From Allocoleopsis franciscana PCC 7113 (GTDB lineage: Bacteria; Cyanobacteriota; Cyanobacteriia; Cyanobacteriales; Coleofasciculaceae): a stretch of DNA of 64,000 bases. Under the pieces are notes generated by a model. The model was not told the DNA's origin. It searched no databases and was given only the letters and a program-made list of their open reading frames with translations. Positions within the stretch are counted from its first letter, which is position 1; each line of letters opens with the position of its first letter. Location of the stretch: assembly GCF_000317515.1 (NCBI RefSeq), contig NC_019738.1, positions 2,816,001 to 2,880,000 of the forward strand, in the 5' to 3' direction. Position numbers and translations under genes: made by a program. Of this stretch, positions 1 through 64,000 are shown one piece after another.

Positions 1-89
1 AGAGAGATAAACGCTACGGGATTATCTTAAACCTAAGCAATAGTACTTACTCTAAAAAATAACTTTTATTCACAAAGGCTATTGACAAT

Positions 90-497
90 TTATTGTGTTT
101 GCGCTTCTGTTTCTCTTTGAGGCGGACAGGAAAGACTACTGATTACCACTTCATCCTTACCCACATATCCCGTAACGAGCAGGGAATCAAAAATCGGGTT
201 ATCGACACGAACGATTCTCTCAAAATAAATTTCGGTTTCATTTTCATCAGGCACAATATATTTAAATTCTAAACCTGAAAAATTGGCATCATATTCTAAG
301 TACGTTAAGGCAGCAAAAAAAGCTGGAATGAACTGAAGATTTGGATTCCCATGATTATCCTGATTGAACGCGACAAAATGATAGGAGTATTTAGGGGAAT
401 CATCTTGATTGACTTGGGTCACATGAATCTTCAGATTGTAAGGAAAAGCAACTTCACCTTGGTGAAAAGAGATAGAAAACAAATTCCCTTCATTCAT
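90..497 (-). CDS. hypothetical protein, 135 aa
   Basis: I do not recognise this protein. It is 135 residues, acidic, with no signal peptide, membrane segment or cysteine cluster; the only cysteine is in the SCPPQRE tail. Alternating hydrophobic and polar residues through the middle suggest a small mostly-beta soluble domain, but that is inference. The start at 497 is an ATG with no clear ribosome site upstream. It is convergent with nothing and stands alone at the window edge, with psbQ reading away on the other strand. Confidence 0.55.
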   Translation of the reverse strand: MNEGNLFSISFHQGEVAFPYNLKIHVTQVNQDDSPKYSYHFVAFNQDNHGNPNLQFIPAFFAALTYLEYDANFSGLEFKYIVPDENETEIYFERIVRVDNPIFDSLLVTGYVGKDEVVISSLSCPPQRETEAQTQ

Positions 498-754
498 GAT
501 TTTAAAGACAATAGATATATTTTATTTCTCATTATAAAGAGCAAAATAAGGATTGTGGCATAAAGAAACTCTTGCAGAAATACTGTTCAGTCCGTTTAAC
601 GTCCTAGCATAATTATGAAAACGCCTCAACAGCCACTCCTAAAGATATAACTCCTGCAAATCCCACAGGGGGAGTAAGCAAAATCAGCGATTTTGAGGTA
701 TATTGCAGGCAAAACTGCGTAAATTCTCGGATTAGTTGGTAAATTAGGAAACAA

Positions 755-1201
755 ATGCTTAGGAAAAGTTACCGATCACTTCTGGCTGTCATGCTGACTC
801 TGGTGATGACGCTTCTAGTTAGCTGTAGTAGCCCGACAGTCACAAAGCCACCTACCTACACACCTGACAAAATTGCCCAGATTCAGAAATACGCTTCTAC
901 CGTAACGGATCTGCGAGAGACAATGCCAACCTTGGCAACCAGCATTCAAAACCGCAACTGGACAGAGGTCGGTTCATTTATTCATGGCCCATTAGGCGAA
1001 CTGCGGCAGAAAATGAGCTATCTCACTCGCGAACTCCTGCCCCAAGACCAAAAGGCAGCGAGGGAGGCGGCGCAAGACTTGTTTACTCGTTTGGAGAGCA
1101 TTGACCTTGCCACAGAAAGCGGCAATTATCAGAAAGCGGTAGACAATTACCGACTCGCCATCAAAGACTTTGATGCGTTCTTACAGCTAATTCCTGAATA
1201 A
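755..1201 (+). CDS. psbQ: Photosystem II lipoprotein PsbQ (CyanoQ)
   Basis: PsbQ is a lumenal extrinsic protein that stabilises the oxygen-evolving side of photosystem II. The sequence begins with a basic start, a hydrophobic stretch and the lipobox LVSC with Cys24, so the mature protein should be lipid-anchored to the thylakoid. The remaining 120 residues are almost entirely helical and charged, as in the four-helix bundle of the family, and contain the typical sections around IQNRNWTEV and GPLGELRQKM. Length of 148 residues is normal. The next gene begins 5 bases after the stop, so the two are probably cotranscribed. Confidence 0.88.
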   Translation: MLRKSYRSLLAVMLTLVMTLLVSCSSPTVTKPPTYTPDKIAQIQKYASTVTDLRETMPTLATSIQNRNWTEVGSFIHGPLGELRQKMSYLTRELLPQDQKAAREAAQDLFTRLESIDLATESGNYQKAVDNYRLAIKDFDAFLQLIPE

Positions 1202-1206
1202 AGCGA

Positions 1207-2313
1207 ATGAGCCGAGTTGCCATCATTGGGTGTGGTATTGTTGGGGCAGCGATCGCCTACGAATTAAGTCTGATTCGTGGCTTAGAAATCACAGTTCTGG
1301 AACGGCAACAGCCGGCACAAGAGTCTACAGGTGCCGCCTTGGGCGTCCTGATGGGTGCAATTAGTAAAAAAAAAGGTAGGGCGTGGCAGTTGCGGCAAGC
1401 GAGTATGCAGCGCTACGAAACCCTGATTCCTGAATTAGAGGCACTCACTGGGCGTCCCATTCCCTTTAATCGGCGTGGCATCGTCATGCTTTGCTTTGCC
1501 GAAGATGACTTGGCTTCTTGGCAAAAGTTAGTCCAAACTCGCCAGTCCCAAGGTTGGCAACTAGAAATCTGGGATGCACAAGATGTGCATTCCCATTGTC
1601 CTCAATTGCATCCTGACAATATCGCCGGTGCCATTTATTCTCCCCAAGACCGACAAGTTGACCCAACTGTTCTCACCCAAGCTTTGGTAACCGCAGCACA
1701 GAGTAATGGCGTTACCTTTGAGTTTGGGGTTACCGTCGAAGACGTTCAGTCTCAGGTACTCGATGGCAGTGTGACGCGAGAATGTATCCAACTTCACACT
1801 CAGCTCGGACAAATTGATGTAGATTTCGTCGTGGTGGCGGCTGGATTGGGTTCAACACCAATCACTGTGGCATTAGAGCAAGCCATTGATATTCGACCGG
1901 TTTTAGGTCAAGCCTTGCACCTGCGGGTTGAGCATCCCTTAGGGCATCCGGATTTCCAACCCGTAATTACGGGGCATGATGTCCATATTGTACCCATCGG
2001 TGAGCGGGAATACTGGGTCGGGGCTACGGTTGAGTTTCCAGATGCGAGTGGAGATGTGATGGCAGAACCAACCTTGCTGGAGCAGGTGAGACAGGAAGCG
2101 ATCGCTTTTTGTCCGGCTTTAGCCCAAGCCACGATTCTTCGTACTTGGTCAGGCCAGCGTCCTCGTCCCGAAGGGCGTCCAGCTCCGATTATGGGTCAAC
2201 TACCGGGTTACAACAATGTTCTATTAGCGACGGGTCATTATCGGAATGGGGTTCTCTTGGCACCTGCCACGGCACTAGTGATTCGTGACTTAATTGTGTC
2301 GGGGATGTCTTAG
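1207..2313 (+). CDS. thiO: FAD-dependent glycine oxidase-like protein (ThiO/DAO family)
   Basis: This 368-residue protein has an N-terminal Rossmann motif GCGIVG at residues 8-13 followed by the acidic VLER strand end, as in D-amino-acid oxidase folds. The C-terminal GHYRNGVLLAPAT motif is characteristic of glycine oxidase ThiO, which makes the iminoglycine used for the thiazole ring of thiamin. Many cyanobacteria carry ThiO fused to ThiG; here it is a single domain with no thiazole genes next to it, so another amine or amino acid substrate is possible. It starts 5 bases after psbQ. The gene name is moderately sure, the fold is very sure. Confidence 0.75.
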   Translation: MSRVAIIGCGIVGAAIAYELSLIRGLEITVLERQQPAQESTGAALGVLMGAISKKKGRAWQLRQASMQRYETLIPELEALTGRPIPFNRRGIVMLCFAEDDLASWQKLVQTRQSQGWQLEIWDAQDVHSHCPQLHPDNIAGAIYSPQDRQVDPTVLTQALVTAAQSNGVTFEFGVTVEDVQSQVLDGSVTRECIQLHTQLGQIDVDFVVVAAGLGSTPITVALEQAIDIRPVLGQALHLRVEHPLGHPDFQPVITGHDVHIVPIGEREYWVGATVEFPDASGDVMAEPTLLEQVRQEAIAFCPALAQATILRTWSGQRPRPEGRPAPIMGQLPGYNNVLLATGHYRNGVLLAPATALVIRDLIVSGMS

Positions 2314-2454
2314 AAAGGGGTGTACCCATCGGATTTGGTATCAACAACAGCAAATCACGACTCTTACAAGAAAAAATAAAAAAATATTAAAAATTGTATA
2401 AATGAAGACCGATAAAGTTTAAGTTTTATCAGTAAAATTGAAGAAAGTTAACAA

Positions 2455-2576
2455 GGGTCAGCTTAAATAAAGACCCTGAGCAGGAGACTGCAAGTAGGGT
2501 CAGCTTAGATAAAGACCCTAACCATACATAAGTTGGGTTTAATTTTTCCAATGGGGTCAGCTTAGATAAAGACCTT
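2455..2576. repeat. three copies of a 23-bp imperfect palindrome
   Basis: The unit GGGTCAGCTTAGATAAAGACC occurs at 2455-2477, 2497-2519 and 2554-2576, with one variant base in the first copy and one in the last. Each copy starts GGGTC and ends GACC(C), so each can fold as a small hairpin. Spacings are 42 and 57 bases, so this is not a regular CRISPR-type array. The block lies between two converging genes. Confidence 0.8.
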
Positions 2577-2613
2577 AACAATATACAAGTCAGATTGCAT
2601 CAGAGGTTCTCCC

Positions 2614-5600
2614 TTACGGGGGGACTTCTGTTGTTGGTATCGGTTCAGCCGGTTGTGCCACCAAAAGGGGTAGCTGCACAATAAACGTTGCTCCCTTGTC
2701 TTCACCTGGACTAAATGCCTGAACCGTACCACCGTGCTGTTCCACAAGATAGCGAACCAGAGCCAAACCGAGTCCCAATCCACCATGAGAGCGGGTACTG
2801 CTACTGTTTTCTTGACGAAAGCGGTCAAACACATAGGGTAGGAAATTGGCAGAAATTCCCTTCCCCGTATCGGTGACTCGAATTTGGGCATAAGCGTTAG
2901 AAACTTGAGTCAGGGAGCTGTGATCCGTGAGTCGAGATTCGATGGCAGACGGGGATGGGTACTCCGATGGAAACCCACTACTGATAGAAGAAGTAGCGGG
3001 CTTAGGAATGCGGTGATCGCGAGTGAGTGGGTCACTGTTGACGGTTTCCTGGGAAATGGTTCGTGGATGGTTCCCCTCAACCTGCAACTCTTGCACAGAA
3101 CGTTCCCACTGCTCCACTCGCTCCAGCCTAATCTCGACACGCCCTCCTTTGGGAGTAAATTTAACGGCATTCGAGAGTAAATTCCATACTACTTGCTGCA
3201 AGCGATTGGCATCGCCCCAAACAAGTTCAACGGAGGCATCGAGGAAGCATTCAACTTGAATCAGCTTTGCCTCAGCGGCTGGACGGATTGTGTCAATCGC
3301 CGCTTCAATCACGGATATCAGTTCACAGGGGGCGACAGAGAGCTGAAGCTTGCCCATGATAATCCCTGAGACATCCAGAATATCCTCGATCAGTGCCGCC
3401 AAGGACTTGGTATTGCGGTCGATTGTCTCTAACGCTTTAGTCATTTTGAGCGGATCGAATGTCCGGGTTCTTAGCAACTGCGTCCATCCCAGCATGGCAT
3501 TGAGGGGTGTGCGTAACTCATGAGAGAGAATGGCTAAAAATTCATCCTTCATGCAGTTCGCCGCTTCGCTATCGGCTCGTGCCTGTCGTTCGGCAGCATA
3601 AGCACGGGCGCGTTCAATCGCTTGAGCACACTGCTGCGCTAGAGCCTGCATAAAGGCGCAGTCCTCTGCGCTAAACCTCTGAGCATTAACAAAACTAAAC
3701 CCAATCCCTCCTAATGTATGACCATCGACATTTAAGGGGATAGCCGCCCAGGAATGATGCAGACTGTCACTATACTGAGTCGTCAAGTGTGGGTAGCGTT
3801 CAGCAAAGACTTCGCGGGATTCGATGAAGATGGCTTTGTTCGTCTTAACCGCATCCGTGATGGGTACTTCAGCCGTGAGCGGAAAACGGTTCCAATTTTT
3901 AAGTAGTTCCTGAGGATAGCCCAGAGCATTAACTAACTCTAGGGTTCGATCGCGCTCATGCAAGAGTGCAATAAAACCCGCGTTTGCTCTCAAAGCTGCC
4001 AAGCTTTGATTGACAACAACCTCGCCCACTTGCGCCAAGGATAGGGCTTCGCTCAAGGAGGCGGTGAGGGATTGCAGGCTGGCTGTGCGTTTAGCCGTTT
4101 CTTCAGCAATGCGTCGCGCATCTTGAGTATCCCGATAGAGCTGTGCGTTATCCACCGCCATCGCCGCACGACACGCTAAATCCTCCACTAGAGAGAGTTC
4201 ATCTGAACTATAGCAACGCCCGGACTCAGCCGTGGCAAAGGTGATGGCTCCTAGAGTCCGCCCACGAGCCACCAAGGGGACTCCGATACAGGATTTTAAG
4301 CAGAGTTCGCGCAGGCTTTGCAAGTGTTGAGCATCTTGGGCTATAGCCACTAAGTCAGAGTCCAAAATCTCGGTGGCGATTGCAGATTCTCCCGTTCTTA
4401 AGATAGCCGCCAACCCCGTCGCTCCATAGAGATCCTCTGGATAGCGTTGGTTGAGTTCCCAGGCTAGCTTTACTTTCGCCGGATCGAGATGGGCGATTGC
4501 GACACGACGAATCGTCTGATTTTTCTCTAAAATATCGACGGCACACCAGTCAGCAATAAAGGGAACAGCTAACTTGGCTACACTTGCCAAGGTGGTTTCG
4601 TAGTCTAGAGAGGATGCCAGAACCGTACTCGCCTCGGCTAAGAATGCCGATTTGAGTCCTTGTACCTCCGCTTCTAGACGAGCTGCCTGCTCCCGAATGA
4701 GCTGTTCCTTCTGTTTTTCAGCTCGTTTACGCTCGGTGATGTCGCGATTGATACTCAAGAAACCAACAGGATTGCCTGTCGCATCGTAGAGAGCTTTCGC
4801 TGTTACTTCGATGGGCACCTCAGAGCCATCTTTGTGAAGGCAAATCATCTCTCCACAGAAGGTGCCTGTTTCCTGAATGATTCTGATAATCCTCTCCGTC
4901 ATGGTGGGGGTGATACCGGAGTGCATGAGGAAAGTTGCTTTTGTGCCGAGTACCTCTTGGGCGGTGTAGCCAAACAACTCTTCTGCCTTTCCCGTCCATT
5001 TCTGGATGTTCAGATTCAAATCGGTGAGTAAGACCGCATCCGGCATTTGTTGCAAGATTTGATCAGAAAGACGTAGAGTGTCTTCTGCCCGTTTGCGCTC
5101 AGTAATATCCCGTTCCACAGCAACCCAGTGGGTATACCATCCCTCGGCATTGGCAACAGGGACAGTACTAATTTCCACCCAAAACTCAGAGCCATCTTTA
5201 CGGTAATTAATCAACTCCACCACCGTGGGCTGCCATTGCTTCAAGGCAGAACGGAATTGATCGAGCTGGGCGCAAGGGCTTTTTGGGCCTTGTAAAATCC
5301 GTGGCGTTTTACCCAGTACCTCGGCTTGGGTATATCCCGTCATCCGGGTAAACGCCTCATTGACATAGATAATCCGAGGGCCGGGTTCCTCAATCGGTTC
5401 GGCTTCGGTAATCATAATGGCATCATTTGCTGTAACGGCTACCGATTCCAGCAGTCGCAAGCGTTCTTCGGTTTTCTTGCGCTCAGCAATTTCCGCTTGT
5501 AAAGACTGATTCGCCTGGGCTAACTGTGCTGTTCGTTCCTCTACCCGTCGTTCTAACTCAGCTGTCAGTTGGCACAGTTCTGCCTGAGTGCGCTGACGTT

Positions 5601-5976
5601 CAACCCGTTCCTGAGTTTCACGCAACGCCCGTTTCACCGCTGGAACCAACCGATCTAAACGTTGTTTGAGTACGTAATCCGTCGCACCCCTTTTTAAGGT
5701 TTCAATCGCTAGTTCCTCGCCGAGGGTAGCTGAAACAAAGATAAAAGGTACATCCGGGCAAAGAATTTGTGCGATGTCCAGAGCTGCAATTCCATCAAAG
5801 GCTGGCAGAGAGTAATCTGAAAGAATTAAGTTAAAAGAACCTGTTTTTAAGGCGCTTTCAAAGTCAGTACGGGTCTCCACTTGCACTAACTCACCCTCAA
5901 TCCCTCCGTTGGTCAAATACGCCTGGATGAGTTCTGTATCGAGCAGACTATCTTCGAGCAGGAGGATACGCAACAT
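2614..5976 (-). CDS. Receiver-PAS-PAS-GAF-GAF sensor histidine kinase
   Basis: This is a 1120-residue cytoplasmic signalling protein. An N-terminal receiver domain (about 1-125) has its phosphoacceptor Asp54 in LILSDYSLP. A coiled linker follows, then two PAS domains (about 175-290 and 300-415) each ending in the DITERKRAE linker, then two GAF domains (about 440-590 and 635-780). The histidine kinase core has His819 in ILSHELRTPLNA and an ATPase domain with NLLSNAVKF, DTGKGI and GLGLGLALV. A Ser/Pro-rich insert of about 70 residues lies between the N and G boxes, which is unusual. It is the last gene of a three-gene minus-strand signalling operon, 27 bases after the Rcp1-type regulator. The stimulus cannot be read from the sequence. 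Confidence 0.9.
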   Translation of the reverse strand: MLRILLLEDSLLDTELIQAYLTNGGIEGELVQVETRTDFESALKTGSFNLILSDYSLPAFDGIAALDIAQILCPDVPFIFVSATLGEELAIETLKRGATDYVLKQRLDRLVPAVKRALRETQERVERQRTQAELCQLTAELERRVEERTAQLAQANQSLQAEIAERKKTEERLRLLESVAVTANDAIMITEAEPIEEPGPRIIYVNEAFTRMTGYTQAEVLGKTPRILQGPKSPCAQLDQFRSALKQWQPTVVELINYRKDGSEFWVEISTVPVANAEGWYTHWVAVERDITERKRAEDTLRLSDQILQQMPDAVLLTDLNLNIQKWTGKAEELFGYTAQEVLGTKATFLMHSGITPTMTERIIRIIQETGTFCGEMICLHKDGSEVPIEVTAKALYDATGNPVGFLSINRDITERKRAEKQKEQLIREQAARLEAEVQGLKSAFLAEASTVLASSLDYETTLASVAKLAVPFIADWCAVDILEKNQTIRRVAIAHLDPAKVKLAWELNQRYPEDLYGATGLAAILRTGESAIATEILDSDLVAIAQDAQHLQSLRELCLKSCIGVPLVARGRTLGAITFATAESGRCYSSDELSLVEDLACRAAMAVDNAQLYRDTQDARRIAEETAKRTASLQSLTASLSEALSLAQVGEVVVNQSLAALRANAGFIALLHERDRTLELVNALGYPQELLKNWNRFPLTAEVPITDAVKTNKAIFIESREVFAERYPHLTTQYSDSLHHSWAAIPLNVDGHTLGGIGFSFVNAQRFSAEDCAFMQALAQQCAQAIERARAYAAERQARADSEAANCMKDEFLAILSHELRTPLNAMLGWTQLLRTRTFDPLKMTKALETIDRNTKSLAALIEDILDVSGIIMGKLQLSVAPCELISVIEAAIDTIRPAAEAKLIQVECFLDASVELVWGDANRLQQVVWNLLSNAVKFTPKGGRVEIRLERVEQWERSVQELQVEGNHPRTISQETVNSDPLTRDHRIPKPATSSISSGFPSEYPSPSAIESRLTDHSSLTQVSNAYAQIRVTDTGKGISANFLPYVFDRFRQENSSSTRSHGGLGLGLALVRYLVEQHGGTVQAFSPGEDKGATFIVQLPLLVAQPAEPIPTTEVPP

Positions 5977-6003
5977 TTCTAAGAGTGTTTATCTAAAACT
6001 GAG

Positions 6004-6465
6004 CTAAATAGTGCGTCGGGAGGGAACTGATCCGGGCGGTGGCTGATTCACCACAGCCCAGAACAGCCCCAGTTCCTTGATGACATCCACAAATTCGTGG
6101 AAATCGACAGGCTTCACGACATAGGCATTCGTTCCTAAGTTGTAGCTGTTGATTAGATCCTGTTCCTCGCGAGAAGAAGTTAGCACAACAACGGGCACGG
6201 CTTTGAGTTCGGGGTCAGATTTAATTTGGGCTAAAACCTCCAGTCCATCGACTTTAGGCAATTTCAAGTCTAAAAGAACAACCACGGGATTGCCTTCCAT
6301 CCGAAGTTTGAAAACTCCCTTTCGATAGAGATAGTCTAGCGCTTCCTCTCCATCACGCACCACTACCACTTCATTGGCTAAACGATTTTCCGATAGCGCC
6401 GTCAAGATTAATTCGACATCATTAGGGCTATCTTCAACTAACAAAATTCGCTTTAATTCATGCAT
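6004..6465 (-). CDS. Rcp1-type single-domain response regulator
   Basis: The 153-residue protein is a stand-alone CheY-like receiver. The acidic pair Glu11-Asp12, phosphoacceptor Asp66 in LLDLKLP, Thr95 and Lys117 in VVKPVDF are all in place. The longer loop around residues 48-60 and the C-terminal FWAVVNQPP tail match the Rcp1 family that accepts phosphate from phytochrome-like histidine kinases. It lies between two histidine kinases on the same strand, 109 bases after the upstream kinase and 27 before the downstream receiver kinase, so it probably carries phosphate between them. No output domain is present. Confidence 0.9.
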   Translation of the reverse strand: MHELKRILLVEDSPNDVELILTALSENRLANEVVVVRDGEEALDYLYRKGVFKLRMEGNPVVVLLDLKLPKVDGLEVLAQIKSDPELKAVPVVVLTSSREEQDLINSYNLGTNAYVVKPVDFHEFVDVIKELGLFWAVVNQPPPGSVPSRRTI

Positions 6466-6574
6466 TTATATTTTAAAAAGTATGAAGGCTATTAAGTTTA
6501 AAATTGCAGTTTATCAGGTTAGTTGAATTTTGACAAATCAAAGTCAATTTAAACTTTTTCCAAGCTTCAAACCT

Positions 6575-9500
6575 TCAAATTTTGTTGTTTAACTTGGGAA
6601 GTGAGAAGTAAAAAGACGCACCCTTCTTAACCACACTCTCTGCCCAAGTTCGACCCTTATGACGGTCAATAATTCGTTTGACATTAGCCAAGCCAATTCC
6701 AGTTCCCTCAAATTCTTGGAAACTATGCAAACGTTGAAATACACCAAAGAGTTTGTGGACGTAACGCATGTCAAATCCTACGCCATTATCTCGAACAAAG
6801 AACACGAACTCATCCTCGGTTTCGGTGCTGCCAATTTTAATCTCGGCGCGATCGCGTTTTGCGGTGTACTTAACCGCATTGTCGATTAAATTATGGACGA
6901 CCAACCGTAACATCGAAGGATCGCCATAAACCTGGGGCAAGTCTTCAATTTGCCAAGTTATATTACGTCCACAGATATCTTGCTCAATGTCGCGCTTGAC
7001 TTCTTGTATTAATAAAGTCATGTTGACCTTGATGTAGCGCATTTCCGTGCGCCCCATCCGGGAAAATGAGAGCAAGTCATCAACGAGTTTTCCGGCTTGT
7101 TTCGTGGTTTCGGTGATAATACTCAGATAACGCAAGCTCCTTTCATCCAAGGTGGTAGCAGCTTGTTTTTGGAGTAAATCTACGAAACCATTGATATGGC
7201 GCAGGGGTGCACGTAAGTCATGGGAGACAGAATAGGAAAAGGATTCTAACTCTTGATTAGCGGCTTCGAGTTGGGCTGTGCGCTCTTTGACTCGTTGTTC
7301 CAGGCTATGGTTGAGTTTAACAACTTCTTCCTCAGCCAATACGCGATCGCTAATATCGATACAGGAACCGATGTAGCCAAGAAAGCCACCATCCGGTGTG
7401 AAGCGGGGAATTCCTGTATCTAAAACCCAACGGTACTCTCCATCAAAACGTCTGAGGCGGTAATCCATCCTAAACGATTGGCGGGCATCAAACGCATTCA
7501 TGTAGGTGTTTAAACAACGCTGGTAATCATCCGGATGGACGCCTTCAGCCCAACCATTACCAAACTCTTGTTCCATCGTCCGTCCGGTAAAATCTAGCCA
7601 GGGTTGATTAAAGTAATTGCAGAGCTTGTCAGTGCCAGACATCCAAATTAAGACGGGCGCTGTATCTGCCATATTGCGAAATCGTGATTCGCTTTCCCGG
7701 AGTTCTGCCAGAGCCTGTTTGCGATCACTTAAATCTAGGATAAAGCTGACTGCTTGCTCTGGCTCTCCCTCTAACAGCGCACCTATCAGCAGAACGGGAA
7801 CGCGGCTACCATCCTGGCGAATGTACTCCTTCTCAAATGCAGTACAAACTCCAGAGGTTCTCAATTCGGCGATGGCTAGCTCATCAAGCGGTTTATATTC
7901 GGATGGGGTCATTGTATCCCAACACACTCTTCCTGCGTGCAAATCCTCCCGCGTGTAGCCTACCATTTCTAAAAAGGCATCATTGGCTTCTAGAATCTTG
8001 CCACTGAAATCCGAGAAAATAATCCCGACGATGTTGGCATCAAACAAGCGCCTAAACTTAGCTTCGCTTTGCCGTAGCTCATCTTCTAAGCGCTTGCGAT
8101 CGCTGATGTCAAGTGACATGCCTGCAAGAAACCGTCGCCCAGAGGCGTCAATGAAGGGAAACTTAAAAGATAACCAAGACTGGACTCTATCTTGGTTTAC
8201 AGAGGTTTCTAACAACTGTACCGCCTTGTCTCCAGCCAGGACAGCCGTATCATTATCCCGCCATTGCTGTGCCTGCTCTGCTGGAAATAAATCGAAATCG
8301 GTCTTACCCAACCAATCCGCTAACGGGCGATTCCAGGTACGCTCAAGGAGTGAGTTGACGTAAAGGAATCGCCCCTGTTCATCTTTGATGAAGGCTACTA
8401 CAGGAGCATGGCTCATGAAGCGCTCGAACAACTCCTGGCTCTCCCGCATCGCTTCTTCTGCTCGTTTTCGTTCAATGGCTATAGCAAGCACATTAGCAAC
8501 AGCTTGAAGGAAATTAATGTCATTTTGGCTGAACTTTTGTTTTCGAGTTGTGTGTACTCCGAAAACACCAAACGGACGGTTTTGCCCGTGGATAATCACG
8601 CTCATACCGCTGATGACCTGATGCTCGTGCAGGAGTGGAGGCCCATTAAACCGTGTTTCTTTCCGCAGATCTTCAACAATCACTGGCTGGCTGGAAAGCA
8701 GCGTGTAGCCAGCTTGCGAATGAGTTTCGCTTCCCACGGTGGCATGGCCTACAAGTCCTGGATGCCAACCCACACCCGATCGCAGTAGTAAAGCCTTACC
8801 ATCGGGAAGGAGTTCTAAAACTTTGCAATACTCAACATCAAGGCTTTGAGCTACAAGGATGGGGACTTCATCTATCAGTGTAGAAAGCTCGATTCCGGAG
8901 AGCGCACGCTGGCTCAATTGGGCTACGATTGCTTGCTGTTGTAGACGGAGTTCCAGAGCTTGCTCTACTCGCTTGCGCTCAGAGATGTCCTGAAATACCA
9001 ATACGCAGGTCGGTGGATGACCGTACATTGGCGATAAGGTATCGGCAAATATGATCAGGGAACGAATGCCCTCCGGTGTATGCCAATCCATCTCAAACCC
9101 TTTGAGTTGTTCGCCTCTAGCCACCCGCACCCCTGGCATCTGATCATCCGGGATGCGCTCCCCCTTGGCGTCGGTGCAGTAATAAACTGTGTGGTACTCC
9201 TCGCTGGGTTTATTTTTGGGAAATTCGCCCCCAGCCATCTGATCTGCTGCTTGGTTAGCAAAGGTGACTCGTGCGGTTCCTGGCTCAATCAACAGCAACG
9301 GGGAAGGGAGGAAGTTCAGCACTGACTCTAGCCAGCTTTGCTGATTTTGCAGGGTTGCCGCTTGCTCTCGCAGTGATTCTTCTGCCCGTTTGCGTTCGCT
9401 CACATCGGTAATCATGGCGATCGCACCTTGAAACTCTCCTGTCTCACTGCAAATTGGACTGGTGGAGACAATCGCCCACACCGATGAGCCATCTTGGTGA

Positions 9501-10111
9501 CGGAACCGAAAATCGTATTGCTCTTTTATTCCCTGCTGCTGTCGTTCTAAGTAGTGATTGGCTTCGCTCTGTGCCTCCTCATCCATAAAATCAAACATCG
9601 GACGAGCCAGCATGTTCTGCATGGTATAGCCCAGTATCTCAGCTATGCGCTGGTTGACATAGTTAATTTGTCCCTGAGCATCCACCGTCCAGATGCCTTC
9701 GTAGGCGGTATCAAGCACACGGCGATAACGTTCCTCGCTCTCCCGCAGCTTTCGCACACTGACTTGAAGCTGTCGATTGGTGGTCAGTAATGTCTCACAT
9801 AGCCCACTGATCAGTATTCCTTCTAACACGAATACGCTTAACCGCAAGCTGTTGCTCAGACTGAAAGCCAGCCCATGACTAGGGGAATCAATAAAATAAG
9901 TACTCAACAGAGCCGACAAGAACGTGGCGAATAATCCCGCTCCCATGCCACCATACCAGGCACTCACCATGACAGCACCAAAAAACATTAAAAAAGGAGA
10001 GTGTGACATGGTAACCCAAGAGTTCAACAACCGCATCAGCAGCATTGCCAATCCAACGGCTAACACGGCAACACCATAGGGTTGCATCTGGGATTGAGTC
10101 GCTCTCACCAT
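6575..10111 (-). CDS. Membrane-anchored multi-PAS/GAF histidine kinase
   Basis: At 1178 residues this is the largest gene of the window. Residues about 10-110 form a hydrophobic region with several membrane helices resembling the DUF4118 (KdpD-like) sensor segment. Then come PAS 1 (about 125-245), PAS 2 (260-380), a GAF domain (390-555), three more PAS domains (565-940), and the kinase core with His964 in SYSVSHDLRAPLRH, the phytochrome-type H box. The ATPase domain has NLIDNAVKYT, DNGVGFD and GTGIGLANV. The GAF domain has no obvious bilin cysteine context, so it is probably not a photoreceptor. It is the first gene of the operon and its H box type pairs well with the following Rcp1-type regulator. 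Confidence 0.9.
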   Translation of the reverse strand: MVRATQSQMQPYGVAVLAVGLAMLLMRLLNSWVTMSHSPFLMFFGAVMVSAWYGGMGAGLFATFLSALLSTYFIDSPSHGLAFSLSNSLRLSVFVLEGILISGLCETLLTTNRQLQVSVRKLRESEERYRRVLDTAYEGIWTVDAQGQINYVNQRIAEILGYTMQNMLARPMFDFMDEEAQSEANHYLERQQQGIKEQYDFRFRHQDGSSVWAIVSTSPICSETGEFQGAIAMITDVSERKRAEESLREQAATLQNQQSWLESVLNFLPSPLLLIEPGTARVTFANQAADQMAGGEFPKNKPSEEYHTVYYCTDAKGERIPDDQMPGVRVARGEQLKGFEMDWHTPEGIRSLIIFADTLSPMYGHPPTCVLVFQDISERKRVEQALELRLQQQAIVAQLSQRALSGIELSTLIDEVPILVAQSLDVEYCKVLELLPDGKALLLRSGVGWHPGLVGHATVGSETHSQAGYTLLSSQPVIVEDLRKETRFNGPPLLHEHQVISGMSVIIHGQNRPFGVFGVHTTRKQKFSQNDINFLQAVANVLAIAIERKRAEEAMRESQELFERFMSHAPVVAFIKDEQGRFLYVNSLLERTWNRPLADWLGKTDFDLFPAEQAQQWRDNDTAVLAGDKAVQLLETSVNQDRVQSWLSFKFPFIDASGRRFLAGMSLDISDRKRLEDELRQSEAKFRRLFDANIVGIIFSDFSGKILEANDAFLEMVGYTREDLHAGRVCWDTMTPSEYKPLDELAIAELRTSGVCTAFEKEYIRQDGSRVPVLLIGALLEGEPEQAVSFILDLSDRKQALAELRESESRFRNMADTAPVLIWMSGTDKLCNYFNQPWLDFTGRTMEQEFGNGWAEGVHPDDYQRCLNTYMNAFDARQSFRMDYRLRRFDGEYRWVLDTGIPRFTPDGGFLGYIGSCIDISDRVLAEEEVVKLNHSLEQRVKERTAQLEAANQELESFSYSVSHDLRAPLRHINGFVDLLQKQAATTLDERSLRYLSIITETTKQAGKLVDDLLSFSRMGRTEMRYIKVNMTLLIQEVKRDIEQDICGRNITWQIEDLPQVYGDPSMLRLVVHNLIDNAVKYTAKRDRAEIKIGSTETEDEFVFFVRDNGVGFDMRYVHKLFGVFQRLHSFQEFEGTGIGLANVKRIIDRHKGRTWAESVVKKGASFYFSLPKLNNKI

Positions 10112-10436
10112 TTCGTCTGTATATTAGAGGCAGATACCATGGGTTTAAAGATAACTACAGCTAGGCCAATGCTGCTAGAGATATGTATTAGCTTTGAACA
10201 GTATGAAAAGAGTCCCTAGACAGATCTAAGCGTTTCGATGGTGACACGAGCAATCGTCCTTGCGATAGATTGTGGGGAATGACTGATGGGGCAGTGAGAG
10301 CGGCTTCTCCCCATCTGCCCAGCTCCCCAGCTCCCTTTTCTTCCCTTAACCCCAAACGATCGCAACTGTGGCACTCTGAGAAGAGAATAGAGAGAAATAC
10401 CAGATATTCTCGCTACTCCCAATCATCCAATTGTTT
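10112..10436. other. intergenic region between divergent genes
   Basis: About 325 bases separate the histidine kinase operon from ispG. It should hold both promoters, but I cannot assign -35/-10 boxes with confidence. At 10266-10340 there is a low-complexity tract of CTCCCC and GGGG runs of the type found between genes in these genomes. No believable gene is present. Confidence 0.5.
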
Positions 10437-11654
10437 ATGCAAACTCTTTCGACGCCTCAAACTGCACCCACAGCCCCCGAATTTGACACCACCATTCATC
10501 GGCGCAAAACCCGTCCGGTTAAGGTGGGCAACATCACGATTGGCGGTGGCTATCCTGTGGTCGTGCAGTCCATGATTAATGAAGATACCTTAGATGTAGA
10601 AGGTTCCGTTGCCGCAATTCGCCGCTTGCATGAGATTGGTTGCGAGATTGTCCGCGTCACCGTGCCCAGCATGGCTCATGCCAAAGCCTTGGCAGAAATT
10701 AAGCAAAAACTCATCCAAACCTACCAAGAGGTACCCCTAGTTGCCGATGTTCACCACAATGGCATGAAAATTGCCCTGGAAGTGGCGAAGCATGTGGATA
10801 AGGTGCGGATTAATCCAGGATTGTATGTCTTTGAGAAGCCAAAAGCTGACCGAAACGAATACACCCAAGCTGAATTTGAGGAAATTGGCGAAAAAATCCG
10901 TGAAACCCTAGAACCCCTAGTTATTTCCTTGCGCGATCAGGGTAAAGCGTTGCGGATTGGGGTAAATCACGGTTCCCTGGCTGAACGGATGCTGTTTACC
11001 TACGGCGATACCCCAGAAGGGATGGTGGAATCTGCCCTGGAATTTATCCGTATCTGCGAATCTCTGGACTTCCGCAATATTGTGATTTCCCTGAAAGCCT
11101 CACGCGCACCGGTAATGGTAGCCGCTTATCGCCTGATGGTGAAGCGCATGGATGAACTGGGGATGGATTACCCCTTGCATTTAGGCGTCACGGAAGCAGG
11201 GGATGGTGAGTATGGGCGGATTAAGTCTACTGCCGGTCTTGCGCCCCTGCTAGCGGATGGGATTGGTGATACGATTCGCGTCTCTCTCACCGAAGCGCCT
11301 GAAAAAGAAATTCCCGTTTGTTACAGCATTCTGCAAGCCTTGGGACTACGGAAGACGATGGTGGAATACGTCGCTTGTCCGTCCTGTGGTCGTACCTTGT
11401 TTAACTTAGAAGAGGTGCTACACAAAGTCCGAGAAGCGACTAAACATTTAACCGGTTTAGATATTGCCGTGATGGGTTGCATTGTTAATGGCCCCGGTGA
11501 AATGGCAGATGCTGACTATGGCTATGTGGGCAAGCAAGCGGGTTTTATCTCTCTTTATCGGGGTCGGGAAGAAATTAAAAAAGTACCCGAAGATCAAGGT
11601 GTTGAAGAGTTGATTAATTTAATCAAAGCGGATGGTCGTTGGGTCGATCCATAG
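10437..11654 (+). CDS. ispG: 4-hydroxy-3-methylbut-2-enyl diphosphate synthase (IspG/GcpE)
   Basis: IspG converts MEcPP to HMBPP in the MEP isoprenoid pathway, using a [4Fe-4S] cluster; in cyanobacteria the electrons come from ferredoxin. The three cluster cysteines are visible as CPSCGRT and GCIVNGPGE in the C-terminal third. The N-terminal barrel begins with [16 protein letters not shown] and contains VADVHHNG and RINPG. Length is 405 residues from ATG 10437; a TTG two codons upstream is possible but unlikely. The form is the ordinary bacterial one without the large plant insert. It stands alone and is followed by a strong hairpin. Confidence 0.97.
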
Positions 11655-11683
11655 AGACATCTCAAGATATCTTCTCTTCGGGT

Positions 11684-11715
11684 AGGGTGGGCAATGCCCA
11701 CCCTAATTGTTTTCT
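11684..11715 (+). terminator. perfect 9-bp hairpin after ispG
   Basis: AGGGTGGGC at 11684-11692 pairs perfectly with GCCCACCCT at 11696-11704, loop AAT, followed by a T-rich stretch. It lies 30 bases after the ispG stop. Hairpins of this exact style are also a widespread cyanobacterial interspersed repeat, so it may be both. Confidence 0.7.
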
Positions 11716-11720
11716 TCAGA

Positions 11721-11832
11721 AGACTCTTGCATAAATCCTTGAAACCCCTCCCCTAAAAGGAGAGGGAGTAAGATTTCTTCCCCCCGTTTCAGGGGGATTG
11801 AGGGGGGTTAATTCGACTTTTGCAAGAGGTCT
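11721..11832. repeat. 112-bp foldback (MITE-like) element
   Basis: AGACTCTTGCA at 11721-11731 is mirrored by TGCAAGAGGTCT at 11821-11832 (one extra base). Inside are a second hairpin (CCCTCCCCT with AGGAGAGGG) and runs of C and G. It has no coding capacity. Its structure suggests a small non-autonomous mobile or REP-like element. Confidence 0.6.
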
Positions 11833-11909
11833 AGAGTAGTCCGAAGGTCATTCCCCACCTTAGATTAGTTAAAGTAGTTGATTCAATCAAGAATTTCTAG
11901 GAGCGTTAG

Positions 11910-12566
11910 ATGCCCGTAGGATTACCGGAATTTGCCGAAAACCCAGAAAATCGCTGCCCAGTAATTCTCCTCCTCGATACCTCTGCTTCCATGGCAGGTC
12001 AACCCATCCAAGAATTGAATCGAGGCATGGGTCTTTTTAAGGAAGATTTACTCAAAGACACACAAGCTTCCCTGAGTGCAGAGGTGGCGATTGTCAGTTT
12101 TGGGCCGGTGAAGTTACTTCAAGATTTTGTGACGGTTGACTCCTTCACCCCGCCACCGTTAACGGCTGATGGTGTGACTCCCATGGGTCAAGCCATTGAC
12201 TATGCGCTAGATTTGCTGGAAACTCGTAAGGCGACTTACAAAGAAAACGGCATTCAGTATTATCGCCCTTGGGTATTTTTAATTACCGATGGGGCACCAA
12301 CGGATAATTGGCAGCGTGCTGCACAACGGGTGCGAGAGGGAGAAAGTCAGGGGAAATTCTCGTTCTTTGCGGTTGCTGTCGAGGGGGCAGATATCAATAC
12401 TCTCCAACAAATTGCTCCGCCTGAACGTCCACCCGTAACCTTGAGGGGTCTGGATTTTAGTGCTTTATTTGTCTGGTTAAGCACTTCAATGAAGCGGGTT
12501 TCTAGTGGCAAAATTGGGGAGGCTGTACCGCTTCCGCCAGTGGGATGGGGTCAAATTAACACTTAG
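11910..12566 (+). CDS. TerY-type von Willebrand factor A protein
   Basis: The 218-residue protein is a single vWA domain. The metal-binding MIDAS motif is complete: DTSAS at residues 23-27, the Thr in GVTPMGQA, and the Asp in LITDGAPTD. The family is TerY/YegL, a cytoplasmic vWA that binds a metal ion and acts as a scaffold. It is the first of three genes (vWA, PP2C phosphatase, protein kinase) with gaps of 17 and 41 bases, an arrangement known as the TerY-phosphorylation triad. No tellurite-resistance TerD/TerC genes are nearby. A short leader GAGCG precedes the ATG. Confidence 0.88.
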   Translation: MPVGLPEFAENPENRCPVILLLDTSASMAGQPIQELNRGMGLFKEDLLKDTQASLSAEVAIVSFGPVKLLQDFVTVDSFTPPPLTADGVTPMGQAIDYALDLLETRKATYKENGIQYYRPWVFLITDGAPTDNWQRAAQRVREGESQGKFSFFAVAVEGADINTLQQIAPPERPPVTLRGLDFSALFVWLSTSMKRVSSGKIGEAVPLPPVGWGQINT

Positions 12567-12583
12567 AGTTTAGAGGAGTTGGC

Positions 12584-13363
12584 ATGGCTTGGAGAGCCGT
12601 TGTTCGTTCCTCTGTAGGAACTCGTCATCAAAAACAGCAGCAACCCTGCCAAGATTACGGTAATTATTGCATTCTGAATCAGAATGTAATAGTTGGAGCC
12701 GTTGCGGATGGGGCTGGTAGCGCTAAATATGCGGATGTTGGCGCTAAATTAGCTGTAGAAGCGGTGATTACAATTGTTAGGGAGATTGCGAACTCTCCCC
12801 AACCCAAGGAAAATCTTTCTCATCCTCTCAATGAGCAGGAAGCGAGAAAACTCTTTTCTAAAATTGTGGCAGAGGTCGTCGCGACCTTAGAAGAAAAAGC
12901 TATCCATGAAAATTATGCGATCGCTGACTTAGCTTGTACACTTTTAGTAGTTGTGGCGACTCCTGATTGGGTGGCGGCGATGCAAATTGGGGATGGATTT
13001 ATTGTGGTTGGTTTACAGGGCGAAGCCTACCAATTACTTTTCCAGCCGGACAAGGGTGAATTTGTCAATCAAACGACCTTTGTAACATCAACCCATGCTT
13101 TAGATGAGATGCAAGTTGATGTCCTCTTAGGCCAACACAAATTTATCTGTGCCGCAACCGATGGACTAGAGAAGGTCGCCATTCGCATGAGTGATTGGAC
13201 TCCTTTCTTGCCTTTTTTCAAACCGTTAGAAGAGTATCTGTGGGAAAGCCATCATCCCGAACAGGAGGATGAATACATTAAGAGTTTTCTCAACTCTGAA
13301 CGACTAAACGCTCGAACAGATGACGATAAAACGTTGCTGTTGTGCCTCTACGCTCAAAATTAA
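12584..13363 (+). CDS. PP2C-family protein phosphatase of the TerY triad
   Basis: A 259-residue metal-dependent Ser/Thr phosphatase. The metal-ligand motifs are CQDYGNY, VADGAGSAKYADVGA, AATDGLEKV and the late RTDDDKTLLL. The GAGS form of the second motif, instead of the usual DGMGG, is typical of the divergent PP2C group (PP2C_2) found with TerY. It starts 17 bases after the vWA gene with a good GAGGAG ribosome site. It presumably removes phosphates placed by the kinase encoded next. Confidence 0.88.
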   Translation: MAWRAVVRSSVGTRHQKQQQPCQDYGNYCILNQNVIVGAVADGAGSAKYADVGAKLAVEAVITIVREIANSPQPKENLSHPLNEQEARKLFSKIVAEVVATLEEKAIHENYAIADLACTLLVVVATPDWVAAMQIGDGFIVVGLQGEAYQLLFQPDKGEFVNQTTFVTSTHALDEMQVDVLLGQHKFICAATDGLEKVAIRMSDWTPFLPFFKPLEEYLWESHHPEQEDEYIKSFLNSERLNARTDDDKTLLLCLYAQN

Positions 13364-13404
13364 ACTGCTATGTCCATTTTTAATTTTTGACGTTTGATTG
13401 AATT

Positions 13405-14934
13405 ATGAGAATCCTCACCTGCGTCAGTACGGGTAATCCGATTTGCCTAACGAAGCAGATTGCTAGCAGTGGTGAGGGAGCCGTTTGGCAAACCGAGCGC
13501 AGTGGCTATCTAGCCAAACTTTACCACTCTTTTGAAGATGAGCGAATTGAAAAACTCAAGGTGATGGTGGCGCATCCACCCAAAGACCCAAATGCTCATC
13601 TTAATCATGTTTCTTTGGCTTGGCCTGAGGAATTGCTCAAAGATCGGAATGGTACTATTTTAGGTTTCTTAATGCCTGCGATCGCAGGAGCCAAGGAACT
13701 GCTGGATGTTTATAGCTCAAAACGCCGCCAACAACTTAAGCTGGAAGTAGATTGGAAATTCCTGCATATTACAGCGCTGAATATTGCCTCTATTATCGAA
13801 GCCATTCATGCAGAAGGCTATGTTTTAGGTGATATTAAGCCGCAAAATATTTTAGTGAATAACCGAGCTTTGCCTTCTATTATCGATACAGATTCTTTTC
13901 AGGTTTATCATCCTCACAAGAGTCAAGTTTATCGCTGCTTAGTGGGTTCAGAAGGCTTTACACCCGTTGAATTATTAGGGAAAGATTTTCGCACTACGAA
14001 TCAAGCCGAAATTCATGACTCTTTTCGGTTAGCCGTAATCATTCATCTGTTGCTCTTTGGAGATAAACCGTTTAAAGGAAAATGGATCGGAACAGGAGAC
14101 TCACCAGACCCCACTGAATTACTCCGTCGCGGGTTTTGGCCTTATGCCTCCAACAGTTTAATCAAACCAGGGCCATTTACCATTCCCTTAGAGATTGTTC
14201 ATCCAGAAATTCAACGCTGTTTTCTTCGATGTTTTAATGAAGGACATACCAATCCCTCTTTACGTCCAACCGCTAGGGAATGGCGTAAGGCACTCTCCGT
14301 CGCTGTCGAACATTTAACAATTTGTGGCAGGGTAGACAGCCACTACTACAGTACGATTTATGGCAAGTGCTACTGGTGCGATCGCAAACTTGATAAAGGT
14401 CTTGATATATTTGCATCCCCAATTCCTAAAATCCAGCCACCTTCAGCGCTACCGCGTACACCACCACCAAAGCCAGTTTATCCGGCTACATCTACCCATC
14501 CAGGTGTTACCGTTGCACCCGTTATTACACAACCGAAAAAAGTTTCCTCCTCTAAATTTGCTCAGTCTTCGGTTGGATTGGCACCCTTTTTTACACCACC
14601 AAAAAAAGTTTCTTCTTCCAAATTCCCCCAGCGTACTGTTACATCCATACCATCAAAAACTCGTGCAATTATCGGATGGACAACTGGCACAGGTCTGGCT
14701 ACGGGCGGGATTTTATGGCTAATCCGAACTTTTTTGGGGGATTCATCAGAAACGTTCAAGGATTGGGTTGTGTCTTATCCGCCCGAAGTCATGCAATTTC
14801 CTTTTATCCGAATTCCCCCAGAAAATCTCTTGGATGTTATTCAACCTGTGCAGTGGCTATCGGGGGGAGTGGGTACATTTATTGTAGGATTCATGATGGG
14901 ATTTGTTATTATCACCATGCGTTGCCGTCGATAG
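13405..14934 (+). CDS. Membrane-anchored protein kinase of the TerY triad
   Basis: A 509-residue Ser/Thr kinase-like protein. Kinase signs are a glycine-rich SSGEGAVWQT, the lysine of LAKLYH, the catalytic loop GDIKPQN (HRD replaced by LGD), a DTD motif in IIDTDSFQV where DFG normally lies, and TPVELLG in place of APE. After the kinase fold come three cysteines (CGR and CYWC) that could bind zinc, then a Pro/Lys-rich linker, and two membrane helices at about 421-442 and 484-505. The anchor is an addition to the usual soluble architecture. It closes the vWA-PP2C-kinase triad. Confidence 0.85.
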   Translation: MRILTCVSTGNPICLTKQIASSGEGAVWQTERSGYLAKLYHSFEDERIEKLKVMVAHPPKDPNAHLNHVSLAWPEELLKDRNGTILGFLMPAIAGAKELLDVYSSKRRQQLKLEVDWKFLHITALNIASIIEAIHAEGYVLGDIKPQNILVNNRALPSIIDTDSFQVYHPHKSQVYRCLVGSEGFTPVELLGKDFRTTNQAEIHDSFRLAVIIHLLLFGDKPFKGKWIGTGDSPDPTELLRRGFWPYASNSLIKPGPFTIPLEIVHPEIQRCFLRCFNEGHTNPSLRPTAREWRKALSVAVEHLTICGRVDSHYYSTIYGKCYWCDRKLDKGLDIFASPIPKIQPPSALPRTPPPKPVYPATSTHPGVTVAPVITQPKKVSSSKFAQSSVGLAPFFTPPKKVSSSKFPQRTVTSIPSKTRAIIGWTTGTGLATGGILWLIRTFLGDSSETFKDWVVSYPPEVMQFPFIRIPPENLLDVIQPVQWLSGGVGTFIVGFMMGFVIITMRCRR

Positions 14935-14993
14935 TTCAAATCAATTCAAATTTATTATTTATAGAGCATTTTTCTGAATCGATAGTATGTATC

Positions 14994-15347
14994 ATGAACC
15001 AAGTTAAAAATAGAGACAATGGATGTGGGTTTTTAACTCTATTACTCCTTTTATTCATTTGGTCAATTGGGACTATTGCTTTCTGGACAGTCAACATTTT
15101 TGCAGCCATTGGAACAACTTTTATATTATTAATTGATTCCCTGGCTAATATTTTTACAATCATTGGGATTAAAAATCCAGCCATCGGTTGGTTATTGTTA
15201 GGTTGTTTTTTCGGCGGAAGTTTAGGACTCAGTCAGGGATTGAAGCGCACGGGGCATTCGTCGCAAGTGTATAAAGTATATTTAGTAGCGGCTGCTGTAT
15301 TTTTTATGCTGCAAATCGTTGCTTATTCTAAATGGCAACCTCGATAA
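14994..15347 (+). CDS. small hydrophobic membrane protein, 117 aa
   Basis: I do not recognise the family. The start at ATG 14994 was chosen because earlier in-frame starts lie inside the kinase gene. Residues 14-50 and about 65-110 are strongly hydrophobic, giving three or four membrane helices; the N terminus has CG near the membrane and the C terminus is short and basic. It follows the kinase by 59 bases on the same strand and may be a fourth member of the triad, possibly sharing the membrane with the anchored kinase. That link is inference only. Confidence 0.6.
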   Translation: MNQVKNRDNGCGFLTLLLLLFIWSIGTIAFWTVNIFAAIGTTFILLIDSLANIFTIIGIKNPAIGWLLLGCFFGGSLGLSQGLKRTGHSSQVYKVYLVAAAVFFMLQIVAYSKWQPR

Positions 15348-15429
15348 TGTATTTAATATTTCCCAGTTAGAGATGAGCCAAAAGATGATTGGGCGCGTTA
15401 GTTCTGTTTGTAGCGCACCCAACCTAACA

Positions 15430-16368
15430 TCACAATGCTTGGCGTCTTAAAAAAAGCAGCAGGGATTCACTTACTTTTTCTGACCAATGGTCTTGAGGAT
15501 AATGCCCGCTTTCCTCAAGCTGAACAAGTTCCACATTCTGAATACCCTTCGCAAATTGCTGTGCCAGTTCCACAGGCAGCCAAGGATCTTTCATGCCCCA
15601 AACAATTAAAGTGGGTTGTTTCCAGTTGCGAAATCCAGATTCAATTTCTGCCATAGACGACTTCCATTGCATATTTTTAATCGTCGCCACCAGACTGCGC
15701 CCCGGATCAGAACTCTTGAGGAAGGGTTTACGATAAATGTCTAAATCCTTGTCTGAAATTCGGTAACGACTCCCCCCCTCCAAGGTTCGATCCACTAATA
15801 ACGGGTCTTGGGTTAACATATCTCCCACAAAAGGAAAGCCCCACTGCTGCATCGTCCAGGGCAACTTGGCATCAGAGGTTAAGGGTGTATTGAGAATGGC
15901 GATACGTTCAATTTGTTCAGGGTAACGTAGGGCGTACTGAAGGCCAACGGAGGCGAGAAATCCTTGAACCACCAAATGAAATCGATCAATTTCCAGCGCG
16001 TTGAGAAACTCTCTCAAGGCATTAATAAAGGCATCAGGGGTATAAGCAAAGTCTCGCTTGTCAGGTTTTGCCGATAAACCCGAACCAATCCAGTCAGGTG
16101 CGATTGCTCTCAACCCTTTTTCGGCTAAATCGGGCATCAACGATGTCCAGCAATAACTGTGGGAGGGCAACCCATGAAGCAGCAGCACGGGTAAGGCTTC
16201 ACTTCTGCCAATGGGGTTCGCTTCCCGATAGAACCACTTCAGCGAACCGACTTCGATTGATTGTTCACTTATAGACACTTGGCTTTCCTGCACCGTCGAT
16301 TGTGGTTTGAGCTTACCCTCCAGTGGGTCGTCAGAGCAAGCTCCACTCCTGTGAGGCTGAATTGTCAA
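15430..16368 (-). CDS. alpha/beta-hydrolase fold protein lacking the usual nucleophile
   Basis: The 312-residue protein has the fold signs of haloalkane dehalogenase/epoxide hydrolase relatives: LLLHGLPSHSYCW (oxyanion region), APDWIGSGLSAKP, LIVWGMKDPWLP (acid) and EESGHYPQ (histidine). The nucleophile elbow, normally G-H-D/S-x-G, reads VVQGFLASVG, with Gly where Asp or Ser should be. It may therefore be non-catalytic or use another residue. The start at 16368 is a TTG with no better in-frame ATG before the domain. It is a single gene, convergent with the TerY block. Confidence 0.82.
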   Translation of the reverse strand: MTIQPHRSGACSDDPLEGKLKPQSTVQESQVSISEQSIEVGSLKWFYREANPIGRSEALPVLLLHGLPSHSYCWTSLMPDLAEKGLRAIAPDWIGSGLSAKPDKRDFAYTPDAFINALREFLNALEIDRFHLVVQGFLASVGLQYALRYPEQIERIAILNTPLTSDAKLPWTMQQWGFPFVGDMLTQDPLLVDRTLEGGSRYRISDKDLDIYRKPFLKSSDPGRSLVATIKNMQWKSSMAEIESGFRNWKQPTLIVWGMKDPWLPVELAQQFAKGIQNVELVQLEESGHYPQDHWSEKVSESLLLFLRRQAL

Positions 16369-16476
16369 CGAATGATAACATATCCAAAATCTTGCTCAAG
16401 AATGGAGCTTAGTTGACTTAAATTGTCTTAATAATTAAGCATTCTTGGAATAGCCGTTAACTTGAGGAGAATGGGC

Positions 16477-16908
16477 ATGAATGCCGTTGAACAAGCCAGA
16501 AGCTTAGAATTTACGACTAAAATCGCCGCGATCGTCAATTTGTTTAAGTCAGAGTTTCCCGATGCCAAAGCTGACTTGAAACCCTGGCAGAATGACCCGG
16601 ATACCCAAGAACTCGTCGATCCCGATTCGATTGATATCGGCTTTCACTTACCGGGTTGGAGCAGAAAGTTTCAATGCCGCAGTATTTTAGTGCAAATTCG
16701 GCTTTACGAAGACCCAATCATGGGCTGCCGACGAGCCATTGGGATTGAAGCCGCCGGATTTGACCATCGCGGCAAAGCTTGGCGATGCTCGACGATTCAA
16801 AATTGGCAATTTGTGGGAGAGGGCGAACCCGTTCCAGAAGTTCAGGCAAAGCTAAAGTACTTTTGCCGCGAAGCCATTAATATTTTGTCACAAATTGGTA
16901 ACAGCTAA
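16477..16908 (+). CDS. conserved hypothetical protein, 143 aa
   Basis: A soluble protein of unknown function. The start at ATG 16477 sits 7 bases after GAGGAG; two earlier starts at 16462 and 16471 overlap or abut that site. The middle, around IDIGFHLPGWSRKFQCRS and EDPIMGCRRAIG, has alternating hydrophobic residues suggesting a beta sheet, and the C-terminal part is helical. No catalytic motif is visible. It is convergent with the beta-barrel gene, whose end lies 2 bases beyond its stop. Confidence 0.6.
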   Translation: MNAVEQARSLEFTTKIAAIVNLFKSEFPDAKADLKPWQNDPDTQELVDPDSIDIGFHLPGWSRKFQCRSILVQIRLYEDPIMGCRRAIGIEAAGFDHRGKAWRCSTIQNWQFVGEGEPVPEVQAKLKYFCREAINILSQIGNS

Positions 16909-16910
16909 GT

Positions 16911-18425
16911 TCAAAATAAAGTCAAATTGAAATTGACTCCAGCCCCAAAAACGAAGCCATCAAAATCAATGTCCGGTCTAGAAGAATCACCAAAGCTGGA
17001 GCCTGCATACAGGTAAGCTCGGCTATTGGGAGTCAGGGTGTAACTCATCCGGGCAAGGAGTTGGTGATATTGGTCTTGACGTTCCTGTTGGGTGAAGTCA
17101 GCGAAGGCGAACTGATAGTCGAGAGCCACTTCAAGCGGGGGGATAGGGGTGTACCCCAGGGATGCACCTACATAATTACTCACCCCAGAGCGATCGCTGG
17201 GGTTAGCCAAACTCACGCGCAATTGATAAAACGTATCTAGCGTGAGCTGCTTGGCTAACACATCTCGTCGTCCGAGTTCTAGGTAAAGGGAGTGATCATT
17301 GAGGAAGCGATCGCCACTATTCTGACTAAATAACTGTCGATTACTCCAACCGACTTCACCATAGGAGCGACTCCCAATCTTCTGCCGAAGTCCCAAGTTG
17401 AAATTCAATTCATCATAGTCATACACCGATAACTCGCCGTAGCGATTGATATTTCCTCCCACCGCAGCCAACAAAGTAGTGTCTGGCCCCAGAGAAGGAG
17501 TTGCCAAAAGTGTTAGTCCTGCTCTGAACACACCATCATCAATTGGGTCAATTCCAGACAAAATATTATTACTTCTGAAATAGCCAACTCCCCCTAAAAG
17601 GTAAACCGCAGGTTTAGACGGAGGAGGGGGTGCGGGTAACTCCCGTAAGCGCAGTTTTCCCAGTTCTGGGTCTTCACTACTCCCAGGTTGTTGTGACTCC
17701 GAACTATTTTCGTTGGGAGACGGTTGGACTTCAACTTCAACATTAGGAGCATTTTCAGCATCTGCCACTAAGCTTGGCGTAGAATTGCACAGCAGCTTTT
17801 GTTCTGGAGTCAGTTTCAGCTCTTGCGTGAGTGAACAAGAGGGAGTGACGGGAAGAGAAGGTGATGAGTCAACGGGACTGAGTCCGGGAGTCAAAGCTTG
17901 TTCCCCATCTTGAGCTTGAGTTGACGACTTCTCTCCCTCTGGCTCACTGGTAGAGACTTGAGGAGAAGCTGATACCAAATTGCTGTCAAAGGTAGCAGAC
18001 TTTTTCTCTCGTTCCTCGCTCCTCAGCTCCTCAGCTCCCCCGCTCCCCCGCTCCCCCGCTCCCCCGCTCCTCAGCTCCCCCGCTCCCCCGCTCCCCCGCT
18101 TCCCTAGCAGGGGTTGTGCCCATTCCTTGAGCGTGTCTTCTGTCACATCGGGTGGCAGTACTTCTGGATGAGCTGGGATAGCATCAGCATCTTGAGAGGG
18201 GGCTGTGAACCCTATCGGTTCTTTTGGGTTCGTGTTCGATACTGAAAGAGCCGCAGTTCCTACAGGGGAGATAGACCAAGCGGGCTTTGTCAAGGTAAGA
18301 CCAACCCAAAAAACCAGACTTCCCAGAATTTCTAAGCGGGTTTTTTGGCTCTTGGGTGGAAAAAATCCATCATGCTGAGGTTGCAGTTTTCCAGCCCGAT
18401 GTTGACGAGAAACTTGGCGGCTCAT
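16911..18425 (-). CDS. outer-membrane beta-barrel protein with octamer-repeat linker
   Basis: The 504-residue protein has a long basic start, one hydrophobic helix (LEILGSLVFWVGLTL) ending in PAWS, probably an export signal, a long low-complexity Pro/Ser/Glu linker (about 50-270), then a C-terminal domain of amphipathic strands rich in Tyr and Gly that ends VFGAGVNFNLTLF, with a terminal Phe typical of outer-membrane barrels. The linker contains a Gly-Ser-Glu-Arg block coded by ten octamers at 18019-18098. Since 8 is not a multiple of 3, copy-number changes would shift frame. The start at 18425 is ATG; a TTG two codons earlier is possible. Function unknown. Confidence 0.72.
   Translation of the reverse strand: MSRQVSRQHRAGKLQPQHDGFFPPKSQKTRLEILGSLVFWVGLTLTKPAWSISPVGTAALSVSNTNPKEPIGFTAPSQDADAIPAHPEVLPPDVTEDTLKEWAQPLLGKRGSGGAGELRSGGAGERGSGGAEELRSEEREKKSATFDSNLVSASPQVSTSEPEGEKSSTQAQDGEQALTPGLSPVDSSPSLPVTPSCSLTQELKLTPEQKLLCNSTPSLVADAENAPNVEVEVQPSPNENSSESQQPGSSEDPELGKLRLRELPAPPPPSKPAVYLLGGVGYFRSNNILSGIDPIDDGVFRAGLTLLATPSLGPDTTLLAAVGGNINRYGELSVYDYDELNFNLGLRQKIGSRSYGEVGWSNRQLFSQNSGDRFLNDHSLYLELGRRDVLAKQLTLDTFYQLRVSLANPSDRSGVSNYVGASLGYTPIPPLEVALDYQFAFADFTQQERQDQYHQLLARMSYTLTPNSRAYLYAGSSFGDSSRPDIDFDGFVFGAGVNFNLTLF
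18019..18098. repeat. ten tandem octamers inside a coding region
   Basis: Reading the plus strand, CTCCTCAG occurs twice, CTCCCCCG four times, CTCCTCAG once and CTCCCCCG three times, without interruption. The array codes for residues about 109-136 of the beta-barrel protein. Such octamer arrays are more often seen between genes in this kind of genome. Confidence 0.9.
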
Positions 18426-18815
18426 AATCAAATCAATTCTATGTTTTGAGTACGTATTTCGGTAGATAACTAAGACTTCCCACTAAAACCGGGTTAAGTC
18501 AGGGAACTAAATCTATAAATCTATAGTCATTTAAAACATAGACGCCTAAACTTCTATTTTGTTTACCGAGAAGCTGTCAAAGGAAGACGAAAGACAGAGT
18601 AAGTATGAAGATGAAGACGATAAACTATGAAAATTGAGTGAAATTGTCAAGAGATTTCACCCAATCTCTCTTTTAAGCTTTATTGTTCATAGTTAAGACT
18701 GTTTTTTGTCTCCAATCCAGTTCCGAGCAAGATAACTTAAGCAATGGCTTTTATGTCAATTGGTGGGTCTGCTGAGCCAAAAATTTGACGTTTCTTTTAC
18801 ACTTGGTACTCTCCA
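18426..18815. other. intergenic region between divergent genes
   Basis: This 390-base AT-rich region should hold the promoters of the beta-barrel gene and the FecR gene. I see no gene, no RNA and no clear hairpin in it. A purine-rich tract (GAAGACGAAAGACAGAG and nearby) spans 18580-18620. Confidence 0.5.
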
Positions 18816-20174
18816 ATGTTTCGCAAAATCGCTCTTTTATTTGCCGTCACCCTCTGGAGTTCTGGTTCGCTACTTCTGCCCCAGGAAGTGCTAGCTCAAA
18901 CGGCTTTAACTAGGGCAGTGATTGAATCCTTGAAAAACCAAGTGCGTTTGATTCCGAAAAATCAATCAGCTCGGTCGGCTCGCCCATCGGACGCTATCAT
19001 CCCTGGAGATGCATTAGCCACAGCCAAGGCATCAACAGCTCAACTCCGTTTCAATGATGGCTCTCTGGCTCGCCTGGGAGAGCAAGCTGTATTCAGATTT
19101 TCTCCCGGTACCCGTACCATGGCGCTGTCCAATGGTACTGCACTGGTATTAATTCCTCCAGGGCGGGGCACAACTCGTGTGCGTACACCCAATGCGGCAG
19201 CAGGGATTCGGGGGTCAGCGCTATTTGTCCGGTATATTCCCGAAACCGATACCACGATTGTAGGAGCGCTAACCAATAGCGGCATTGAGGTTTTTAATGA
19301 GGGAGCTTCTCAACGCCAGGAATTAAAAGCTGGCAATATGGCTGTGATTGTTAAGGATCGAATTGAAAAGGTTTACGAATTTGATCTGAGGACGTTTTAC
19401 CAAACCAGTGACTTAGCCTCAGGGTTAAACCTGATGAAGTCAGAATCGACCCCAAGTGTGGATGAAGCGATCGCGCAAGTGCAAACTGAAACGTTTGATG
19501 CACTTCAAGCTCAGTCACCTGTAACGGGTCAACAAATCATTGAAAATCCCAGCTTTGTTCAGCTTGCAGTTAGTCCATCACAAGGCTTTCCCAGTGTCGA
19601 TCGCCTCATAACTGACGATACTTCTTCTAGTCCACGAAATTTTGACCTACCTGGAAACACGAGCAGAAATGGGATAGATGTAAGAACAATCTTGGAGGCG
19701 GGAGAAACTCGAAACTCTCAAGTATCTCCCCGAAATCCTAACTCGCCAGGTTCAGGAGGGAACTTCCCTGGTGGCGGCAATACGGGTGGGAACTTCCCCG
19801 GTGGTGGCAATACGGGTGGGAACTTCCCCGGTGGCGGCAATACGGGAGGGAACTTCCCTGGTGGCGGCAATACGGGTGGGAACTTCCCTGGTGGCGGCAA
19901 TACGGGTGGGAACTTCCCTGGTGGTGGCAATACGGGTGGTAACTTCCCTGGTGGTGGCAATACGGGTGGGAACTTCCCTGGTGGTGGCAATACGGGTGGG
20001 AACTTCCCTGGTGGTGGCAATACGGGTGGGAACTTCCCTGGTGGTGGCAATACGGGTGGGAACTTCCCTGGTGGTGGCAATACGGGTGGGAACTTTCCTG
20101 GTGGCGGCAATGTTAGGAGCCAAGTTAAGAATATACTGAATGACTTGACCATTCCCCCAGCACTCACGCCGTAA
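18816..20174 (+). CDS. FecR-domain exported protein with 12 decapeptide repeats
   Basis: The 452-residue protein has a signal peptide ending near VLAQT (about residue 28). A FecR-type domain follows (about 35-190), with the LRFNDGSLARLGEQAVFRF and RVRTPNAAAGIRGSAL segments typical of these periplasmic sensor or surface domains. After a polar linker come 12 copies of a GGNFPGGGNT decapeptide, then a short tail. The repeat is coded by a 30-bp unit, so copy changes keep the frame. No ECF sigma factor is next to it, so a structural or surface role is as likely as iron signalling. Confidence 0.8.
   Translation: MFRKIALLFAVTLWSSGSLLLPQEVLAQTALTRAVIESLKNQVRLIPKNQSARSARPSDAIIPGDALATAKASTAQLRFNDGSLARLGEQAVFRFSPGTRTMALSNGTALVLIPPGRGTTRVRTPNAAAGIRGSALFVRYIPETDTTIVGALTNSGIEVFNEGASQRQELKAGNMAVIVKDRIEKVYEFDLRTFYQTSDLASGLNLMKSESTPSVDEAIAQVQTETFDALQAQSPVTGQQIIENPSFVQLAVSPSQGFPSVDRLITDDTSSSPRNFDLPGNTSRNGIDVRTILEAGETRNSQVSPRNPNSPGSGGNFPGGGNTGGNFPGGGNTGGNFPGGGNTGGNFPGGGNTGGNFPGGGNTGGNFPGGGNTGGNFPGGGNTGGNFPGGGNTGGNFPGGGNTGGNFPGGGNTGGNFPGGGNTGGNFPGGGNVRSQVKNILNDLTIPPALTP
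19755..20114. repeat. 12 tandem 30-bp repeats
   Basis: The unit begins near GGGAACTTCCCTGG and repeats exactly every 30 bases; the AAC of each copy lies at 19761, 19791 and so on to 20091. Copies differ only at third positions (CCTGG/CCCGG, GGCGG/GGTGG), which fits recent expansion. Because 30 is divisible by 3, other frames on both strands stay open, producing long spurious open frames. Confidence 0.97.
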
Positions 20175-20196
20175 GATTCGTCAAACATGAAAAATG

Positions 20197-20232
20197 AAGG
20201 GTAAGGTAAAAAATCAAACTTTACCCTTTGTT
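20197..20232 (+). terminator. hairpin after the FecR gene
   Basis: AAGGGTAAGGT (20197-20207) pairs with ACTTTACCCTT (20218-20228) over 11 positions with one G-U pair, followed by TGTTGTT. It is 22 bases after the stop. Confidence 0.6.
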
Positions 20233-20397
20233 GTTGGGTATGATTTTCTCACCATACAGAAAAATCACTCAGAGTAAGAATAGATTAAGATGCGTCTGGA
20301 AAAGCCTTATTAATGAAGAATTCCTAACCAAAGGAATCTAGGCGTTAATGCCAGCCCTTCAAGGTGTTAAAACAGAATAAAACCTGGAGGAAAAACG

Positions 20398-20715
20398 ATG
20401 CAACCGATTCGACAAGGCGACGTAATTTTACTTTCTATCCAGCAAACCGATAGCACAACCGCTCCAGAGAACGTAGGAAAAAGGCTACCTCATCTCACTC
20501 TGGCTGAAGGCGAAGTCACGGGGCACTCTCACCGCATTAGTGAGGGAAAAGCGGAGTTATATGAAAAAGATGGCACCCTCTATCTCCGAGTCCTTTCAGA
20601 AACAGCGACATTAACTCACGAAGAACACAAAGCGATTCAAATTCCTCAAGGTAGCTGGATGGTGCGGATTCAGCGTGAATATGAGCCTGAGGGATGGAGA
20701 TATGTCGCCGACTAA
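20398..20715 (+). CDS. conserved hypothetical protein, 105 aa, DUF6745 partner
   Basis: A small soluble protein with no known function. It has a strong ribosome site (GGAGG, 6 bases before ATG). Visible features are a QGDVILLSI start, two histidines in GEVTGHSHRI and one in LTHEEHKAIQIP, which could bind a metal in a small beta-barrel fold (inference). The last 14 bases overlap the start of the next gene, so translation is probably coupled and the two proteins may work together. Confidence 0.72.
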   Translation: MQPIRQGDVILLSIQQTDSTTAPENVGKRLPHLTLAEGEVTGHSHRISEGKAELYEKDGTLYLRVLSETATLTHEEHKAIQIPQGSWMVRIQREYEPEGWRYVAD

Positions 20716-21994
20716 AATTGCCCAGCTAACGCCCGAACAAGAAGATCTCATTCCCTCCATCATAGAAAAATGGACAAGGGTATTCTGTTCAACACAGCCG
20801 ATTGATCGCCAAAAAGCGGAAGCGGCTGTCAAAGCTGCCTATGCGGTGATGGGCAAACCAGAACCTGTTATTTGCTTTTTCAGTAGTCCTAATGCCGCTA
20901 GATTGGCTGTTTTTGAGCAACACTCACCCCAACAGACGGCGCAACAATTGGGTGTCCCTCTGCTGATGCCATTTGTCAGCCAACTCCAAGAACAGATCGG
21001 GAAGCAATTGGAAGAAGCACTGTGGCCTCAGTTGCAAATCCACATGTCTAGCCAACCGTTGCAGAGTTTGTTTCAATTGCGAACGATGCTGATGTGGCAA
21101 TCTCAGGCGCAGTTCTCGAAGCAACAGTTGGAACTATTTGGGCAGTTGCGACAGCAATGGATCAAACAACAGTGGGAGCAACAGCAGGAGGAACTCCGAA
21201 AGCAACTCCTCCAAGCACCGGGCGGGCAATTTTTGGTACAAATGGGGGATTCCCTGTGGCAAAATATTGCCGAACCTTTATGGCAAAATCTAGCTCACCA
21301 ACCGTTTGTCGAATGGGGGCAACAGCAGTTACAACAGAATCCTTTCGTTCAAATGATCGATGTAGTGGGATTTGCGTATTATGGTCTGTTACTCCCCGGT
21401 TTAGAGGCTTCTTCGATTGCTCTGCTTGATTTTTGTATTTCTGTCTTAAATTGCGATTGTGATTTGCCGCAATGGCAGGCTTATCAGTCTCTCCTGTCGG
21501 AATGTGGCTGTATTTTCCCGTTTGAAAACACTTGCATCATTTGCGATCGCCCCACTAAACTGACCTTTGACAACGAACATCGTCTCCATGGCGAAGGTGA
21601 ACCTGCGATTGAGTTTGCCGATGGCTATCGGTTGTACTATTATCGGGGCGTGAGTTTGCCGGAACAATATTGGGTTCACCCACACCACTGGCAAGCGCGA
21701 TGGCTGTTAGAAGAACACAATGCTGAACTGCGTCGGGTACTGATTCAGGGAATTGGCTACTCGCGAATTTGCCAGGAATTGCAAGCGACTGAACTCGATT
21801 CTTGGCGAGAATATACTCTCTTAAAAATCGATAGTGAAGTCGATGTCGAGCCGATCTATTTATTAAAAATGACCTGTCCTAGCACTGGGTATATTCACGC
21901 GATACGAGTGCCACCGACAATGCGATCAGCGCGTGAGGCGATTCGTTGGATGAATTGGGGAACCGATCCAGAGGAATTTTCGATAGAAAGCTGA
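20702..21994 (+). CDS. DUF6745 family protein, 430 aa
   Basis: The start at ATG 20702 lies within the end of the previous gene and has GGAG upstream. The first 60 residues contain an SIIEKWTRVFCSTQPIDRQKAEAAV helix, then PEPVICFFSSPNAA. A Gln-rich helical centre (residues about 85-180, many LRQQW units) is unusual and may form a coiled coil. The C-terminal part has CIICDRPTKL with CxxC, GEPAIEFADGYRLYYYRGV, and ends with the EAIRWMNWGTDPEEF motif typical of DUF6745. The role is unknown. Confidence 0.75.
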   Translation: MSPTKIAQLTPEQEDLIPSIIEKWTRVFCSTQPIDRQKAEAAVKAAYAVMGKPEPVICFFSSPNAARLAVFEQHSPQQTAQQLGVPLLMPFVSQLQEQIGKQLEEALWPQLQIHMSSQPLQSLFQLRTMLMWQSQAQFSKQQLELFGQLRQQWIKQQWEQQQEELRKQLLQAPGGQFLVQMGDSLWQNIAEPLWQNLAHQPFVEWGQQQLQQNPFVQMIDVVGFAYYGLLLPGLEASSIALLDFCISVLNCDCDLPQWQAYQSLLSECGCIFPFENTCIICDRPTKLTFDNEHRLHGEGEPAIEFADGYRLYYYRGVSLPEQYWVHPHHWQARWLLEEHNAELRRVLIQGIGYSRICQELQATELDSWREYTLLKIDSEVDVEPIYLLKMTCPSTGYIHAIRVPPTMRSAREAIRWMNWGTDPEEFSIES

Positions 21995-22038
21995 CGTTTG
22001 AGCTGATTGATCCAGTCAATCTTAAATGGGTAATGGGT

Positions 22039-22075
22039 AGGGTGCGTTAACGCCATGTAACGCACCCTCTTTTAT
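22039..22075 (+). terminator. 11-bp perfect hairpin after the DUF6745 gene
   Basis: AGGGTGCGTTA (22039-22049) and TAACGCACCCT (22058-22068) pair perfectly with an 8-base loop, followed by CTTTTAT. This fits a terminator 44 bases after the stop, though the sequence also resembles a common cyanobacterial interspersed palindrome. Confidence 0.75.
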
Positions 22076-22265
22076 ATTAATTTCTCTTATTAAAGAGATT
22101 AGTTATTTATATTTAATTTAACTTTTATTCACAATGTTAAAAGGATATGTTTAAAACTATATGTCATGAATCTATGACATTTCTCGCAAGCCGATAATTT
22201 TTTGAATTTGAATCATCTATTTACCCAAACCGAATATCTGTTTGTTGTGGTTGTTGCGGAGATTT

Positions 22266-22871
22266 ATGAAAGGCTATTTACCGAAAAAGCGAATTAATTC
22301 CAGCTATCTACCTCGATTGAATTACGAAAGCCTTCAGTTAAGATGGAAAAATTACTGGTTCAAGATACGTGGGACTTGGAGTTCATGCCCTTTAACATGT
22401 CCTATAAATAGACCTCATCACAGATATATCTTTTGGAGTTGGTTCGGTAGTTTCCTAGCAATAGCAGCAACGGCTTACCTAAGCACGAAAACCAATACTC
22501 CCCTGCTTATGGCTCCCTTTGGTGCCACTAGCGTATTAATCTTTGGCGTACCTGACAGTCCTTTGGCTCAACCCCGAAATGTGATCGGTGGTAATCTTGT
22601 CGCGGCTTTAGTTAGCCTCACAATTCTGCATCTGTTCGGTACAGAACCTTGGACGATGGGATTAGCTGTGGCTACAGCTATTGGGTTAATGCAACTAACG
22701 CGAACATTACATCCTCCTTCGGGAGCTGTTGCTTTAGTCGTGATGATGACAAAAGCACCTTGGCAGTTTCTACTAACTCCTACCCTGGAAGGTTCTATGA
22801 TTCTGGTTCTTTGCGCTGTAGTTTTTAATAATTTAGCAGAAGAGAGAACTTATCCCAAGCACTGGCTATGA
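22266..22871 (+). CDS. HPP family membrane protein
   Basis: The 201-residue protein starts at ATG 22266 (GGAG upstream); a TTG at 22242 would add eight residues. After about 55 polar, basic residues come four membrane helices, with the family motifs FGATSVLIFGVPDSPLAQPRN and LHPPSGAVAL. HPP proteins in cyanobacteria and plastids have been linked to nitrite transport across the membrane. The protein is convergent with the acyltransferase gene, 19 bases between the stops. No nitrate-assimilation genes lie near, so the substrate is uncertain. Confidence 0.85.
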   Translation: MKGYLPKKRINSSYLPRLNYESLQLRWKNYWFKIRGTWSSCPLTCPINRPHHRYIFWSWFGSFLAIAATAYLSTKTNTPLLMAPFGATSVLIFGVPDSPLAQPRNVIGGNLVAALVSLTILHLFGTEPWTMGLAVATAIGLMQLTRTLHPPSGAVALVVMMTKAPWQFLLTPTLEGSMILVLCAVVFNNLAEERTYPKHWL

Positions 22872-22890
22872 GAATTCCTGTCGTCGAATT

Positions 22891-24048
22891 TCAAATCGTT
22901 TTTTCATAAATTCGGTAAGTTTTATAAATCTTACCGCCTGCGGCCTCAATCACTTTACGTGATGGAAAATTATCTTCCCAAACCCAACCCAGTTCTGCCC
23001 GTTTGTACGGCTTACCCTTTTGAATTCCTCCCTGCATTCCCAAATAAATTAAAGCAAGAGGTACCATTTTTCGACGATACTCTGGCAAGGAGCAAATGGC
23101 AATCACCCGTCCTTGGTCAATCTGGCGACGATACCACAAAAACTTGAGAATTCCCAGCCAGTTGAGTTTGCCGTTGACGTGCTTTAAGGGAATATTGTAG
23201 TCAGGTAATCCCATCCAGAAACCAATCATTTCACCGTTGTCTTCAGCAACCGGAAAAACATCTGGATCAACCAAACTTTGTAATGATTTGGCTTCTTCCA
23301 AAAATTCTTCCTGACTGCGAGGCGCAGAACTCCAGTTATTCGCAAATGCACGATTAAACAAGTTATAAATACTAATACAATCTTGTTCAAATCCTTCCCC
23401 TTTGGTTCTCAGAGGACGGAACGTGATGCCCGATTTACAAGCAATTCGATAAGCTTTCTCAAACTTATCAGACAAGGGTTGGTCAAGAGGAAAATCATAA
23501 GCATAGGCATCTTTAGCTTTCTGCCACCCATCTCGTTCTAGAAATTCTGGATAGTAGGGTGGATTGTAGGGCATCATTACCATGGGGGGTGAGTCAAACC
23601 CATCGACTAAGCATAAACAATTGTTATGAGTTGATAAGTCGATTGGTCCTCGTGCCAGAGTCATTCCTTGCTCTTGCAACCACTGGCAAGCCGCTTCTAG
23701 GAGAGATTTGGCGATCGCCAAATCTGGAACACATTCAAAAAAACCGAATAAACCAACATTTTGCCCTTCTCGTTCAATCAACCGTTGATTCACAGCCGCC
23801 ACGATGCGTCCAACGGCCTGGGTTTTCTTTTCGCCTTCTTCTAGGGCAATAAATGCCTGTAATTTTCCATACTCAAAAAAAGGATTTGTGGGTGCAAACT
23901 GTTTAGCAATATCGCTACGCAAGGGGGCTATCCAATTTGGGTCATTAGCATAGACATGTGCAGGGACATCCAGAAACAATTCACTGTCTGCTGGAGATGT
24001 AACAGCCCGAATTTGAAACGTTGCGGTTTGACTTAGCACCTTACTCAT
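22891..24048 (-). CDS. GNAT-superfamily N-acyltransferase-like protein
   Basis: The 385-residue protein starts with an N-terminal motif DPNWIAPLRSDIAKQF and NPFFEYGKLQAFIA, then VGRIVAAVNQR and GFFECVPD, the arrangement of a large uncharacterised family with two acetyltransferase-like halves. The C-terminal half has SLPEYRRKMVPLALIYLG (acyl-CoA-binding-like) and ends with GGKIYKTYRIYEK. No substrate can be named. It stands alone on the minus strand. Confidence 0.75.
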   Translation of the reverse strand: MSKVLSQTATFQIRAVTSPADSELFLDVPAHVYANDPNWIAPLRSDIAKQFAPTNPFFEYGKLQAFIALEEGEKKTQAVGRIVAAVNQRLIEREGQNVGLFGFFECVPDLAIAKSLLEAACQWLQEQGMTLARGPIDLSTHNNCLCLVDGFDSPPMVMMPYNPPYYPEFLERDGWQKAKDAYAYDFPLDQPLSDKFEKAYRIACKSGITFRPLRTKGEGFEQDCISIYNLFNRAFANNWSSAPRSQEEFLEEAKSLQSLVDPDVFPVAEDNGEMIGFWMGLPDYNIPLKHVNGKLNWLGILKFLWYRRQIDQGRVIAICSLPEYRRKMVPLALIYLGMQGGIQKGKPYKRAELGWVWEDNFPSRKVIEAAGGKIYKTYRIYEKTI

Positions 24049-24251
24049 CTCACCTTAACCTTTGTACTGAGTACATCCTGAGGAATTGATATAGACTTAC
24101 CCTCAGACATTACCAGAAAATCTTTGAGGACTCCATACAGTCTATGAGGCACAGTATTTTGTAATTAATGATACAAAATATACAGTTTGTTAGTCGCCCT
24201 AATCAGTAAAGTTATAATGTGATTTTTTTGTGAGCTGGGAAAATAGGATCG

Positions 24252-24947
24252 ATGCGGAAGTTACTTAAAGGTGTACATCAATTTCAAACTCACTACTTCA
24301 GTACACACCGTGAGATGTTTGAGCAACTGTCTCAGGGACAGCACCCCAGAATGCTCTTCATCACTTGCTCAGATTCGCGAGTTGACCCGAATCTGATTAC
24401 TCAAACCGAACCGGGTGAACTGTTTATTATTCGCAATGTTGGCAATATTATTCCACCTTATGGCGCATTAAAAAGTGGTGAAGGGGCTGCGATTGAGTAT
24501 GCGATCGAGGCTTTAGGTGTCAAACATATTATTGTCTGCGGACACTCCCACTGTGGGGCGATTAAAGGATTGCTGCAACTGGGCAACCTAACAGAACAAA
24601 TGCCCTTAGTTTATGACTGGTTAAAGTATGCAGAGGCGACGCGCCGGATTATTAAGGAACACTACAAGGACTACGAGGGGGAAGCACTGCTAAACGCGGC
24701 TATTGAGGAGAACGTGCTGACTCAACTGGAAAACCTGCGGACATACCCCGCCGTCCACTCCAAACTTTACAGTCGTGAACTAGACCTCCACGCTTGGGTT
24801 TATAAAATCGAGACGGGAGGCGTTTTTGTTTACAGTGCAGAACGATGCAGTATCCAATCCAAGCATGACTTGGATGAGAGTGACGAGAGAGAGGAACCAG
24901 CGCCAACCCATTATTCGGTGAATAGCAACGGCAAGACTTATGTGTAG
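24252..24947 (+). CDS. icfA: beta-class carbonic anhydrase
   Basis: The enzyme interconverts CO2 and bicarbonate. Zinc ligands Cys39, His98 and Cys101 are seen in ITCSDSR and GHSHCGA, with the Asp41-Arg43 pair that gates the site. Length is 231 residues. The C terminus goes on past VYKIETGGVFVYSAE for about 35 polar residues, shorter than in the long carboxysomal CcaA proteins, so placement in the carboxysome is not proven. The start at ATG 24252 opens with RKLLKGVHQFQ, as usual. Its stop codon lies at the left end of an inverted-repeat element. Confidence 0.9.
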   Translation: MRKLLKGVHQFQTHYFSTHREMFEQLSQGQHPRMLFITCSDSRVDPNLITQTEPGELFIIRNVGNIIPPYGALKSGEGAAIEYAIEALGVKHIIVCGHSHCGAIKGLLQLGNLTEQMPLVYDWLKYAEATRRIIKEHYKDYEGEALLNAAIEENVLTQLENLRTYPAVHSKLYSRELDLHAWVYKIETGGVFVYSAERCSIQSKHDLDESDEREEPAPTHYSVNSNGKTYV

Positions 24948-25087
24948 CCTAGTGCAAGAAGGCAGTTCGCGTAGCGTTCTCCGTAGGAGTAGAAAGAAGG
25001 CAGAAGGCAGAAGGTAAGGACGCTTGTACACTAAGCTTTTTACACCTTTTTGGACTGGTGGGTTATTTCTGCGGCGCTGCACTAGGC
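24947..25087. repeat. 141-bp inverted-repeat element with internal short tandem repeats
   Basis: GCCTAGTGCA (24947-24956) is perfectly mirrored by TGCACTAGGC (25078-25087). Inside are GTAGCG/CGTAGG-type palindromic repeat sequence and three GAAGGCA-type units (24994-25014). The last base of the carbonic anhydrase stop codon is the first base of the element. No target duplication is visible. Confidence 0.65.
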
Positions 25088-25256
25088 ACCTGTGAGCTTT
25101 TTGCCCACAATGAAGGATGAAAATTTATCTGCCCTGACTCGGAGACTCCTGTCCCCTCTTTTCAGATGAGGTCTAATTGATGTCGCCAACTTGTTGGGCG
25201 TCGCTTTGCGATCGTGCAATCATAAATATGGCAACTACCATTTGATCGCATCACCT

Positions 25257-26726
25257 ATGATTGCCCAAGAAACCCAACGCAACTGGAAACCCATCATCAA
25301 GCAATTTGAGGCAGTTGTGGGTAAAGACGGCGTGGTTCGCCGCAAAGAAGAATTACTCACCTACGAATGTGATGGTTTAGCCAGTTATCGCCAACGACCG
25401 GCATTGGTAGTGTTGCCGCGAACCACCGAACAAGTGGCAGAGGCAGTAAAAATCTGCGACCAAAACCAAATCCCTTGGGTGGCGCGGGGTGCTGGCACAG
25501 GTTTATCGGGGGGTGCCTTACCTGTAGAGGATTGTGTGTTAATTGTCACCGCGTTGATGAAGCGCATTCTCGACGTTGACCTAGAAAATCAGCGTATCGT
25601 TGTGCAGCCAGGGGTGATCAACAACTGGGTAACCCAAGCCGTTAGTGGGGCAGGTTTTTACTACGCACCTGACCCCTCTAGCCAAATTATCTGTTCAATT
25701 GGTGGCAATGTTGCTGAAAATTCCGGCGGTGTTCATTGCCTCAAATATGGTGTTACAACTAATCATGTTTTGGGATTAAAATTAGTTCTTCCGGATGGTT
25801 CAATTGTGGATGTCGGGGGTTCGGTGCCAGAATTTCCCGGTTACGACCTCACGGGTCTATTTGTTGGTTCCGAAGGGACTTTAGGTATCGCCACAGAAAT
25901 TACGCTACGCATCCTGAAAACACCTGAATCCATTTGTGTCCTCCTTGCAGATTTTGCCACGGTTGAAGAATCGGGTGCGGCTGTTGCCGATATTATCAGT
26001 TCCGGGATTATTCCAGGTGGCATGGAGATTATGGATAATCTCAGTATTAATGCCGTGGAAGATGTGGTGGCAACGGGATGTTATCCCAGGGATGCGGGTT
26101 CTATTTTGTTGGTGGAATTGGATGGTTTGGAGGTAGAAGTGGCAACCAGTAAACAACGTGTTGCCGAACTTTGTAAGAAGAATGGGGCACGAAATATCAC
26201 CACGGCAAGTGACCCCGAAACCCGCTTGAAATTATGGAAAGGTCGCAAAGCCGCTTTTGCCGCAGCAGGTCACATGAGTCCAGATTATTTTGTTCAAGAT
26301 GGGGTGATTCCCCGTACTCAATTGGTAGGTGTGCTGAAAGAAATTGAAGCATTGAGTGAAAAATACGGGTACGCGATCGCTAATGTATTTCATGCCGGTG
26401 ATGGTAACCTTCATCCCTTGATTCTTTACGATAATTCGATTCCAGGTGCGCTGCATAAAGTGGAAGAATTAGGGGGGGAAATTCTTAAACTCTGTGTAAA
26501 AGTGGGCGGTAGTATTTCTGGGGAACATGGAATTGGTGCGGATAAGAAGTGCTTTATGCCCGATATGTTTAGTGAGACCGATTTAGAAACCATGCAATGG
26601 GTGCGGCAAGTCTTTAATCCAAAAGGTTTAGCCAATCCCGGTAAAATTTTTCCGACTCCTCGCACTTGTGGTGAATCGGCAAAGGCTCAAAATTTAGGAC
26701 AATTTAAGCAATCAGAAGTCTTTTAA
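25257..26726 (+). CDS. glcD: Glycolate oxidase subunit GlcD-like FAD oxidase
   Basis: The 489-residue protein oxidises glycolate (or D-lactate) as part of photorespiratory salvage. The FAD_binding_4 domain shows GAGTGLSGGALP and DPSSQIICSIGGNVAENSGG; the C-terminal FAD-oxidase domain has VFHAGDGNLHP and SGEHGIGADK. The start at ATG 25257 (MIAQETQ) is preferred over a TTG at 25191, whose extra residues look non-coding. The partner subunits GlcE and GlcF are not adjacent; in cyanobacteria they are commonly elsewhere. Confidence 0.92.
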   Translation: MIAQETQRNWKPIIKQFEAVVGKDGVVRRKEELLTYECDGLASYRQRPALVVLPRTTEQVAEAVKICDQNQIPWVARGAGTGLSGGALPVEDCVLIVTALMKRILDVDLENQRIVVQPGVINNWVTQAVSGAGFYYAPDPSSQIICSIGGNVAENSGGVHCLKYGVTTNHVLGLKLVLPDGSIVDVGGSVPEFPGYDLTGLFVGSEGTLGIATEITLRILKTPESICVLLADFATVEESGAAVADIISSGIIPGGMEIMDNLSINAVEDVVATGCYPRDAGSILLVELDGLEVEVATSKQRVAELCKKNGARNITTASDPETRLKLWKGRKAAFAAAGHMSPDYFVQDGVIPRTQLVGVLKEIEALSEKYGYAIANVFHAGDGNLHPLILYDNSIPGALHKVEELGGEILKLCVKVGGSISGEHGIGADKKCFMPDMFSETDLETMQWVRQVFNPKGLANPGKIFPTPRTCGESAKAQNLGQFKQSEVF

Positions 26727-27163
26727 GGACTCCCTGTCGAATCCGTTTAGAGGATTACACCCTTTGCGTGAACACCATTGCCCCCAGGGGGGAACTACGG
26801 TATAAATCAGCGCAACGCTGAACTATCCCAGTGAACTTTTCCCCGCGCCCCCCGTGGGACCGCTTAGGGTTTCCAGCGATACAGCTCAAATGTTTCCTGG
26901 ATTACAGATTTTCTTATATAAACCTCTATCCTAAGAAATAATTTGTCTATTGGTTGCCCTGACAGGTTGGGCAAGAGTGAAGGATTAAGACTATTTTCTG
27001 CAACTAGGCTATACACGCTATCTGATCAAATCCTATTATTTATTGATAAACTTGAATGATCTTCCCTCTCTATCTCCGTTTTTAGTGAGCCGAACGAGGG
27101 TTAATTCTTTTGTTTCCGCCAAATTCAGGGATCTAAGTATCTATCTTTACAGGACGGTTAAGT
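26727..27163. other. intergenic region, 437 bases
   Basis: No gene is seen. There is a GC-rich portion at 26780-26880 with GCCCCCAGGGGGG (a short hairpin) and GCGCCCCCCGTGGG, then an AT-rich part leading to the next gene. Confidence 0.5.
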
Positions 27164-27439
27164 ATGACACAGGGAGTTTTCTACTGCTACCAAATCCCCC
27201 TATCTAACATAGCTAAAGTTGATTGGATTGTAGGGAATCCAATTCGTGACAGGGAACTGGAAGCCGAATTGAATCAACCGGTGTGGAGGGTGCAATACAA
27301 TGTTGATCATCCCAATATGCAGAAATTTAATCGATTTGATACTTGTACATCCTGCCAATTCTTTGGTGTAGTCTTTGAGGATGATGTCGAAGATGATTTT
27401 GAAGAAGAGTGCCAAGAAGCAACTCTTTTGTGGCATTAA
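27164..27439 (+). CDS. hypothetical protein, 91 aa
   Basis: I do not recognise it. It is a small acidic protein with two cysteines in CTSCQFF (CxxC) and an acidic run FEDDVEDDFEEECQE near the C terminus. A CxxC with an acidic tail could bind a metal or act as a redox pair, but nothing else supports that. It is followed by a strong terminator, which supports a true transcript. Confidence 0.6.
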   Translation: MTQGVFYCYQIPLSNIAKVDWIVGNPIRDRELEAELNQPVWRVQYNVDHPNMQKFNRFDTCTSCQFFGVVFEDDVEDDFEEECQEATLLWH

Positions 27440-27498
27440 TTCAGCTAGTAAATTGCTGAGTACTGTCTCACAGTTATACATTTTTTTGCAACTGTATT

Positions 27499-27533
27499 AA
27501 CTCGGATTCTCACTCAGAATCCGAGTTGATTTT
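27499..27533 (+). terminator. 12-bp perfect terminator hairpin
   Basis: AACTCGGATTCT (27499-27510) pairs perfectly with AGAATCCGAGTT (27516-27527), loop CACTC, followed by GATTTT. It lies 60 bases after the stop of the small gene. Confidence 0.9.
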
Positions 27534-27851
27534 GTCCTGATGAACTCCAGCGAAAAACAAGCCAATTCAAGCCCAAAGTTCTAATTTTAAGTGAATGAAA
27601 GATTTTAATGACTTAAATAGAAAATAGGATGATTTGAATCGATTGGAACATTAATCATCTATTTTACTGATGCAGGGGAAGAACTGGAACTCTGTCAGGA
27701 GAAGGAAGTAAGCGCTCACCAGGCTTTGCTAACATCGTAAGATAATCTAATCCAGGATACAGGATTGTAAGCCGTTCCTGCCTAAAAACTGTTTGGCTTA
27801 GAGATTTTTACGCTGTACCCAAGGTACGGCAGCATCAGAATTTTCAGACGC
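27534..27851. other. intergenic region, 318 bases
   Basis: AT-rich spacing between the terminator and the TIGR02587 gene. It must hold the promoter of the following gene pair. I see no RNA gene or repeat. Confidence 0.5.
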
Positions 27852-28754
27852 ATGGCAAAACGCACGCGAAAAAAACGTCAATCTTCTCACTCGTGGTCAT
27901 ATCAACTCAATGATATGATTCGGGGTGCTTCAGGTGGCTTTTTGTTTGGAATTCCCCTGCTTTATACGATGGAAGTTTGGTGGATTGGCTCTGAAACTCC
28001 TCCACATTTAATGTTAGTTATTTTGGCGATTACCTTCATCGTTGTTTTGCTGCTCAACCACACAGAAGGATTTCGTCAAATCCAAAGTAAGCGGTTTTTG
28101 GATACAGTAATGGATAGTGTTGAAGCTTTAGCAATTGGAATTGTCAGCGCTACCTGTATCCTTTTTGTGGTAGGCGAAATTACCCAAGAAACACCGCTGA
28201 ATGAAGCACTGGGTAAGTTAATCTTGGAAAGCGTTCCTTTTTCCCTAGGGGCGGCTTTGGCGGGTGCTTTTTTAAGTGGCGATCGCTGGTCTTCTTCAAA
28301 TAATCAGGATTCTGACCAGCAAGGCAATCGCAACCATCAAGGCAAGAAATCAAACTTTAACGCCACCCTGGCGGATATCGGTGGCACTCTCATTGGTGCG
28401 ATGATCATTGCCTTTAATATTGCGCCCACCGACGAAATCCCCATGTTAGATGCAGCAATCGAACCGCCACGCCTTCTTGCGATTATCGCTGTATCACTGC
28501 TAATTTCCTATGGGATTGTCTTCCAAGCCGGATTTACCACGCAGAAACAGCGCCGACAGCAGAAAGGTATCTTTCAGCGCCCGATCAGCGAAACGGTAAT
28601 GTCCTATCTTGTTTCACTCTTCGCCTCAGCGTTTATGTTGTTTTTTTTCCATCGCTTGAGTTTAGATGACCCTTGGACGCTGTGGATGAGCAAGACATTA
28701 ATTCTAGGACTACCAGCAACCATCGGCGGTGCAGCAGGACGCTTAGCGATATGA
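27852..28754 (+). CDS. TIGR02587-type integral membrane protein (DUF2391)
   Basis: The 300-residue protein has a very basic start (RTRKKRQ), then about seven membrane helices: segments near residues 26-45, 53-70, 91-110, 130-145, 178-195, 210-230 and 245-292. The NHTEGF and DSVEALAIGIVSA sections fit the family. The function is unknown. Its stop overlaps the start of the following gene (ATGA), and the two families are known to occur side by side, so they very likely form one membrane complex. Confidence 0.85.
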   Translation: MAKRTRKKRQSSHSWSYQLNDMIRGASGGFLFGIPLLYTMEVWWIGSETPPHLMLVILAITFIVVLLLNHTEGFRQIQSKRFLDTVMDSVEALAIGIVSATCILFVVGEITQETPLNEALGKLILESVPFSLGAALAGAFLSGDRWSSSNNQDSDQQGNRNHQGKKSNFNATLADIGGTLIGAMIIAFNIAPTDEIPMLDAAIEPPRLLAIIAVSLLISYGIVFQAGFTTQKQRRQQKGIFQRPISETVMSYLVSLFASAFMLFFFHRLSLDDPWTLWMSKTLILGLPATIGGAAGRLAI

Positions 28755-29167
28755 AAGACATGGATTCATCCGAACCCGTGGAACAACAACCAACTCGTTC
28801 ACCCGCTGAGTGGACAACTTTTAGTATTGCCCTGTTGATTGTGGCTGTGATTGTCGGACTTGTCGTTTACAAATGGCTGACTCAGAAAAATCAACCTCCC
28901 GTAATATCCATTACCCCTTCTAGTGAGATTCGCGAAGCGCCAGGACAATTCTATGTTCCGTTTGAGATCGAAAACACGGGTGGAGAAACCGCTGAGTCTG
29001 TTCAGGTGATTGCTGAACTCCGCATCGATGGTGAAGTGGAAGAATCGGGTGAACAGCAAATTGATTTTCTCGCCAGTGGTGAAACCGAAAAAGGTGCTTT
29101 TGTGTTTAGCCGCGACCCGCGAAAGGGTGAACTTGTTATCCGAGTCGCTAGTTACAAGCTACCTTAA
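28751..29167 (+). CDS. TIGR02588-type membrane-anchored protein
   Basis: A 138-residue protein starting at ATG 28751 within the TGA overlap of the previous gene. It has a short cytoplasmic N terminus, one membrane helix (TFSIALLIVAVIVGLVVY), and an outside domain of about 85 residues that looks like an immunoglobulin-type beta sandwich (FYVPFEIENTGGETAESV). The ending DPRKGELVIRVASYKLP is typical of the family. It is translationally coupled to its membrane partner. Confidence 0.85.
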   Translation: MKDMDSSEPVEQQPTRSPAEWTTFSIALLIVAVIVGLVVYKWLTQKNQPPVISITPSSEIREAPGQFYVPFEIENTGGETAESVQVIAELRIDGEVEESGEQQIDFLASGETEKGAFVFSRDPRKGELVIRVASYKLP

Positions 29168-29311
29168 TCATCACGGATCGGGTTATTTCATCATTCTTGG
29201 TTTGGCTGACAAGTCAGTGCACCACAAGTTGCTGAACGCGATCGCCTGCCCCAAACCCCGCTCTACGCTAAAATTCAAGCAGAACGGGCATTCCACCAGT
29301 CAGCGCGACTC

Positions 29312-30052
29312 ATGTTAGAAACACTTTCGACTCGACTTTACGAACTCGAACAATTCGCCGACAATCTTGTCTCCACCCAACTGGCGCACCTTACCGGGTT
29401 CAGTATTGGTATTATCTTTCTCGCTGGGTTGCTCACTAGCCTCACCCCTTGTATGCTTTCCATGCTGCCCATCACCCTTGGCTACATTGGCGGCTACGAA
29501 GCGAAAGGGCGTCTCCAAGCTGCCACCCAGTCCACTTGGTTTGCCCTAGGATTGGCAACGACGTTAGCGGGGTTGGGCATTCTGGCGGCGTCTGTAGGGC
29601 GAGTTTATGGTCAAATCGGAGTAGGATTACCCATTATTGTCAGTTTGATTGCAATTATCATGGGGCTGAACTTACTCGAAGCCTTGCCCTTGCAACTGCC
29701 TTCTTGGGGTGGGATGGATTGGATTTCTCAAGACTGGCCTGTTGGTGTACGTTCTTATTTAATCGGTTTAACCTTTGGTTTAGTCGCTTCCCCTTGTAGT
29801 ACTCCCGTCTTGGCAACATTGCTGGCTTGGGTGGCGAAGACACAAGACTTGGTTTTGGGGGGTGGATTGCTCCTATCCTACACAGCAGGATATGTCGCAC
29901 CGTTAATTTTGGCAGGCACCTTTACTGCTTCCATTAAAAAATTATTGGAGTTGCGTCAGTGGTCGAGTTGGATTACACCTGTTAGTGGTGCCTTACTCGT
30001 AGCGTTTGGCGTGTTTTCCTTGCTGTCTCGAATTCCTGTCGGAATTTTTTAA
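29312..30052 (+). CDS. ccdA: Cytochrome c biogenesis protein CcdA
   Basis: CcdA moves reducing equivalents across the thylakoid membrane to keep apocytochrome c cysteines reduced. The 246-residue protein has six membrane helices, with the redox cysteines in LTSLTPCMLSMLP and LVASPCSTPVLATLL. It is followed after 6 bases by ccs1, so the two system II maturation genes form an operon. The start at ATG 29312 gives a 24-residue N-terminal tail before the first helix. Confidence 0.93.
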   Translation: MLETLSTRLYELEQFADNLVSTQLAHLTGFSIGIIFLAGLLTSLTPCMLSMLPITLGYIGGYEAKGRLQAATQSTWFALGLATTLAGLGILAASVGRVYGQIGVGLPIIVSLIAIIMGLNLLEALPLQLPSWGGMDWISQDWPVGVRSYLIGLTFGLVASPCSTPVLATLLAWVAKTQDLVLGGGLLLSYTAGYVAPLILAGTFTASIKKLLELRQWSSWITPVSGALLVAFGVFSLLSRIPVGIF

Positions 30053-30058
30053 TTAGAA

Positions 30059-31438
30059 ATGACTTTAGAAAATCCATCTTTACCTAATATCTGGCGTCAG
30101 CTATTGTCTGTACTGGGCGACTTACGGCTAGCCATTGTGCTGCTGCTTGCGATCGCAGTTTTTAGCATCAGTGGTACGGTCATTGAACAGGGTCAGTCCC
30201 TCGCCTTTTACCAATCCAATTACCCAGAAGACCCAGCTTTGTTTGGTTTCCTTTCCTGGAAAGTCCTCTTAACTCTGGAATTAGATCACGTATATCGTAC
30301 TTGGTGGTTTTTGTCAATTCTTATTTTATTTGGCAGTAGCCTCACCGCCTGTACCTTTACCCGTCAGTTTCCGGCACTCAAAGCCGCCCGTCGTTGGACG
30401 TTCTACAAGGAACCCCGGCAGTTCCAGAAACTCGCCCTCAGTGCCGAACTCGAAACCGGGAATCTCAACTCTCTCACCACATTGCTAGAGAAGCGGCGTT
30501 ATAAAGTCTTTCAAGAAGGCGATACTCTCTACGCCCGAAAAGGAATCATCGGACGCATTGGCCCCATCGTCGTCCATGCCAGCATGTTGATGATTCTAGC
30601 CGGCTCGATTTGGGGGGCGCTTACGGGTTTTATGGCACAGGAAATGGTTGCTAGTGGTAACACCTTCCAAATCAAAAATATTATTGATGCTGGCCCTTTA
30701 GCCACGCCGAAAATGCTCAAGGATTGGTCAGTCCGAGTGAATCGCTTCTGGATTGACTACACTCCCGAAGGGGGAATTGACCAGTTTTATTCTGACCTAT
30801 CCGTTGTCGATCAAGCAGGTAAGGACGTTGACCAGCAAACCATTTATGTCAACAAACCCCTGCGTTATCGGGGGGTGACGATTTACCAAACCGACTGGGG
30901 AATTGCGGCGGTTCGGGTACGGTTGAACAACAGCCCCATTTTTCAAATCCCGATGGCACAACTAGATACTCAGGGCAAAGGACGCCTCTGGGGCACCTGG
31001 ATTCCCACCAAACCGGATATGAGTCAAGGCGCTTCGGTACTCGCCAGAGATTTGCAGGGAACGTTATTGGTTTACGATGCGGCGGGTAAATTGGTGTCTA
31101 CGGTGCGTCCAGGGATGGCGACTCAGGTGAATGGCGTTACCTTAAAAGTGGATGATGTGATTGGCAGCACAGGCTTGCAGATTAAAGCTGACCCAGGAAT
31201 TCCCCTGGTTTATACAGGCTTTGGCTTGCTGATGTTGGGCGTGATTATGAGTTATGTGTCCCATTCCCAGATTTGGGCGCTGCAAAAAGGTGACCATTTT
31301 TATGTAGGCGGTAGAACCAACCGGGCACAAGTGGCATTTGAGCGGGAAGTGATTGAGATGTTAGACCAATTGAGTGATCAAACTCCGTTACCAGAGGTTC
31401 TACCGATCGCAGCAGACTCTTTGGTCAGTCAAAATTAA
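30059..31438 (+). CDS. ccs1: Cytochrome c assembly protein Ccs1 (ResB)
   Basis: Ccs1 works with CcsA to deliver heme to c-type cytochromes on the lumen side. The 459-residue ResB protein has three N-terminal helices (the third near 167-185, with [16 protein letters not shown]), a large lumenal domain (about 190-385) and a last helix ([14 protein letters not shown]). The histidine in VVHASM and the one in VSHSQIW are the expected heme-related positions. CcsA itself is not in this window. Confidence 0.93.
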
Positions 31439-31469
31439 TCCAATCATCAAGTACGGAGGAGGGTTGCCG

Positions 31470-31784
31470 ATGAGTGAGAACGATGAGAAACCGTCGAAAC
31501 TACCTCTAATTATTGCTATAACGTCCCTAGCTTTAGCCTTTTTCGCTTTGGGTGTTGCGGTGTCCTTGAGTGTACCCACCTTCAGGAAATCCTCTTCCTT
31601 TTCTCCCACAACACCTGTGGTTCCCTTTGCTCCTTCACGGACTCAAGCTTCACCCTCATCTGCGCCGGCTAGCAAACCCAAGACAGTGCGATCGCTTCGC
31701 GCTGCCCCAACTCCAACTTCAGCCACATCGCCGTCTGCAACTCCAGAGAATAATGCTAATAACTTGAACGAAGATCGGAACTAA
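31470..31784 (+). CDS. small membrane-anchored Pro/Ser-rich protein
   Basis: The 104-residue protein starts at ATG 31470, 9 bases after GGAGGA. After a short charged N terminus comes one membrane helix (LIIAITSLALAFFALGVAVSL), followed by a low-complexity Pro/Ser/Ala/Thr tail ending in Asn-rich residues. It follows ccs1 by 31 bases on the same strand and may be cotranscribed. No function can be assigned. Confidence 0.6.
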   Translation: MSENDEKPSKLPLIIAITSLALAFFALGVAVSLSVPTFRKSSSFSPTTPVVPFAPSRTQASPSSAPASKPKTVRSLRAAPTPTSATSPSATPENNANNLNEDRN

Positions 31785-31972
31785 CCAGGCATACGGTTGG
31801 CGAAGCAACTTATCGATCCTACCCGTCAGCACCTTCGCTCAGGTTGATATGGCAACCAATGCACGGGCTAACCAGCAGGCGTGGCAAACTGTTCTGCAAT
31901 TTTTAGGTCTTGGAAGAAAACCCGCTATTTTTTAGAGATGGGGATTTAGTTGAGCGAATCACCGCTCAGTCG

Positions 31973-32395
31973 TCACTCTTTTTGGTGCCGCACTTCGATT
32001 ACTGTGTGGACGTTACCCCGTGGGGAGAAATCCCCCTTAACCGTAACTTCTAAGGGGTCACAAGCCTCGACAAAATCATCCAGAATTTGATTGACGCTTT
32101 CTTCGTGAGAAATGTAGCGATCGCGGTAGCTATTAATATAAAGTTTCAGCGCCTTCAACTCCACCACCCGTTCATCCGGCACATAGGTGATGTGAATAGT
32201 GGCAAAGTCAGGATAACCAGAGAATGGGCACTTACAGGTGAATTCCGGCAAAGTGATGTTGATATCATAGCGACGCCCGACACGCGGATTGGGGAACGTA
32301 ATCAGCTTTCCCTCCGCAATCTCGCGTTCACCGTATTTCATCTCTGGCGTCTGTACTTCCGATGAGACTTGTTCTTGGGTTAGAGATTGATTCAT
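31973..32395 (-). CDS. queF: NADPH-dependent 7-cyano-7-deazaguanine reductase QueF
   Basis: QueF reduces preQ0 to preQ1 in queuosine synthesis. With start ATG 32395 it is 140 residues, the short unimodular form. Active-site Cys56 lies in CKCPFSGYPD with Asp63 nearby, and the QueF motif ELKALKLY binds NADPH. An upstream TTG at 32521 would add 42 residues of unlikely sequence. The other queuosine genes are not nearby. Confidence 0.93.
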   Translation of the reverse strand: MNQSLTQEQVSSEVQTPEMKYGEREIAEGKLITFPNPRVGRRYDINITLPEFTCKCPFSGYPDFATIHITYVPDERVVELKALKLYINSYRDRYISHEESVNQILDDFVEACDPLEVTVKGDFSPRGNVHTVIEVRHQKE

Positions 32396-32408
32396 GGCAA
32401 GTTCTAAA

Positions 32409-32804
32409 TTACTGATAAGATTCCCTGTCAGGGCAATTCTCTGTCTCCCAACCATAGGGATGCATGGCGCAGACGAACAAATTACCCCCATAGACTTGTC
32501 CGTGGTAATGATGACAACCAACGCAGGCGGGGTTTTTCTCTACGGTGGGTTCTACCGGATAACTATAATAAGTCTGCTCCTCCGTTTCACTGAACATCAT
32601 TTCGAGATCTGCGAAGAAAATTTCGCTGATGGGTTCAAACATATCGAACATCTCCTGCCAACATTGGTCAATGCCTATCTCGACCGTATTTTGTACATCG
32701 TTGGCAACGGTTTCAACCATATCAGTGACCCCTTGGAAAAATTCATCGACCATATCAGTCACTGATTCTAGAATCTCAACTATATCTTTAGGCCACTCTT
32801 CCAT
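32409..32804 (-). CDS. hypothetical protein with C-terminal cysteine motif, 131 aa
   Basis: The first 90 residues form an acidic, mostly helical segment rich in Met and Phe (repeated VTDMV units). The last 40 hold ACVGCHHYHGQVYGGNLFVC, then AMHPYGW and NCPD: four cysteines and three histidines that could bind zinc or an iron-sulfur cluster. I recall the YHG-CAMHPYGW-CPD arrangement as recurring in cyanobacteria, without known function. It ends 13 bases before queF on the same strand, so cotranscription is likely. Confidence 0.7.
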   Translation of the reverse strand: MEEWPKDIVEILESVTDMVDEFFQGVTDMVETVANDVQNTVEIGIDQCWQEMFDMFEPISEIFFADLEMMFSETEEQTYYSYPVEPTVEKNPACVGCHHYHGQVYGGNLFVCAMHPYGWETENCPDRESYQ

Positions 32805-32859
32805 GTTGGAAATTCACTCAACGACCATCTTTAGAATTGGAGGATAATGCACACCAGGT

Positions 32860-33030
32860 TTACTGAACAGCTATCATAGCCTGCATTCGTGGCGAGGTGC
32901 GAACAGCCCGTTCCCCTGAGGGTAGGACATACACTTTGCAAACACGCTCTTTGACGCCTTCTACACGACACAGGAGTTTGATACTATCTGATGCTATTGC
33001 TGGCTCAACATTGCAGACTGTTGCACACAT
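32860..33030 (-). CDS. small cysteine-containing protein, 56 aa
   Basis: The start at ATG 33030 sits 4 bases after GGAGG, a textbook ribosome site, which is the main reason to prefer it to the longer frame beginning at 33048. It has four cysteines (MCATVC, LLCRVEG, RVCKVYVL) and a basic C terminus. The KVYVLPSGERAVRTSP section looks like a conserved small beta unit. Function unknown. Confidence 0.55.
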   Translation of the reverse strand: MCATVCNVEPAIASDSIKLLCRVEGVKERVCKVYVLPSGERAVRTSPRMQAMIAVQ

Positions 33031-33083
33031 CAATCCTCCATCTCCCATGCTAGTCCACGCGCTTAGGAACTATCTTTAAATTT

Positions 33084-33500
33084 TTAGGATTCACGCTTTA
33101 GCCGACGGAGTTCGTCTTGCATTGCTTGTACCTGCTGTCGCAGCGTGTCAACATTGTCTTCATCCGTATGGGCTGACGCTTCATCCTCAGAGATAATTTC
33201 TATCTGACGAGGTTCAGAGGTGGGGGTATTAACCTGAGTAACATTGTTAACATTCGTGGAAGATTGAACTTGTTGTTGTTGTTGTGCCTGTCGCACCAAT
33301 TCGTCAACCAGCTTCCGAGCCTCTTCCGTCGTCATTTCTCCCTTAGCCACCAGTTCATCCGTTAGTTTTTGAGCCTGAACTCGTAACTTACCGAACCTTG
33401 AGCCTGCTTCTTCACCCGCCGCCGCAACAGCTCCAACGCCCAGATAGAATGCTTTTTGTACAATATCTCCAAAACGATTCACTATAACTAATTCTCCCAA
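33084..33500 (-). CDS. phasin-like helical protein, 138 aa
   Basis: A soluble protein with an N-terminal hydrophobic helix (VQKAFYLGVGAVAAAGEEAG), then amphipathic helices with the segment LTDELVAKGEMTTEEARKLVDELV, resembling the poly(3-hydroxyalkanoate) granule-associated (phasin/PhaF-like) family. A Gln/Asn/Val-rich linker and a C-terminal coiled coil (TLRQQVQAMQDELRRLKRE) follow. The family often appears in cyanobacteria lacking storage granules, so its role may be different. Confidence 0.65.
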   Translation of the reverse strand: MGELVIVNRFGDIVQKAFYLGVGAVAAAGEEAGSRFGKLRVQAQKLTDELVAKGEMTTEEARKLVDELVRQAQQQQQVQSSTNVNNVTQVNTPTSEPRQIEIISEDEASAHTDEDNVDTLRQQVQAMQDELRRLKRES

Positions 33501-33625
33501 AATATTACGCTAGTACCCGATATTTCTAGGATAGGAGCGATGATTGGAAACTGCCCACTTCACTTGAGGGCGACTTGCGACGGATGGATAAAAAATTTAA
33601 ATGACTGATTCCTATTCATACTAAA

Positions 33626-33722
33626 TGACCCGGAGACTACGCCTGCCTCAAGCATCCCGTATTGCTGCTACCTTCCGGTCCTGACAAGATTTGGGCGTTG
33701 AAACCGCATAGTTCCAGGTCAT
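33626..33722 (-). ncRNA. ffs: Signal recognition particle RNA (4.5S type)
   Basis: Read on the minus strand the sequence holds the SRP RNA apical signature GTCAGGACCGGAAGGTAGCA (about 33664-33683), the Ffh-binding loop of bacterial 4.5S RNA. The two ends, GACCTGG and CCGGGTC, are complementary and close the long hairpin, giving about 97 nt. It targets membrane and exported proteins with Ffh to the translocon. The minus-strand product begins near 33722. Confidence 0.93.
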
Positions 33723-33770
33723 AATTATCATAACATCTCTGGATAATATCCGGGAATCGCATTTTCCCGA

Positions 33771-35111
33771 TCAAACACTATCCGTCACACTACTGAATTT
33801 AAATTCCTTCACCCTTACCCCCGGTACCACACTGCTACCAAAGCGCTGCACGCTACTGAGAGCATCCACATCCCGTAACATATCCGGTAGACATTGGTTA
33901 AAACGTAAATTCTTAATCGGGTAAGCAATCTGACCGTCCTCAATCCAAAACGTACCATCCCGCGTCATCCCCGTCACCTCTAGCGTCTTGGGATTGACAT
34001 AGCGCACGTACCAGGCACGGTTAACCAAAATTCCTCGCTCTGTCTGAGCAATCAAGTCAGCGATCGTTTGGTTGGAACCTGACATCACAACTGGATACAT
34101 AGCCCCCGTCGGTTCTGTGCCCTGCTGCTGTGCCCAGTAGCGGCTATAGGATAAAGCTTGAGGAATACCATCTTTAATCACCTCCAGATAGCGATTACTC
34201 AACCCATCCCCAAAAAATGTACTGAACTGCAATAGAGGGTGAGCTGGATTGCGCTGCACCTGTACTAAAGGGCTAAAGAGTGGCTCACCCAAGCGATTGC
34301 CTGCATCCTCAGGGTGGGACATAAACGATCGCCCCTCATCCGCCGCCCGTGCATCCAAATTCCACATCACCCAACCGAGTAACTCCTTAAAGGCAGCGCC
34401 ATCGAACACTACGGGATATTTGCCAGGGCTGACTTCACGGGGTTGGCGAGAACTCAGGGCACGTTGAATGAGCTGTTCGGTTACTGACTCTATGGGTAAC
34501 TGGTTTACAGCAAAAGCGGTACGCTGACCCCAACTAGAGCCATCTTCAATGCGAGCCGTAAAGCTAAAATCGGCATGAGTACCGCGATCGCAAGCTCTTA
34601 ATCCCCGCGAATTTCCGACAGCCTGCAAGACAGCAGATGTGCTCAGGGTACCAGACCCCTGAACCCCAGCCTGACGACTCAACCCACACACTCGCTGCAC
34701 GATTTCTCCCCGTGCCAAAGGTGAGAAAGTGATCGTTTGCTCATCAAACGCTGGAGTCCGCTGCTCATAAGTCTGAGGTTCCAGTAAAGGTAACCATTCT
34801 GGGTCTTCTGGGGCAATCCGAGCCAGTTCTTCCGAGCGTCGAATTGTCTCTGTAATCGCCTCTGGCTCTAATTCCGTCGTTGAGGCAGAAGCACTGCGCT
34901 TGCCGAAATAACTAGTAATGTTCAGGCTGAATTTAGTTCGACTGAGGTTCTGCGTCATCTGATTTTCTGAGAAACGCGAGAGTGCCGACTCGTTAGCGCT
35001 GAGACTAACGAAGACACCTTCCGCTTCGGATTGTTGGATGACTGATTCAATCAAGTCTAGGGCTTGGTCTTCACTTAGAAGTGTGGGTGCAGTAGCTAAG
35101 GTCACGCTCAT
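33771..35111 (-). CDS. TldE/PmbA-like metalloprotease subunit
   Basis: The 446-residue protein belongs to the TldD/PmbA superfamily and lacks the HExxxH metal site, so it is the PmbA/TldE-type partner. Visible motifs are SLSANESALSRFSENQMTQN at the start, LRACDRGTHADFSFTAR, and the C-terminal GILVNRAWYVRYVNPKT and IKNLRFNQCLPDMLRDV. Start ATG 35111; a TTG 24 bases upstream is less likely. The probable partner, TldD, starts 2.3 kb away on the same strand, with small plus-strand genes between. Confidence 0.9.
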   Translation of the reverse strand: MSVTLATAPTLLSEDQALDLIESVIQQSEAEGVFVSLSANESALSRFSENQMTQNLSRTKFSLNITSYFGKRSASASTTELEPEAITETIRRSEELARIAPEDPEWLPLLEPQTYEQRTPAFDEQTITFSPLARGEIVQRVCGLSRQAGVQGSGTLSTSAVLQAVGNSRGLRACDRGTHADFSFTARIEDGSSWGQRTAFAVNQLPIESVTEQLIQRALSSRQPREVSPGKYPVVFDGAAFKELLGWVMWNLDARAADEGRSFMSHPEDAGNRLGEPLFSPLVQVQRNPAHPLLQFSTFFGDGLSNRYLEVIKDGIPQALSYSRYWAQQQGTEPTGAMYPVVMSGSNQTIADLIAQTERGILVNRAWYVRYVNPKTLEVTGMTRDGTFWIEDGQIAYPIKNLRFNQCLPDMLRDVDALSSVQRFGSSVVPGVRVKEFKFSSVTDSV

Positions 35112-35244
35112 CCTCCAATGGTTCAGGATTAACAATCTGGCTTAAAATTCTATTTTCGCTAAAAAATCTGTAGCTTCTGATACCAAAAAACCGATAAACT
35201 AGAAAAAATGGACTATTCTTTAAAATTCCTTAGAGGGTTGTACG

Positions 35245-35448
35245 ATGAACACCCAAGAACGAATCCACATTGTTAAAACAAATTATCCAAGCCCTAATCA
35301 AGTTCTTCTGATTCTTCTCATTGTTTTAGCGTCCTTTGGGATGGGTTTGATTCCGATCATTTATGGTTTCAGCTCATCACCGAAGGCTCAAGAGATAGTT
35401 GCACCATCACAAGCCGCTCTTTGGAGCGCTCTCGGTGAAGCAGAATGA
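35245..35448 (+). CDS. small single-helix membrane protein, 67 aa
   Basis: A short protein with one central membrane helix (VLLILLIVLASFGMGLIPIIYG) and short polar ends. A ribosome-site-like TTAGAGG lies 14 bases before the ATG. I know no family. It lies divergent from the TldE gene, which leaves its promoter in the same 130-base gap. Confidence 0.5.
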   Translation: MNTQERIHIVKTNYPSPNQVLLILLIVLASFGMGLIPIIYGFSSSPKAQEIVAPSQAALWSALGEAE

Positions 35449-35693
35449 GCTAAATTATAGCGATCAGCAGTCAGCTTTCAGCGGCTGCGCGTCAACCGGG
35501 AAAATCCTTCTGTCACAGTACGTTGGAAATCTCACACAACTTCTTTGATGTCCTAATTGTCTTGGCGGCTGCTATACCAGTTCAAAGATTGCCTCTAATG
35601 GCTCAATAGCCTTTCCTCCGCAGGAATGACGATTTTGCTAGGTACAAACCCTATTAATGGGAGTGTACTGAGGAAATCCTGATAGAGGTAATC

Positions 35694-35891
35694 ATGACAC
35701 AACAAAATATTCAGAATGACATTGAGTCGGATCGTGCCGTCGGTGAGCAGGAAAATTCAGAATCAAACCAAGACGCTACGGATCGGGATCATCGGGTAGC
35801 GAATCCGCCTATCGAAGCACAAAACAGCTCTTTTAAAGAGTACTGCGCTGCTAATCCGAGTGCCTCTGAGTGTAAGGTGTATGACCTTTGA
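35694..35891 (+). CDS. CP12-like C-terminal redox peptide, 65 aa
   Basis: The N-terminal 45 residues are polar, acidic and probably disordered. The C terminus reads FKEYCAANPSASECKVYDL, with Cys51 and Cys60 separated by eight residues, the arrangement of the C-terminal disulfide loop of CP12, the small protein that links GAPDH and phosphoribulokinase in the dark. The N-terminal CP12 cysteine pair is absent. It could bind GAPDH or simply be a fragment-type relative. It has a good AGAGGTAAT ribosome region before the ATG. Confidence 0.68.
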   Translation: MTQQNIQNDIESDRAVGEQENSESNQDATDRDHRVANPPIEAQNSSFKEYCAANPSASECKVYDL

Positions 35892-35972
35892 TCCATTTTC
35901 ACCGTGCCTCCTACGACGGCAGAAGTTGTAGGAGACGGCACGATCGCATCTTGTGAACCAGCTATTGCTAAC

Positions 35973-37460
35973 TTACGAAGCTCCACCAATTTGAATACCG
36001 CGCACCCGCACCGGAACACACGCGTGGGACATTTGAGCGAGCTGCATTGGCTCACCTTTGCCACAAATATTAGTCCCGCACTGCTGCCACTCTGAAGCAG
36101 GCCCGATCGCATCGACGCTATTCCAGAAGTCGGTTGTCATGGCGTGGTAAGTGACATCCTTTAACATTCCCACCACTTGACCTTTCTCCACCTTCCAGAA
36201 GGCATCGCCGCCAAATTGGAAGTTACGCCGCTGCTGGTCAATCGAAAAGCTGCCAACGCCATCAATTAAAATCCCGTCTTCGGTATCTGCAATCATCTCC
36301 TTGAGAGTGGCGGTGTTGCTCCCCCCATCTGGCCCCGGTTCCAATCCTAAATTCGGAATCCGTACCATCGGCAAACTCGACCAACTATCTGCGTAGGCAC
36401 TACCATTGCTGCTGGGGCGACCGAGTCGATAGGCGGTTTCGCGGTCAGTGAGGTAGTCCACTAAAAGTCCATCCTTGACAAGATGCCAACTTTGTGATGG
36501 TACCCCTTCATCGTCGTAACCCGTCGTACCGCGTCCCCCCGGTTGAGTGCGATCAGCCCGGAAATTTACCCAAGGTGCGGCATACTGGAGCTTGCCTAAT
36601 TTATCGGTAGTCGCGAAGCTGGTTCCGGCAAAGTTAGATTCGTAGCCGTACACCCGATCCAGTTCTGTGGGATGCCCGACAGATTCGTGGATGGTAAGCC
36701 ACAGATTGGTGGGTTTGAGGATGAGTGTGGTACGGATACCAGAGGGGCCTTTAGGTGCGTACACCTTTTCAAGCGCTTCTTCGGCAACTCGTTCGACCTG
36801 ACTCAAAAGGTCTGCTGGATTGATATGCTCGTAACCGATGTTTAGGGGTGGACGTTCGTAATTGCGCTCTTGAGCATCCCCATTTGCGATCGCAGTACAC
36901 CCAAATCCTGGATAGCTGCGGTAGATGGTTTGCTGAATCAGGGAACCTTCTGTAGAGGCAAAGGTTTTATCTTCGCGGGCGAACCGCAAGAAAGAGTAAG
37001 CTTTTTTAATGCCGTGCTCGCTATAAGTGAGCAACTGTTCATTCAGGTGCAATAACAACTCAGCTTTCTCAGTAATTGGCACCGTGAAAGGGTCAATCTC
37101 AATAGGAGTAATGTAAGTATCGCGGTAAGCTTGAACCGGAGCTAATTGCACCCGTGTTTGCTGAGAGAGGCGGCTACCTTTAGCAATTTCTACAGCTAAA
37201 GCCACAATTCGTTCCACTTCTGCTGGGGTTTTGTAGGGACTTGCGGCGAATCCCCAAGCACCATCAAGGAGAACCCGCACCCCAAAGCCAGAACTGACAT
37301 TATCAGAAAGTTGGCTCAGGGAGCGATCGCGTGCATAAAGATTTTGACTGCGGTAGGTGCAAAAACGCACATCCCCGTACTCGCATCCAGCACGAGCGAT
37401 CGCATCAATGGCTAATGTAGCAAGGTCTGTTGTGGTAATCGGTGCGGGAGCTTGTACCAT
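35973..37460 (-). CDS. tldD: TldD family metalloprotease
   Basis: TldD is the catalytic half of the TldD/TldE peptidase, which trims unfolded peptides. The 495-residue protein has the metal-binding motif HESVGH, with His258, Glu259 and His263 (HExxxH), then PTELDRVYGYESNFAGT. The C-terminal half carries EDGILIDGVGSFSIDQQRRNFQFGGDA. Start ATG 37460. A relic with the same start region occurs at 44487-44592. Confidence 0.94.
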   Translation of the reverse strand: MVQAPAPITTTDLATLAIDAIARAGCEYGDVRFCTYRSQNLYARDRSLSQLSDNVSSGFGVRVLLDGAWGFAASPYKTPAEVERIVALAVEIAKGSRLSQQTRVQLAPVQAYRDTYITPIEIDPFTVPITEKAELLLHLNEQLLTYSEHGIKKAYSFLRFAREDKTFASTEGSLIQQTIYRSYPGFGCTAIANGDAQERNYERPPLNIGYEHINPADLLSQVERVAEEALEKVYAPKGPSGIRTTLILKPTNLWLTIHESVGHPTELDRVYGYESNFAGTSFATTDKLGKLQYAAPWVNFRADRTQPGGRGTTGYDDEGVPSQSWHLVKDGLLVDYLTDRETAYRLGRPSSNGSAYADSWSSLPMVRIPNLGLEPGPDGGSNTATLKEMIADTEDGILIDGVGSFSIDQQRRNFQFGGDAFWKVEKGQVVGMLKDVTYHAMTTDFWNSVDAIGPASEWQQCGTNICGKGEPMQLAQMSHACVPVRVRGIQIGGAS

Positions 37461-37614
37461 AGGAAGTCTTTGGCGGAGTAATAACGTATTTTAACGATTT
37501 CACCGCTAGCTTGACATTGCACATCCTGCAATTAAACGCCAAGATCCCCGATTTCTTGAAGAAGTCGGAAATCTGAACAGCCAAAGTTTGTAGGATTGCG
37601 ATAGTATCTGCGCC

Positions 37615-39030
37615 TTATTCAGCACTAGGGTAATACTGGTCTTTTACATACTGTCTCACCACAGGTGCGAGAGTAAAAACCGTTTCATCATTCTGTGTCT
37701 GCCTTTCAATCAATGAGCGTCGTTCCAGAGATTGAATAGCACTGAATAACTCTGGCGGGGATAGTTGTATATCCTCTAGTAATTTAGCAGGAGCAATCGG
37801 CTCAACTTGGCTACCAATACATGACATCACCTCTTGTTCCAAACCCGATAATCGCTCAAAGTGCTTATTTAATATAGCTTTCAACTCCTCGCACAATAAC
37901 AATGGATTATATTTTAAATAGTCAGAGGCTCTGCCATTAAATAAGTCTCGAATCAAAGTAGCAACTATCTTTAACCATAATGGGTTGCCTGTGTAGGCAT
38001 TAATCAAGTCTTGCCATGAATCCTCTTCAACTAAACCTTTTTCTCTAAGTATTTCACTCGCTGCTACTCCCAACCCCTTCAGTGGAAATGAGCGAATGGG
38101 TGTATTTTCACCTGTTAATGCCACAAGTTCTATAGGTGGTTCCCAACCGCTTAAAACCAAGCAACTCTTATGGGATAATTTTCCAACTCGTCTGAAGAGT
38201 GAGCCATAATCTTCATAGCCGGGTTTGTAATGACCAGCGAACTGTCCAGTCTTAAAAATCATCTGAACATTATCCAATATCAGCAGACAGCGGTACTTTC
38301 GCAAATAATCCATCAGTTGCGAGAGTTGCTCATCAGCGCTGATTGGTAATTCGGTATCTTGCTGATTAGAGAAAAATTGGAGTAAGTTTCTCTGAGTAGC
38401 TTCGGCGGTTGGGGAAAAGCGGAGACTTCGCCAAATTACATAGTCAAAATTATCCTTAATCCGTTCTACCAACTGCACTGCTAGAGTTGTTTTGCCTATA
38501 CCGCTCATTCCTAATAGTGTTATCAGGCGGCAGCGTTCTTCTACAATCCATTGTTCTAGGGTAGCCAGTTCCTCAGTGCGTCCATAAAACGAGAAGACAT
38601 CAGGCATATCACCTAAATCTTGACGTACTGTTGATATAACATTGTTTGAGTTAGAAGTTTCGTCACTTAGCTGTTCGAGGTGTAAATTTTCTAGGGAGTG
38701 CAAAGTATCTGCACAGACGTTGACATTATTAATCTGTACGAAGTCTTTCCCAAAATGCGACGAGATAATGGATATTTGCCACCTTTCTATAGTCGCTCTA
38801 AAATTTGATTTCCTGACCTCCTCTCCTAACTCTTCTGACAGAAGCTTCCAAAATTCGGAGGCAACATCCTTAACATGACCCTCAGTACAGTTGTTTTCCT
38901 CGGCAATTTTTGAGTATTTCTTTCCCTGCACAGTTCCGCGTAATATAGCCTCTTGTAGATTGTCGAGATGTTTTCCTGTCTTGGTAAAAACTAGCTCATC
39001 GGCAAATTTTAAGACTTCTTGGGTGTCCAT
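37615..39030 (-). CDS. STAND/NB-ARC-type ATPase with N-terminal vMAP-like helical domain
   Basis: The 471-residue protein starts with a domain seen at the N terminus of many cyanobacterial NB-ARC proteins (VLKFADELVFTKTGKHLDNL, then GKKYSKIAEENNCTEGHVKDV, a helix-turn-helix-like unit of the vWA-MoxR-associated type). The ATPase has Walker A GMSGIGKT (174-181) and Walker B LLILDN (249-254). A C-terminal winged helix ends the protein; no WD40, TPR or nuclease part follows, unlike most relatives. It is divergent from four hairpin/LRAT/TPR genes. It could act as a sensor or regulator of them. Confidence 0.82.
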   Translation of the reverse strand: MDTQEVLKFADELVFTKTGKHLDNLQEAILRGTVQGKKYSKIAEENNCTEGHVKDVASEFWKLLSEELGEEVRKSNFRATIERWQISIISSHFGKDFVQINNVNVCADTLHSLENLHLEQLSDETSNSNNVISTVRQDLGDMPDVFSFYGRTEELATLEQWIVEERCRLITLLGMSGIGKTTLAVQLVERIKDNFDYVIWRSLRFSPTAEATQRNLLQFFSNQQDTELPISADEQLSQLMDYLRKYRCLLILDNVQMIFKTGQFAGHYKPGYEDYGSLFRRVGKLSHKSCLVLSGWEPPIELVALTGENTPIRSFPLKGLGVAASEILREKGLVEEDSWQDLINAYTGNPLWLKIVATLIRDLFNGRASDYLKYNPLLLCEELKAILNKHFERLSGLEQEVMSCIGSQVEPIAPAKLLEDIQLSPPELFSAIQSLERRSLIERQTQNDETVFTLAPVVRQYVKDQYYPSAE

Positions 39031-39061
39031 AGGTTCGGAAATGCCGGGATTTTTCTTATTG

Positions 39062-39174
39062 TAATCCGACTTTTTCCTACTTTATCGGACTAGTCCGACT
39101 AAATCCGACTTTTTCCGCCCTATTCAGCTAGTTAAAGATTTGAATAAGTTTTAGTAAATCCGACTTTTTCCGCC
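39062..39174. promoter_or_regulatory. repeated TCCGACT motif with central palindrome
   Basis: The 19-base word AAATCCGACTTTTTCCGCC occurs identically at 39101-39119 and 39156-39174, with a shorter form TAATCCGACTTTTTCC at 39062-39077. Between the first two lies a perfect 14-bp palindrome TCGGACTAGTCCGA at 39085-39098, whose arms carry the same TCCGA core. It lies between the divergent STAND gene and the plus-strand four-gene block, as expected for an operator. Confidence 0.65.
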
Positions 39175-39255
39175 TAGAAAAAACAAAAATTGTAGCCGAT
39201 CATATTTATATACACTGATTGCTGCTATTGCGGAAGTTTCTACGGGTATAAAAAA

Positions 39256-39762
39256 ATGACAGGACAAATAGTATCAACAGCACAAGCCAATTTAAAGATG
39301 GCTCTATGGCAAGTAGATGCTGATTCAATGACAAGTAATGACTTGTATGCCTGGTTAGTAGACAGTGGCTTGCCCCATGAGGTAACCATCAGATTGCATG
39401 AGCTTGCTAACTATACGAAAAAATCTGGTAGCAAAGTTCTAGCTGTCGGAAAAATTGTTCTCATCAAAATTCTTGAATTTGTCAAAGCACATCCTTTTTT
39501 AGTTATGGGTGCTGGTATTAGTGCAGTTGTAGGTGCTGCTGTTGCAAGTCTGATAACTGCTGTGCCACTTTTAGGCCAATTATTAGCACCAGTTGCAATG
39601 GCTCTAGGTATAACTATCACTGCAATTGGTGCAGTAGCTGGTCACAGAATGGACAAATGCTTTCAAGGTGTTGGTGAAGATATTTTTGAGATTGCTCAAG
39701 AGTTTTTCAAGCTGCTATCTGATGTTTTTAATACAGTTTTCCGTAACGTCATCACTGCCTAA
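39256..39762 (+). CDS. hydrophobic-hairpin protein, 168 aa
   Basis: The first of four plus-strand genes. It has a mostly helical soluble N terminus of about 75 residues, a long hydrophobic glycine-rich hairpin (about 79-128, with GAGISAVVGAAVASL and ALGITITAIGAVAG), and a helical C terminus. Such a hairpin could insert in a membrane like a pore-forming or GxxxG effector domain, but no known family is recognised. AT-rich compared with flanking DNA. The second gene starts 32 bases after it. Confidence 0.6.
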   Translation: MTGQIVSTAQANLKMALWQVDADSMTSNDLYAWLVDSGLPHEVTIRLHELANYTKKSGSKVLAVGKIVLIKILEFVKAHPFLVMGAGISAVVGAAVASLITAVPLLGQLLAPVAMALGITITAIGAVAGHRMDKCFQGVGEDIFEIAQEFFKLLSDVFNTVFRNVITA

Positions 39763-39794
39763 ACCATAAACTTAACTAACAGGGAAGTTCTGAT

Positions 39795-40325
39795 ATGTCT
39801 GAAAATAAAACGCCAACTAAGGAACAAATCCTTAAAGCAATCGAGCAATTGGAAAAAAATCCAAATGATAAGTTGGGCATTCTAGCTGATATTGGCATTG
39901 GGGTCGTAGGTGCGGCTGGTGCGGGTGCTGCTGTTGCTGCTTTTGGAGGTACATCTTTATTATTTGGGCTGATAACAGTTGCTCCACCCGTAGGATTGGT
40001 TGTTGGTGGTGCGGCATTAGGTGCAGCAGCTCTTGTAGGAGCAAAAAGAATTTTGTTTGATGGCACTTTTACACAAGGGAAGAAAGCAGAAATGCTGCGG
40101 CAACTAAAAGATCAGTTAAAGGAGGTTGAAGCAAAAGAAAGAGTTTATGATTTAGGTGAAAATGATAAAAATCAATTCTACATTTTCTTGAAAGAACCAA
40201 TCAAGTTTAATTTAATTAGTCCGAAGGATGCTCAGGATTTAATCAAAGCTGTAGAAAGTGGTCAAATGCCCTTAAAAGAAGCCTATCATTTAGTAGAAGA
40301 TGTAATTAATTCAGCAAAATCATAA
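39795..40325 (+). CDS. glycine-rich hairpin protein with shared C-terminal module, 176 aa
   Basis: A short charged N terminus is followed by a hydrophobic Gly/Ala-rich hairpin (about 28-87), then a C-terminal module (about 96-173) with LRQLKDQLKEVE, FYIFLKE, ISPKDAQDLIKAVE and LKEAYHLVEDVI. The same module ends the LRAT-like protein encoded next. The ribosome site AGGGAAG is 9 bases before the ATG. No function known. Confidence 0.65.
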   Translation: MSENKTPTKEQILKAIEQLEKNPNDKLGILADIGIGVVGAAGAGAAVAAFGGTSLLFGLITVAPPVGLVVGGAALGAAALVGAKRILFDGTFTQGKKAEMLRQLKDQLKEVEAKERVYDLGENDKNQFYIFLKEPIKFNLISPKDAQDLIKAVESGQMPLKEAYHLVEDVINSAKS

Positions 40326-40426
40326 CGCCCATTGGATTTCAGAGTCTTTCTCTAAATAAGTGAAATGTGAACTTATTTGAACCTAGATTGATATAAAATT
40401 GCCAATTTGACAAAGAGGTAAAAGTC

Positions 40427-41155
40427 ATGGCAAAAGGTGATCATCTCTATGTCAACTGTGGTGCTTACGATCATCACGGTATCGACTGTGGGGACGAGAC
40501 TGTTATTCATTACGAGGGAAAGTATCGAGGTGGAAGAATTACTCGCGTTCCTAAAATGATTTTTGCCAATGGCAAAATAATTCATGTGCGACAGTATTCA
40601 GAAAAAACTGTTGCTGTAGCACTTGCAAATGGTAAGACTGCTGTAGTACTTGCCGATGGCAAGACAATTTATATACGAGATTTATTAGAAAAATCGTATT
40701 CTCCTGAGGCTGTAGTTGTTCGAGCAGAGAGCCGATTAGGAGAAGAAGGATATGATCTGATTTTCAATAACTGTGAGCATTTTGCAACTTGGTGCAAAAC
40801 TGGAATACACGAAAGCAAACAATCAGAAAATGCTCAAATGTTTTATTTTTTAATAGGTGGCTTTAGTTTTGGTTTTACAGACTCTAATGATGCAGTTACA
40901 AGAAAAAGAAAATTAATAGAATTAAAGAGCCAATTAAATCAAATTGAAAATAAGCAGCTAAAATCGAGCCTTACAAATGAAAATAAAATCAAATTTTACG
41001 TTTTTTTAAAAGAATTAGTTAAATATGATTTCATAAGTCCGAAGGATGCTCAGGCATTAATAGAAGCTGTAGAAAACAATCATATTTCCTTAAAGGAAGC
41101 AGATTGTGTACTAGAAGATATTATTGAAGCATCAACAGGAGAGTTTTTCACTTAA
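40427..41155 (+). CDS. LRAT-like cysteine-protease-fold protein with shared C-terminal module
   Basis: The 242-residue protein begins with GDHLYVNCG, YDHHGIDCGD and VIHYEG, matching the N-terminal part of LRAT/NlpC-P60-type domains (His16/His17 and His28), and has the catalytic-type NCEHF motif with Cys116 and His118. Between them are NGK/DGK repeats (ANGKIIHV, ANGKTAVV, ADGKTIYI). These domains act as acyltransferases, phospholipases or peptidases. The C-terminal module (about 157-234) matches the previous protein, with the ISPKDAQ core. It has a good AAAGAGG ribosome region. Confidence 0.75.
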   Translation: MAKGDHLYVNCGAYDHHGIDCGDETVIHYEGKYRGGRITRVPKMIFANGKIIHVRQYSEKTVAVALANGKTAVVLADGKTIYIRDLLEKSYSPEAVVVRAESRLGEEGYDLIFNNCEHFATWCKTGIHESKQSENAQMFYFLIGGFSFGFTDSNDAVTRKRKLIELKSQLNQIENKQLKSSLTNENKIKFYVFLKELVKYDFISPKDAQALIEAVENNHISLKEADCVLEDIIEASTGEFFT

Positions 41156-41196
41156 GCAAAAGATATTTAAAATTAGTTAATAGGAGATTTGCCAAG

Positions 41197-42843
41197 ATGA
41201 GTCTAGAAAAATTTGTTGGTGACATAGCTAAGGATGTAGCTAAAGAAGCCATATTAAATGATTTTACTGCAAAAAATGCAGTGGGGGCTGTTGTAGGAGC
41301 AATTGCCACAGTAGGGGTTGTGGGCGCTACTGGCCCTGTAACAATTCCTCTAGCCTTAGCTGCTGGCGCACTTGCAGGTGCTGGCGGAGAAGCCGCAGTT
41401 AAGGGTGTAGCCAAGGGTACCATTTCTGTAGCTGAAAATGTGGCTAAGGGCGCTGGATCTGTTGCCGAAAACATGGCAAAAAATGCAGGGTCTTTAGCTG
41501 AGAACGTAGCTAAAGGTGCAGGGTCTGTTGCTGGAAATGTAGCAAGCGGTGCGGGGTCTATATTCGGCAACGTAACCAAGGGAATTACTGGGGGAGTTAC
41601 AGGCGTTCTCAATTTTTTCAAGAGCGAAGAGGACTTTTTAAACCAAGGGATAGAGAAGCTTCAGAATGAACAGTATAAGGAAGCCATCGAAGATTTTACC
41701 CAAGCCATCGAAATTAATTCCCAATATGCTGATGCCTATTTATTGCGTGGTTGTACTCGCATTGAAATAGACGACTATCAAGGAGCGATCGCAGACTATA
41801 CTCAAACTATCCAACTCCTTCCTGATGATTCTGATATTTACTTCATGCGGGGTAAGGGTTACATTGCATTAGACGATTACAAGAGCGCGATCGCAGACTT
41901 CACTCAATCCATTAAAATTAATCCTCAATACGCAGAAGCTTACTACTTGCGCGGCTGTATCCACTCTGACATAGGCAACCATCAAGAAGCGATCGCAGAC
42001 TACACCCAAACTATTCAGATTGATCCTAGCTATGTTGATGCTTACCGTAATCGGGGACATCTTCTAGCTGCACAGGAGGATTACAAGGAGGCAATTTCCG
42101 ACTATAGCGAAAGTATTAGGCTCGATCCTAGTGATGCTGATATCTACTTCAGACGAGGTAAGGCATACATTGCATTAGAGAATTACAAAAGCGCAATTGG
42201 AGACTACACCCAAGTCATCAAAATTGATTCCAAGTATAGCGATGCTTATTTTATACGAGGTTGTCTTTGCGCTGAGTTAGAAGACTACCAAGGAGCCATT
42301 GCTGACTTTACTGAGGTTATCAAAACTAATCCCAATCATGCCGACGCTTACTTCCAACGTGGTCAAGCTCGTATAGCCATTAAGGATTATAAGGGAGCAA
42401 TTCAGGATTTCACTGAGGTTATTAAAATTAATCCTAATGAGGTCGCTCCTTACCTTAATCGTGGCGATGCTTGTACCGCAATAAAGGATTACAATGGCGC
42501 AGTGGCGGACTATTCCCAAGTCATCCAGATGGAACCAAACTGTGCTGATACTTATTTCAAGCGAGGTTGCGCTCGTAGTGAAAAGGGAGACAGACAGGGA
42601 GCTATTGCCGACTATGATCAAGCCATTAAATTAGACCCCGATTATGCTTATGCCTACGTCAAACGAGCTTATGTTCGCAAAGAAAAGGGAAAAAAGCAGG
42701 AAGCGATCGCAGATTTTCAGAAAGCAATCAGCCTCTTTTATCAAGAATCCATCTTAGAAGAAATACCAGATCTTCAGAGTGAAGTCCGAATGCTTCAGAA
42801 GGAACCCCAAAATACTCCTTGGTGGCAAATGCGGGTATTTTAG
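41197..42843 (+). CDS. TPR protein with N-terminal 11-mer repeats
   Basis: The 548-residue protein has a Gly/Ala-rich hydrophobic start (about 30-70), then an amphipathic stretch of 11-residue units (VAENVAKGAGS type, about 73-135), like LEA or apolipoprotein helices, then eleven 34-residue TPR units (148-520), each with the DYxxAIADYTQxI pattern. TPRs bind proteins. It is the last gene of the four-gene block, 41 bases after the LRAT-like gene, and is followed by a strong terminator. HIP1 octamers reappear within its TPR part. Confidence 0.82.
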   Translation: MSLEKFVGDIAKDVAKEAILNDFTAKNAVGAVVGAIATVGVVGATGPVTIPLALAAGALAGAGGEAAVKGVAKGTISVAENVAKGAGSVAENMAKNAGSLAENVAKGAGSVAGNVASGAGSIFGNVTKGITGGVTGVLNFFKSEEDFLNQGIEKLQNEQYKEAIEDFTQAIEINSQYADAYLLRGCTRIEIDDYQGAIADYTQTIQLLPDDSDIYFMRGKGYIALDDYKSAIADFTQSIKINPQYAEAYYLRGCIHSDIGNHQEAIADYTQTIQIDPSYVDAYRNRGHLLAAQEDYKEAISDYSESIRLDPSDADIYFRRGKAYIALENYKSAIGDYTQVIKIDSKYSDAYFIRGCLCAELEDYQGAIADFTEVIKTNPNHADAYFQRGQARIAIKDYKGAIQDFTEVIKINPNEVAPYLNRGDACTAIKDYNGAVADYSQVIQMEPNCADTYFKRGCARSEKGDRQGAIADYDQAIKLDPDYAYAYVKRAYVRKEKGKKQEAIADFQKAISLFYQESILEEIPDLQSEVRMLQKEPQNTPWWQMRVF

Positions 42844-42886
42844 TAATCTTTTAGGTTTGAAGGCGCTCGCGCTTCGTTTAGGTAGG

Positions 42887-42929
42887 TGCGATCGCCCCAA
42901 GGGGGCAGCGCGGAGCGATCGCATTTTTT
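42887..42929 (+). terminator. HIP1-built terminator
   Basis: TGCGATCGC (42887-42895) pairs with GCGATCGCA (42915-42923), followed by six T residues. The loop has a second CCCC/GGGG pairing. Both arms contain the HIP1 octamer. It lies 43 bases after the TPR gene. Confidence 0.75.
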
Positions 42930-43029
42930 GTGTCTGGATTAATGCAGATCACTTCTTTCTGCGAATGCAGGTACAATTTGCACCATTCAAATCATGAGAG
43001 AGGCGATTGCCTGTTGCCAAAGTCAAAAG

Positions 43030-43449
43030 TTAATCAATCTCATCTTGCCTAATAAACAAGCTAGGATCGACTTTAAACATTTTGCCTACAGTCTTAGCTT
43101 GCTCTTGCGTTATCACGCGCTTACCTTGGATAACTTCAGCAACCACCTCTTCATCACCGATAGTACCCACCAAATCTTCCGGCTTTATATTTTGCTGCTC
43201 CATTAAAAAAGCTACCATCGAATGGGGAGTAGATGCTTTTCCAGGCGAATAAAATTCGCGTTCAAATTTTTCTATCAAAGTGATGAGTAAGTCATAAAGC
43301 TCATTTTCTTCCAGACTGCGATTCGGACGATTCATCAACTCTTTTACAGTTGTCAAAGCCCTTTCATTTTCTTCTTCAGTTCTAATGAGCTTAGGCTGAT
43401 ACTTAATTAGTAATTCTCTATATTTATCTGAATTAAAAATAAGGGTCAT
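43030..43449 (-). CDS. HigA-type antitoxin-like protein
   Basis: The 139-residue protein has the C-terminal half of HigA antitoxins: MVAFLMEQQNIKPEDLVG, then EEVVAEVIQGKRVITQEQAKTVG (a helix-turn-helix), and MFKVDPSLFI. The N-terminal part is helical and charged. HigA proteins bind HigB mRNA-interferase toxins and repress their own operon. No HigB-like gene of about 100 residues is seen on either side, so it may be an orphan or act as a repressor only. Confidence 0.8.
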   Translation of the reverse strand: MTLIFNSDKYRELLIKYQPKLIRTEEENERALTTVKELMNRPNRSLEENELYDLLITLIEKFEREFYSPGKASTPHSMVAFLMEQQNIKPEDLVGTIGDEEVVAEVIQGKRVITQEQAKTVGKMFKVDPSLFIRQDEID

Positions 43450-43506
43450 AAGTCAATATCAACTAAATTTTAAGCAAAAGGCGGGCGATCGCACCCGATG
43501 CCCCTC

Positions 43507-44310
43507 CTACACCTCTGGCTCAACCCCTAACGCCCGTAACTGCTCAGCCAGCCGCTCAGCGCGTTGCCGTTCTTGTTCAGCCCGTTGTTGAGCTAACTCC
43601 TTCTCTTGCCGCTCTTGTTCGAGACGTTCCTCCGCCGTCAGCAGCAGATTCCCCCCTATATCCCACCAACGTAGCCAAGGCCATTCCTGATTCTGATACA
43701 CGCCCTGCCAAATGCCTAATTCTACCCCTAGAGGCTCAATGGGATAATGACCTCGCTCATTCGCTGGCATGAGCTGATAGCGCCCGTTTACCAACTGATA
43801 AACTTCCACTTGCGCCTTTTTGACTTCATAGATGCCATAGTAAGGGATGCGAATTGCCCGTTCGTAAACCCAAAACTTACCTTTCTTGGGCGTTTTGTCT
43901 CGTTCTTCCGTTCCTTCCCCAGAGACGAATTCCAAAGCAATCAGCGGTGCGACAAATTCCTTCCATAAAACATAGGAACGGCGAATTTCTCCATTGAGGT
44001 TGGGTGGCACATCCGGTACATAGAACCAATCCGGTGCTTCTGCTCCTTTTTCCGGTGGTTCAGGTGGTTCGGTCATGCGCCAGTAAATCCCACAATCTCG
44101 ACCAATGCAATACTGCCCATCCGGATGGAGTTGCTGCAAAATGGGTGTAATACAGTCTGTGAGGAGGTCGCCTTCTGGAGGTTCCTGAAAGTTTTTCACG
44201 AAGTTACCATCCGAGTCGGGAAGCTGGGTATGATCTGGCAGAGAAGCAGGCAAACCCGCTGTGGGCGACAAATCGGTTGACGGGTCTAAAGATTGGGTTA
44301 TCTGGCTCAT
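43507..44310 (-). CDS. Uma2 family endonuclease
   Basis: A DUF820/Uma2 protein of 267 residues with the PD-(D/E)xK-type core: the EAPDWFYVPDVPPN motif (metal Asp), LIALEFVSGEGTEERDKT (Glu plus downstream Lys), and KGKFWVYERAIRIPYYGIYE. A long charged C-terminal coiled coil (LEQERQEKELAQQRAEQERQR) is typical of these proteins. They are present in many copies in cyanobacteria and their role is unclear. Confidence 0.88.
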   Translation of the reverse strand: MSQITQSLDPSTDLSPTAGLPASLPDHTQLPDSDGNFVKNFQEPPEGDLLTDCITPILQQLHPDGQYCIGRDCGIYWRMTEPPEPPEKGAEAPDWFYVPDVPPNLNGEIRRSYVLWKEFVAPLIALEFVSGEGTEERDKTPKKGKFWVYERAIRIPYYGIYEVKKAQVEVYQLVNGRYQLMPANERGHYPIEPLGVELGIWQGVYQNQEWPWLRWWDIGGNLLLTAEERLEQERQEKELAQQRAEQERQRAERLAEQLRALGVEPEV

Positions 44311-44923
44311 ATCGATGACAGGATTTCAGCATCCTGAAGGTTATACCCATCATGACTCCAAAAGCCGGAGCTGAGGATATCTCAAGGTTAGCGTAGGGAG
44401 CGATACACGAACTGTAGTACACTTCGTCCCGCTTGCCTAATACAGGCAGTCCTTGAGTCGATAGGCTCAAAGCGTCTTGCCCAAAGAGCGATCGCAAATG
44501 GGAACAAGTCAGTTGTAATAATCGGCGCGGAGGCTTCTACTCTGGTAAGTCTTTTCTTTGCAAGGTGAATATTGTATCTTAACTACTTCACCTGTTTTCC
44601 TGCGTTATTGACAACTTTAGCGTAGTGCAGCAGGTTTCAGGTCTCCAGCACAAGAGCTACTTTCCCATGCTCAAGAGCGTCCTCAACAAAGACCTAAGGC
44701 TCAGGCGTCGCAGTAGCCAATCTCTTTTTGGGCAGAGAGCTTCACTGGAATTGGTAAAAACTGAGACAATTACCCAAGGGTTCTCCAGCGAGATTTCAAA
44801 TGTATTAGCTGAGATGGTCTATGAGTAAGTTTGGCGTTCTACACGACTATCCACCGAAGCAAGATTTTGGCACAATTGATCCATTAACTTTCCTCTTATG
44901 GCCTTTTCTAAAACTTGGGATTA
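44311..44923. other. 613-base stretch with no complete gene
   Basis: It contains a tldD start relic (44487-44592) and otherwise no gene I can support. A short plus-strand open frame at 44625-44828 has no family signs. Confidence 0.55.
44487..44592 (-). pseudogene. relic of a second tldD 5' end
   Basis: Read on the minus strand from 44540 the frame gives VEASAPIITTDLFPFAIA, matching the tldD start VQAPAPITTTDLATLAIDA. The position of the start Met is AGA. Upstream, the sequence AAGTCTTTT, then GTGAATATTGTATCTTAAC and ACTTCACC resembles the leader of tldD (37462-37505). After GCGATCGC the frame diverges. It is a decayed duplicate. Confidence 0.7.
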
Positions 44924-45499
44924 ATGAAACCAACTAATCAGCCCATACGCTTGCAACTTAACCACTATCGCTCCTATATTGCGATATCCTATGATGACAT
45001 AGAAGTGGGTTTTTGTACGCCTGAATTTGCCGACCGAATTGTTGAAACGTTTAATGAGTATGAGAGGCTACACGAAGATAATGAAACCTTAAATAAAGCC
45101 TTACAAATGGCTTGTCGGGACTTAGTCAAACAATCCGGTGGCAACGCTTATCATGTTACTCGACGAATCAAACAATACATAGAAAAAGCTAAACGCCCTG
45201 AACATGGTACGCGAGCCATTGCCTACTTACTACGTGAAAGGCAACGGGAACTTGACCTCAGCAACAGAGAATTCGTGCGCTTTTGCTATTCCTATAAACT
45301 AGCTCCTCAAGAACTGAAAGATATTTTTAGTGGCAAAGACATTACAGATAACCAACTCAAAGTTTTATCGCGAATTCTCGGAAAATCGGCGGAGGAGTTA
45401 ACCGAAGTGCGAGATGGTTTTAGCGATAGTGAACTCAATCGCTTAGCCCGAATTCTCGGTACCTCAAATGAGGAATTATCCGATTTGTTTAAAGGATGA
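44924..45499 (+). CDS. hypothetical protein with repeated C-terminal motif, 191 aa
   Basis: Start ATG 44924 (a TTG lies three codons upstream). The first half has a beta-like segment (IRLQLNHYRSYIAISYDDIEVGF) and helices. The C-terminal part holds a HTH-like region and two similar units, LKVLSRILGKSAEEL and LNRLARILGTSNEEL. These resemble the lambda-repressor-type HTH dimer region, but no certain DNA-binding domain is visible. Convergent with the GAF protein. Confidence 0.6.
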   Translation: MKPTNQPIRLQLNHYRSYIAISYDDIEVGFCTPEFADRIVETFNEYERLHEDNETLNKALQMACRDLVKQSGGNAYHVTRRIKQYIEKAKRPEHGTRAIAYLLRERQRELDLSNREFVRFCYSYKLAPQELKDIFSGKDITDNQLKVLSRILGKSAEELTEVRDGFSDSELNRLARILGTSNEELSDLFKG

Positions 45500-45545
45500 A
45501 CTATCCTAAACTCAATTAAGATATTTAACCCAATGAGGCTTCAAC

Positions 45546-48440
45546 TTATTTTTGCGCGTTTCTAGACCGATTCGTAATTCCTGGCAGAATCACACCCACT
45601 TGATTGTTAAAAATCTCCATATCTTTTTGGTCTTTTTCTTCAAAACTCACTTTGAAATAATCGGGAACGTTAGGCCAATCAGACGAATCATATTCAGGAA
45701 AATCACCAGCCTTTCGTTTGTTAATGAGTTGAGTGACACCCAGCAACTCGCCGTCCGAACCCACAACTGGCATACAGAGTAAACTACAAGTACGATAATG
45801 GGTTTTCTCGTCCGTTTGTCGAGCCATGTAAGAGTCAGGATGCTGATATAAATCAAAGGAAATATTCACCGCTTGACCCGTTTGAGCAACCTTGCCCACA
45901 AAACCTTCTCCCATCGGGACTCGTGTTTCCAGCCAAGATCCATCGCTCTGGCGGATCGTTGTCCATAATTCATTGGTTTGATGATCCAACAACCAAAGGG
46001 AACTGCGATCGGCATTCGTCAGTTTTTTCGCCGCTTGCATCACTTTTTGAATCAAGTCTTCAGGATTGCCACTACTCTGACTCACGAAGCTAATGGCTTG
46101 ATAGAGCGGATCAATCGCTTGCCGCTGCTCCTGAATCACTCTAATTTCTCGATGGAACGATTGGAAGGCTTGCAAGATTGGCAGCATCGAAGCCGTACAT
46201 TGCTGTAGCTTCTCTGCATCGGCTTTGGTAAAGCCTCTCGTATCAATTCGTTCGGCTAACGGAATACTGGGGTCAAGAGATAAGAATTTGTTAAATGACC
46301 GAACAATGGCGATTACCTTTCCTCGGTGATCCAAAACAGGAAATAACAACAAATTATGCAGACTACTGATAGTTTTTGAGGTGATGCCTCTATGGATTAA
46401 AACATCGTTTAACTTGCTAGGTTTACTACTAGCTTGTACAGCTTTCGAGTCAACAATTTTATTGGCGATCCCTAGATTTGCCGAAATCCGAATCTCTGAG
46501 GCATTGGTGGCTTCTTCTTCAAAGACCAACGACCAAAATCCAGTTTCTTCGGCATCCAACATAAAAATCGTTGTATGCTCAGATTCCAATAACTTATTAA
46601 TCGTCAGACTAATAAAACTCAGCAGATAATAAAGCGCATTGTAGAGAGCCTCATCACTCTGGTCTAGTACCGAATTACTCAGTACCGCTAGAGCATTATA
46701 AATGGCTTTTTGGGGTTCAACTTGTGCTAATTGCTTCAGTGTTTCATGAGTCCTGACAAATTGGAGTACCACTCCAACTCGCTCATTGAAGACTTGCATC
46801 GACTGTTGGTCGTTTTTGTCAAAGCTAGTCTTAAAGAAATCGGGAACTGTCGGCCATTCTTCTTTGTTATATTCACCGAAGTCACCGGGTTTACGTTTGT
46901 TAACAAGTTGAGTCACACCCAGCAACTCGCCATCAGGACTCAGAACGGGCATACACAGCAAGCTACAGGTGCGATAACGGGTTTGTTCGTCGATTTTTTT
47001 CGCATTTTCGGCACTAGGGTGGTTGTATAAATCGAATGGAATAATCATCGCTTCGCGAGCTTCCGCCACTTGACCGGCAAAACCCACCCCAATCGGACAC
47101 CGGACTTCCCCTTTACCCGGAAGTTCTGTCCATAAGTCACCCCGGTCATGATCAATCAACCACAGTGTACTGCGATCGGCATTCAGCAGTTTTTTAGCTG
47201 TATTCATCACCCGTTGCAGGATGGCTTTGGTATCCAAATTAATTTGGTCAAGTGATCGGGTGGCTTCAATCAGGGCTGCCGTTGCCCGTAGCTTCTTGGT
47301 GACTCTATAACAAGATTGGCAACTTTCTAAAATCCGGCGAATCGGAACCACACATTTCGCCAAGCGTTCTAGGTCTAATTTGGTAAAACCCTGTGGCTTA
47401 ATCGGCGGCTCACTGCCATCTTCCGACTTCTCCGGCTGCAACTTGTTGAGAAGTTGAATAACAGCAACAACCTCTTTGTGTTCATCCAAAATCGGCAGGG
47501 CTAAAATATTTTGAGTTGTGTAATGGTATTTCTTGTCATATTCTTTGACTAAAATGGCGCGTGGGTCTTCATAGACATTGTTAGCAATATGAATAACTTT
47601 CCTCGTCTGGGCAACTTGACCCGCAATCCCTTCCCCGACTCGCACCTGAATATCGAGAAATTCCCCCTCTTCATTCTCCGCCACTAGCGACCACAATTCT
47701 GTCTTGTCGTCATTGAGTAAATAGATGGTGGCTCGGTCTGCACCTAATAAACTTCCGACTTTTGCCGTGACTTCTCGTAATACTTGATAGAGAGCTTGAG
47801 CGGAACCTTCATCCTCTGCTTCATTGTCGGCTTGAGACAAAATTTCTACCTGAGAAACTAGCAATTTTCTTTCTAGTTCAGCTAGAGTTCTCAAAAATTC
47901 CGTGTCAGTGGGTTCAATCTCAGATTTTTGACTTTTCAAAGCATGTTCAATCCAAGCCTCGCTAAATATCGCCTCATAAACCCGGTTGTGAGGCTTTAAC
48001 TTGCCCTGTTGCTTAACGACTAAACCCAAGAGTCGTAGTTCATTTTGTTCGGGAGTGTCATTGGCGACCACAACCTCTTGCCGCAAAATGCGTTGATAGA
48101 GTTGCAAGAGCCTCACACTGCGCTGATTTCGTCTTAGGAGGCGATCGCGGATGGTTCGTAAATGATCAAGTTCCGGCAGAGTCTCCCATTTTTCAATGAG
48201 CTGTTGGCGCACTAATCGGTCGAACCATTCCGCTTCCTCACCAACCGGAGGTGAATCCTCAGCTTCGACAATGAGTTGACACAGCTTTTGGGTGAGTAAG
48301 GGCTGTCCCCCCGTCCACTTCAACACCTCTGTTAGTAATTTTTTGTAATTTTGGGATTTTTCTTTTAATCCCTGAGCAATGAGTAATCCGCTTTTGATAA
48401 CTTCGCTATGACGTAAGGATTCAGATGTATTTGTGATCAT
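45546..48440 (-). CDS. four-GAF protein with partial AAA-like start
   Basis: The 964-residue protein begins with a segment (TEVLKWTGGQPLLTQKLCQLI and LQLYQRIL) known from the lid region of cyanobacterial AAA-like (AAA_35-type) sensor proteins, but no Walker A or B motif is present. Then come four GAF domains (about 210-355, 395-545, 590-745 and 775-950). The second and fourth share the FDLYxHP, RTCSLLCMPV and GVTQLxNKRKxGDF elements, so they are recent duplicates. No histidine kinase, cyclase or DNA-binding part follows. It may be a ligand-binding scaffold. Confidence 0.82.
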   Translation of the reverse strand: MITNTSESLRHSEVIKSGLLIAQGLKEKSQNYKKLLTEVLKWTGGQPLLTQKLCQLIVEAEDSPPVGEEAEWFDRLVRQQLIEKWETLPELDHLRTIRDRLLRRNQRSVRLLQLYQRILRQEVVVANDTPEQNELRLLGLVVKQQGKLKPHNRVYEAIFSEAWIEHALKSQKSEIEPTDTEFLRTLAELERKLLVSQVEILSQADNEAEDEGSAQALYQVLREVTAKVGSLLGADRATIYLLNDDKTELWSLVAENEEGEFLDIQVRVGEGIAGQVAQTRKVIHIANNVYEDPRAILVKEYDKKYHYTTQNILALPILDEHKEVVAVIQLLNKLQPEKSEDGSEPPIKPQGFTKLDLERLAKCVVPIRRILESCQSCYRVTKKLRATAALIEATRSLDQINLDTKAILQRVMNTAKKLLNADRSTLWLIDHDRGDLWTELPGKGEVRCPIGVGFAGQVAEAREAMIIPFDLYNHPSAENAKKIDEQTRYRTCSLLCMPVLSPDGELLGVTQLVNKRKPGDFGEYNKEEWPTVPDFFKTSFDKNDQQSMQVFNERVGVVLQFVRTHETLKQLAQVEPQKAIYNALAVLSNSVLDQSDEALYNALYYLLSFISLTINKLLESEHTTIFMLDAEETGFWSLVFEEEATNASEIRISANLGIANKIVDSKAVQASSKPSKLNDVLIHRGITSKTISSLHNLLLFPVLDHRGKVIAIVRSFNKFLSLDPSIPLAERIDTRGFTKADAEKLQQCTASMLPILQAFQSFHREIRVIQEQRQAIDPLYQAISFVSQSSGNPEDLIQKVMQAAKKLTNADRSSLWLLDHQTNELWTTIRQSDGSWLETRVPMGEGFVGKVAQTGQAVNISFDLYQHPDSYMARQTDEKTHYRTCSLLCMPVVGSDGELLGVTQLINKRKAGDFPEYDSSDWPNVPDYFKVSFEEKDQKDMEIFNNQVGVILPGITNRSRNAQK

Positions 48441-49089
48441 GGTGCAGCCTGATGGGAGAGGACAAGGTCTTAAACTTTCTTAAAATTTAGGATTCGGGTG
48501 CAGGTCACTGGCAGCTAGAGATAAGTTTTGAGTGTTTCATAGATTTAGCTGTATTTTACGAGGAGTTTTGCTTTCCCCACGAGTTAATCTTGGGCACAAG
48601 TGATAACTCGAAAGCGAGATGGCTTAGAAACCACCGACGCTTCAGCTCAAATTCTGGGATGAAGCCTAAAGGGATGGGGCAATCGGATGCTTCATCCCAA
48701 GTTATATTGATTTAAATCACTCCCCGTCTCGGCGTTAGGAGTATTCGTGTATGAGATGCATCTCCCCAGTGAGCAAATAGTATATCTAAATCAGAAGGAC
48801 AGGCGCAGCTAAGCCTTGTTCTCTATTATCTGGTCTTATCTGGTTTCAACGACAGTGATCGGTGAATACAATCGCCTCTCATTCCGAATTCGTTGGGCAA
48901 AGACAAAAGAGGACGTTAAGCCACGACTTCATCGACAATTGCCCAAAATTAGACCCAGAGCGAGAACTTTGCTCGGTCAGATACTTCAATACCCAAAATT
49001 GGGTTGCTATGATTAGAGCTTATTTCAATTTACCAAATTGGTTCTCACCCAAGTTTGGCAAGTATTCGTGGATTCTACAGGGTGTCATC
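48441..49089. other. 649-base stretch upstream of urc1
   Basis: It holds a hairpin (48656-48698) and otherwise no supported gene. A plus-strand frame running into urc1 from 48862 is open, but its residues look non-coding and an internal ATG at 49090 fits the family start better. Confidence 0.5.
48656..48698. repeat. 10-bp perfect inverted repeat
   Basis: GGGATGAAGC (48656-48665) and GCTTCATCCC (48689-48698) pair perfectly over a 23-base loop. It sits between divergent genes, far from either start, and has no T run. It may be a remnant of a mobile element end or a small RNA hairpin. Confidence 0.5.
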
Positions 49090-50355
49090 ATGCAAAACTC
49101 GAAAATAGTATCCAAACAGAAACATATTGTTCTAACTTCTCATCCAGGTGGTTTAGCGTCAAAGCCGTTAAGCGTTCACTGGGGAGAGAGTGAACCCAGC
49201 AAACGAGGCCCTATTATTGGCACATTGACCAACCCAGCTCACCGCAATGTGATCGGGACTCACTCCGGTTCTTATTCGGTCTATCGGGCTTTAGCGGTCG
49301 CCAGTGGCGCTCTCCAAGCCAGCCACCGCGCTGATTTGACGAATACCTCTCCTGTTGTTGCCATTGGGCCTCATCCCAGTTGGGCTGATGCCAATAAAAT
49401 TGTCGCTCTCGATCCCTTTGGCGCGATGGTGGGTGAAGCTTACGCCGATTTGTACAAGCAGGGATACGACATTCGACCCACGATCGCCATCACTCAGGCT
49501 CATATTAATATGCCAGAGTTACAGGATGCGATCGCCAAAGGACGTTTGCTCGTTGATGGTCGAATTGTCAAAAGTGGTGGCAGTTTAGTTGTTACGAAAA
49601 TAGCTATTGACCCTGTATGGTATCTGCCGGGACTGGCTAAGCGCCTCAAGGTTGGGGAAAGTGACTTACGTCGTGCCCTATTTCAACAGACGGGTGGGAT
49701 GTATCCAGAATTAGTCACCCGCCCCGATTTACAAGTCTTCTTACCCCCGATTGGCGGCATCACCGTTTATCTGCTAGGTGATGTGGCGGCGATTACAGAA
49801 CCCAACCGCAAGCTGGCTGTGCGAGTCCATGACGAATGCAACGGCTCAGATGTGTTTGGTTCCGATATTTGCACCTGCCGTCCTTATCTCGTGCATGGTC
49901 TAGAGGTCTGTGTTCAGACGGCACAAGAGGGGGGTGCTGGTATCTTAGTGTACTTCCGTAAGGAAGGTCGAGCCTTGGGTGAGGTGACGAAATTCCTCGT
50001 CTACAATGCCCGTAAGCGTCAGGAAGGAGGCGATCGCGCCGATGCCTACTTCAGTCGCACAGAATGTGTGGCAGGCGTTCAGGATATGCGGTTTCAAGAG
50101 CTGATGCCCGATGTGCTGCATTGGTTGGGCATTACCCAAATTGACCGCTTTGTCTCCATGAGCGATATGAAATACAATGCGATCGTCAATTCTGGCATTA
50201 AAGTCATCAATCGCATTGCCATTCCAGAAGAATTGATTCCGGCTGATGCACAGGTGGAAATTGCTGCCAAGCAAGCGGCGGGTTACTACACGGAAGGAAG
50301 CGCACCTGATGCAGTCACTCTGACTCAAATTAAAGGACGCAATTTAGTTAGTTAA
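49090..50355 (+). CDS. urc1: GTP cyclohydrolase II-like protein of uracil catabolism (Urc1)
   Basis: The 421-residue protein is RibA-like in its C-terminal half: zinc ligands as C-x10-C-x-C in ECNGSDVFGSDICTC, and YFRKEGRALGEV where RibA has its QEGRG loop. The N-terminal half (HIVLTSHPGGLASKPLSVHWG, SGSYSVYRALAVASGAL) is not found in riboflavin-pathway RibA and fits the Urc1 family of the URC pyrimidine degradation pathway. Start ATG 49090 is preferred; the frame is open back to 48862. The next genes are urc4 and upp, which supports the pathway call. Confidence 0.85.
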   Translation: MQNSKIVSKQKHIVLTSHPGGLASKPLSVHWGESEPSKRGPIIGTLTNPAHRNVIGTHSGSYSVYRALAVASGALQASHRADLTNTSPVVAIGPHPSWADANKIVALDPFGAMVGEAYADLYKQGYDIRPTIAITQAHINMPELQDAIAKGRLLVDGRIVKSGGSLVVTKIAIDPVWYLPGLAKRLKVGESDLRRALFQQTGGMYPELVTRPDLQVFLPPIGGITVYLLGDVAAITEPNRKLAVRVHDECNGSDVFGSDICTCRPYLVHGLEVCVQTAQEGGAGILVYFRKEGRALGEVTKFLVYNARKRQEGGDRADAYFSRTECVAGVQDMRFQELMPDVLHWLGITQIDRFVSMSDMKYNAIVNSGIKVINRIAIPEELIPADAQVEIAAKQAAGYYTEGSAPDAVTLTQIKGRNLVS

Positions 50356-50593
50356 ACGGCTCCAGTATGAAGGATGAAAAAAGGCTGAAGTGTAAAAGAT
50401 GTAATGAACACGCACAAGCCGTTGGCTGAGCAAGAGTTCAACTTTAGCCTCGGATCACAAAAGACTGCTCTAATCTGCCTCTTGTTGTTCTCAGGCAGCC
50501 AGTCATTCCACACTTCATCCATCAAACTTCATCCTTCATACTTTCTTTTGTTGCTCATGGGGTGGCAATACCCCCTACCCAAAGGAAACGGTT

Positions 50594-51889
50594 TTGATTA
50601 ATGATCAACAGCTAGCAGACTGCTCTCAGGAGCAGCTTTTGGCGATCGCTTACTTGAGGACGCCTGCTGCCATTCGAGAACGCTGCGATCGCCTCTTTCA
50701 TTTAGCCTGTACTGACCAATTACACTACTTTCGCTGTAATCTAACCCAGCTCGACCCGGTAGCCCATTATGTGATTGAGGTCATGCGTGATGAATACCCG
50801 GATTTAAATATTCCCTTTCATAGTCGTTGGCGACATTTTGAGGTTGGCAACGTCCCGCGTCTGGCGGAATTAGAGCAACATTTGGCAGGACTTACCCCCC
50901 TGGAAAAGGCACAAGCCAAATTTGACCTAGCCATGATCAGCGTCTTGCTGGATGCTGGGGCGGGTTCCGAGTGGCAATACGGCGAACAGGAAACCGGACT
51001 CGTTTTTCGTCGTTCTGAAGGCTTAGCTGTAGCCAGTTTTCGCCTGTTCTGCCAAGGCGCATTTTCCAGTAACCCCCAATTTCCCCTGCAAGCAGATGCC
51101 CAAGGACTACAAAACTTCACGGCGGCTCAACTCGCTCAGGGATTTCAGGTGAGTTCGACCAATCCGTTGCTGGGTTTAGAAGGTCGAGTTGAGCTGCTCC
51201 AGCGACTCGGTCAGTCGCTACACAGTTTACCTCAGTTGTTTGGCACAGAAAATCCACGTCCTGGAAATTTGGTCAATTACTTGCTCCAAGGGTTGAAGGT
51301 TGAAACTTCAACCCAAACCAACCTGCAATCTCCAATCCCTTTACCTGCCAGTACCGTATTTAGTGCTGTGTTGGAGGGACTGGGAAATATTTGGCCTGGA
51401 CGACTGACTATTGCAGGCATTAATTTAGGCGATGTTTGGATTCATCCTGCCCTCACAGGAGACAATCCTACCGCTCAATATGTGCCGTTTCATAAACTCT
51501 CCCAGTGGTTAACCTACTCCTTGCTAGAACCCTTACAGGAACTCGGTGTAGAGATTACGGGGTTAGATGAGATGACCGGCTTACCCGAATATCGGAATGG
51601 GGGTTTGTGCTTAGATTTAGGGTTACTAGAAGTTAAACACGCTTCTGTTGTCCAAGAGCGTCATTTACCAGAGTCTGAGGTGATTGTTGAATGGCGAGCA
51701 CTGACAGTTAGTTTATTAGACCGAATTGCCGACACCATCCGGCAACAACTGCATCTAACTGCTACCCAATTGCCCTTAGTGAAAGTTCTACAAGGAGGCA
51801 CTTGGACAGCAGGACGGCGAATTGCTGCCCAATTGAGGGAAGGCGGCGTTCCTCCCATTCAGATCGAGAGCGATGGCACCGTGTTTTAG
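50594..51889 (+). CDS. urc4: Uracil catabolism protein Urc4 (DUF1688)
   Basis: The 431-residue DUF1688 protein is the family of yeast URC4. Visible parts are LRTPAAIRERCDRLFHLA, VIEVMRDEYPDLNIPFHSRWRHFE, the DAGAGSEWQYGE motif, SEGLAVASF and LDLGLLEVK. The start is a TTG at 50594 with AAGGA about 9 bases before. Its biochemical step in uracil breakdown is not established. It lies between urc1 and upp. Confidence 0.88.
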   Translation: MINDQQLADCSQEQLLAIAYLRTPAAIRERCDRLFHLACTDQLHYFRCNLTQLDPVAHYVIEVMRDEYPDLNIPFHSRWRHFEVGNVPRLAELEQHLAGLTPLEKAQAKFDLAMISVLLDAGAGSEWQYGEQETGLVFRRSEGLAVASFRLFCQGAFSSNPQFPLQADAQGLQNFTAAQLAQGFQVSSTNPLLGLEGRVELLQRLGQSLHSLPQLFGTENPRPGNLVNYLLQGLKVETSTQTNLQSPIPLPASTVFSAVLEGLGNIWPGRLTIAGINLGDVWIHPALTGDNPTAQYVPFHKLSQWLTYSLLEPLQELGVEITGLDEMTGLPEYRNGGLCLDLGLLEVKHASVVQERHLPESEVIVEWRALTVSLLDRIADTIRQQLHLTATQLPLVKVLQGGTWTAGRRIAAQLREGGVPPIQIESDGTVF

Positions 51890-51949
51890 ATATTGTTGCT
51901 TGCTCGTTGTGTGTTCTTACCTAACCACTAACCTTTATACAACTAACAA

Positions 51950-52585
51950 ATGACCGCTCAAGTTACGGTAATTGATCACCCTTTTGTACAGCATAAATTG
52001 ACGTTGATGCGTCAATTTGACACCAGTACCGCTAAATTTCGCCAACTGATGAAAGAGGTTGGGATGTTATTAGCCTATGAGGTAACACGGGATTTACCTC
52101 TCAAGTATGAACCGATCAAAACGCCTATTGCCCCGATGAATGCGCCCATGCTGGCATCCGAAAAGAAAATGGTGGTTGTCTCTATCATGCGGGCAGGGCA
52201 GGGGCTATTGGACGGTATTTTGGAACTGATGCCTTCAGCCCGCGTGGGTCATATTGGTTTGTATCGTGACCCCAGTACTTATGTTGCCATTGAGTATTAT
52301 TTGAAACTCCCCCATGATGTTGAGCATCGAGATATCTTGGTGGTTGACCCGATGCTCGCGACTGGCAATTCAGCGATCGCCGCTGTTGACCGAATTAAGG
52401 AATTAGGTCCGGTATCGATTAAGTTTTTGTGCTTATTGGCGGCACCGGAGGGAATGAAGCACTTCCACGAGCATCATCCGGATGTGCCGATTTATACAGC
52501 GGCGGTTGATGAAAAGTTAGATGAGCATGGCTATATTGTGCCCGGTCTTGGGGATGCAGGCGATCGCTTGTATGGCACCAAGTGA
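51950..52585 (+). CDS. upp: Uracil phosphoribosyltransferase
   Basis: Upp converts uracil and PRPP to UMP. The 211-residue protein has the PRPP-binding motif [23 protein letters not shown], and [13 protein letters not shown] at the C terminus. It is full length. It follows urc4 by 60 bases. In the URC pathway a uracil phosphoribosyltransferase (URC6) is also required, so here it may serve in degradation as well as salvage. Confidence 0.95.
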
Positions 52586-52672
52586 CTTGTTAGGGGAAAG
52601 GTGAGGGGTGACAACCTCCCCTCTCCACAACTTCCTGTTGATTGTCGTAATTTGGTCTTATCGAATGAACGC

Positions 52673-52710
52673 AGACTCCCTCTAGGTAGATGACTGAGGG
52701 AGTCTTTATT
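52673..52710 (+). terminator. terminator after upp
   Basis: AGACTCCCTC (52673-52682) pairs perfectly with GAGGGAGTCT (52696-52705), followed by TTATTG. It lies about 90 bases after the stop. Confidence 0.8.
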
Positions 52711-52740
52711 GACTTTTGATGCAAACGAATACCCGTCAAT

Positions 52741-53403
52741 TCAGCCTTGCATCAAAATTCCCAATAAAATCTGCATCAACGCCTCCAAGTCAGTAGGAAC
52801 CCGATACAGCATTAAATCTTGGGTCACTACCCGATTCTGACGGTGAAAACTACCAAACTGCCAAATATCCCCAGTGGTTACAGCACCATACAAGATAGAC
52901 TCATCTGACTCTACCCAACTATCCAGAGCAATTAACTCAGCGGCTAACTGCGTAAATCCCCGTGTTAAGTCTGCCTGTTTAGCCTCTACCACTAGGAGAC
53001 AGTGGGGTGACTGGAGATAATAGTCTAACTCTCCTCTGAGGTATTGGTTCACCTCTATGGGGTACTCAATATTGACGTTTGCCTCGGCCATTTTCGCGAC
53101 TTCTAGTAAAATAGGGGCGATCAGGACTTCCCGTCGTGCGGCTTCACTGGTTAAGCTAACGCGAGCGATTACCTACGGTACCGCCCAAAGGGCGATCGCA
53201 TCCTCGATACGCTGGCGTAAATCGGGAAGTCGGGTAAGCTCTATTGAAGACGCGATCGGTAAATTGAGCTTTGCTTTGGTCAATGTTGCCCCTAACTCCC
53301 GCAGTATATCGGCTGGAGCAAACTTCATCAGGAAGTAGCTGCGGAACGTATAAGATTCATTGGGTTTGAGGATTGCAGGACGCTGCGGTCGCTCAGTCAT
53401 CAC
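52741..53403 (-). pseudogene. gene split by a repeat-borne stop codon
   Basis: Two frames, 53403-53173 and 53091-52741, lie in the same reading frame. Between them is a TAG at 53175-53173, and the frame after it (VIARVSLTSEAARREVLIAP) joins smoothly to the second part. The stop lies in a short repeat-like insertion with GGGCGGTACCGTAGG next to GCGATCGC. Removing it would give a protein of about 200 residues with LVVEAKQADLTRGFTQLAAELIAL, like a conserved cyanobacterial restriction-endonuclease-like family. N terminus MTERPQRPAILKPNESYTF. Either inactive or making two pieces. Confidence 0.75.
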
Positions 53404-53723
53404 CTTAACGCCTTCCCTGAGAATATGGTGTCGGCTGCTTTAGTGACAGCGTAACGCACCCAATCGAGGGCGAGAGTGCCACCCCCATAGGATAGAGTTT
53501 ACCCCGACAACCCCCCAGTTTTTGCCGAAATCCCCGTACCGCCTCAATCTGAGGGGAAGTGATAGGATAACAATGTACCCCCCAGGGGTGACAGTCGGTG
53601 GTCAGCAAATCGGAACTAAAGACTGTAAAAAGATTTCAATCTAATCATTAACTCTGCCCTTTTGCCTAGAGTCTTGCCGCTCTAACCTCTACCCTGGAAC
53701 TTAGTGAATAAACATCTCCTGAT
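53404..53723. other. intergenic region before secA
   Basis: This 320-base stretch should hold the secA promoter. It has several C-rich runs and a 67-codon minus-strand frame with no family signs. I see no RNA gene. Confidence 0.5.
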
Positions 53724-56516
53724 ATGTTAAAAACCGTACTCGGCGACCCCAACGCCCGCAAATTAAAAAAATACCAGCCTTACGTTGTTGATGTTAATGT
53801 TCTGGAAGACGAGATCCAGGCGCTATCGGACGATCAACTCAAAGGCAAAACAGCAGAATTCCAACAGAAGCTCGCAAAAGCCAGGAGCGATCGCGAACGA
53901 GCCGAGGTGTTGGACGAGTTGTTGCCGGAAGCCTTTGCTGTGGTAAGGGAAGCAGGGCGTCGAGTCTTAGGAATGCGCCACTTTGATGTGCAGCTCTTAG
54001 GGGGTATTGTCCTGCATAAAGGACAAATCGCTGAGATGAAAACCGGTGAAGGGAAAACCCTGGTTTCCACCCTACCCGCTTACCTGAATGCCTTGAGTGG
54101 TAAGGGTGTCCACGTTGTTACGGTCAACGACTATCTAGCCCGTCGGGACGCGGAGTGGATGGGTCAGGTACACCGCTACTTAGGCTTGAGCGTGGGGCTA
54201 ATTCAATCCGGCATGGGGCCTGCCGAACGTCAGCGCAATTACGCCTGTGATATTACGTATGCCACAAACAGTGAGTTGGGCTTTGACTACCTGCGTGATA
54301 ACATGGCAACGGTCATGTCGGATGTTGTACAACGCCCCTTTAACTACTGCGTCATCGACGAGGTAGACTCGGTACTGATTGATGAGGCACGGACGCCACT
54401 AATTATTTCCGGGCAGGTGGAGCGACCGACGGAAAAGTACCTAAAGGCGGCACAAATTGCGCGAGCGCTCCAAAAAGAAGAACATTACGAAGTGGATGAG
54501 AAGGCGCGTAACGTTCTGTTAACCGATGAAGGGTTCGCTGAAGCGGAGAAGCTCTTAGAAGTCGAGGATTTGTATAACCCAGAAGACCCTTGGGCGCACT
54601 ACATCTTCAATGCGATTAAGGCCAAAGAATTGTTTCTCGCCGATGTGAACTATATTGTCCGCAACGGAGAAGTGGTGATTGTGGACGAGTTCACTGGGCG
54701 GGTGTTGTCAGGACGTCGTTGGAGTGATGGTTTGCACCAGGCGATTGAGGCGAAAGAGAATGTAGACATTCAGAATGAAACCCAAACCCTTGCCACCATT
54801 ACCTATCAAAACTTCTTCTTGCTGTATCCTAAGCTGGCGGGAATGACAGGTACGGCAAAGACGGAAGAATCCGAATTTGAAAAAATATACAACCTGCAAG
54901 TCACAATTATTCCCACCAACAGACCTTCGGGACGGCACGACTTGTCCGATGTGGTTTACAAAACCGAACCCGCCAAATGGCAGGCGATCGCCGAAGAATG
55001 TGCCCAGATGCACGAAGAGGGACGCCCAGTCCTGGTGGGAACCACCAGTGTAGAAAAATCAGAGCTACTTTCAGGTTTGTTGAAACAACGGGCAGTCCCT
55101 CATGAATTGCTCAACGCCCGCCCTGAGAATGTGGAACGGGAGTCAGAGATTGTTGCCCAGGCCGGTCGCAAAGGTGCTGTGACGATCGCCACGAACATGG
55201 CGGGACGAGGGACAGACATCATTTTGGGGGGTAACTCCGACTATATGGCGCGACTCAAGTTGCGGGAGTACTTCATGCCCAAGATTGTCATGCCCGAACA
55301 AGAGGATGCCTTGACTCCGGTGTCGGTACCAGGAGCGAGTGAGCGAGCACGTCCTCAAGGCTTTGCTCCGGGCAAAAAAGTAAAAACTTGGAAAGCGAGT
55401 CCGCAGATTTTCCCCACGGAACTGTCCAAGGAAACGGAACAACTGCTCAAAGATGCTGTGAATTTTGCGGTGAAAAGGTATGGAGAGCGCAGTCTGCCAG
55501 AACTAGAAGCCGACGAAAAGATAGCGGTGGCGGCAGAAAAGGCACCGACGGATGACCCGGTGATTGAAAAGTTGCGGGAAGTTTATAAAGCCATTCGCAA
55601 AGAATATGAACACCTTACGTCCCGTGAGCATGATGAGGTGGTCAAACTCGGCGGTTTGCATGTGATTGGTACAGAACGTCATGAATCGCGGCGGATTGAT
55701 AACCAGTTGCGGGGACGTGCGGGACGGCAAGGTGACCCCGGTTCGACCAAGTTTTTCCTGAGTTTGGAAGACAATTTGTTACGGATTTTCGGGGGCGATC
55801 GCGTGGCGGGATTGATGAATGCCTTCCGCGTCGAGGAAGATATGCCCATCGAGTCTAAGATGCTCACTCGTTCTCTAGAAGGGGCACAGAAAAAAGTTGA
55901 AACCTTCTACTATGACACCCGGAAACAGGTGTTTGAGTACGATGAGGTGATGAACAACCAAAGACGGGCGATTTACGCTGAACGTCGGCGGGTGCTAGAA
56001 GGGCTAGACCTGAAAGAACAAGTGATTCAGTATGCTGAACGGACAATGGATGACATTGTCGAAGCTTACGTGAACCCCGACTTACCGCAAGAAGAGTGGC
56101 AACTGGATCAGTTGGTATCGAAGGTGAAAGAATTCGTCTACTTACTGCAAGATTTAGAGCCACAGCATCTAGAGGACATGTCTGTTGCGGAAATCAAAAC
56201 CTTCATGCACGAAGAAGTCCGTAAAGCTTATGACATCAAGGAATCCCAAGTGGATCAAATTCAGCCTGGATTGATGCGACAAGCGGAGCGCTTCTTCATC
56301 TTGCAGCAAATCGATACCCTATGGCGGGAGCATTTACAGTCGATGGATGCTCTGCGAGAGTCGGTGGGTTTGCGCGGTTATGGGCAAAAAGACCCCTTGA
56401 TTGAGTACAAGCAGGAAGGATATGAAACTTTCTTGGAGATGATGATTGACATTCGGCGCAATGTAGTGTATTCATTGTTCCAATTCCAACCCCAAGCTCA
56501 ACCCCAAGCGGTTTAA
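53724..56516 (+). CDS. secA: Preprotein translocase ATPase SecA
   Basis: SecA drives export of proteins through SecYEG at the plasma and thylakoid membranes. The 930-residue protein has Walker A KTGEGKT, the [16 protein letters not shown] Walker B region, the preprotein cross-linking domain, [11 protein letters not shown] in the second ATPase domain, and the helical C-terminal domain ending with SLFQFQPQ. There is no C-terminal zinc-binding tail, as is usual in cyanobacteria. A hairpin follows the stop. Confidence 0.97.
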
Positions 56517-56551
56517 AGTTCATTCGCCCAGGGCACAGGTTTTTGTTGACA

Positions 56552-56580
56552 ATCCCCCGGCTTGAAGTCGGGGGATTTTT
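56552..56580 (+). terminator. hairpin after secA, resembling IS200/IS605-type ends
   Basis: ATCCCCCG (56552-56559) pairs with CGGGGGAT (56569-56576), loop GCTTGAAGT, followed by TTTT. It can serve as a secA terminator. The sequence, with the TTGACA just before, resembles the palindromic ends of IS200/IS605-type elements in cyanobacteria. Confidence 0.7.
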
Positions 56581-56823
56581 GCGAGGGAATGATAGCCGAT
56601 TCAGGTGAATACCCCCTGCTTGGAAACCACAGAGGTACAGAGTTCACAGCTAATAGAACGAGAGGAAATGCACAGATAAAAGGGATGATATAGCAGAAGG
56701 CAGACCGGAGCTCTCGCGTGAGGACAGAGGACAGAAAACAGAATGTTTATTACGGGTAGTCGCTCTCGTCCGTTAAAGAAAGTCCTAACCTTGATGGCGA
56801 CAGCTATAAAAGCGGATTGGGTA
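56581..56823. other. intergenic region after secA
   Basis: No gene. It has repeat-like short tracts (GCAGAAGGCAGA at 56691-56702, then GAGGACAGAGGACAG) of the same kind as in the 24947-25087 element. Confidence 0.5.
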
Positions 56824-57159
56824 TTATTTGTTTTCAGCCATCTGCATGGATTGTTCAAACGTTAAACGCTGTTCAGCATTGTGTAAAAAGTATCCGCCGA
56901 TCATCGCTGCCACTAAAAGTTGCCCTAGGTATTCACGACTTGTCGTAACCGTCACATCAAAGGCTTCTGAAGGTAAAGTTCCTAGCATTCCGATGATGTT
57001 ATTTTCTATTACCTTGGCGGCTTCCAAGGAAGGCTGTGAAAGTTGAGCGATCGCTTCAGGATGCAGCGATTGTATATATTGCCAAAGCCCATCGCCACCC
57101 ATTGAGTCGCTATCGAAGAACTTTGGTAATTGATGTGGCAGATTGCTCATGGTACTCAT
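56824..57159 (-). CDS. DUF760 family protein
   Basis: A 111-residue helical protein with YIQSLHPEAIAQLSQPS, VIENNIIGMLGTLPSEAFDVTVTTSREYLGQ and AAMIGGYFLHNAEQRLTFE, the DUF760 signatures known from cyanobacteria and plastids. The function is not settled. It is a single gene on the minus strand, with start ATG 57159. Confidence 0.87.
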   Translation of the reverse strand: MSTMSNLPHQLPKFFDSDSMGGDGLWQYIQSLHPEAIAQLSQPSLEAAKVIENNIIGMLGTLPSEAFDVTVTTSREYLGQLLVAAMIGGYFLHNAEQRLTFEQSMQMAENK

Positions 57160-57272
57160 CCAAAAGAGTAGACTTGCGGTTTCTACACCCTAGCGACTCC
57201 TTTGTTGCTTTATCCTCATCCTAGAGCAAGTAATTTGTCCACGCCTTTTGGAGGATGAGCAGACGTTAGCTT

Positions 57273-57491
57273 TTACCAAGTGCCATCTTCAGGAGGTGTC
57301 GAGACAGGCAGTACAGGCATATCGCTGTCTGCGGTGCGCGTAGGTACGCCCAAATGCTTACGAGCCGAATCCTCTGCTAACTGCCGATCATGTTCACTCT
57401 CAAACTGACTTTCATCTAGCAAATATTTGCTCCGTGCCGCTTGATCCCGCGTTGGCGGAGCACCATTTTTCCATCTGTATTTATAATTCAT
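57273..57491 (-). CDS. hypothetical protein, 72 aa
   Basis: A short, charged soluble protein with an N-terminal MNYKYRWKNG, a helical middle (AARSKYLLDESQFESEHDRQLAEDSARK) and a Pro-rich tail. No family is recognised. The ATG start has no strong ribosome site. It is coding by its balanced composition and its position between two minus-strand genes. Confidence 0.5.
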   Translation of the reverse strand: MNYKYRWKNGAPPTRDQAARSKYLLDESQFESEHDRQLAEDSARKHLGVPTRTADSDMPVLPVSTPPEDGTW

Positions 57492-57571
57492 GACTTCAAA
57501 CGCAGTTTACCTGCGCTCCTATTTCTATGGTTTTAATCCTAGATGTGCTAGTGAGAGTTGCGCTTCTACTC

Positions 57572-58543
57572 TTAGGATGAGGTGTACTCAGCAGGCTTTT
57601 TGCGGCTGCAATAGATGACTAATAGGGTAAATAATCCGACTCCCGCTAGATATTTGAGAGGGTTGGGCACCACTGGACTGGGTGAGTAAAAACCCTCAAT
57701 TGTACCGGCAATAATCAGCATCGGGACAATGCCAAACACTAACTGAGCCGCTTTGTAACCATAAAATTTTAGCGCCTCGACACGGGTATATTGACCCGGA
57801 AATAGTATTCCTCTAGCGATTAGTAAACCAGCGCCACCCGCAAAAAAAATCGCGGGTAATTCCAGGGAACCGTGAGGGAATACAAATGCCCAGAAGGGAT
57901 AAGCTAAGTTATTTTGTCCAACTAATGTGGCGATCGCACCAATCAGGAGGCCGTTGAAAACTAGGACAAAGACGGTAAAAACTCCCGCCGTAATCCCACC
58001 AGCAACAGCTCTAAAACTTACAGATATGTTATTAATCATAATATTGCTAGATGCCACAGGTTCTTGGCCCAAAATAGAACCCATCCATAATTCGTGGCGA
58101 TCGCGCACCTTCTCAATCAATGATTCAGGAACAATCAGGGACATAAACATGGGATCTTGCCAGGAAAACCACCAGGCAATAAGTACCCCCAGCAAAAAAA
58201 TCGCTGTCGCCATAACCGTATAGCCTAAGGTTTCTTGTACTATAGTCGGAAAGCCCCAACGACCAAACTCCATCACCGCCTGCCATTCCTGACGGCGCGA
58301 ACCTTGATAAATCTGGCTATAGCTACGGGAAGTGAGTTGTTGCAAGTTTTGCACTAGAATATTGCCCACTTGGTTAGTGCGCGCCCTTGCCAAATCAGCC
58401 GAAACTGAGCGATATAAGCTAGCAAGTTCCCTAATTTCAGATGCTTTCAACGACTTCAGTCCTTTTTTCTCCACTTGTCTAAGGAGAGCATCTAATCTTT
58501 GCCAGTTTGGTTCCCGCCGCGCAATCCAGCGCCTAATATTCAT
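57572..58543 (-). CDS. SpoIIM/DUF95 family membrane protein
   Basis: The 323-residue protein has an N-terminal helical cytoplasmic domain (NIRRWIARREPNWQRLDALL, ASEIRELASLYRSVSADLARAR), then about five membrane helices with the SpoIIM-family section GLLIGAIA and FPHGSLELPAIFFAGGAGLLIARG. In sporulating bacteria SpoIIM helps engulfment; in cyanobacteria this family lies with RDD and other membrane genes and has an unknown role. It is divergent from the two paralogous membrane genes. A relic of its start is found at 59593-59664. Confidence 0.88.
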   Translation of the reverse strand: MNIRRWIARREPNWQRLDALLRQVEKKGLKSLKASEIRELASLYRSVSADLARARTNQVGNILVQNLQQLTSRSYSQIYQGSRRQEWQAVMEFGRWGFPTIVQETLGYTVMATAIFLLGVLIAWWFSWQDPMFMSLIVPESLIEKVRDRHELWMGSILGQEPVASSNIMINNISVSFRAVAGGITAGVFTVFVLVFNGLLIGAIATLVGQNNLAYPFWAFVFPHGSLELPAIFFAGGAGLLIARGILFPGQYTRVEALKFYGYKAAQLVFGIVPMLIIAGTIEGFYSPSPVVPNPLKYLAGVGLFTLLVIYCSRKKPAEYTSS

Positions 58544-58632
58544 AAAATTTACCCGGAGCGTTTGCTAGTCCTAGCGTAAGAGATATCGATAAGATTTGCG
58601 TTTGCGCCGCAAGTTACTGGAGAAATCGTCAG

Positions 58633-59490
58633 ATGTCCAAAAATCCGAGCCTTCGCCAACCAACGGGGCCGCTCAGTCTTGGGAATGTCGTCAGTGCTGG
58701 CTTACGTATCTACCGTGCTCATTTTAAATCCTATTTTGGTCTATCGATTAAAGCTTTGTTATGGGCTTTGATTCCGATTTATGGTTGGGCAAAGATTTAT
58801 CAAATTCACGCAATCATTTCACGGCATGTCTACAAAGAGTTGGTTAATCAGCCAGAACCGATTAGTACAACCCGCCGTTATATCGCTCAACGATTTTGGA
58901 GTTTTTGGGCAGCCCAAATTCTCATTGGTTCGATGAGTTTTGGCATTTATTTTATTGCCTCACTTCTGTTAAGGGTTCTTGTTGTTATACCTCCTATCTT
59001 TATGGTAGGTATTTCTAATGTAGATACAGCCTTAAGCCCCATCAACCTCATGATTGATTTAGGGGTGTGGTTGGTTGCCATACTTATTTATGTTTGGTTA
59101 TACTCTCACTTTTTTATTTCAGAGTTACCTTTAGCCATCGAGCATAATATGAATTCCACCAACTCGATAGGTCGGAGTTGGGAATTAACCAAGGCATTTT
59201 TGCTGCGAATTCAAGTCATCATTATAGTAGCTAGTTTAATTACATTACCCATCGTATTACTCACCCTTGCTCCTGTATTTTTTATCATGCCGCTTTTTTC
59301 TACGTCTTCCTCACCCGATGTGGTTCTGGCTTCTTTGTTCTTGATGGGGCTTTTGGGAATGATTTTAGCAATCGTGGGAACTACGTTAATGATGCCATTT
59401 TGGCAAGCGATTAAAGCTGTTATTTACTACGATATTCGCACCCGTCAAGAAGGATTGGGTTTGCGGATACGCGATTTGGGTTTGCACTAG
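58633..59490 (+). CDS. membrane protein, first paralog (285 aa)
   Basis: The protein begins with SLRQPTGPLSLGNVVSAGLRIYRAHFKSYF, then has about five membrane helices and ends with FWQAIKAVIYYDIRTRQEGLGL, a layout like the glycerophosphodiester-phosphodiesterase-associated membrane domain. Between helices is the segment SIGRSWELTK. It is closely similar to the second paralog (59741-60661). The cluster of SpoIIM, this gene and an RDD gene suggests a shared membrane machinery. Confidence 0.82.
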   Translation: MSKNPSLRQPTGPLSLGNVVSAGLRIYRAHFKSYFGLSIKALLWALIPIYGWAKIYQIHAIISRHVYKELVNQPEPISTTRRYIAQRFWSFWAAQILIGSMSFGIYFIASLLLRVLVVIPPIFMVGISNVDTALSPINLMIDLGVWLVAILIYVWLYSHFFISELPLAIEHNMNSTNSIGRSWELTKAFLLRIQVIIIVASLITLPIVLLTLAPVFFIMPLFSTSSSPDVVLASLFLMGLLGMILAIVGTTLMMPFWQAIKAVIYYDIRTRQEGLGLRIRDLGLH

Positions 59491-59592
59491 AGCCGGTTCA
59501 CTTCAAGCCAAACGTCCTTTGCCTGTCAGGCGTTTCTGCTTACTTCAGGCTGCAATTGACTCTGCCATTCCTACATCGTGTGCTTGCTCCAT

Positions 59593-59664
59593 CTATCGAT
59601 AGCCCAAATCCGCTAGCTTTTGCCAGTTAGGTGAGCCTTGTGTTCTCCAAGATTGAATATTCAT
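59593..59664 (-). pseudogene. relic of a SpoIIM gene start
   Basis: From ATG 59664 the minus strand reads MNIQSWRTQGSPNWQKLADL, then GYR and a stop, against MNIRRWIARREPNWQRLDAL at the start of the SpoIIM gene. The leader is also similar. The gene has been lost after about 20 codons. Confidence 0.78.
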
Positions 59665-59740
59665 AAATTTTCCTCAGATATTCTTCCAAACGTGGTTAAG
59701 ATAGCCTTATTTCGCCTCACACAATCGGGGAAGTCTGGCT

Positions 59741-60661
59741 ATGTCTATGAATCGGAGTTCTCGCCAACCTATCGAACCGCTCACTGTTGGGAATGTCGTC
59801 AGTACGGGTTTACGTCTCTATCGTTCTCACTTAAAACCCTATTTCAGCGTGGCTGTGTTTGCCACATTGTGGATAGTACTTCCCTTTCTACTATTCATTC
59901 CCCTTATCTTTTTGTTTGTTACTCAAACATTGGGTTTATCGGCTTTGTGGTTGATTATTCCCCTGTGGTTGCTCATTTTCCTGTATTGTTTGTCCCAATA
60001 CCTGACCAATTCTGCCTTGATTTCCCGCTTAGGTTTTGGTGAATTAATCGATAAACCAGAAACAGCTAATACAGGTCGTAGTCAACTCAATCGAAGAAAT
60101 TGGTCTTTTTTATTTCAGGGTATTGTGGTAAGTATTTTATTATTTGCATTTTATATAATATGTGGAATTATTTCTTTTATAATCGCCGGCATATTAGGAA
60201 TTGCATTAACCTTTGTAAATCCTGTATTTGGGACAATTGTTTCTGTTGTTATTAGCGTTTTCATCATCTTGCTAGGTATGAGTTGGTTCTACTCCCGCTT
60301 ATGGTTAGCGGAGGTGGTATTAGCCGTTGAAGAGGGAAGTCAAGTTATTCCCAGCATTGGCAGAAGCTGGGAGTTAACACAAACCTCAGCATTTCGCATC
60401 CAAGGCGTATTTTTAGTTACTTTTTTGGTGACACTTCCCATTGTGCTAGTCACTGGCTATCTGCCTCAAATACCCCTTATCTCTATGGAACAGGGTTCTG
60501 CGGCTTACTGGACTTTGTATATCATTTCCCTAGTACTCAGTTTTGCAGGTGGAGCTGTGACTATGCCGTTCTGGCAGGCGATTAAAGCTGTTGTTTACTA
60601 TGATGTTCGCAGTCGTCGCGAAGGATTGGGGTTGCAGTTACGGGATTGGCAATCACCCTAG
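59741..60661 (+). CDS. membrane protein, second paralog (306 aa)
   Basis: A paralog of the 58633 gene with the same start SSRQPIEPLTVGNVVSTGLRLYRSHLKPYF, the same SIGRSWELTQ segment, and the same end FWQAIKAVVYYDVRSRREGLGLQ. It has about six membrane helices, with a longer hydrophobic first pair. Together with the SpoIIM relic just upstream it shows that the SpoIIM/membrane-gene pair was duplicated in tandem and one SpoIIM copy decayed. Confidence 0.82.
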   Translation: MSMNRSSRQPIEPLTVGNVVSTGLRLYRSHLKPYFSVAVFATLWIVLPFLLFIPLIFLFVTQTLGLSALWLIIPLWLLIFLYCLSQYLTNSALISRLGFGELIDKPETANTGRSQLNRRNWSFLFQGIVVSILLFAFYIICGIISFIIAGILGIALTFVNPVFGTIVSVVISVFIILLGMSWFYSRLWLAEVVLAVEEGSQVIPSIGRSWELTQTSAFRIQGVFLVTFLVTLPIVLVTGYLPQIPLISMEQGSAAYWTLYIISLVLSFAGGAVTMPFWQAIKAVVYYDVRSRREGLGLQLRDWQSP

Positions 60662-60770
60662 AGGAACTCAGCGAGCACAGGTTCGGTATCGGCACAGGGG
60701 CACTGCTCTTACGAAAAATCAACGGTTTGACGATTACTGAACGGATCTCAGTTGAATACAGAACATATAA

Positions 60771-60876
60771 ATGAAGCGCACTGTTAGCATTCCAATTAAT
60801 CTTCCAGGTGAACGTTTTCTGCCACTCATGAGCGAGTGTGCAGAAATATTCAACGCACACATTGACTGGGCATTAG
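60771..60876 (+). pseudogene. TnpB 5' fragment
   Basis: From ATG 60771 the frame gives MKRTVSIPINLPGERFLPLM and then SECAEIFNAHIDWAL, the start of IS200/IS605-type TnpB (an RNA-guided nuclease ancestor of Cas12). It is cut at about 60876 by the left end of an IS element; the rest lies at 62553-62900. Confidence 0.82.
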
Positions 60877-60988
60877 TTAGGGCTTGCTGAATAAGTCGGC
60901 GAAAAACAACCGATGGATTAATCAGTTATTTAATCCTGGAATAATAATGAGCTTTTGTTGTTGTTAATTCCCACAAGCATAAGCCGAA

Positions 60989-61897
60989 TTAATAGTTATC
61001 GAGAAAAAAGGCGTGATGTTGTGTATTGCACAAAAAAAGACAAAAAAACTGCCGTAGCAGGGTGGAAAGATTCATGACTAAAAAAGTGATAGCAATAGCC
61101 GTTTGAGAAGTATGAGGCAGTTTAGCCATGACGCGATTCAAGCTAAATCTTCGCTTTGAGATGCCAAATTTTCCTTCAATAGCATTGCGAACCTTCTCGT
61201 CGTCTAAGGCTTGTTTCTTTTTGTCTGAGCTGACATTAGCTGGAGGTCTGCCTAAGGGGGGGCCACTTATTCTAATCCCTCTTTCTTTACAGAATGCTCG
61301 ATTCTCGCGATTTCGATAAATTCTATCTACATGTACTGATTCGGGATAGACTCCTGTGTGCTGTTTAAATGTTTCTATTTGGGCTTTTAAGTCTCCGGCT
61401 TCATTAAAGTTATCCCAGCTTATACGGTCTAAAAAGACATATCCATCTCTGACGCTTGCTGCTAGTTTAGCTCCAAATTCTACAGGTTTTCCGGCTTTTC
61501 CTCTCACAATTGGACGGATATGGGGCTGACTTAAACTGACTATTCTGTCGTCAATTCTCTGGGCTTTATTCTCATACATCCATTGCTGTTGACGGTAAAC
61601 TTCCGTCACCACCAGCAAGCTCTTATATTGAGAGATGCTCAAACCCTCAAGTGCTTCTCCTGTCTGAAGGAGCTGGTCAATGTGTGATAAATTTCTTTTT
61701 ATATATTTCAGTTGTTTTTTTATAGCTTTTCTTCTCTCTTTTCTTGACGATCTCCGTTTTTTGGCGACTTTCAAGTAATCTTTCCGAGCGAGGTTTCTAT
61801 AAGTTTTTGGCTTTTTCTTTAGTCTCCCTTTTAGGGGCTTATAGAGAGTATCTATTATCTTTTCCGTTTTGACTCTGGCTTGATTTAATAGACCCAA
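60989..61897 (-). CDS. transposase, C-terminal frame
   Basis: The 302-residue frame is the C-terminal catalytic part of a DDE transposase. The frame is open upstream to LILDATCAPGDISYPNDL, which follows the first frame only after a -1 shift. It contains LNQARVKTEKIID, SQPHIRPIVRGKAGKPVEFG and the helical end SLNRVMAKLPHTSQTAIA. The first Met in the frame is probably not a true start. Confidence 0.8.
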   Translation of the reverse strand: MGLLNQARVKTEKIIDTLYKPLKGRLKKKPKTYRNLARKDYLKVAKKRRSSRKERRKAIKKQLKYIKRNLSHIDQLLQTGEALEGLSISQYKSLLVVTEVYRQQQWMYENKAQRIDDRIVSLSQPHIRPIVRGKAGKPVEFGAKLAASVRDGYVFLDRISWDNFNEAGDLKAQIETFKQHTGVYPESVHVDRIYRNRENRAFCKERGIRISGPPLGRPPANVSSDKKKQALDDEKVRNAIEGKFGISKRRFSLNRVMAKLPHTSQTAIAITFLVMNLSTLLRQFFCLFLCNTQHHAFFLDNY

Positions 61898-61944
61898 GTC
61901 ATTGGGATAGCTGATATCTCCTGGCGCACAGGTAGCATCCAGAA

Positions 61945-62430
61945 TTAATTTCCCTTGATTCGGGCTTTCTCTTGTTTCTTGCCTTTCTGAGAGTGAGCTT
62001 TTTTTTTAGATTCCTCCTCTGTTTCTTCCTGAATCTTCTTTACCATTCTTTGATTTATTTGATTTACTAAATCAACATTTATCCTTTCTCTAAATCTTAC
62101 CAAAAGTGAGGCATCATAAGGGGCTTCGTTGCTGTAATGCTTTCTCCCTATAAAGTATTGTAAGTAAGGGTTTTCTTTTATTTGTTCTACTGTTTCCCGA
62201 TCGCTTATTCCTAATCTTTCTTTGATTATTAATGAACCCAATGCCATCCGAAATGGCAGCGCAGGTGCCCCCATATCAATAGAAAAAATTTTGGCGTATT
62301 CCTCTTCAAATTCATCCCAGGGTATCAGATTTGCCATGATTACCCAACGGTTATCTTGTGATAACTTTCCCTCAAAGGGCAGCTCAAAGTTTTCCGGTGG
62401 GGTCGGGCTTGAGGAAGCTTTTCTGTACAT
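61945..62430 (-). CDS. transposase, N-terminal frame (DUF772)
   Basis: This frame starts at ATG 62430 (MYRKASSS) and has the DUF772 section FRMALGSLIIKERLGISDRE, then YLQYFIGRKHYSNEAPYD. It ends soon after a run of nine A on the coding strand (T9 at 61999-62007); a -1 shift there joins it to the C-terminal frame. A start at 62499 is possible but adds residues unlike the family. Confidence 0.82.
   Translation of the reverse strand: MYRKASSSPTPPENFELPFEGKLSQDNRWVIMANLIPWDEFEEEYAKIFSIDMGAPALPFRMALGSLIIKERLGISDRETVEQIKENPYLQYFIGRKHYSNEAPYDASLLVRFRERINVDLVNQINQRMVKKIQEETEEESKKKAHSQKGKKQEKARIKGN
61999..62007 (-). promoter_or_regulatory. A9 slippery site in the transposase
   Basis: Nine consecutive A on the coding strand in TCTAAAAAAAAAGCTC. 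Adding one A (or a -1 shift) gives the reading frame that reaches LILDATCAP. It may be a programmed slip site or an inactivating indel. Confidence 0.6.
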
Positions 62431-62552
62431 TTTCCCTGCTCTTGGTACAAGGATTTTGTGGGATTCTACCAGATTTCCTGGGAGCTGAACAACTTTCAAG
62501 ACCGCTCAAACTATTTATAGCTAAGGGTTTCCGGTTTTTACAGCAAACCCTA

Positions 62553-62900
62553 AGTAAAAAACTGGTCGCACTGAATGACGTGAAAACTTACGTTCTAGAG
62601 GACTTGTCAGGTATCCGCAATCAACGCAGAAACAAGAAGGTTAACAAGTGGATATCTTCTTGGAGCTTCTACCAACTTGAGCAATTTCTGACTTACAAGG
62701 CTGAAGCCAAAGGTAGGCAAGTTGGTTACGTGGATGCTCGATACACTTCCCAGAAGTGCAGCCGATGCAAACAGCGTCACAGCACGAATCGGCACAAGTC
62801 TCGATTCCACTGTAAAACCTGTGGATTCAAGGCTCACGCCGATATCAATGCCGCGACGAACATCAAAGATGATTACATTCTCTCTACTACTCAAGCGTGA
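62553..62900 (+). pseudogene. TnpB 3' fragment
   Basis: The frame from AGT 62553 reads SKKLVALNDVKTYVLEDLSG and goes on with WSFYQLEQFLTYKAEAKGR, VDARYTSQKCSRC and the zinc knuckle CKTCGFKAHADINAATNI, the RuvC-end and zinc finger of TnpB. The middle, roughly 200 residues, is missing. Stop TGA at 62898-62900. Confidence 0.88.
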
Positions 62901-63070
62901 GTCGGTAGAGCAGGGTTCAGTCAATAACCCGTATGTTTCGACCAGTTCTTCTGGTTAGTTACAAGCTGCGTGGGCTTGTCCCCGCAGCAGTTGACTAGCT
63001 GACACACTCGCTGGGAAATGCGAAGCTTAAAGAGTAATCCAATGCCTTCCTCAAGCTTTGCTTAACTGTC

Positions 63071-63862
63071 ATGCGATTTTTCAACCGAGTCACACTCCAA
63101 ACTCCAGAAAGCGTTGAACTAGAATTTACCCTAGCAGGAATTGGAAATCGAGCTTATGCCCTGTTAATCGATTATTTGGTTTGGGGTTTATTTTTATTTG
63201 GATTTCTCGTTACTTGGGCAATATTCTCGACTCAACTCCTAGAGGTTCTCGAAAACTTAGTCGGCACGAACAGGCAACTAGAACTGTGGTTGGTAGCTAT
63301 TCAATTATTAATTACTTTCTTTATTTATGTTGGTTACTTTGTTGTTTTTGAGACCCTATGGCAGGGTCAAACTCCCGGTAAACGCTTGGCCAAAATTCGT
63401 GTCATTTGCGATGATGGGAAACCGATTAGGCTACAACAATCTACACTGCGTTCATTACTACGACCTGTTGATGATATCTTTTTTCTAGGTGTCTTTTTCA
63501 TTGTGTTAGGCAGGCGAGAAAAACGATTGGGAGATTGGGTGGCGGGAACTCTTGTGATTCAAGAAGAACAACCCATTACCTCTTCAAGCTTTCCCGTCTC
63601 TAAAGAGGCCGAAACTTTGGTAACCCAGCTCCTAATTGACGCTGATTTTTCGGGGATGTTACCCGAAGACTTTGCTGTAATTCGAGAATATTTACAGCGA
63701 CGAGCGGCGATGATTCCTGCGGCGAGAGCCGAATTGAGCCGACAATTGGCTCATCAAAGCAAAGAGGTAATTGCCTTAGAAAAGGTGCCAAAAGGAGTCA
63801 CGGCTAACCAATTTCTAGAGGCCGTATATCTGGCTTATCAGCGACAATCATCCAATTTATAA
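63071..63862 (+). CDS. RDD family membrane protein
   Basis: The 263-residue RDD protein begins with VTLQTPESVELEFTLAGIGNRAYALLIDYLVWGL (RDD signs, with Arg-Ala instead of Arg-Asp-Asp), has three or four membrane helices, and QGQTPGKRLAKIRVI with RSLLRPVD, the second family part. The C-terminal soluble part (about 170-263) is helical. It is the last gene of the SpoIIM cluster, separated from it by the mobile elements. The role is unknown. Confidence 0.88.
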   Translation: MRFFNRVTLQTPESVELEFTLAGIGNRAYALLIDYLVWGLFLFGFLVTWAIFSTQLLEVLENLVGTNRQLELWLVAIQLLITFFIYVGYFVVFETLWQGQTPGKRLAKIRVICDDGKPIRLQQSTLRSLLRPVDDIFFLGVFFIVLGRREKRLGDWVAGTLVIQEEQPITSSSFPVSKEAETLVTQLLIDADFSGMLPEDFAVIREYLQRRAAMIPAARAELSRQLAHQSKEVIALEKVPKGVTANQFLEAVYLAYQRQSSNL

Positions 63863-64000
63863 GCCGTTTTAACGATAAAAGTAGCCGTCTAACTTGGCAC
63901 ATCTATTCCGTCACCTTACTGCCTACCGTAGTAACTGATAAACGCGGATATCGGGTTCAGCCGTAATTAAACCCTGTAGTTGTGAAGCGGCTTTTGTTAG

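What the first reader, a model, noticed from the sequence alone, without database searches (positions are those of the whole stretch)
37615..42843. STAND ATPase facing a hairpin/hairpin/LRAT/TPR gene block
Seen: a minus-strand NB-ARC-type ATPase is divergent from four closely spaced plus-strand genes. Two have glycine-rich hydrophobic hairpins, one has LRAT-type motifs (VIHYE and NCEHF), and the last has 11-mer repeats with 11 TPRs. No GCGATCGC octamer is read from about 37.41 to 41.78 kb and the DNA is AT-rich, which suggests transfer. Known: STAND ATPases and LRAT/NlpC-type domains occur in bacterial defence and conflict systems. Inference: the ATPase may sense and the hairpin/LRAT proteins act on membranes.
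Basis: partly seen in the sequence, partly recalled or inferred. Interest (0 to 1): 0.82.

Follow-up and report, generated by a model that had tools for sequence, protein, structure and literature searches.

The report
DNA-binding NLR-like switch facing membrane-protein genes
In this cyanobacterium an ATPase of the same fold class as animal and plant immune receptors carries a probable DNA-reading head and sits back to back with two membrane-hairpin genes across a row of repeated 10-base DNA boxes, and the same arrangement recurs with many different cargo genes, so it looks like a reusable genetic switch rather than part of a five-gene toxin unit.

Summary
The five genes are real and at the stated coordinates, but they are not one unit. 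The conserved core is the divergent ATPase plus the first two plus-strand genes (O2, O3: membrane-hairpin families without a Pfam model). LRAT and TPR were found at this locus only; the LRAT C-terminus is a partial copy of the O3 C-terminus. Missing GCGATCGC octamers mean nothing here (another gap is longer); the AT-richness is real. The unexpected result is how the ATPase probably works. It has an N-terminal helix-turn-helix, a disordered linker and a complete NB-ARC/STAND core, but no sensor domain. The ATPase-O2 intergenic DNA holds eight boxes in 10-bp register (TCCGACTTTT). Stand-alone relatives in two cyanobacterial orders also face divergent, changing cassettes (GTPases, methyltransferase-nucleases, helicases, hairpin proteins) across 10-bp direct repeats; this held in an out-of-sample test. 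O2-O3 loci without the protein lack the boxes (0 of 22; 15 of 15 with it have them), and three loci keep helix-turn-helix and boxes without the ATPase. Best reading: a MalT-like STAND transcription switch with its own operator code, controlling exchangeable, often conflict-type cassettes. DNA binding, direction of control and cargo function are inferred.

The parts
37615..39030 (-). Stand-alone HTH-NB-ARC (STAND) ATPase, 471 aa: HTH about residues 24-68, disordered linker 90-132, NBD-HD-WHD 136-466, no sensor repeats
   Evidence: Pfam NB-ARC; AlphaFold2 mean pLDDT 86; Foldseek matches CED-4, ZAR1, Sr35, Apaf-1, MalT; members of the family match Sigma70_r4/HTH_23 weakly
39065..39119 (+). ATPase-proximal box array, 6 units: TCCGAC at 39065, TCCTAC 39075, TCGGAC 39085, TCCGAC 39094, TCCGAC 39104, TCCGCC 39114
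   Evidence: Sequence, pattern search; lag-10 statistics over the family
39159..39174 (+). Cassette-proximal box array, 2 units (TCCGAC 39159, TCCGCC 39169), ends where the putative -35 begins
39058..39063 (-). Putative -10 element of the ATPase promoter (TACAAT on the minus strand), about 28 bp from the start codon
   Evidence: Position 28-29 is modal (20 of 33 non-redundant loci)
39175..39203 (+). Putative O2 promoter (TAGAAA, 17 bp, GATCAT), a weak match
   Evidence: simple promoter matches in the locus are no more frequent than in shuffles
39256..39762 (+). O2: 168-aa protein with a glycine-rich hydrophobic hairpin, family without Pfam model
39795..40325 (+). O3: 176-aa protein, N-terminal helices, glycine-rich hydrophobic hairpin (about 30-85), C-terminal four-helix domain (94-175)
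40427..41155 (+). LRAT-family protein (residues 3-127) with a C-terminal domain copied from O3 (residues 163-236)
41197..42843 (+). Protein with hydrophobic hairpin, amphipathic 11-residue repeats and 11 TPRs; its N-terminus found at this locus only in the searches made; remnant of its 3' end in the sister genome

Best explanation
The ATPase is a transcription switch of the STAND class. Its N-terminal helix-turn-helix reads an array of 10-bp boxes between its own gene and the O2-O3 operon; the NB-ARC core, on nucleotide exchange, would multimerise so that several heads bind the array side by side on one face of the DNA, as MalT does on MalT boxes. One array overlaps the ATPase's own promoter (probable autoregulation); the other ends at the -35 of the cassette promoter (probable control of O2-O3, and by read-through of LRAT and TPR here). 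The cassette is membrane-directed: O2 and O3 would insert glycine-rich hairpins into a membrane, with LRAT (a family that acts on lipids) and the TPR protein as local additions. Shown computationally: gene pairing, box arrays and their placement, dependence of the arrays on the HTH-bearing protein, the predicted fold, cargo exchange. Inferred: DNA binding, direction of control (activation somewhat favoured), trigger, and cargo activity.
For: Nearest upstream gene divergent for 44 of 49 stand-alone ATPases (longest-ORF gene calls). Lag-10 direct repeats upstream: z 24 for all 49, 13-17 for 33 non-redundant, also when T-T matches are ignored (z 7.8), with no signal at lags 9 and 11 in that test; harmonics at 20 and 30. 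Prediction written down and then met in a second order: z 19.7 for 18 loci, 14.8 for 14 non-redundant; long paralogs z 3.7. Single loci significant: 22 of 33 and 10 of 14, against 1 of 15 long paralogs. Among O2-O3 loci the motif is in 15 of 15 with the ATPase or its HTH and 0 of 22 without; 2 or more copies in 14 of 15 vs 0 of 22, Fisher 2.5e-9. Three loci (L063, L065, L066) keep the HTH without NB-ARC, and the boxes. Box sequence tracks the HTH more than NB-ARC (partial rank r 0.35, 0 of 2000 permutations; NB-ARC given HTH 0.14). In the 8-Mb genome the 13-mer TCCGACTTTTTCC occurs 5 times: 3 here, 2 inside genes. Fold. Cassettes elsewhere include AIG1/dynamin GTPases, N6 methyltransferase, methyltransferase+Mrr nuclease, DrmD-like helicase, UvrD helicase, IetA-like AAA.
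Against: No binding or expression data. The linker tracks box sequence about as well as the HTH (rank r 0.48 vs 0.49), so shared ancestry is not fully separated. Several cassettes look ordinary (LOG-type protein, RTX/PPC protein, DUF1194), so 'conflict' is not universal. The window's O2 promoter is a weak match. A profile of the N-terminus finds no PDB sequence and HTH matches are weak. O2-O3 often occur without the ATPase, and in the sister genome they persist with the ATPase truncated, so the pair does not depend on it. First-round loci were best hits, not a random sample.
Confidence: 0.72

Rival explanations
1. One reading: the ATPase is an NLR-like sensor that contacts and activates the hairpin and LRAT proteins directly to permeabilise membranes; the DNA boxes are incidental.
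For: NB-ARC core with CED-4/Apaf-1/resistosome-like fold; hairpin proteins beside it; STAND proteins often assemble effectors (PMC8195603).
Against: The ATPase pairs with unrelated cargo at other loci (64 sequence families among 79 cassette genes), which is hard for a direct protein-contact model but easy for a DNA-reading one; the boxes follow the HTH even when NB-ARC is absent; no sensor or effector-adaptor domain is seen.
Confidence: 0.15
2. Repressor-type guard (a sub-version of the switch): the protein silences its cassette until a trigger relieves repression, like BrxR/CapW, with STAND activation serving de-repression rather than activation.
For: An array overlaps the ATPase's own promoter; several cassette promoters are near consensus (TTGACA-17-AATAAT at L144); BrxR-family regulators sit with diverse defence systems (PMC9122601).
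Against: The cassette-side array ends at the upstream edge of the -35, an activator-like position; in the sister genome the ATPase is truncated while O2-O3 are kept, which is unexpected for loss of a needed repressor of a toxic pair.
Confidence: 0.3
3. The 10-bp repeats are phased T-tracts that bend DNA or serve a general promoter function, unrelated to the ATPase.
For: Many boxes contain TTTT every 10 bp; other divergent intergenic regions show a small lag-10 excess (8.6 vs 8.1, z 3.1).
Against: The repeat survives when T-T matches are ignored (z 7.8 and 9.1); O2-O3 promoters without the ATPase lack the motif (0 of 22); box cores differ between HTH types.
Confidence: 0.05
4. The five genes are one horizontally acquired defence operon.
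For: Low GC from ATPase to LRAT (0.34-0.41); short intergenic gaps on the plus strand.
Against: LRAT and TPR are absent from all other O2-O3 loci; LRAT's C-terminus is a partial copy of O3's; the octamer gap is not unusual.
Confidence: 0.07

Closest known systems
MalT (STAND transcription activator of E. coli; MalT boxes)
   Same: STAND ATPase core joined to an HTH; MalT multimerises on activation and binds MalT boxes cooperatively at its target promoters (PMC4381067); a MalT structure appears in the Foldseek list (8bob).
   Different: HTH is N-terminal and sigma-r4-like, not a C-terminal DNA-binding domain; no SUPR/TPR sensor; boxes form 10-bp tandem arrays whose sequence changes from locus to locus; faces exchangeable cassettes instead of a sugar regulon.
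BrxR/CapW WYL-domain regulators of defence islands
   Same: A family of transcription regulators found beside many unrelated defence systems (PMC9122601).
   Different: WYL-domain dimers on inverted repeats, no ATPase; here NB-ARC and direct repeats.
Cyanobacterial Sigma70_r4-like + NB-ARC (+WD40) proteins
   Same: Sigma-70-type domains joined to NB-ARC or WD40 accessory domains are listed in a sigma-factor survey (PMC11119718); long paralogs of this ATPase are common.
   Different: The passages read report domain combinations only, not the divergent cassettes or decamer arrays. Long paralogs mostly lack the arrays.
AP-ATPase/STAND conflict systems with effector-associated domains (Kaur et al.)
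   Same: STAND NTPases in multicellular bacteria linked to exchangeable effectors (PMC7159879, PMC8195603); the latter notes a possible transcriptional branch through ECF-sigma-like HTH domains.
   Different: No vWA-MoxR, EAD or bDLD was seen here; linkage to cargo appears to run through DNA boxes.

Membership tests
STAND/NB-ARC ATPases | P-loop NTPase with HD and winged-helix (NBD-HD-WHD) and conserved Walker A/B | tested here: met
   NB-ARC E=7e-13; predicted fold and Foldseek matches to CED-4/ZAR1/Apaf-1; G174, G177, G179, K180 and D253 invariant or nearly so
MalT-type STAND transcription factors | STAND core joined to a DNA-binding HTH | tested here: met
   HTH-like helices 24-34, 39-45, 50-68 at high confidence; weak Sigma70_r4/HTH matches; DNA binding itself not measured
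MalT-type STAND transcription factors | C-terminal DNA-binding domain and SUPR/TPR sensor | tested here: not met
   HTH is N-terminal; the protein ends after the WHD at residue 471
MalT-type STAND transcription factors | Binding to multiple boxes at target promoters | tested here: inconclusive
   Box arrays present and tied to the HTH gene; binding not measured
LRAT (PF04970) | Family profile and His-His-Cys catalytic set with NC motif | tested here: met
   PF04970 4e-24; H16/H17, H28, C116 in sequence; no structure predicted
Known anti-phage defence systems (PADLOC) | Significant match of the components to a defined system | tested here: not met
   Only weak matches: Avs4 1.6e-5 on the ATPase, LeoBC 1.2e-6 over the O3 hairpin
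vWA-MoxR/VMAP ternary systems | Adjacent MoxR and vWA genes | tested here: not met
   None of the ten neighbouring proteins scanned (35.9-48.4 kb) matches MoxR or vWA

The most novel reading that the evidence does not exclude
Cyanobacteria carry a large family of NLR-like transcription switches with diversified HTH heads and matching private decamer-box codes, each driving its own exchangeable, mostly conflict-type cassette, so that a nucleotide-switch ATPase of the resistosome class acts by turning genes on rather than by directly assembling an effector.
Probability: 0.5. Interest if true: 0.85.

Novelty: new variant of a known kind. Interest (0 to 1): 0.7.

Why it matters
It would link NLR-type ATPases, usually thought of as sensors that assemble effectors, to transcription control of immune-type cargo in multicellular bacteria, and give a sequence rule (HTH paired with 10-bp boxes) by which many unannotated cassettes, including O2-O3, could be found and tested. 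It also gives a natural set for working out how a sigma-r4-like HTH changes its DNA specificity.

Tried and rejected
Five-gene unit: rejected. Octamer gap as a transfer mark: rejected. Genome-wide regulon: the other two exact 13-mers in the genome lie inside coding sequence. Plasmid or phage carriage of O3: no match. Known family for O2/O3: none convincing in Pfam, NCBIfam or PADLOC; PDB by sequence gives nothing useful. O3 model: confident only outside the hairpin (mean pLDDT 60), so no fold search was made with it. A scan with the full O3 alignment failed for lack of conserved stretches; a closer set worked. N-terminal profile against PDB sequences found nothing. Two region requests failed on length. 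Simple promoter/terminator scan of the locus gave no excess over shuffles.
Full report
WHAT IS THERE. The window is from an 8-Mb cyanobacterial genome (named carriers of related O2-O3 loci are Microcoleus, Tychonema, Kamptonema, Okeania, Symploca and others). Pfam confirms NB-ARC, LRAT and TPR. O2 and O3 have no family. O3 and LRAT share a C-terminal domain of about 75 residues at 45-47% identity, and an O3 gene and that part of the LRAT gene are 72% identical in nucleotides over 143 bp, so LRAT here is a fusion with a partial copy of O3; in 291 genomes the domain otherwise occurs only in O3-type proteins or fragments of them.

THE UNIT. O3 is in 38 of 291 genomes of the order. In the neighbourhoods fetched, O2 lies immediately upstream of O3 nearly always, with a gap of a few tens of bases. 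Of the 37 O2 loci scored, 11 including the window have a full-length divergent ATPase, 1 a C-terminal fragment and 3 only the HTH part. LRAT and the TPR protein are at no other O2-O3 locus, and the TPR N-terminus has no relative in 19 other genomes of the family. The sister genome (L044) has the same site: flanks about 92% identical, ATPase N-terminus and half of the operator deleted, LRAT and most of TPR deleted with a TPR remnant left, O2-O3 intact but only 77% identical. So ATPase, LRAT and TPR can be lost while O2-O3 stay.

THE OPERATOR. The 225 bp between ATPase and O2 carry boxes at 39065 (TCCGAC), 39075 (TCCTAC), 39085 (TCGGAC), 39094 (TCCGAC), 39104 (TCCGAC), 39114 (TCCGCC), and 39159 (TCCGAC), 39169 (TCCGCC), in steps of 10, 10, 9, 10, 10 and then 45, 10 bp. 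The 13-mer TCCGACTTTTTCC occurs five times in the genome, three of them here and two inside genes. Among O2-O3 loci the motif is upstream of O2 in all 15 with the ATPase or its HTH and in none of 22 without (2 or more copies: 14 of 15 vs 0 of 22, Fisher 2.5e-9). In three loci (L063, L065, L066) the ATPase is replaced by a protein that keeps only its first 108 residues (in L065/L066 a 177-residue protein with a second, C-terminal HTH); the array is kept. This points to the HTH, not the ATPase core, as what reads the boxes.

GENERALITY. Thirty-eight further stand-alone ATPases (446-500 aa) were fetched from genomes of the order, chosen as best hits. In 44 of 49 in all the nearest upstream gene is divergent. 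Upstream DNA shows direct repeats at a lag of 10 bp (z 24; 13-17 in 33 non-redundant), with harmonics at 20 and 30, and not in a control region further upstream, not in long WD40-type paralogs (z 1.8), and only slightly in 80 other divergent intergenic regions (z 3.1, 8.6 vs 8.1 matches, against 11.8 vs 8.3 for the ATPases). Box cores differ by locus: TCCGACTTTT, TCTGACATTT, CCAACATTTT, CGTACATTTT and others. Site similarity follows HTH similarity more than NB-ARC similarity (partial rank r 0.35 vs 0.14), although the linker does about as well, so shared descent remains a partial explanation. A prediction was then written down and tested in a second order: 18 stand-alone ATPases z 19.7 at lag 10 (typical array CTGAACTTTCCTGAACTTTCCTGAACTTT), 15 long paralogs z 3.7; the signal survives when T-T matches are not counted (z 9.1) and is specific to lag 10 in that test. 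One long paralog (L264) does have an array.

PLACEMENT. A TATAAT-like -10 for the ATPase lies at 28-29 bp from its start in 20 of 33 non-redundant loci, beside the array. On the cassette side, in about a dozen loci the last box ends where a -35 (TTGACA, TAGACA, TGGACA) begins, followed at 16-18 bp by a -10. Placement suggests autoregulation on one side and control of the cassette promoter on the other; activation or repression cannot be told from sequence.

PROTEIN. AlphaFold2 gives a confident model (mean pLDDT 86): HTH helices 24-34, 39-45, 50-68, disordered linker 90-132, then NBD-HD-WHD to residue 466. Foldseek's best matches are Sr35, ZAR1, CED-4, Apaf-1; MalT is lower in the list. No sensor domain follows, so the trigger is unknown. 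HTH assignment rests on the model and on weak Sigma70_r4/HTH matches in part of the family.

CARGO. The 79 cassette genes opposite other ATPases fall into 64 sequence families. Identified ones include AIG1-like and dynamin-like GTPases with LeoA/LeoBC matches, N6 methyltransferase, methyltransferase fused to an Mrr-type nuclease, a DrmD/BrxH-like helicase, a UvrD-type helicase, IetA-like AAA, GUN4, C39 peptidase, and further hairpin proteins, but also ordinary-looking genes such as a LOG-type protein and DUF1194. Conflict functions look over-represented; this was not tested against a background.

MECHANISM. I judge it most likely that the ATPase is a STAND transcription switch binding the box array (0.72). 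That O2-O3 act on membranes follows from hairpin sequences only. LRAT-family enzymes act on lipids in known cases (general knowledge; e.g. HRASLS enzymes, PMC4624172 abstract), which fits but does not show the function here.

KNOWN OR NEW. MalT is the nearest functional likeness (multimerisation and box binding, PMC4381067), BrxR the nearest likeness in genomic habit (PMC9122601), and a survey of cyanobacterial sigma factors records sigma-70-type domains with NB-ARC/WD40 (PMC11119718). I found no paper describing the divergent cassettes or the decamer arrays, but only an open-access library was searched.

Noticed in passing
41785, 41887, 41989: Three GCGATCGC octamers lie exactly 102 bp apart inside the TPR gene, the length of one 34-residue repeat, so the octamer is embedded in the TPR coding repeat.
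   Followed up: no
43030-43449 (-): A 139-aa protein matches PADLOC PD-Lambda-2_B (E 1.6e-19), beside a Uma2-type gene at 43507-44310; a possible second defence or toxin-antitoxin element next to the locus. Uma2 is kept in the sister genome, the 139-aa gene is not seen there.
   Followed up: partly
window 39256-40325 versus L044: O2-O3 are only 77% identical between two genomes of one genus whose flanking DNA is about 92% identical, suggesting fast evolution or allele replacement.
   Followed up: no
L166:888-2620: A Hydrocoleum locus encodes several tandem copies of the O3 C-terminal domain (with ambiguous codons, so the copy number is uncertain); L048 has two copies in one O3 protein; L059 and L060 O3 proteins end in a zinc-ribbon-like segment.
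   Followed up: no
L113:4108-6354 (-), L116:4441-6525 (+), L112:4575-6116 (+): Dynamin-like and AIG1-like GTPases (LeoA/LeoBC matches) stand opposite close relatives of the ATPase; O3's hairpin also matches LeoBC weakly (1.2e-6).
   Followed up: partly
L264, upstream of the long paralog: One long WD40-type paralog (962 aa) does have a 10-bp array (CAGACTTTACCAGACTTTACCAGAC), so the box code is not strictly limited to stand-alone forms.
   Followed up: no

Follow-up and report, generated by a model that had tools for sequence, protein, structure and literature searches.

A urc1-urc4-upp cluster in Allocoleopsis franciscana PCC 7113 very probably specifies the core of URC uracil catabolism, and its DUF1688 protein resembles Qng1 N-glycosylases in predicted structure

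We analyzed a window of 64,000 nucleotides from the 7.97-Mb genome (9 contigs) of Allocoleopsis franciscana PCC 7113. Three genes stand in a row on one strand, with a repeat-bounded spacer between the first two:

49090 to 50355, + strand: urc1 (urcA), ATG start, 421 amino acids; PF12471, PF00925 and NF005536; RibA-like, putative UTP cyclohydrolase
50364 to 50542, no strand assigned: spacer stretch between urc1 and urc4, with a perfect 15-nt inverted repeat at both ends, AGTATGAAGGATGAA / TTCATCCTTCATACT
50594 to 51889, + strand: urc4, TTG start, 431 amino acids; PF07958 (DUF1688); predicted N-ribosidase acting on phosphorylated ribosylurea
51950 to 52585, + strand: upp, ATG start, 211 amino acids; TIGR01091; uracil phosphoribosyltransferase, the equivalent of URC6/urg2

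The initial annotation had recognized a RibA-like protein, a DUF1688 protein and Upp in a row, and all three are indeed present on the + strand at the coordinates it gave. In the urc1 product, a complete PF12471 (GTP_CH_N) domain scores 283 bits and the PF00925 GTP cyclohydrolase II domain only weakly, at 55 bits; the urc4 product covers the whole PF07958 profile (538 bits), and the upp product scores 269 bits against TIGR01091, for which the cut-off is 208. An AAAGGA motif can be read at 50581-50586, ahead of the urc4 TTG. Neither a uracil permease nor a regulator is present within the cluster. The earlier observation that no further riboflavin gene lies nearby also holds among the 24 other window proteins scanned, a subset of the ORFs. 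The AGTATGAAGGATGAA arm of the spacer occurs in 5 copies in the window (≤2 mismatches) against 0.2 expected, and short pieces of the repeat recur elsewhere in the genome; the stretch from 50364 to 50542 is probably a repeat remnant rather than a component of the URC system. Downstream of upp, on the minus strand within 52741-53380, a 116-amino-acid ORF seems to be the tail of a longer frame with one in-frame stop and is probably part of a broken gene.

Comparison with solved structures gives an indication of what Urc1 does. It matches PDB entries 7ej3 and 7eev over its full length with an E value of 1e-185, is 65% identical to 7ej3 over 407 residues, and is identical to these proteins in the core motifs; we found no difference bearing on mechanism. 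Residues C250, C261, C263, Y305, D332 and R334 of Urc1 are invariant in 25 homologues, and we take them to correspond to the zinc cysteines, Tyr105, Asp126 and Arg128 of RibA (E. coli numbering). Urc1 thus shares with RibA and RibBA the C-terminal domain that carries the zinc and catalytic residues, but it has the extra PF12471 domain and scores below the cut-offs of the RibA models (59.8 versus 148 bits for NF001591; 51.6 versus 205.85 bits for TIGR00505). The original description of a UTP cyclohydrolase reportedly appeared in ACS Catal in 2021. In later papers, the enzyme UrcA is described as hydrolyzing UTP in two steps (PMC9499338) and is cited within the URC pathway (PMC12507026). Going by these papers, 7ej3 and 7eev are evidently the published UrcA.

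The evidence therefore points to Urc1 being a UTP cyclohydrolase despite its NCBI name, which derives from a score of 755 bits against NF005536 (PRK07198, named GTP cyclohydrolase II). It likewise points to a systematic misannotation in the NF005536-based naming of Urc1 homologues, and a bacterial "GTP cyclohydrolase II" adjoining DUF1688 should be read as a UTP cyclohydrolase. The homologues WP_271138386.1 and WP_035673382.1, for example, carry the RefSeq name "GTP cyclohydrolase II". The initial annotation had called the reaction steps of the pathway unsettled. With the UTP cyclohydrolase of 2021, this no longer applies to Urc1, the ring-opening enzyme, which has been solved, whereas it still describes the DUF1688 step.

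Among the routes of uracil degradation, URC is one of the less well understood, and its DUF1688 gene is found in fungi as well as in many bacteria. In Lachancea kluyveri, URC1, URC4 and URC6 are required for uracil breakdown, and URC4 is placed at the conversion of ribosylurea to urea (PMC7530994). In Schizosaccharomyces pombe, urg1, urg2 and urg3 lie together in a cluster and respond to uracil by induction (PMC2174524). The same three protein families as in L. kluyveri URC and S. pombe urg1-urg3-urg2 are encoded here. Unlike the yeasts, this genome has urease rather than urea amidolyase, arranges the genes in the order urc1-urc4-upp on one strand, and has no 3-hydroxypropionate enzyme linked to them. 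A cyanobacterial set is less unusual than the initial annotation supposed: the gene order is widespread, DUF1688 proteins are already named "URC4/urg3 family protein" in RefSeq, and the S. pombe triad is known (PMC2174524). The cluster itself belongs to a known pathway, and what is new in our analysis is a concrete proposed mechanism for DUF1688.

We assessed the association of urc1 with urc4 across 386 genomes of the phylum. A DUF1688 match was found in 33 of these, with an intact gene in 30 and broken copies in G039, G334 and G354; those 30 genomes are also the ones with an intact or nearly intact PF12471. Eight of the 30 (G011, G116, G129, G177, G213, G215, G332 and G360) carry urc1 away from urc4, so the pairing is not a matter of mere linkage. 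Fisher's exact test gives approximately 2e-45 for this co-occurrence, uncorrected for relatedness. Fragments of PF12471 were also seen in five genomes without DUF1688 (G125, G167, G278, G352 and G376). These fragments and the broken DUF1688 genes look like decayed remnants, which suggests repeated loss of the pathway in cyanobacteria.

Gene order was compared at 80 loci kept from named genomes of Cyanobacteria, Myxococcota, Pseudomonadota and others. At 71 of these loci urc1 lies ≤7 kb from urc4, all three genes are present at 58, and 57 have the order urc1-urc4-upp on one strand. Outside Cyanobacteria (20 loci), urc1 is found at 19 and all three genes at 17. Plasmids of Pseudoroseomonas, Azospirillum and Gordonia carry the genes in the same order, tightly packed or overlapping, annotated as GTP cyclohydrolase II, URC4/urg3 family protein and upp. 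Since this order recurs in distant phyla, the arrangement is not due to chance. Cyanobacterial Urc4 proteins form one group apart from those of 20 other bacteria (tree support 96/94), and we therefore see no sign of recent transfer into this lineage; a search of viral contigs for Urc4 found none. In GC-rich loci, the long ORFs antisense to urc1 were dismissed as artefacts.

Further relevant genes lie elsewhere in the genome. A search for urease or urea amidolyase, proposed in the initial annotation, found urease alpha (1069 bits, G000:C1:3186124). The genome also encodes an MMSDH-type aldehyde dehydrogenase (557 bits), and neither gene is linked to the urc cluster. A second upp (G000:C1:6427643-6428266) means that the upp in the window could be dedicated to the cluster. 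A URC1-type protein, a DUF1688 protein, a linked Upp and a urea-degrading enzyme, the members of the URC gene set, are thus all present. Among the 30 sampled cyanobacteria with an intact urc1-urc4 pair, every one has a urea-degrading system, which is urease in 29. Urease co-occurrence carries little weight by itself because the enzyme is common in photosynthetic members of the phylum and scores above cut-off in 208 of the 386 genomes. The exception, G338, has no urease and instead encodes a full urea carboxylase (1873 bits) adjoining an allophanate hydrolase, the same solution as in yeast; among these co-occurrences, only this replacement is telling.

We then considered the DUF1688 step, for which we found no mechanism in the literature searched. 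Searches of the PDB with the Urc4 sequence and with an Urc4 profile gave no credible chain; PF07958 was the sole Pfam family reported at E ≤0.001, and PF10343 (DUF2419) did not match. A structure model built with 53 homologues has a pLDDT of 93.3 and a pTM of 0.92. With this model, Foldseek returned 11 PDB matches at E <0.001, all of them DUF2419/Qng1 proteins (best E 5e-9). VIA-align aligned the model with Qng1 with a Z score of 27.5 and an rmsd of 2.9 Å over 311 of 319 residues at 18% identity, and the next matches were the helix-hairpin-helix DNA glycosylases AGOG, OGG1 and endonuclease III, with Z from 8 to 10.6. In line with this, hhalign of Urc4 against four DUF2419 proteins gave E 4.1e-7 and a probability of 93% over 299 columns (21% identity), whereas the same four proteins against Urc1, as a negative control, gave E 0.5 and a probability of 0.1%. 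Given the absence of a PDB match by sequence and of a PF10343 match, the link to Qng1 rests on the predicted structure and this one four-sequence profile comparison.

The alignments also suggest candidate active-site residues. In hhalign, K301 of Urc4 is paired with the Lys of a KRAQ motif, and E332 with the Asp in LTAFADYK, Glu here replacing Asp; by spacing in this sequence-profile alignment, they appear to correspond to Lys199 and Asp231 of Qng1, the residues mutated in PDB entries 7u5a and 7ulc. The motif LT...[DE]Y[KR]......LGLL is common to both families, and 53 Urc4 sequences show no variation at K301, E332, Y333, R334 and numerous further polar residues. Compared with the queuosine-5'-monophosphate N-glycosylase Qng1 (7uk3, 7u91, 7ulc), Urc4 shares the predicted fold and appears to keep a Lys and an acidic residue at the two aligned positions, but it is approximately 100 residues longer, and its proposed leaving group is urea rather than queuine. 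The original Qng1 study is said to have appeared in NAR in 2023.

Since Urc4 would have the Qng1 fold and yeast URC4 is placed at the ribosylurea step, Urc4 may be an N-ribosidase of ribosylurea, probably of its 5'-phosphate. On the strength of the structure model, we consider it fairly probable that Urc4/DUF1688 represents a diverged lineage within the Qng1 (DUF2419) nucleotide N-glycosylase superfamily, which has the helix-hairpin-helix DNA glycosylase fold, and that Urc4 splits ribosylurea 5'-phosphate into urea and ribose 5-phosphate. This would complete the URC pathway, and the ribose phosphate could go back to PRPP. If true, this would give DUF1688 a specific reaction, substrate form and set of active-site residues, checkable by one enzyme assay. 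We did not find the Urc4-Qng1 link in the open literature searched, and we claim no priority.

A complete route can be proposed from these assignments. Upp would join uracil to PRPP to form UMP, which housekeeping kinases would presumably convert to UTP. Urc1, as a zinc cyclohydrolase, would hydrolyze UTP twice, as published for its homologue. Judging from the chemistry of the ring and from ribosylurea as a known intermediate, this step would free C4-C5-C6 as malonate semialdehyde and leave urea on the ribose phosphate. Because the RibA-type Arg is kept in Urc1, pyrophosphate could be released as in RibA, and the product would then be ribosylurea 5'-monophosphate. Urc4 would then act on ribosylurea, probably in its 5'-phosphate form, and cut the N-glycosidic bond to yield urea and ribose phosphate, and urease, or urea carboxylase with allophanate hydrolase, would release ammonia from the urea. 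In some bacteria the malonate semialdehyde would probably be converted to acetyl-CoA by an MMSDH-type dehydrogenase, not to 3-hydroxypropionate as in yeast.

Homology, gene order conserved across phyla, the strict pairing of the two urc genes, a RibBA encoded elsewhere, the second upp and the urea-degrading systems together support the URC reading put forward in the initial annotation, and we conclude that urc1-urc4-upp very probably encodes the core of this pathway. That urc1 is instead a second riboflavin GTP cyclohydrolase II, with unrelated salvage genes as neighbours, could draw on the name of the NF005536 model and on the retained RibA-type catalytic residues. Set against these are the strict pairing of urc1 with DUF1688, the evident UTP cyclohydrolase identity of its nearest solved relative, scores far under the RibA cut-off (60 versus 148 bits), and a canonical bifunctional RibBA elsewhere in the genome (1008 bits in a profile search), so that urc1 is not needed for riboflavin. 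We regard this explanation as highly improbable and reject a role as second RibA on the RibA scores and the separate RibBA; the initial annotation's concern, that the genome might lack another RibA, is excluded by that RibBA. The cluster might alternatively serve mainly for pyrimidine overflow disposal or regulated salvage rather than nitrogen supply, as the photosynthetic host has other nitrogen routes and S. pombe without urg1 grows normally with and without uracil (PMC2174524). We consider this unlikely; the chemistry gives urea, and a urea-degrading system is present in all 30 hosts.

Two further alternatives concern the part played by Urc4 within the pathway. Its substrate could be free ribosylurea, dephosphorylated beforehand by an unlinked phosphatase, as ribosylurea itself is the named yeast intermediate whose breakdown is assigned to URC4 (PMC7530994). 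This version seems somewhat doubtful to us: the primary substrate of the structural relative Qng1 is described as queuosine-5'-monophosphate (PMC11592518), and no phosphatase was seen recurring beside the cluster when the neighbours of 20 non-cyanobacterial loci were inspected by eye. Urc4 could also have kept the fold as an accessory or regulatory protein while another enzyme frees urea; a shared fold is no proof of a shared reaction, and Asp231 of Qng1 is replaced by Glu332. The invariant polar residues of Urc4 and the requirement for yeast URC4, placed at the ribosylurea step (PMC7530994), argue against such a role, which we judge quite unlikely. N-ribosidase activity on ribosylurea 5'-phosphate thus remains our preferred reading of Urc4.

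Neighbouring genes at other urc loci hint at additional steps. In six loci from myxobacteria or Bdellovibrio-like bacteria (L130, L134, L135, L137, L138 and L151), the gene directly 5' of urc1 encodes an MMSDH-type aldehyde dehydrogenase; two of these loci also have a uridine kinase directly after upp. As malonate semialdehyde is the expected C3 fragment, MMSDH could make acetyl-CoA from it, and the upstream gene is likely an added step that uses this fragment. In cyanobacteria MMSDH is unlinked, and it was not above cut-off in 2 of the 5 URC genomes tested. A small deaminase-family protein is encoded beside urc4 in L143 (8357-8815) and near the cluster in L150 (2825-3427). Its only close NCBIfam match at the limit used, TadA, falls below cut-off, so that a cytosine deaminase supplying uracil to the pathway is only a guess. 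ABC transporter genes occur near urc in Nostocales, on the opposite strand and at varying distance, and offer a lead only. The Azospirillum cluster has BMP/ABC transporter genes and an amidohydrolase gene after upp.
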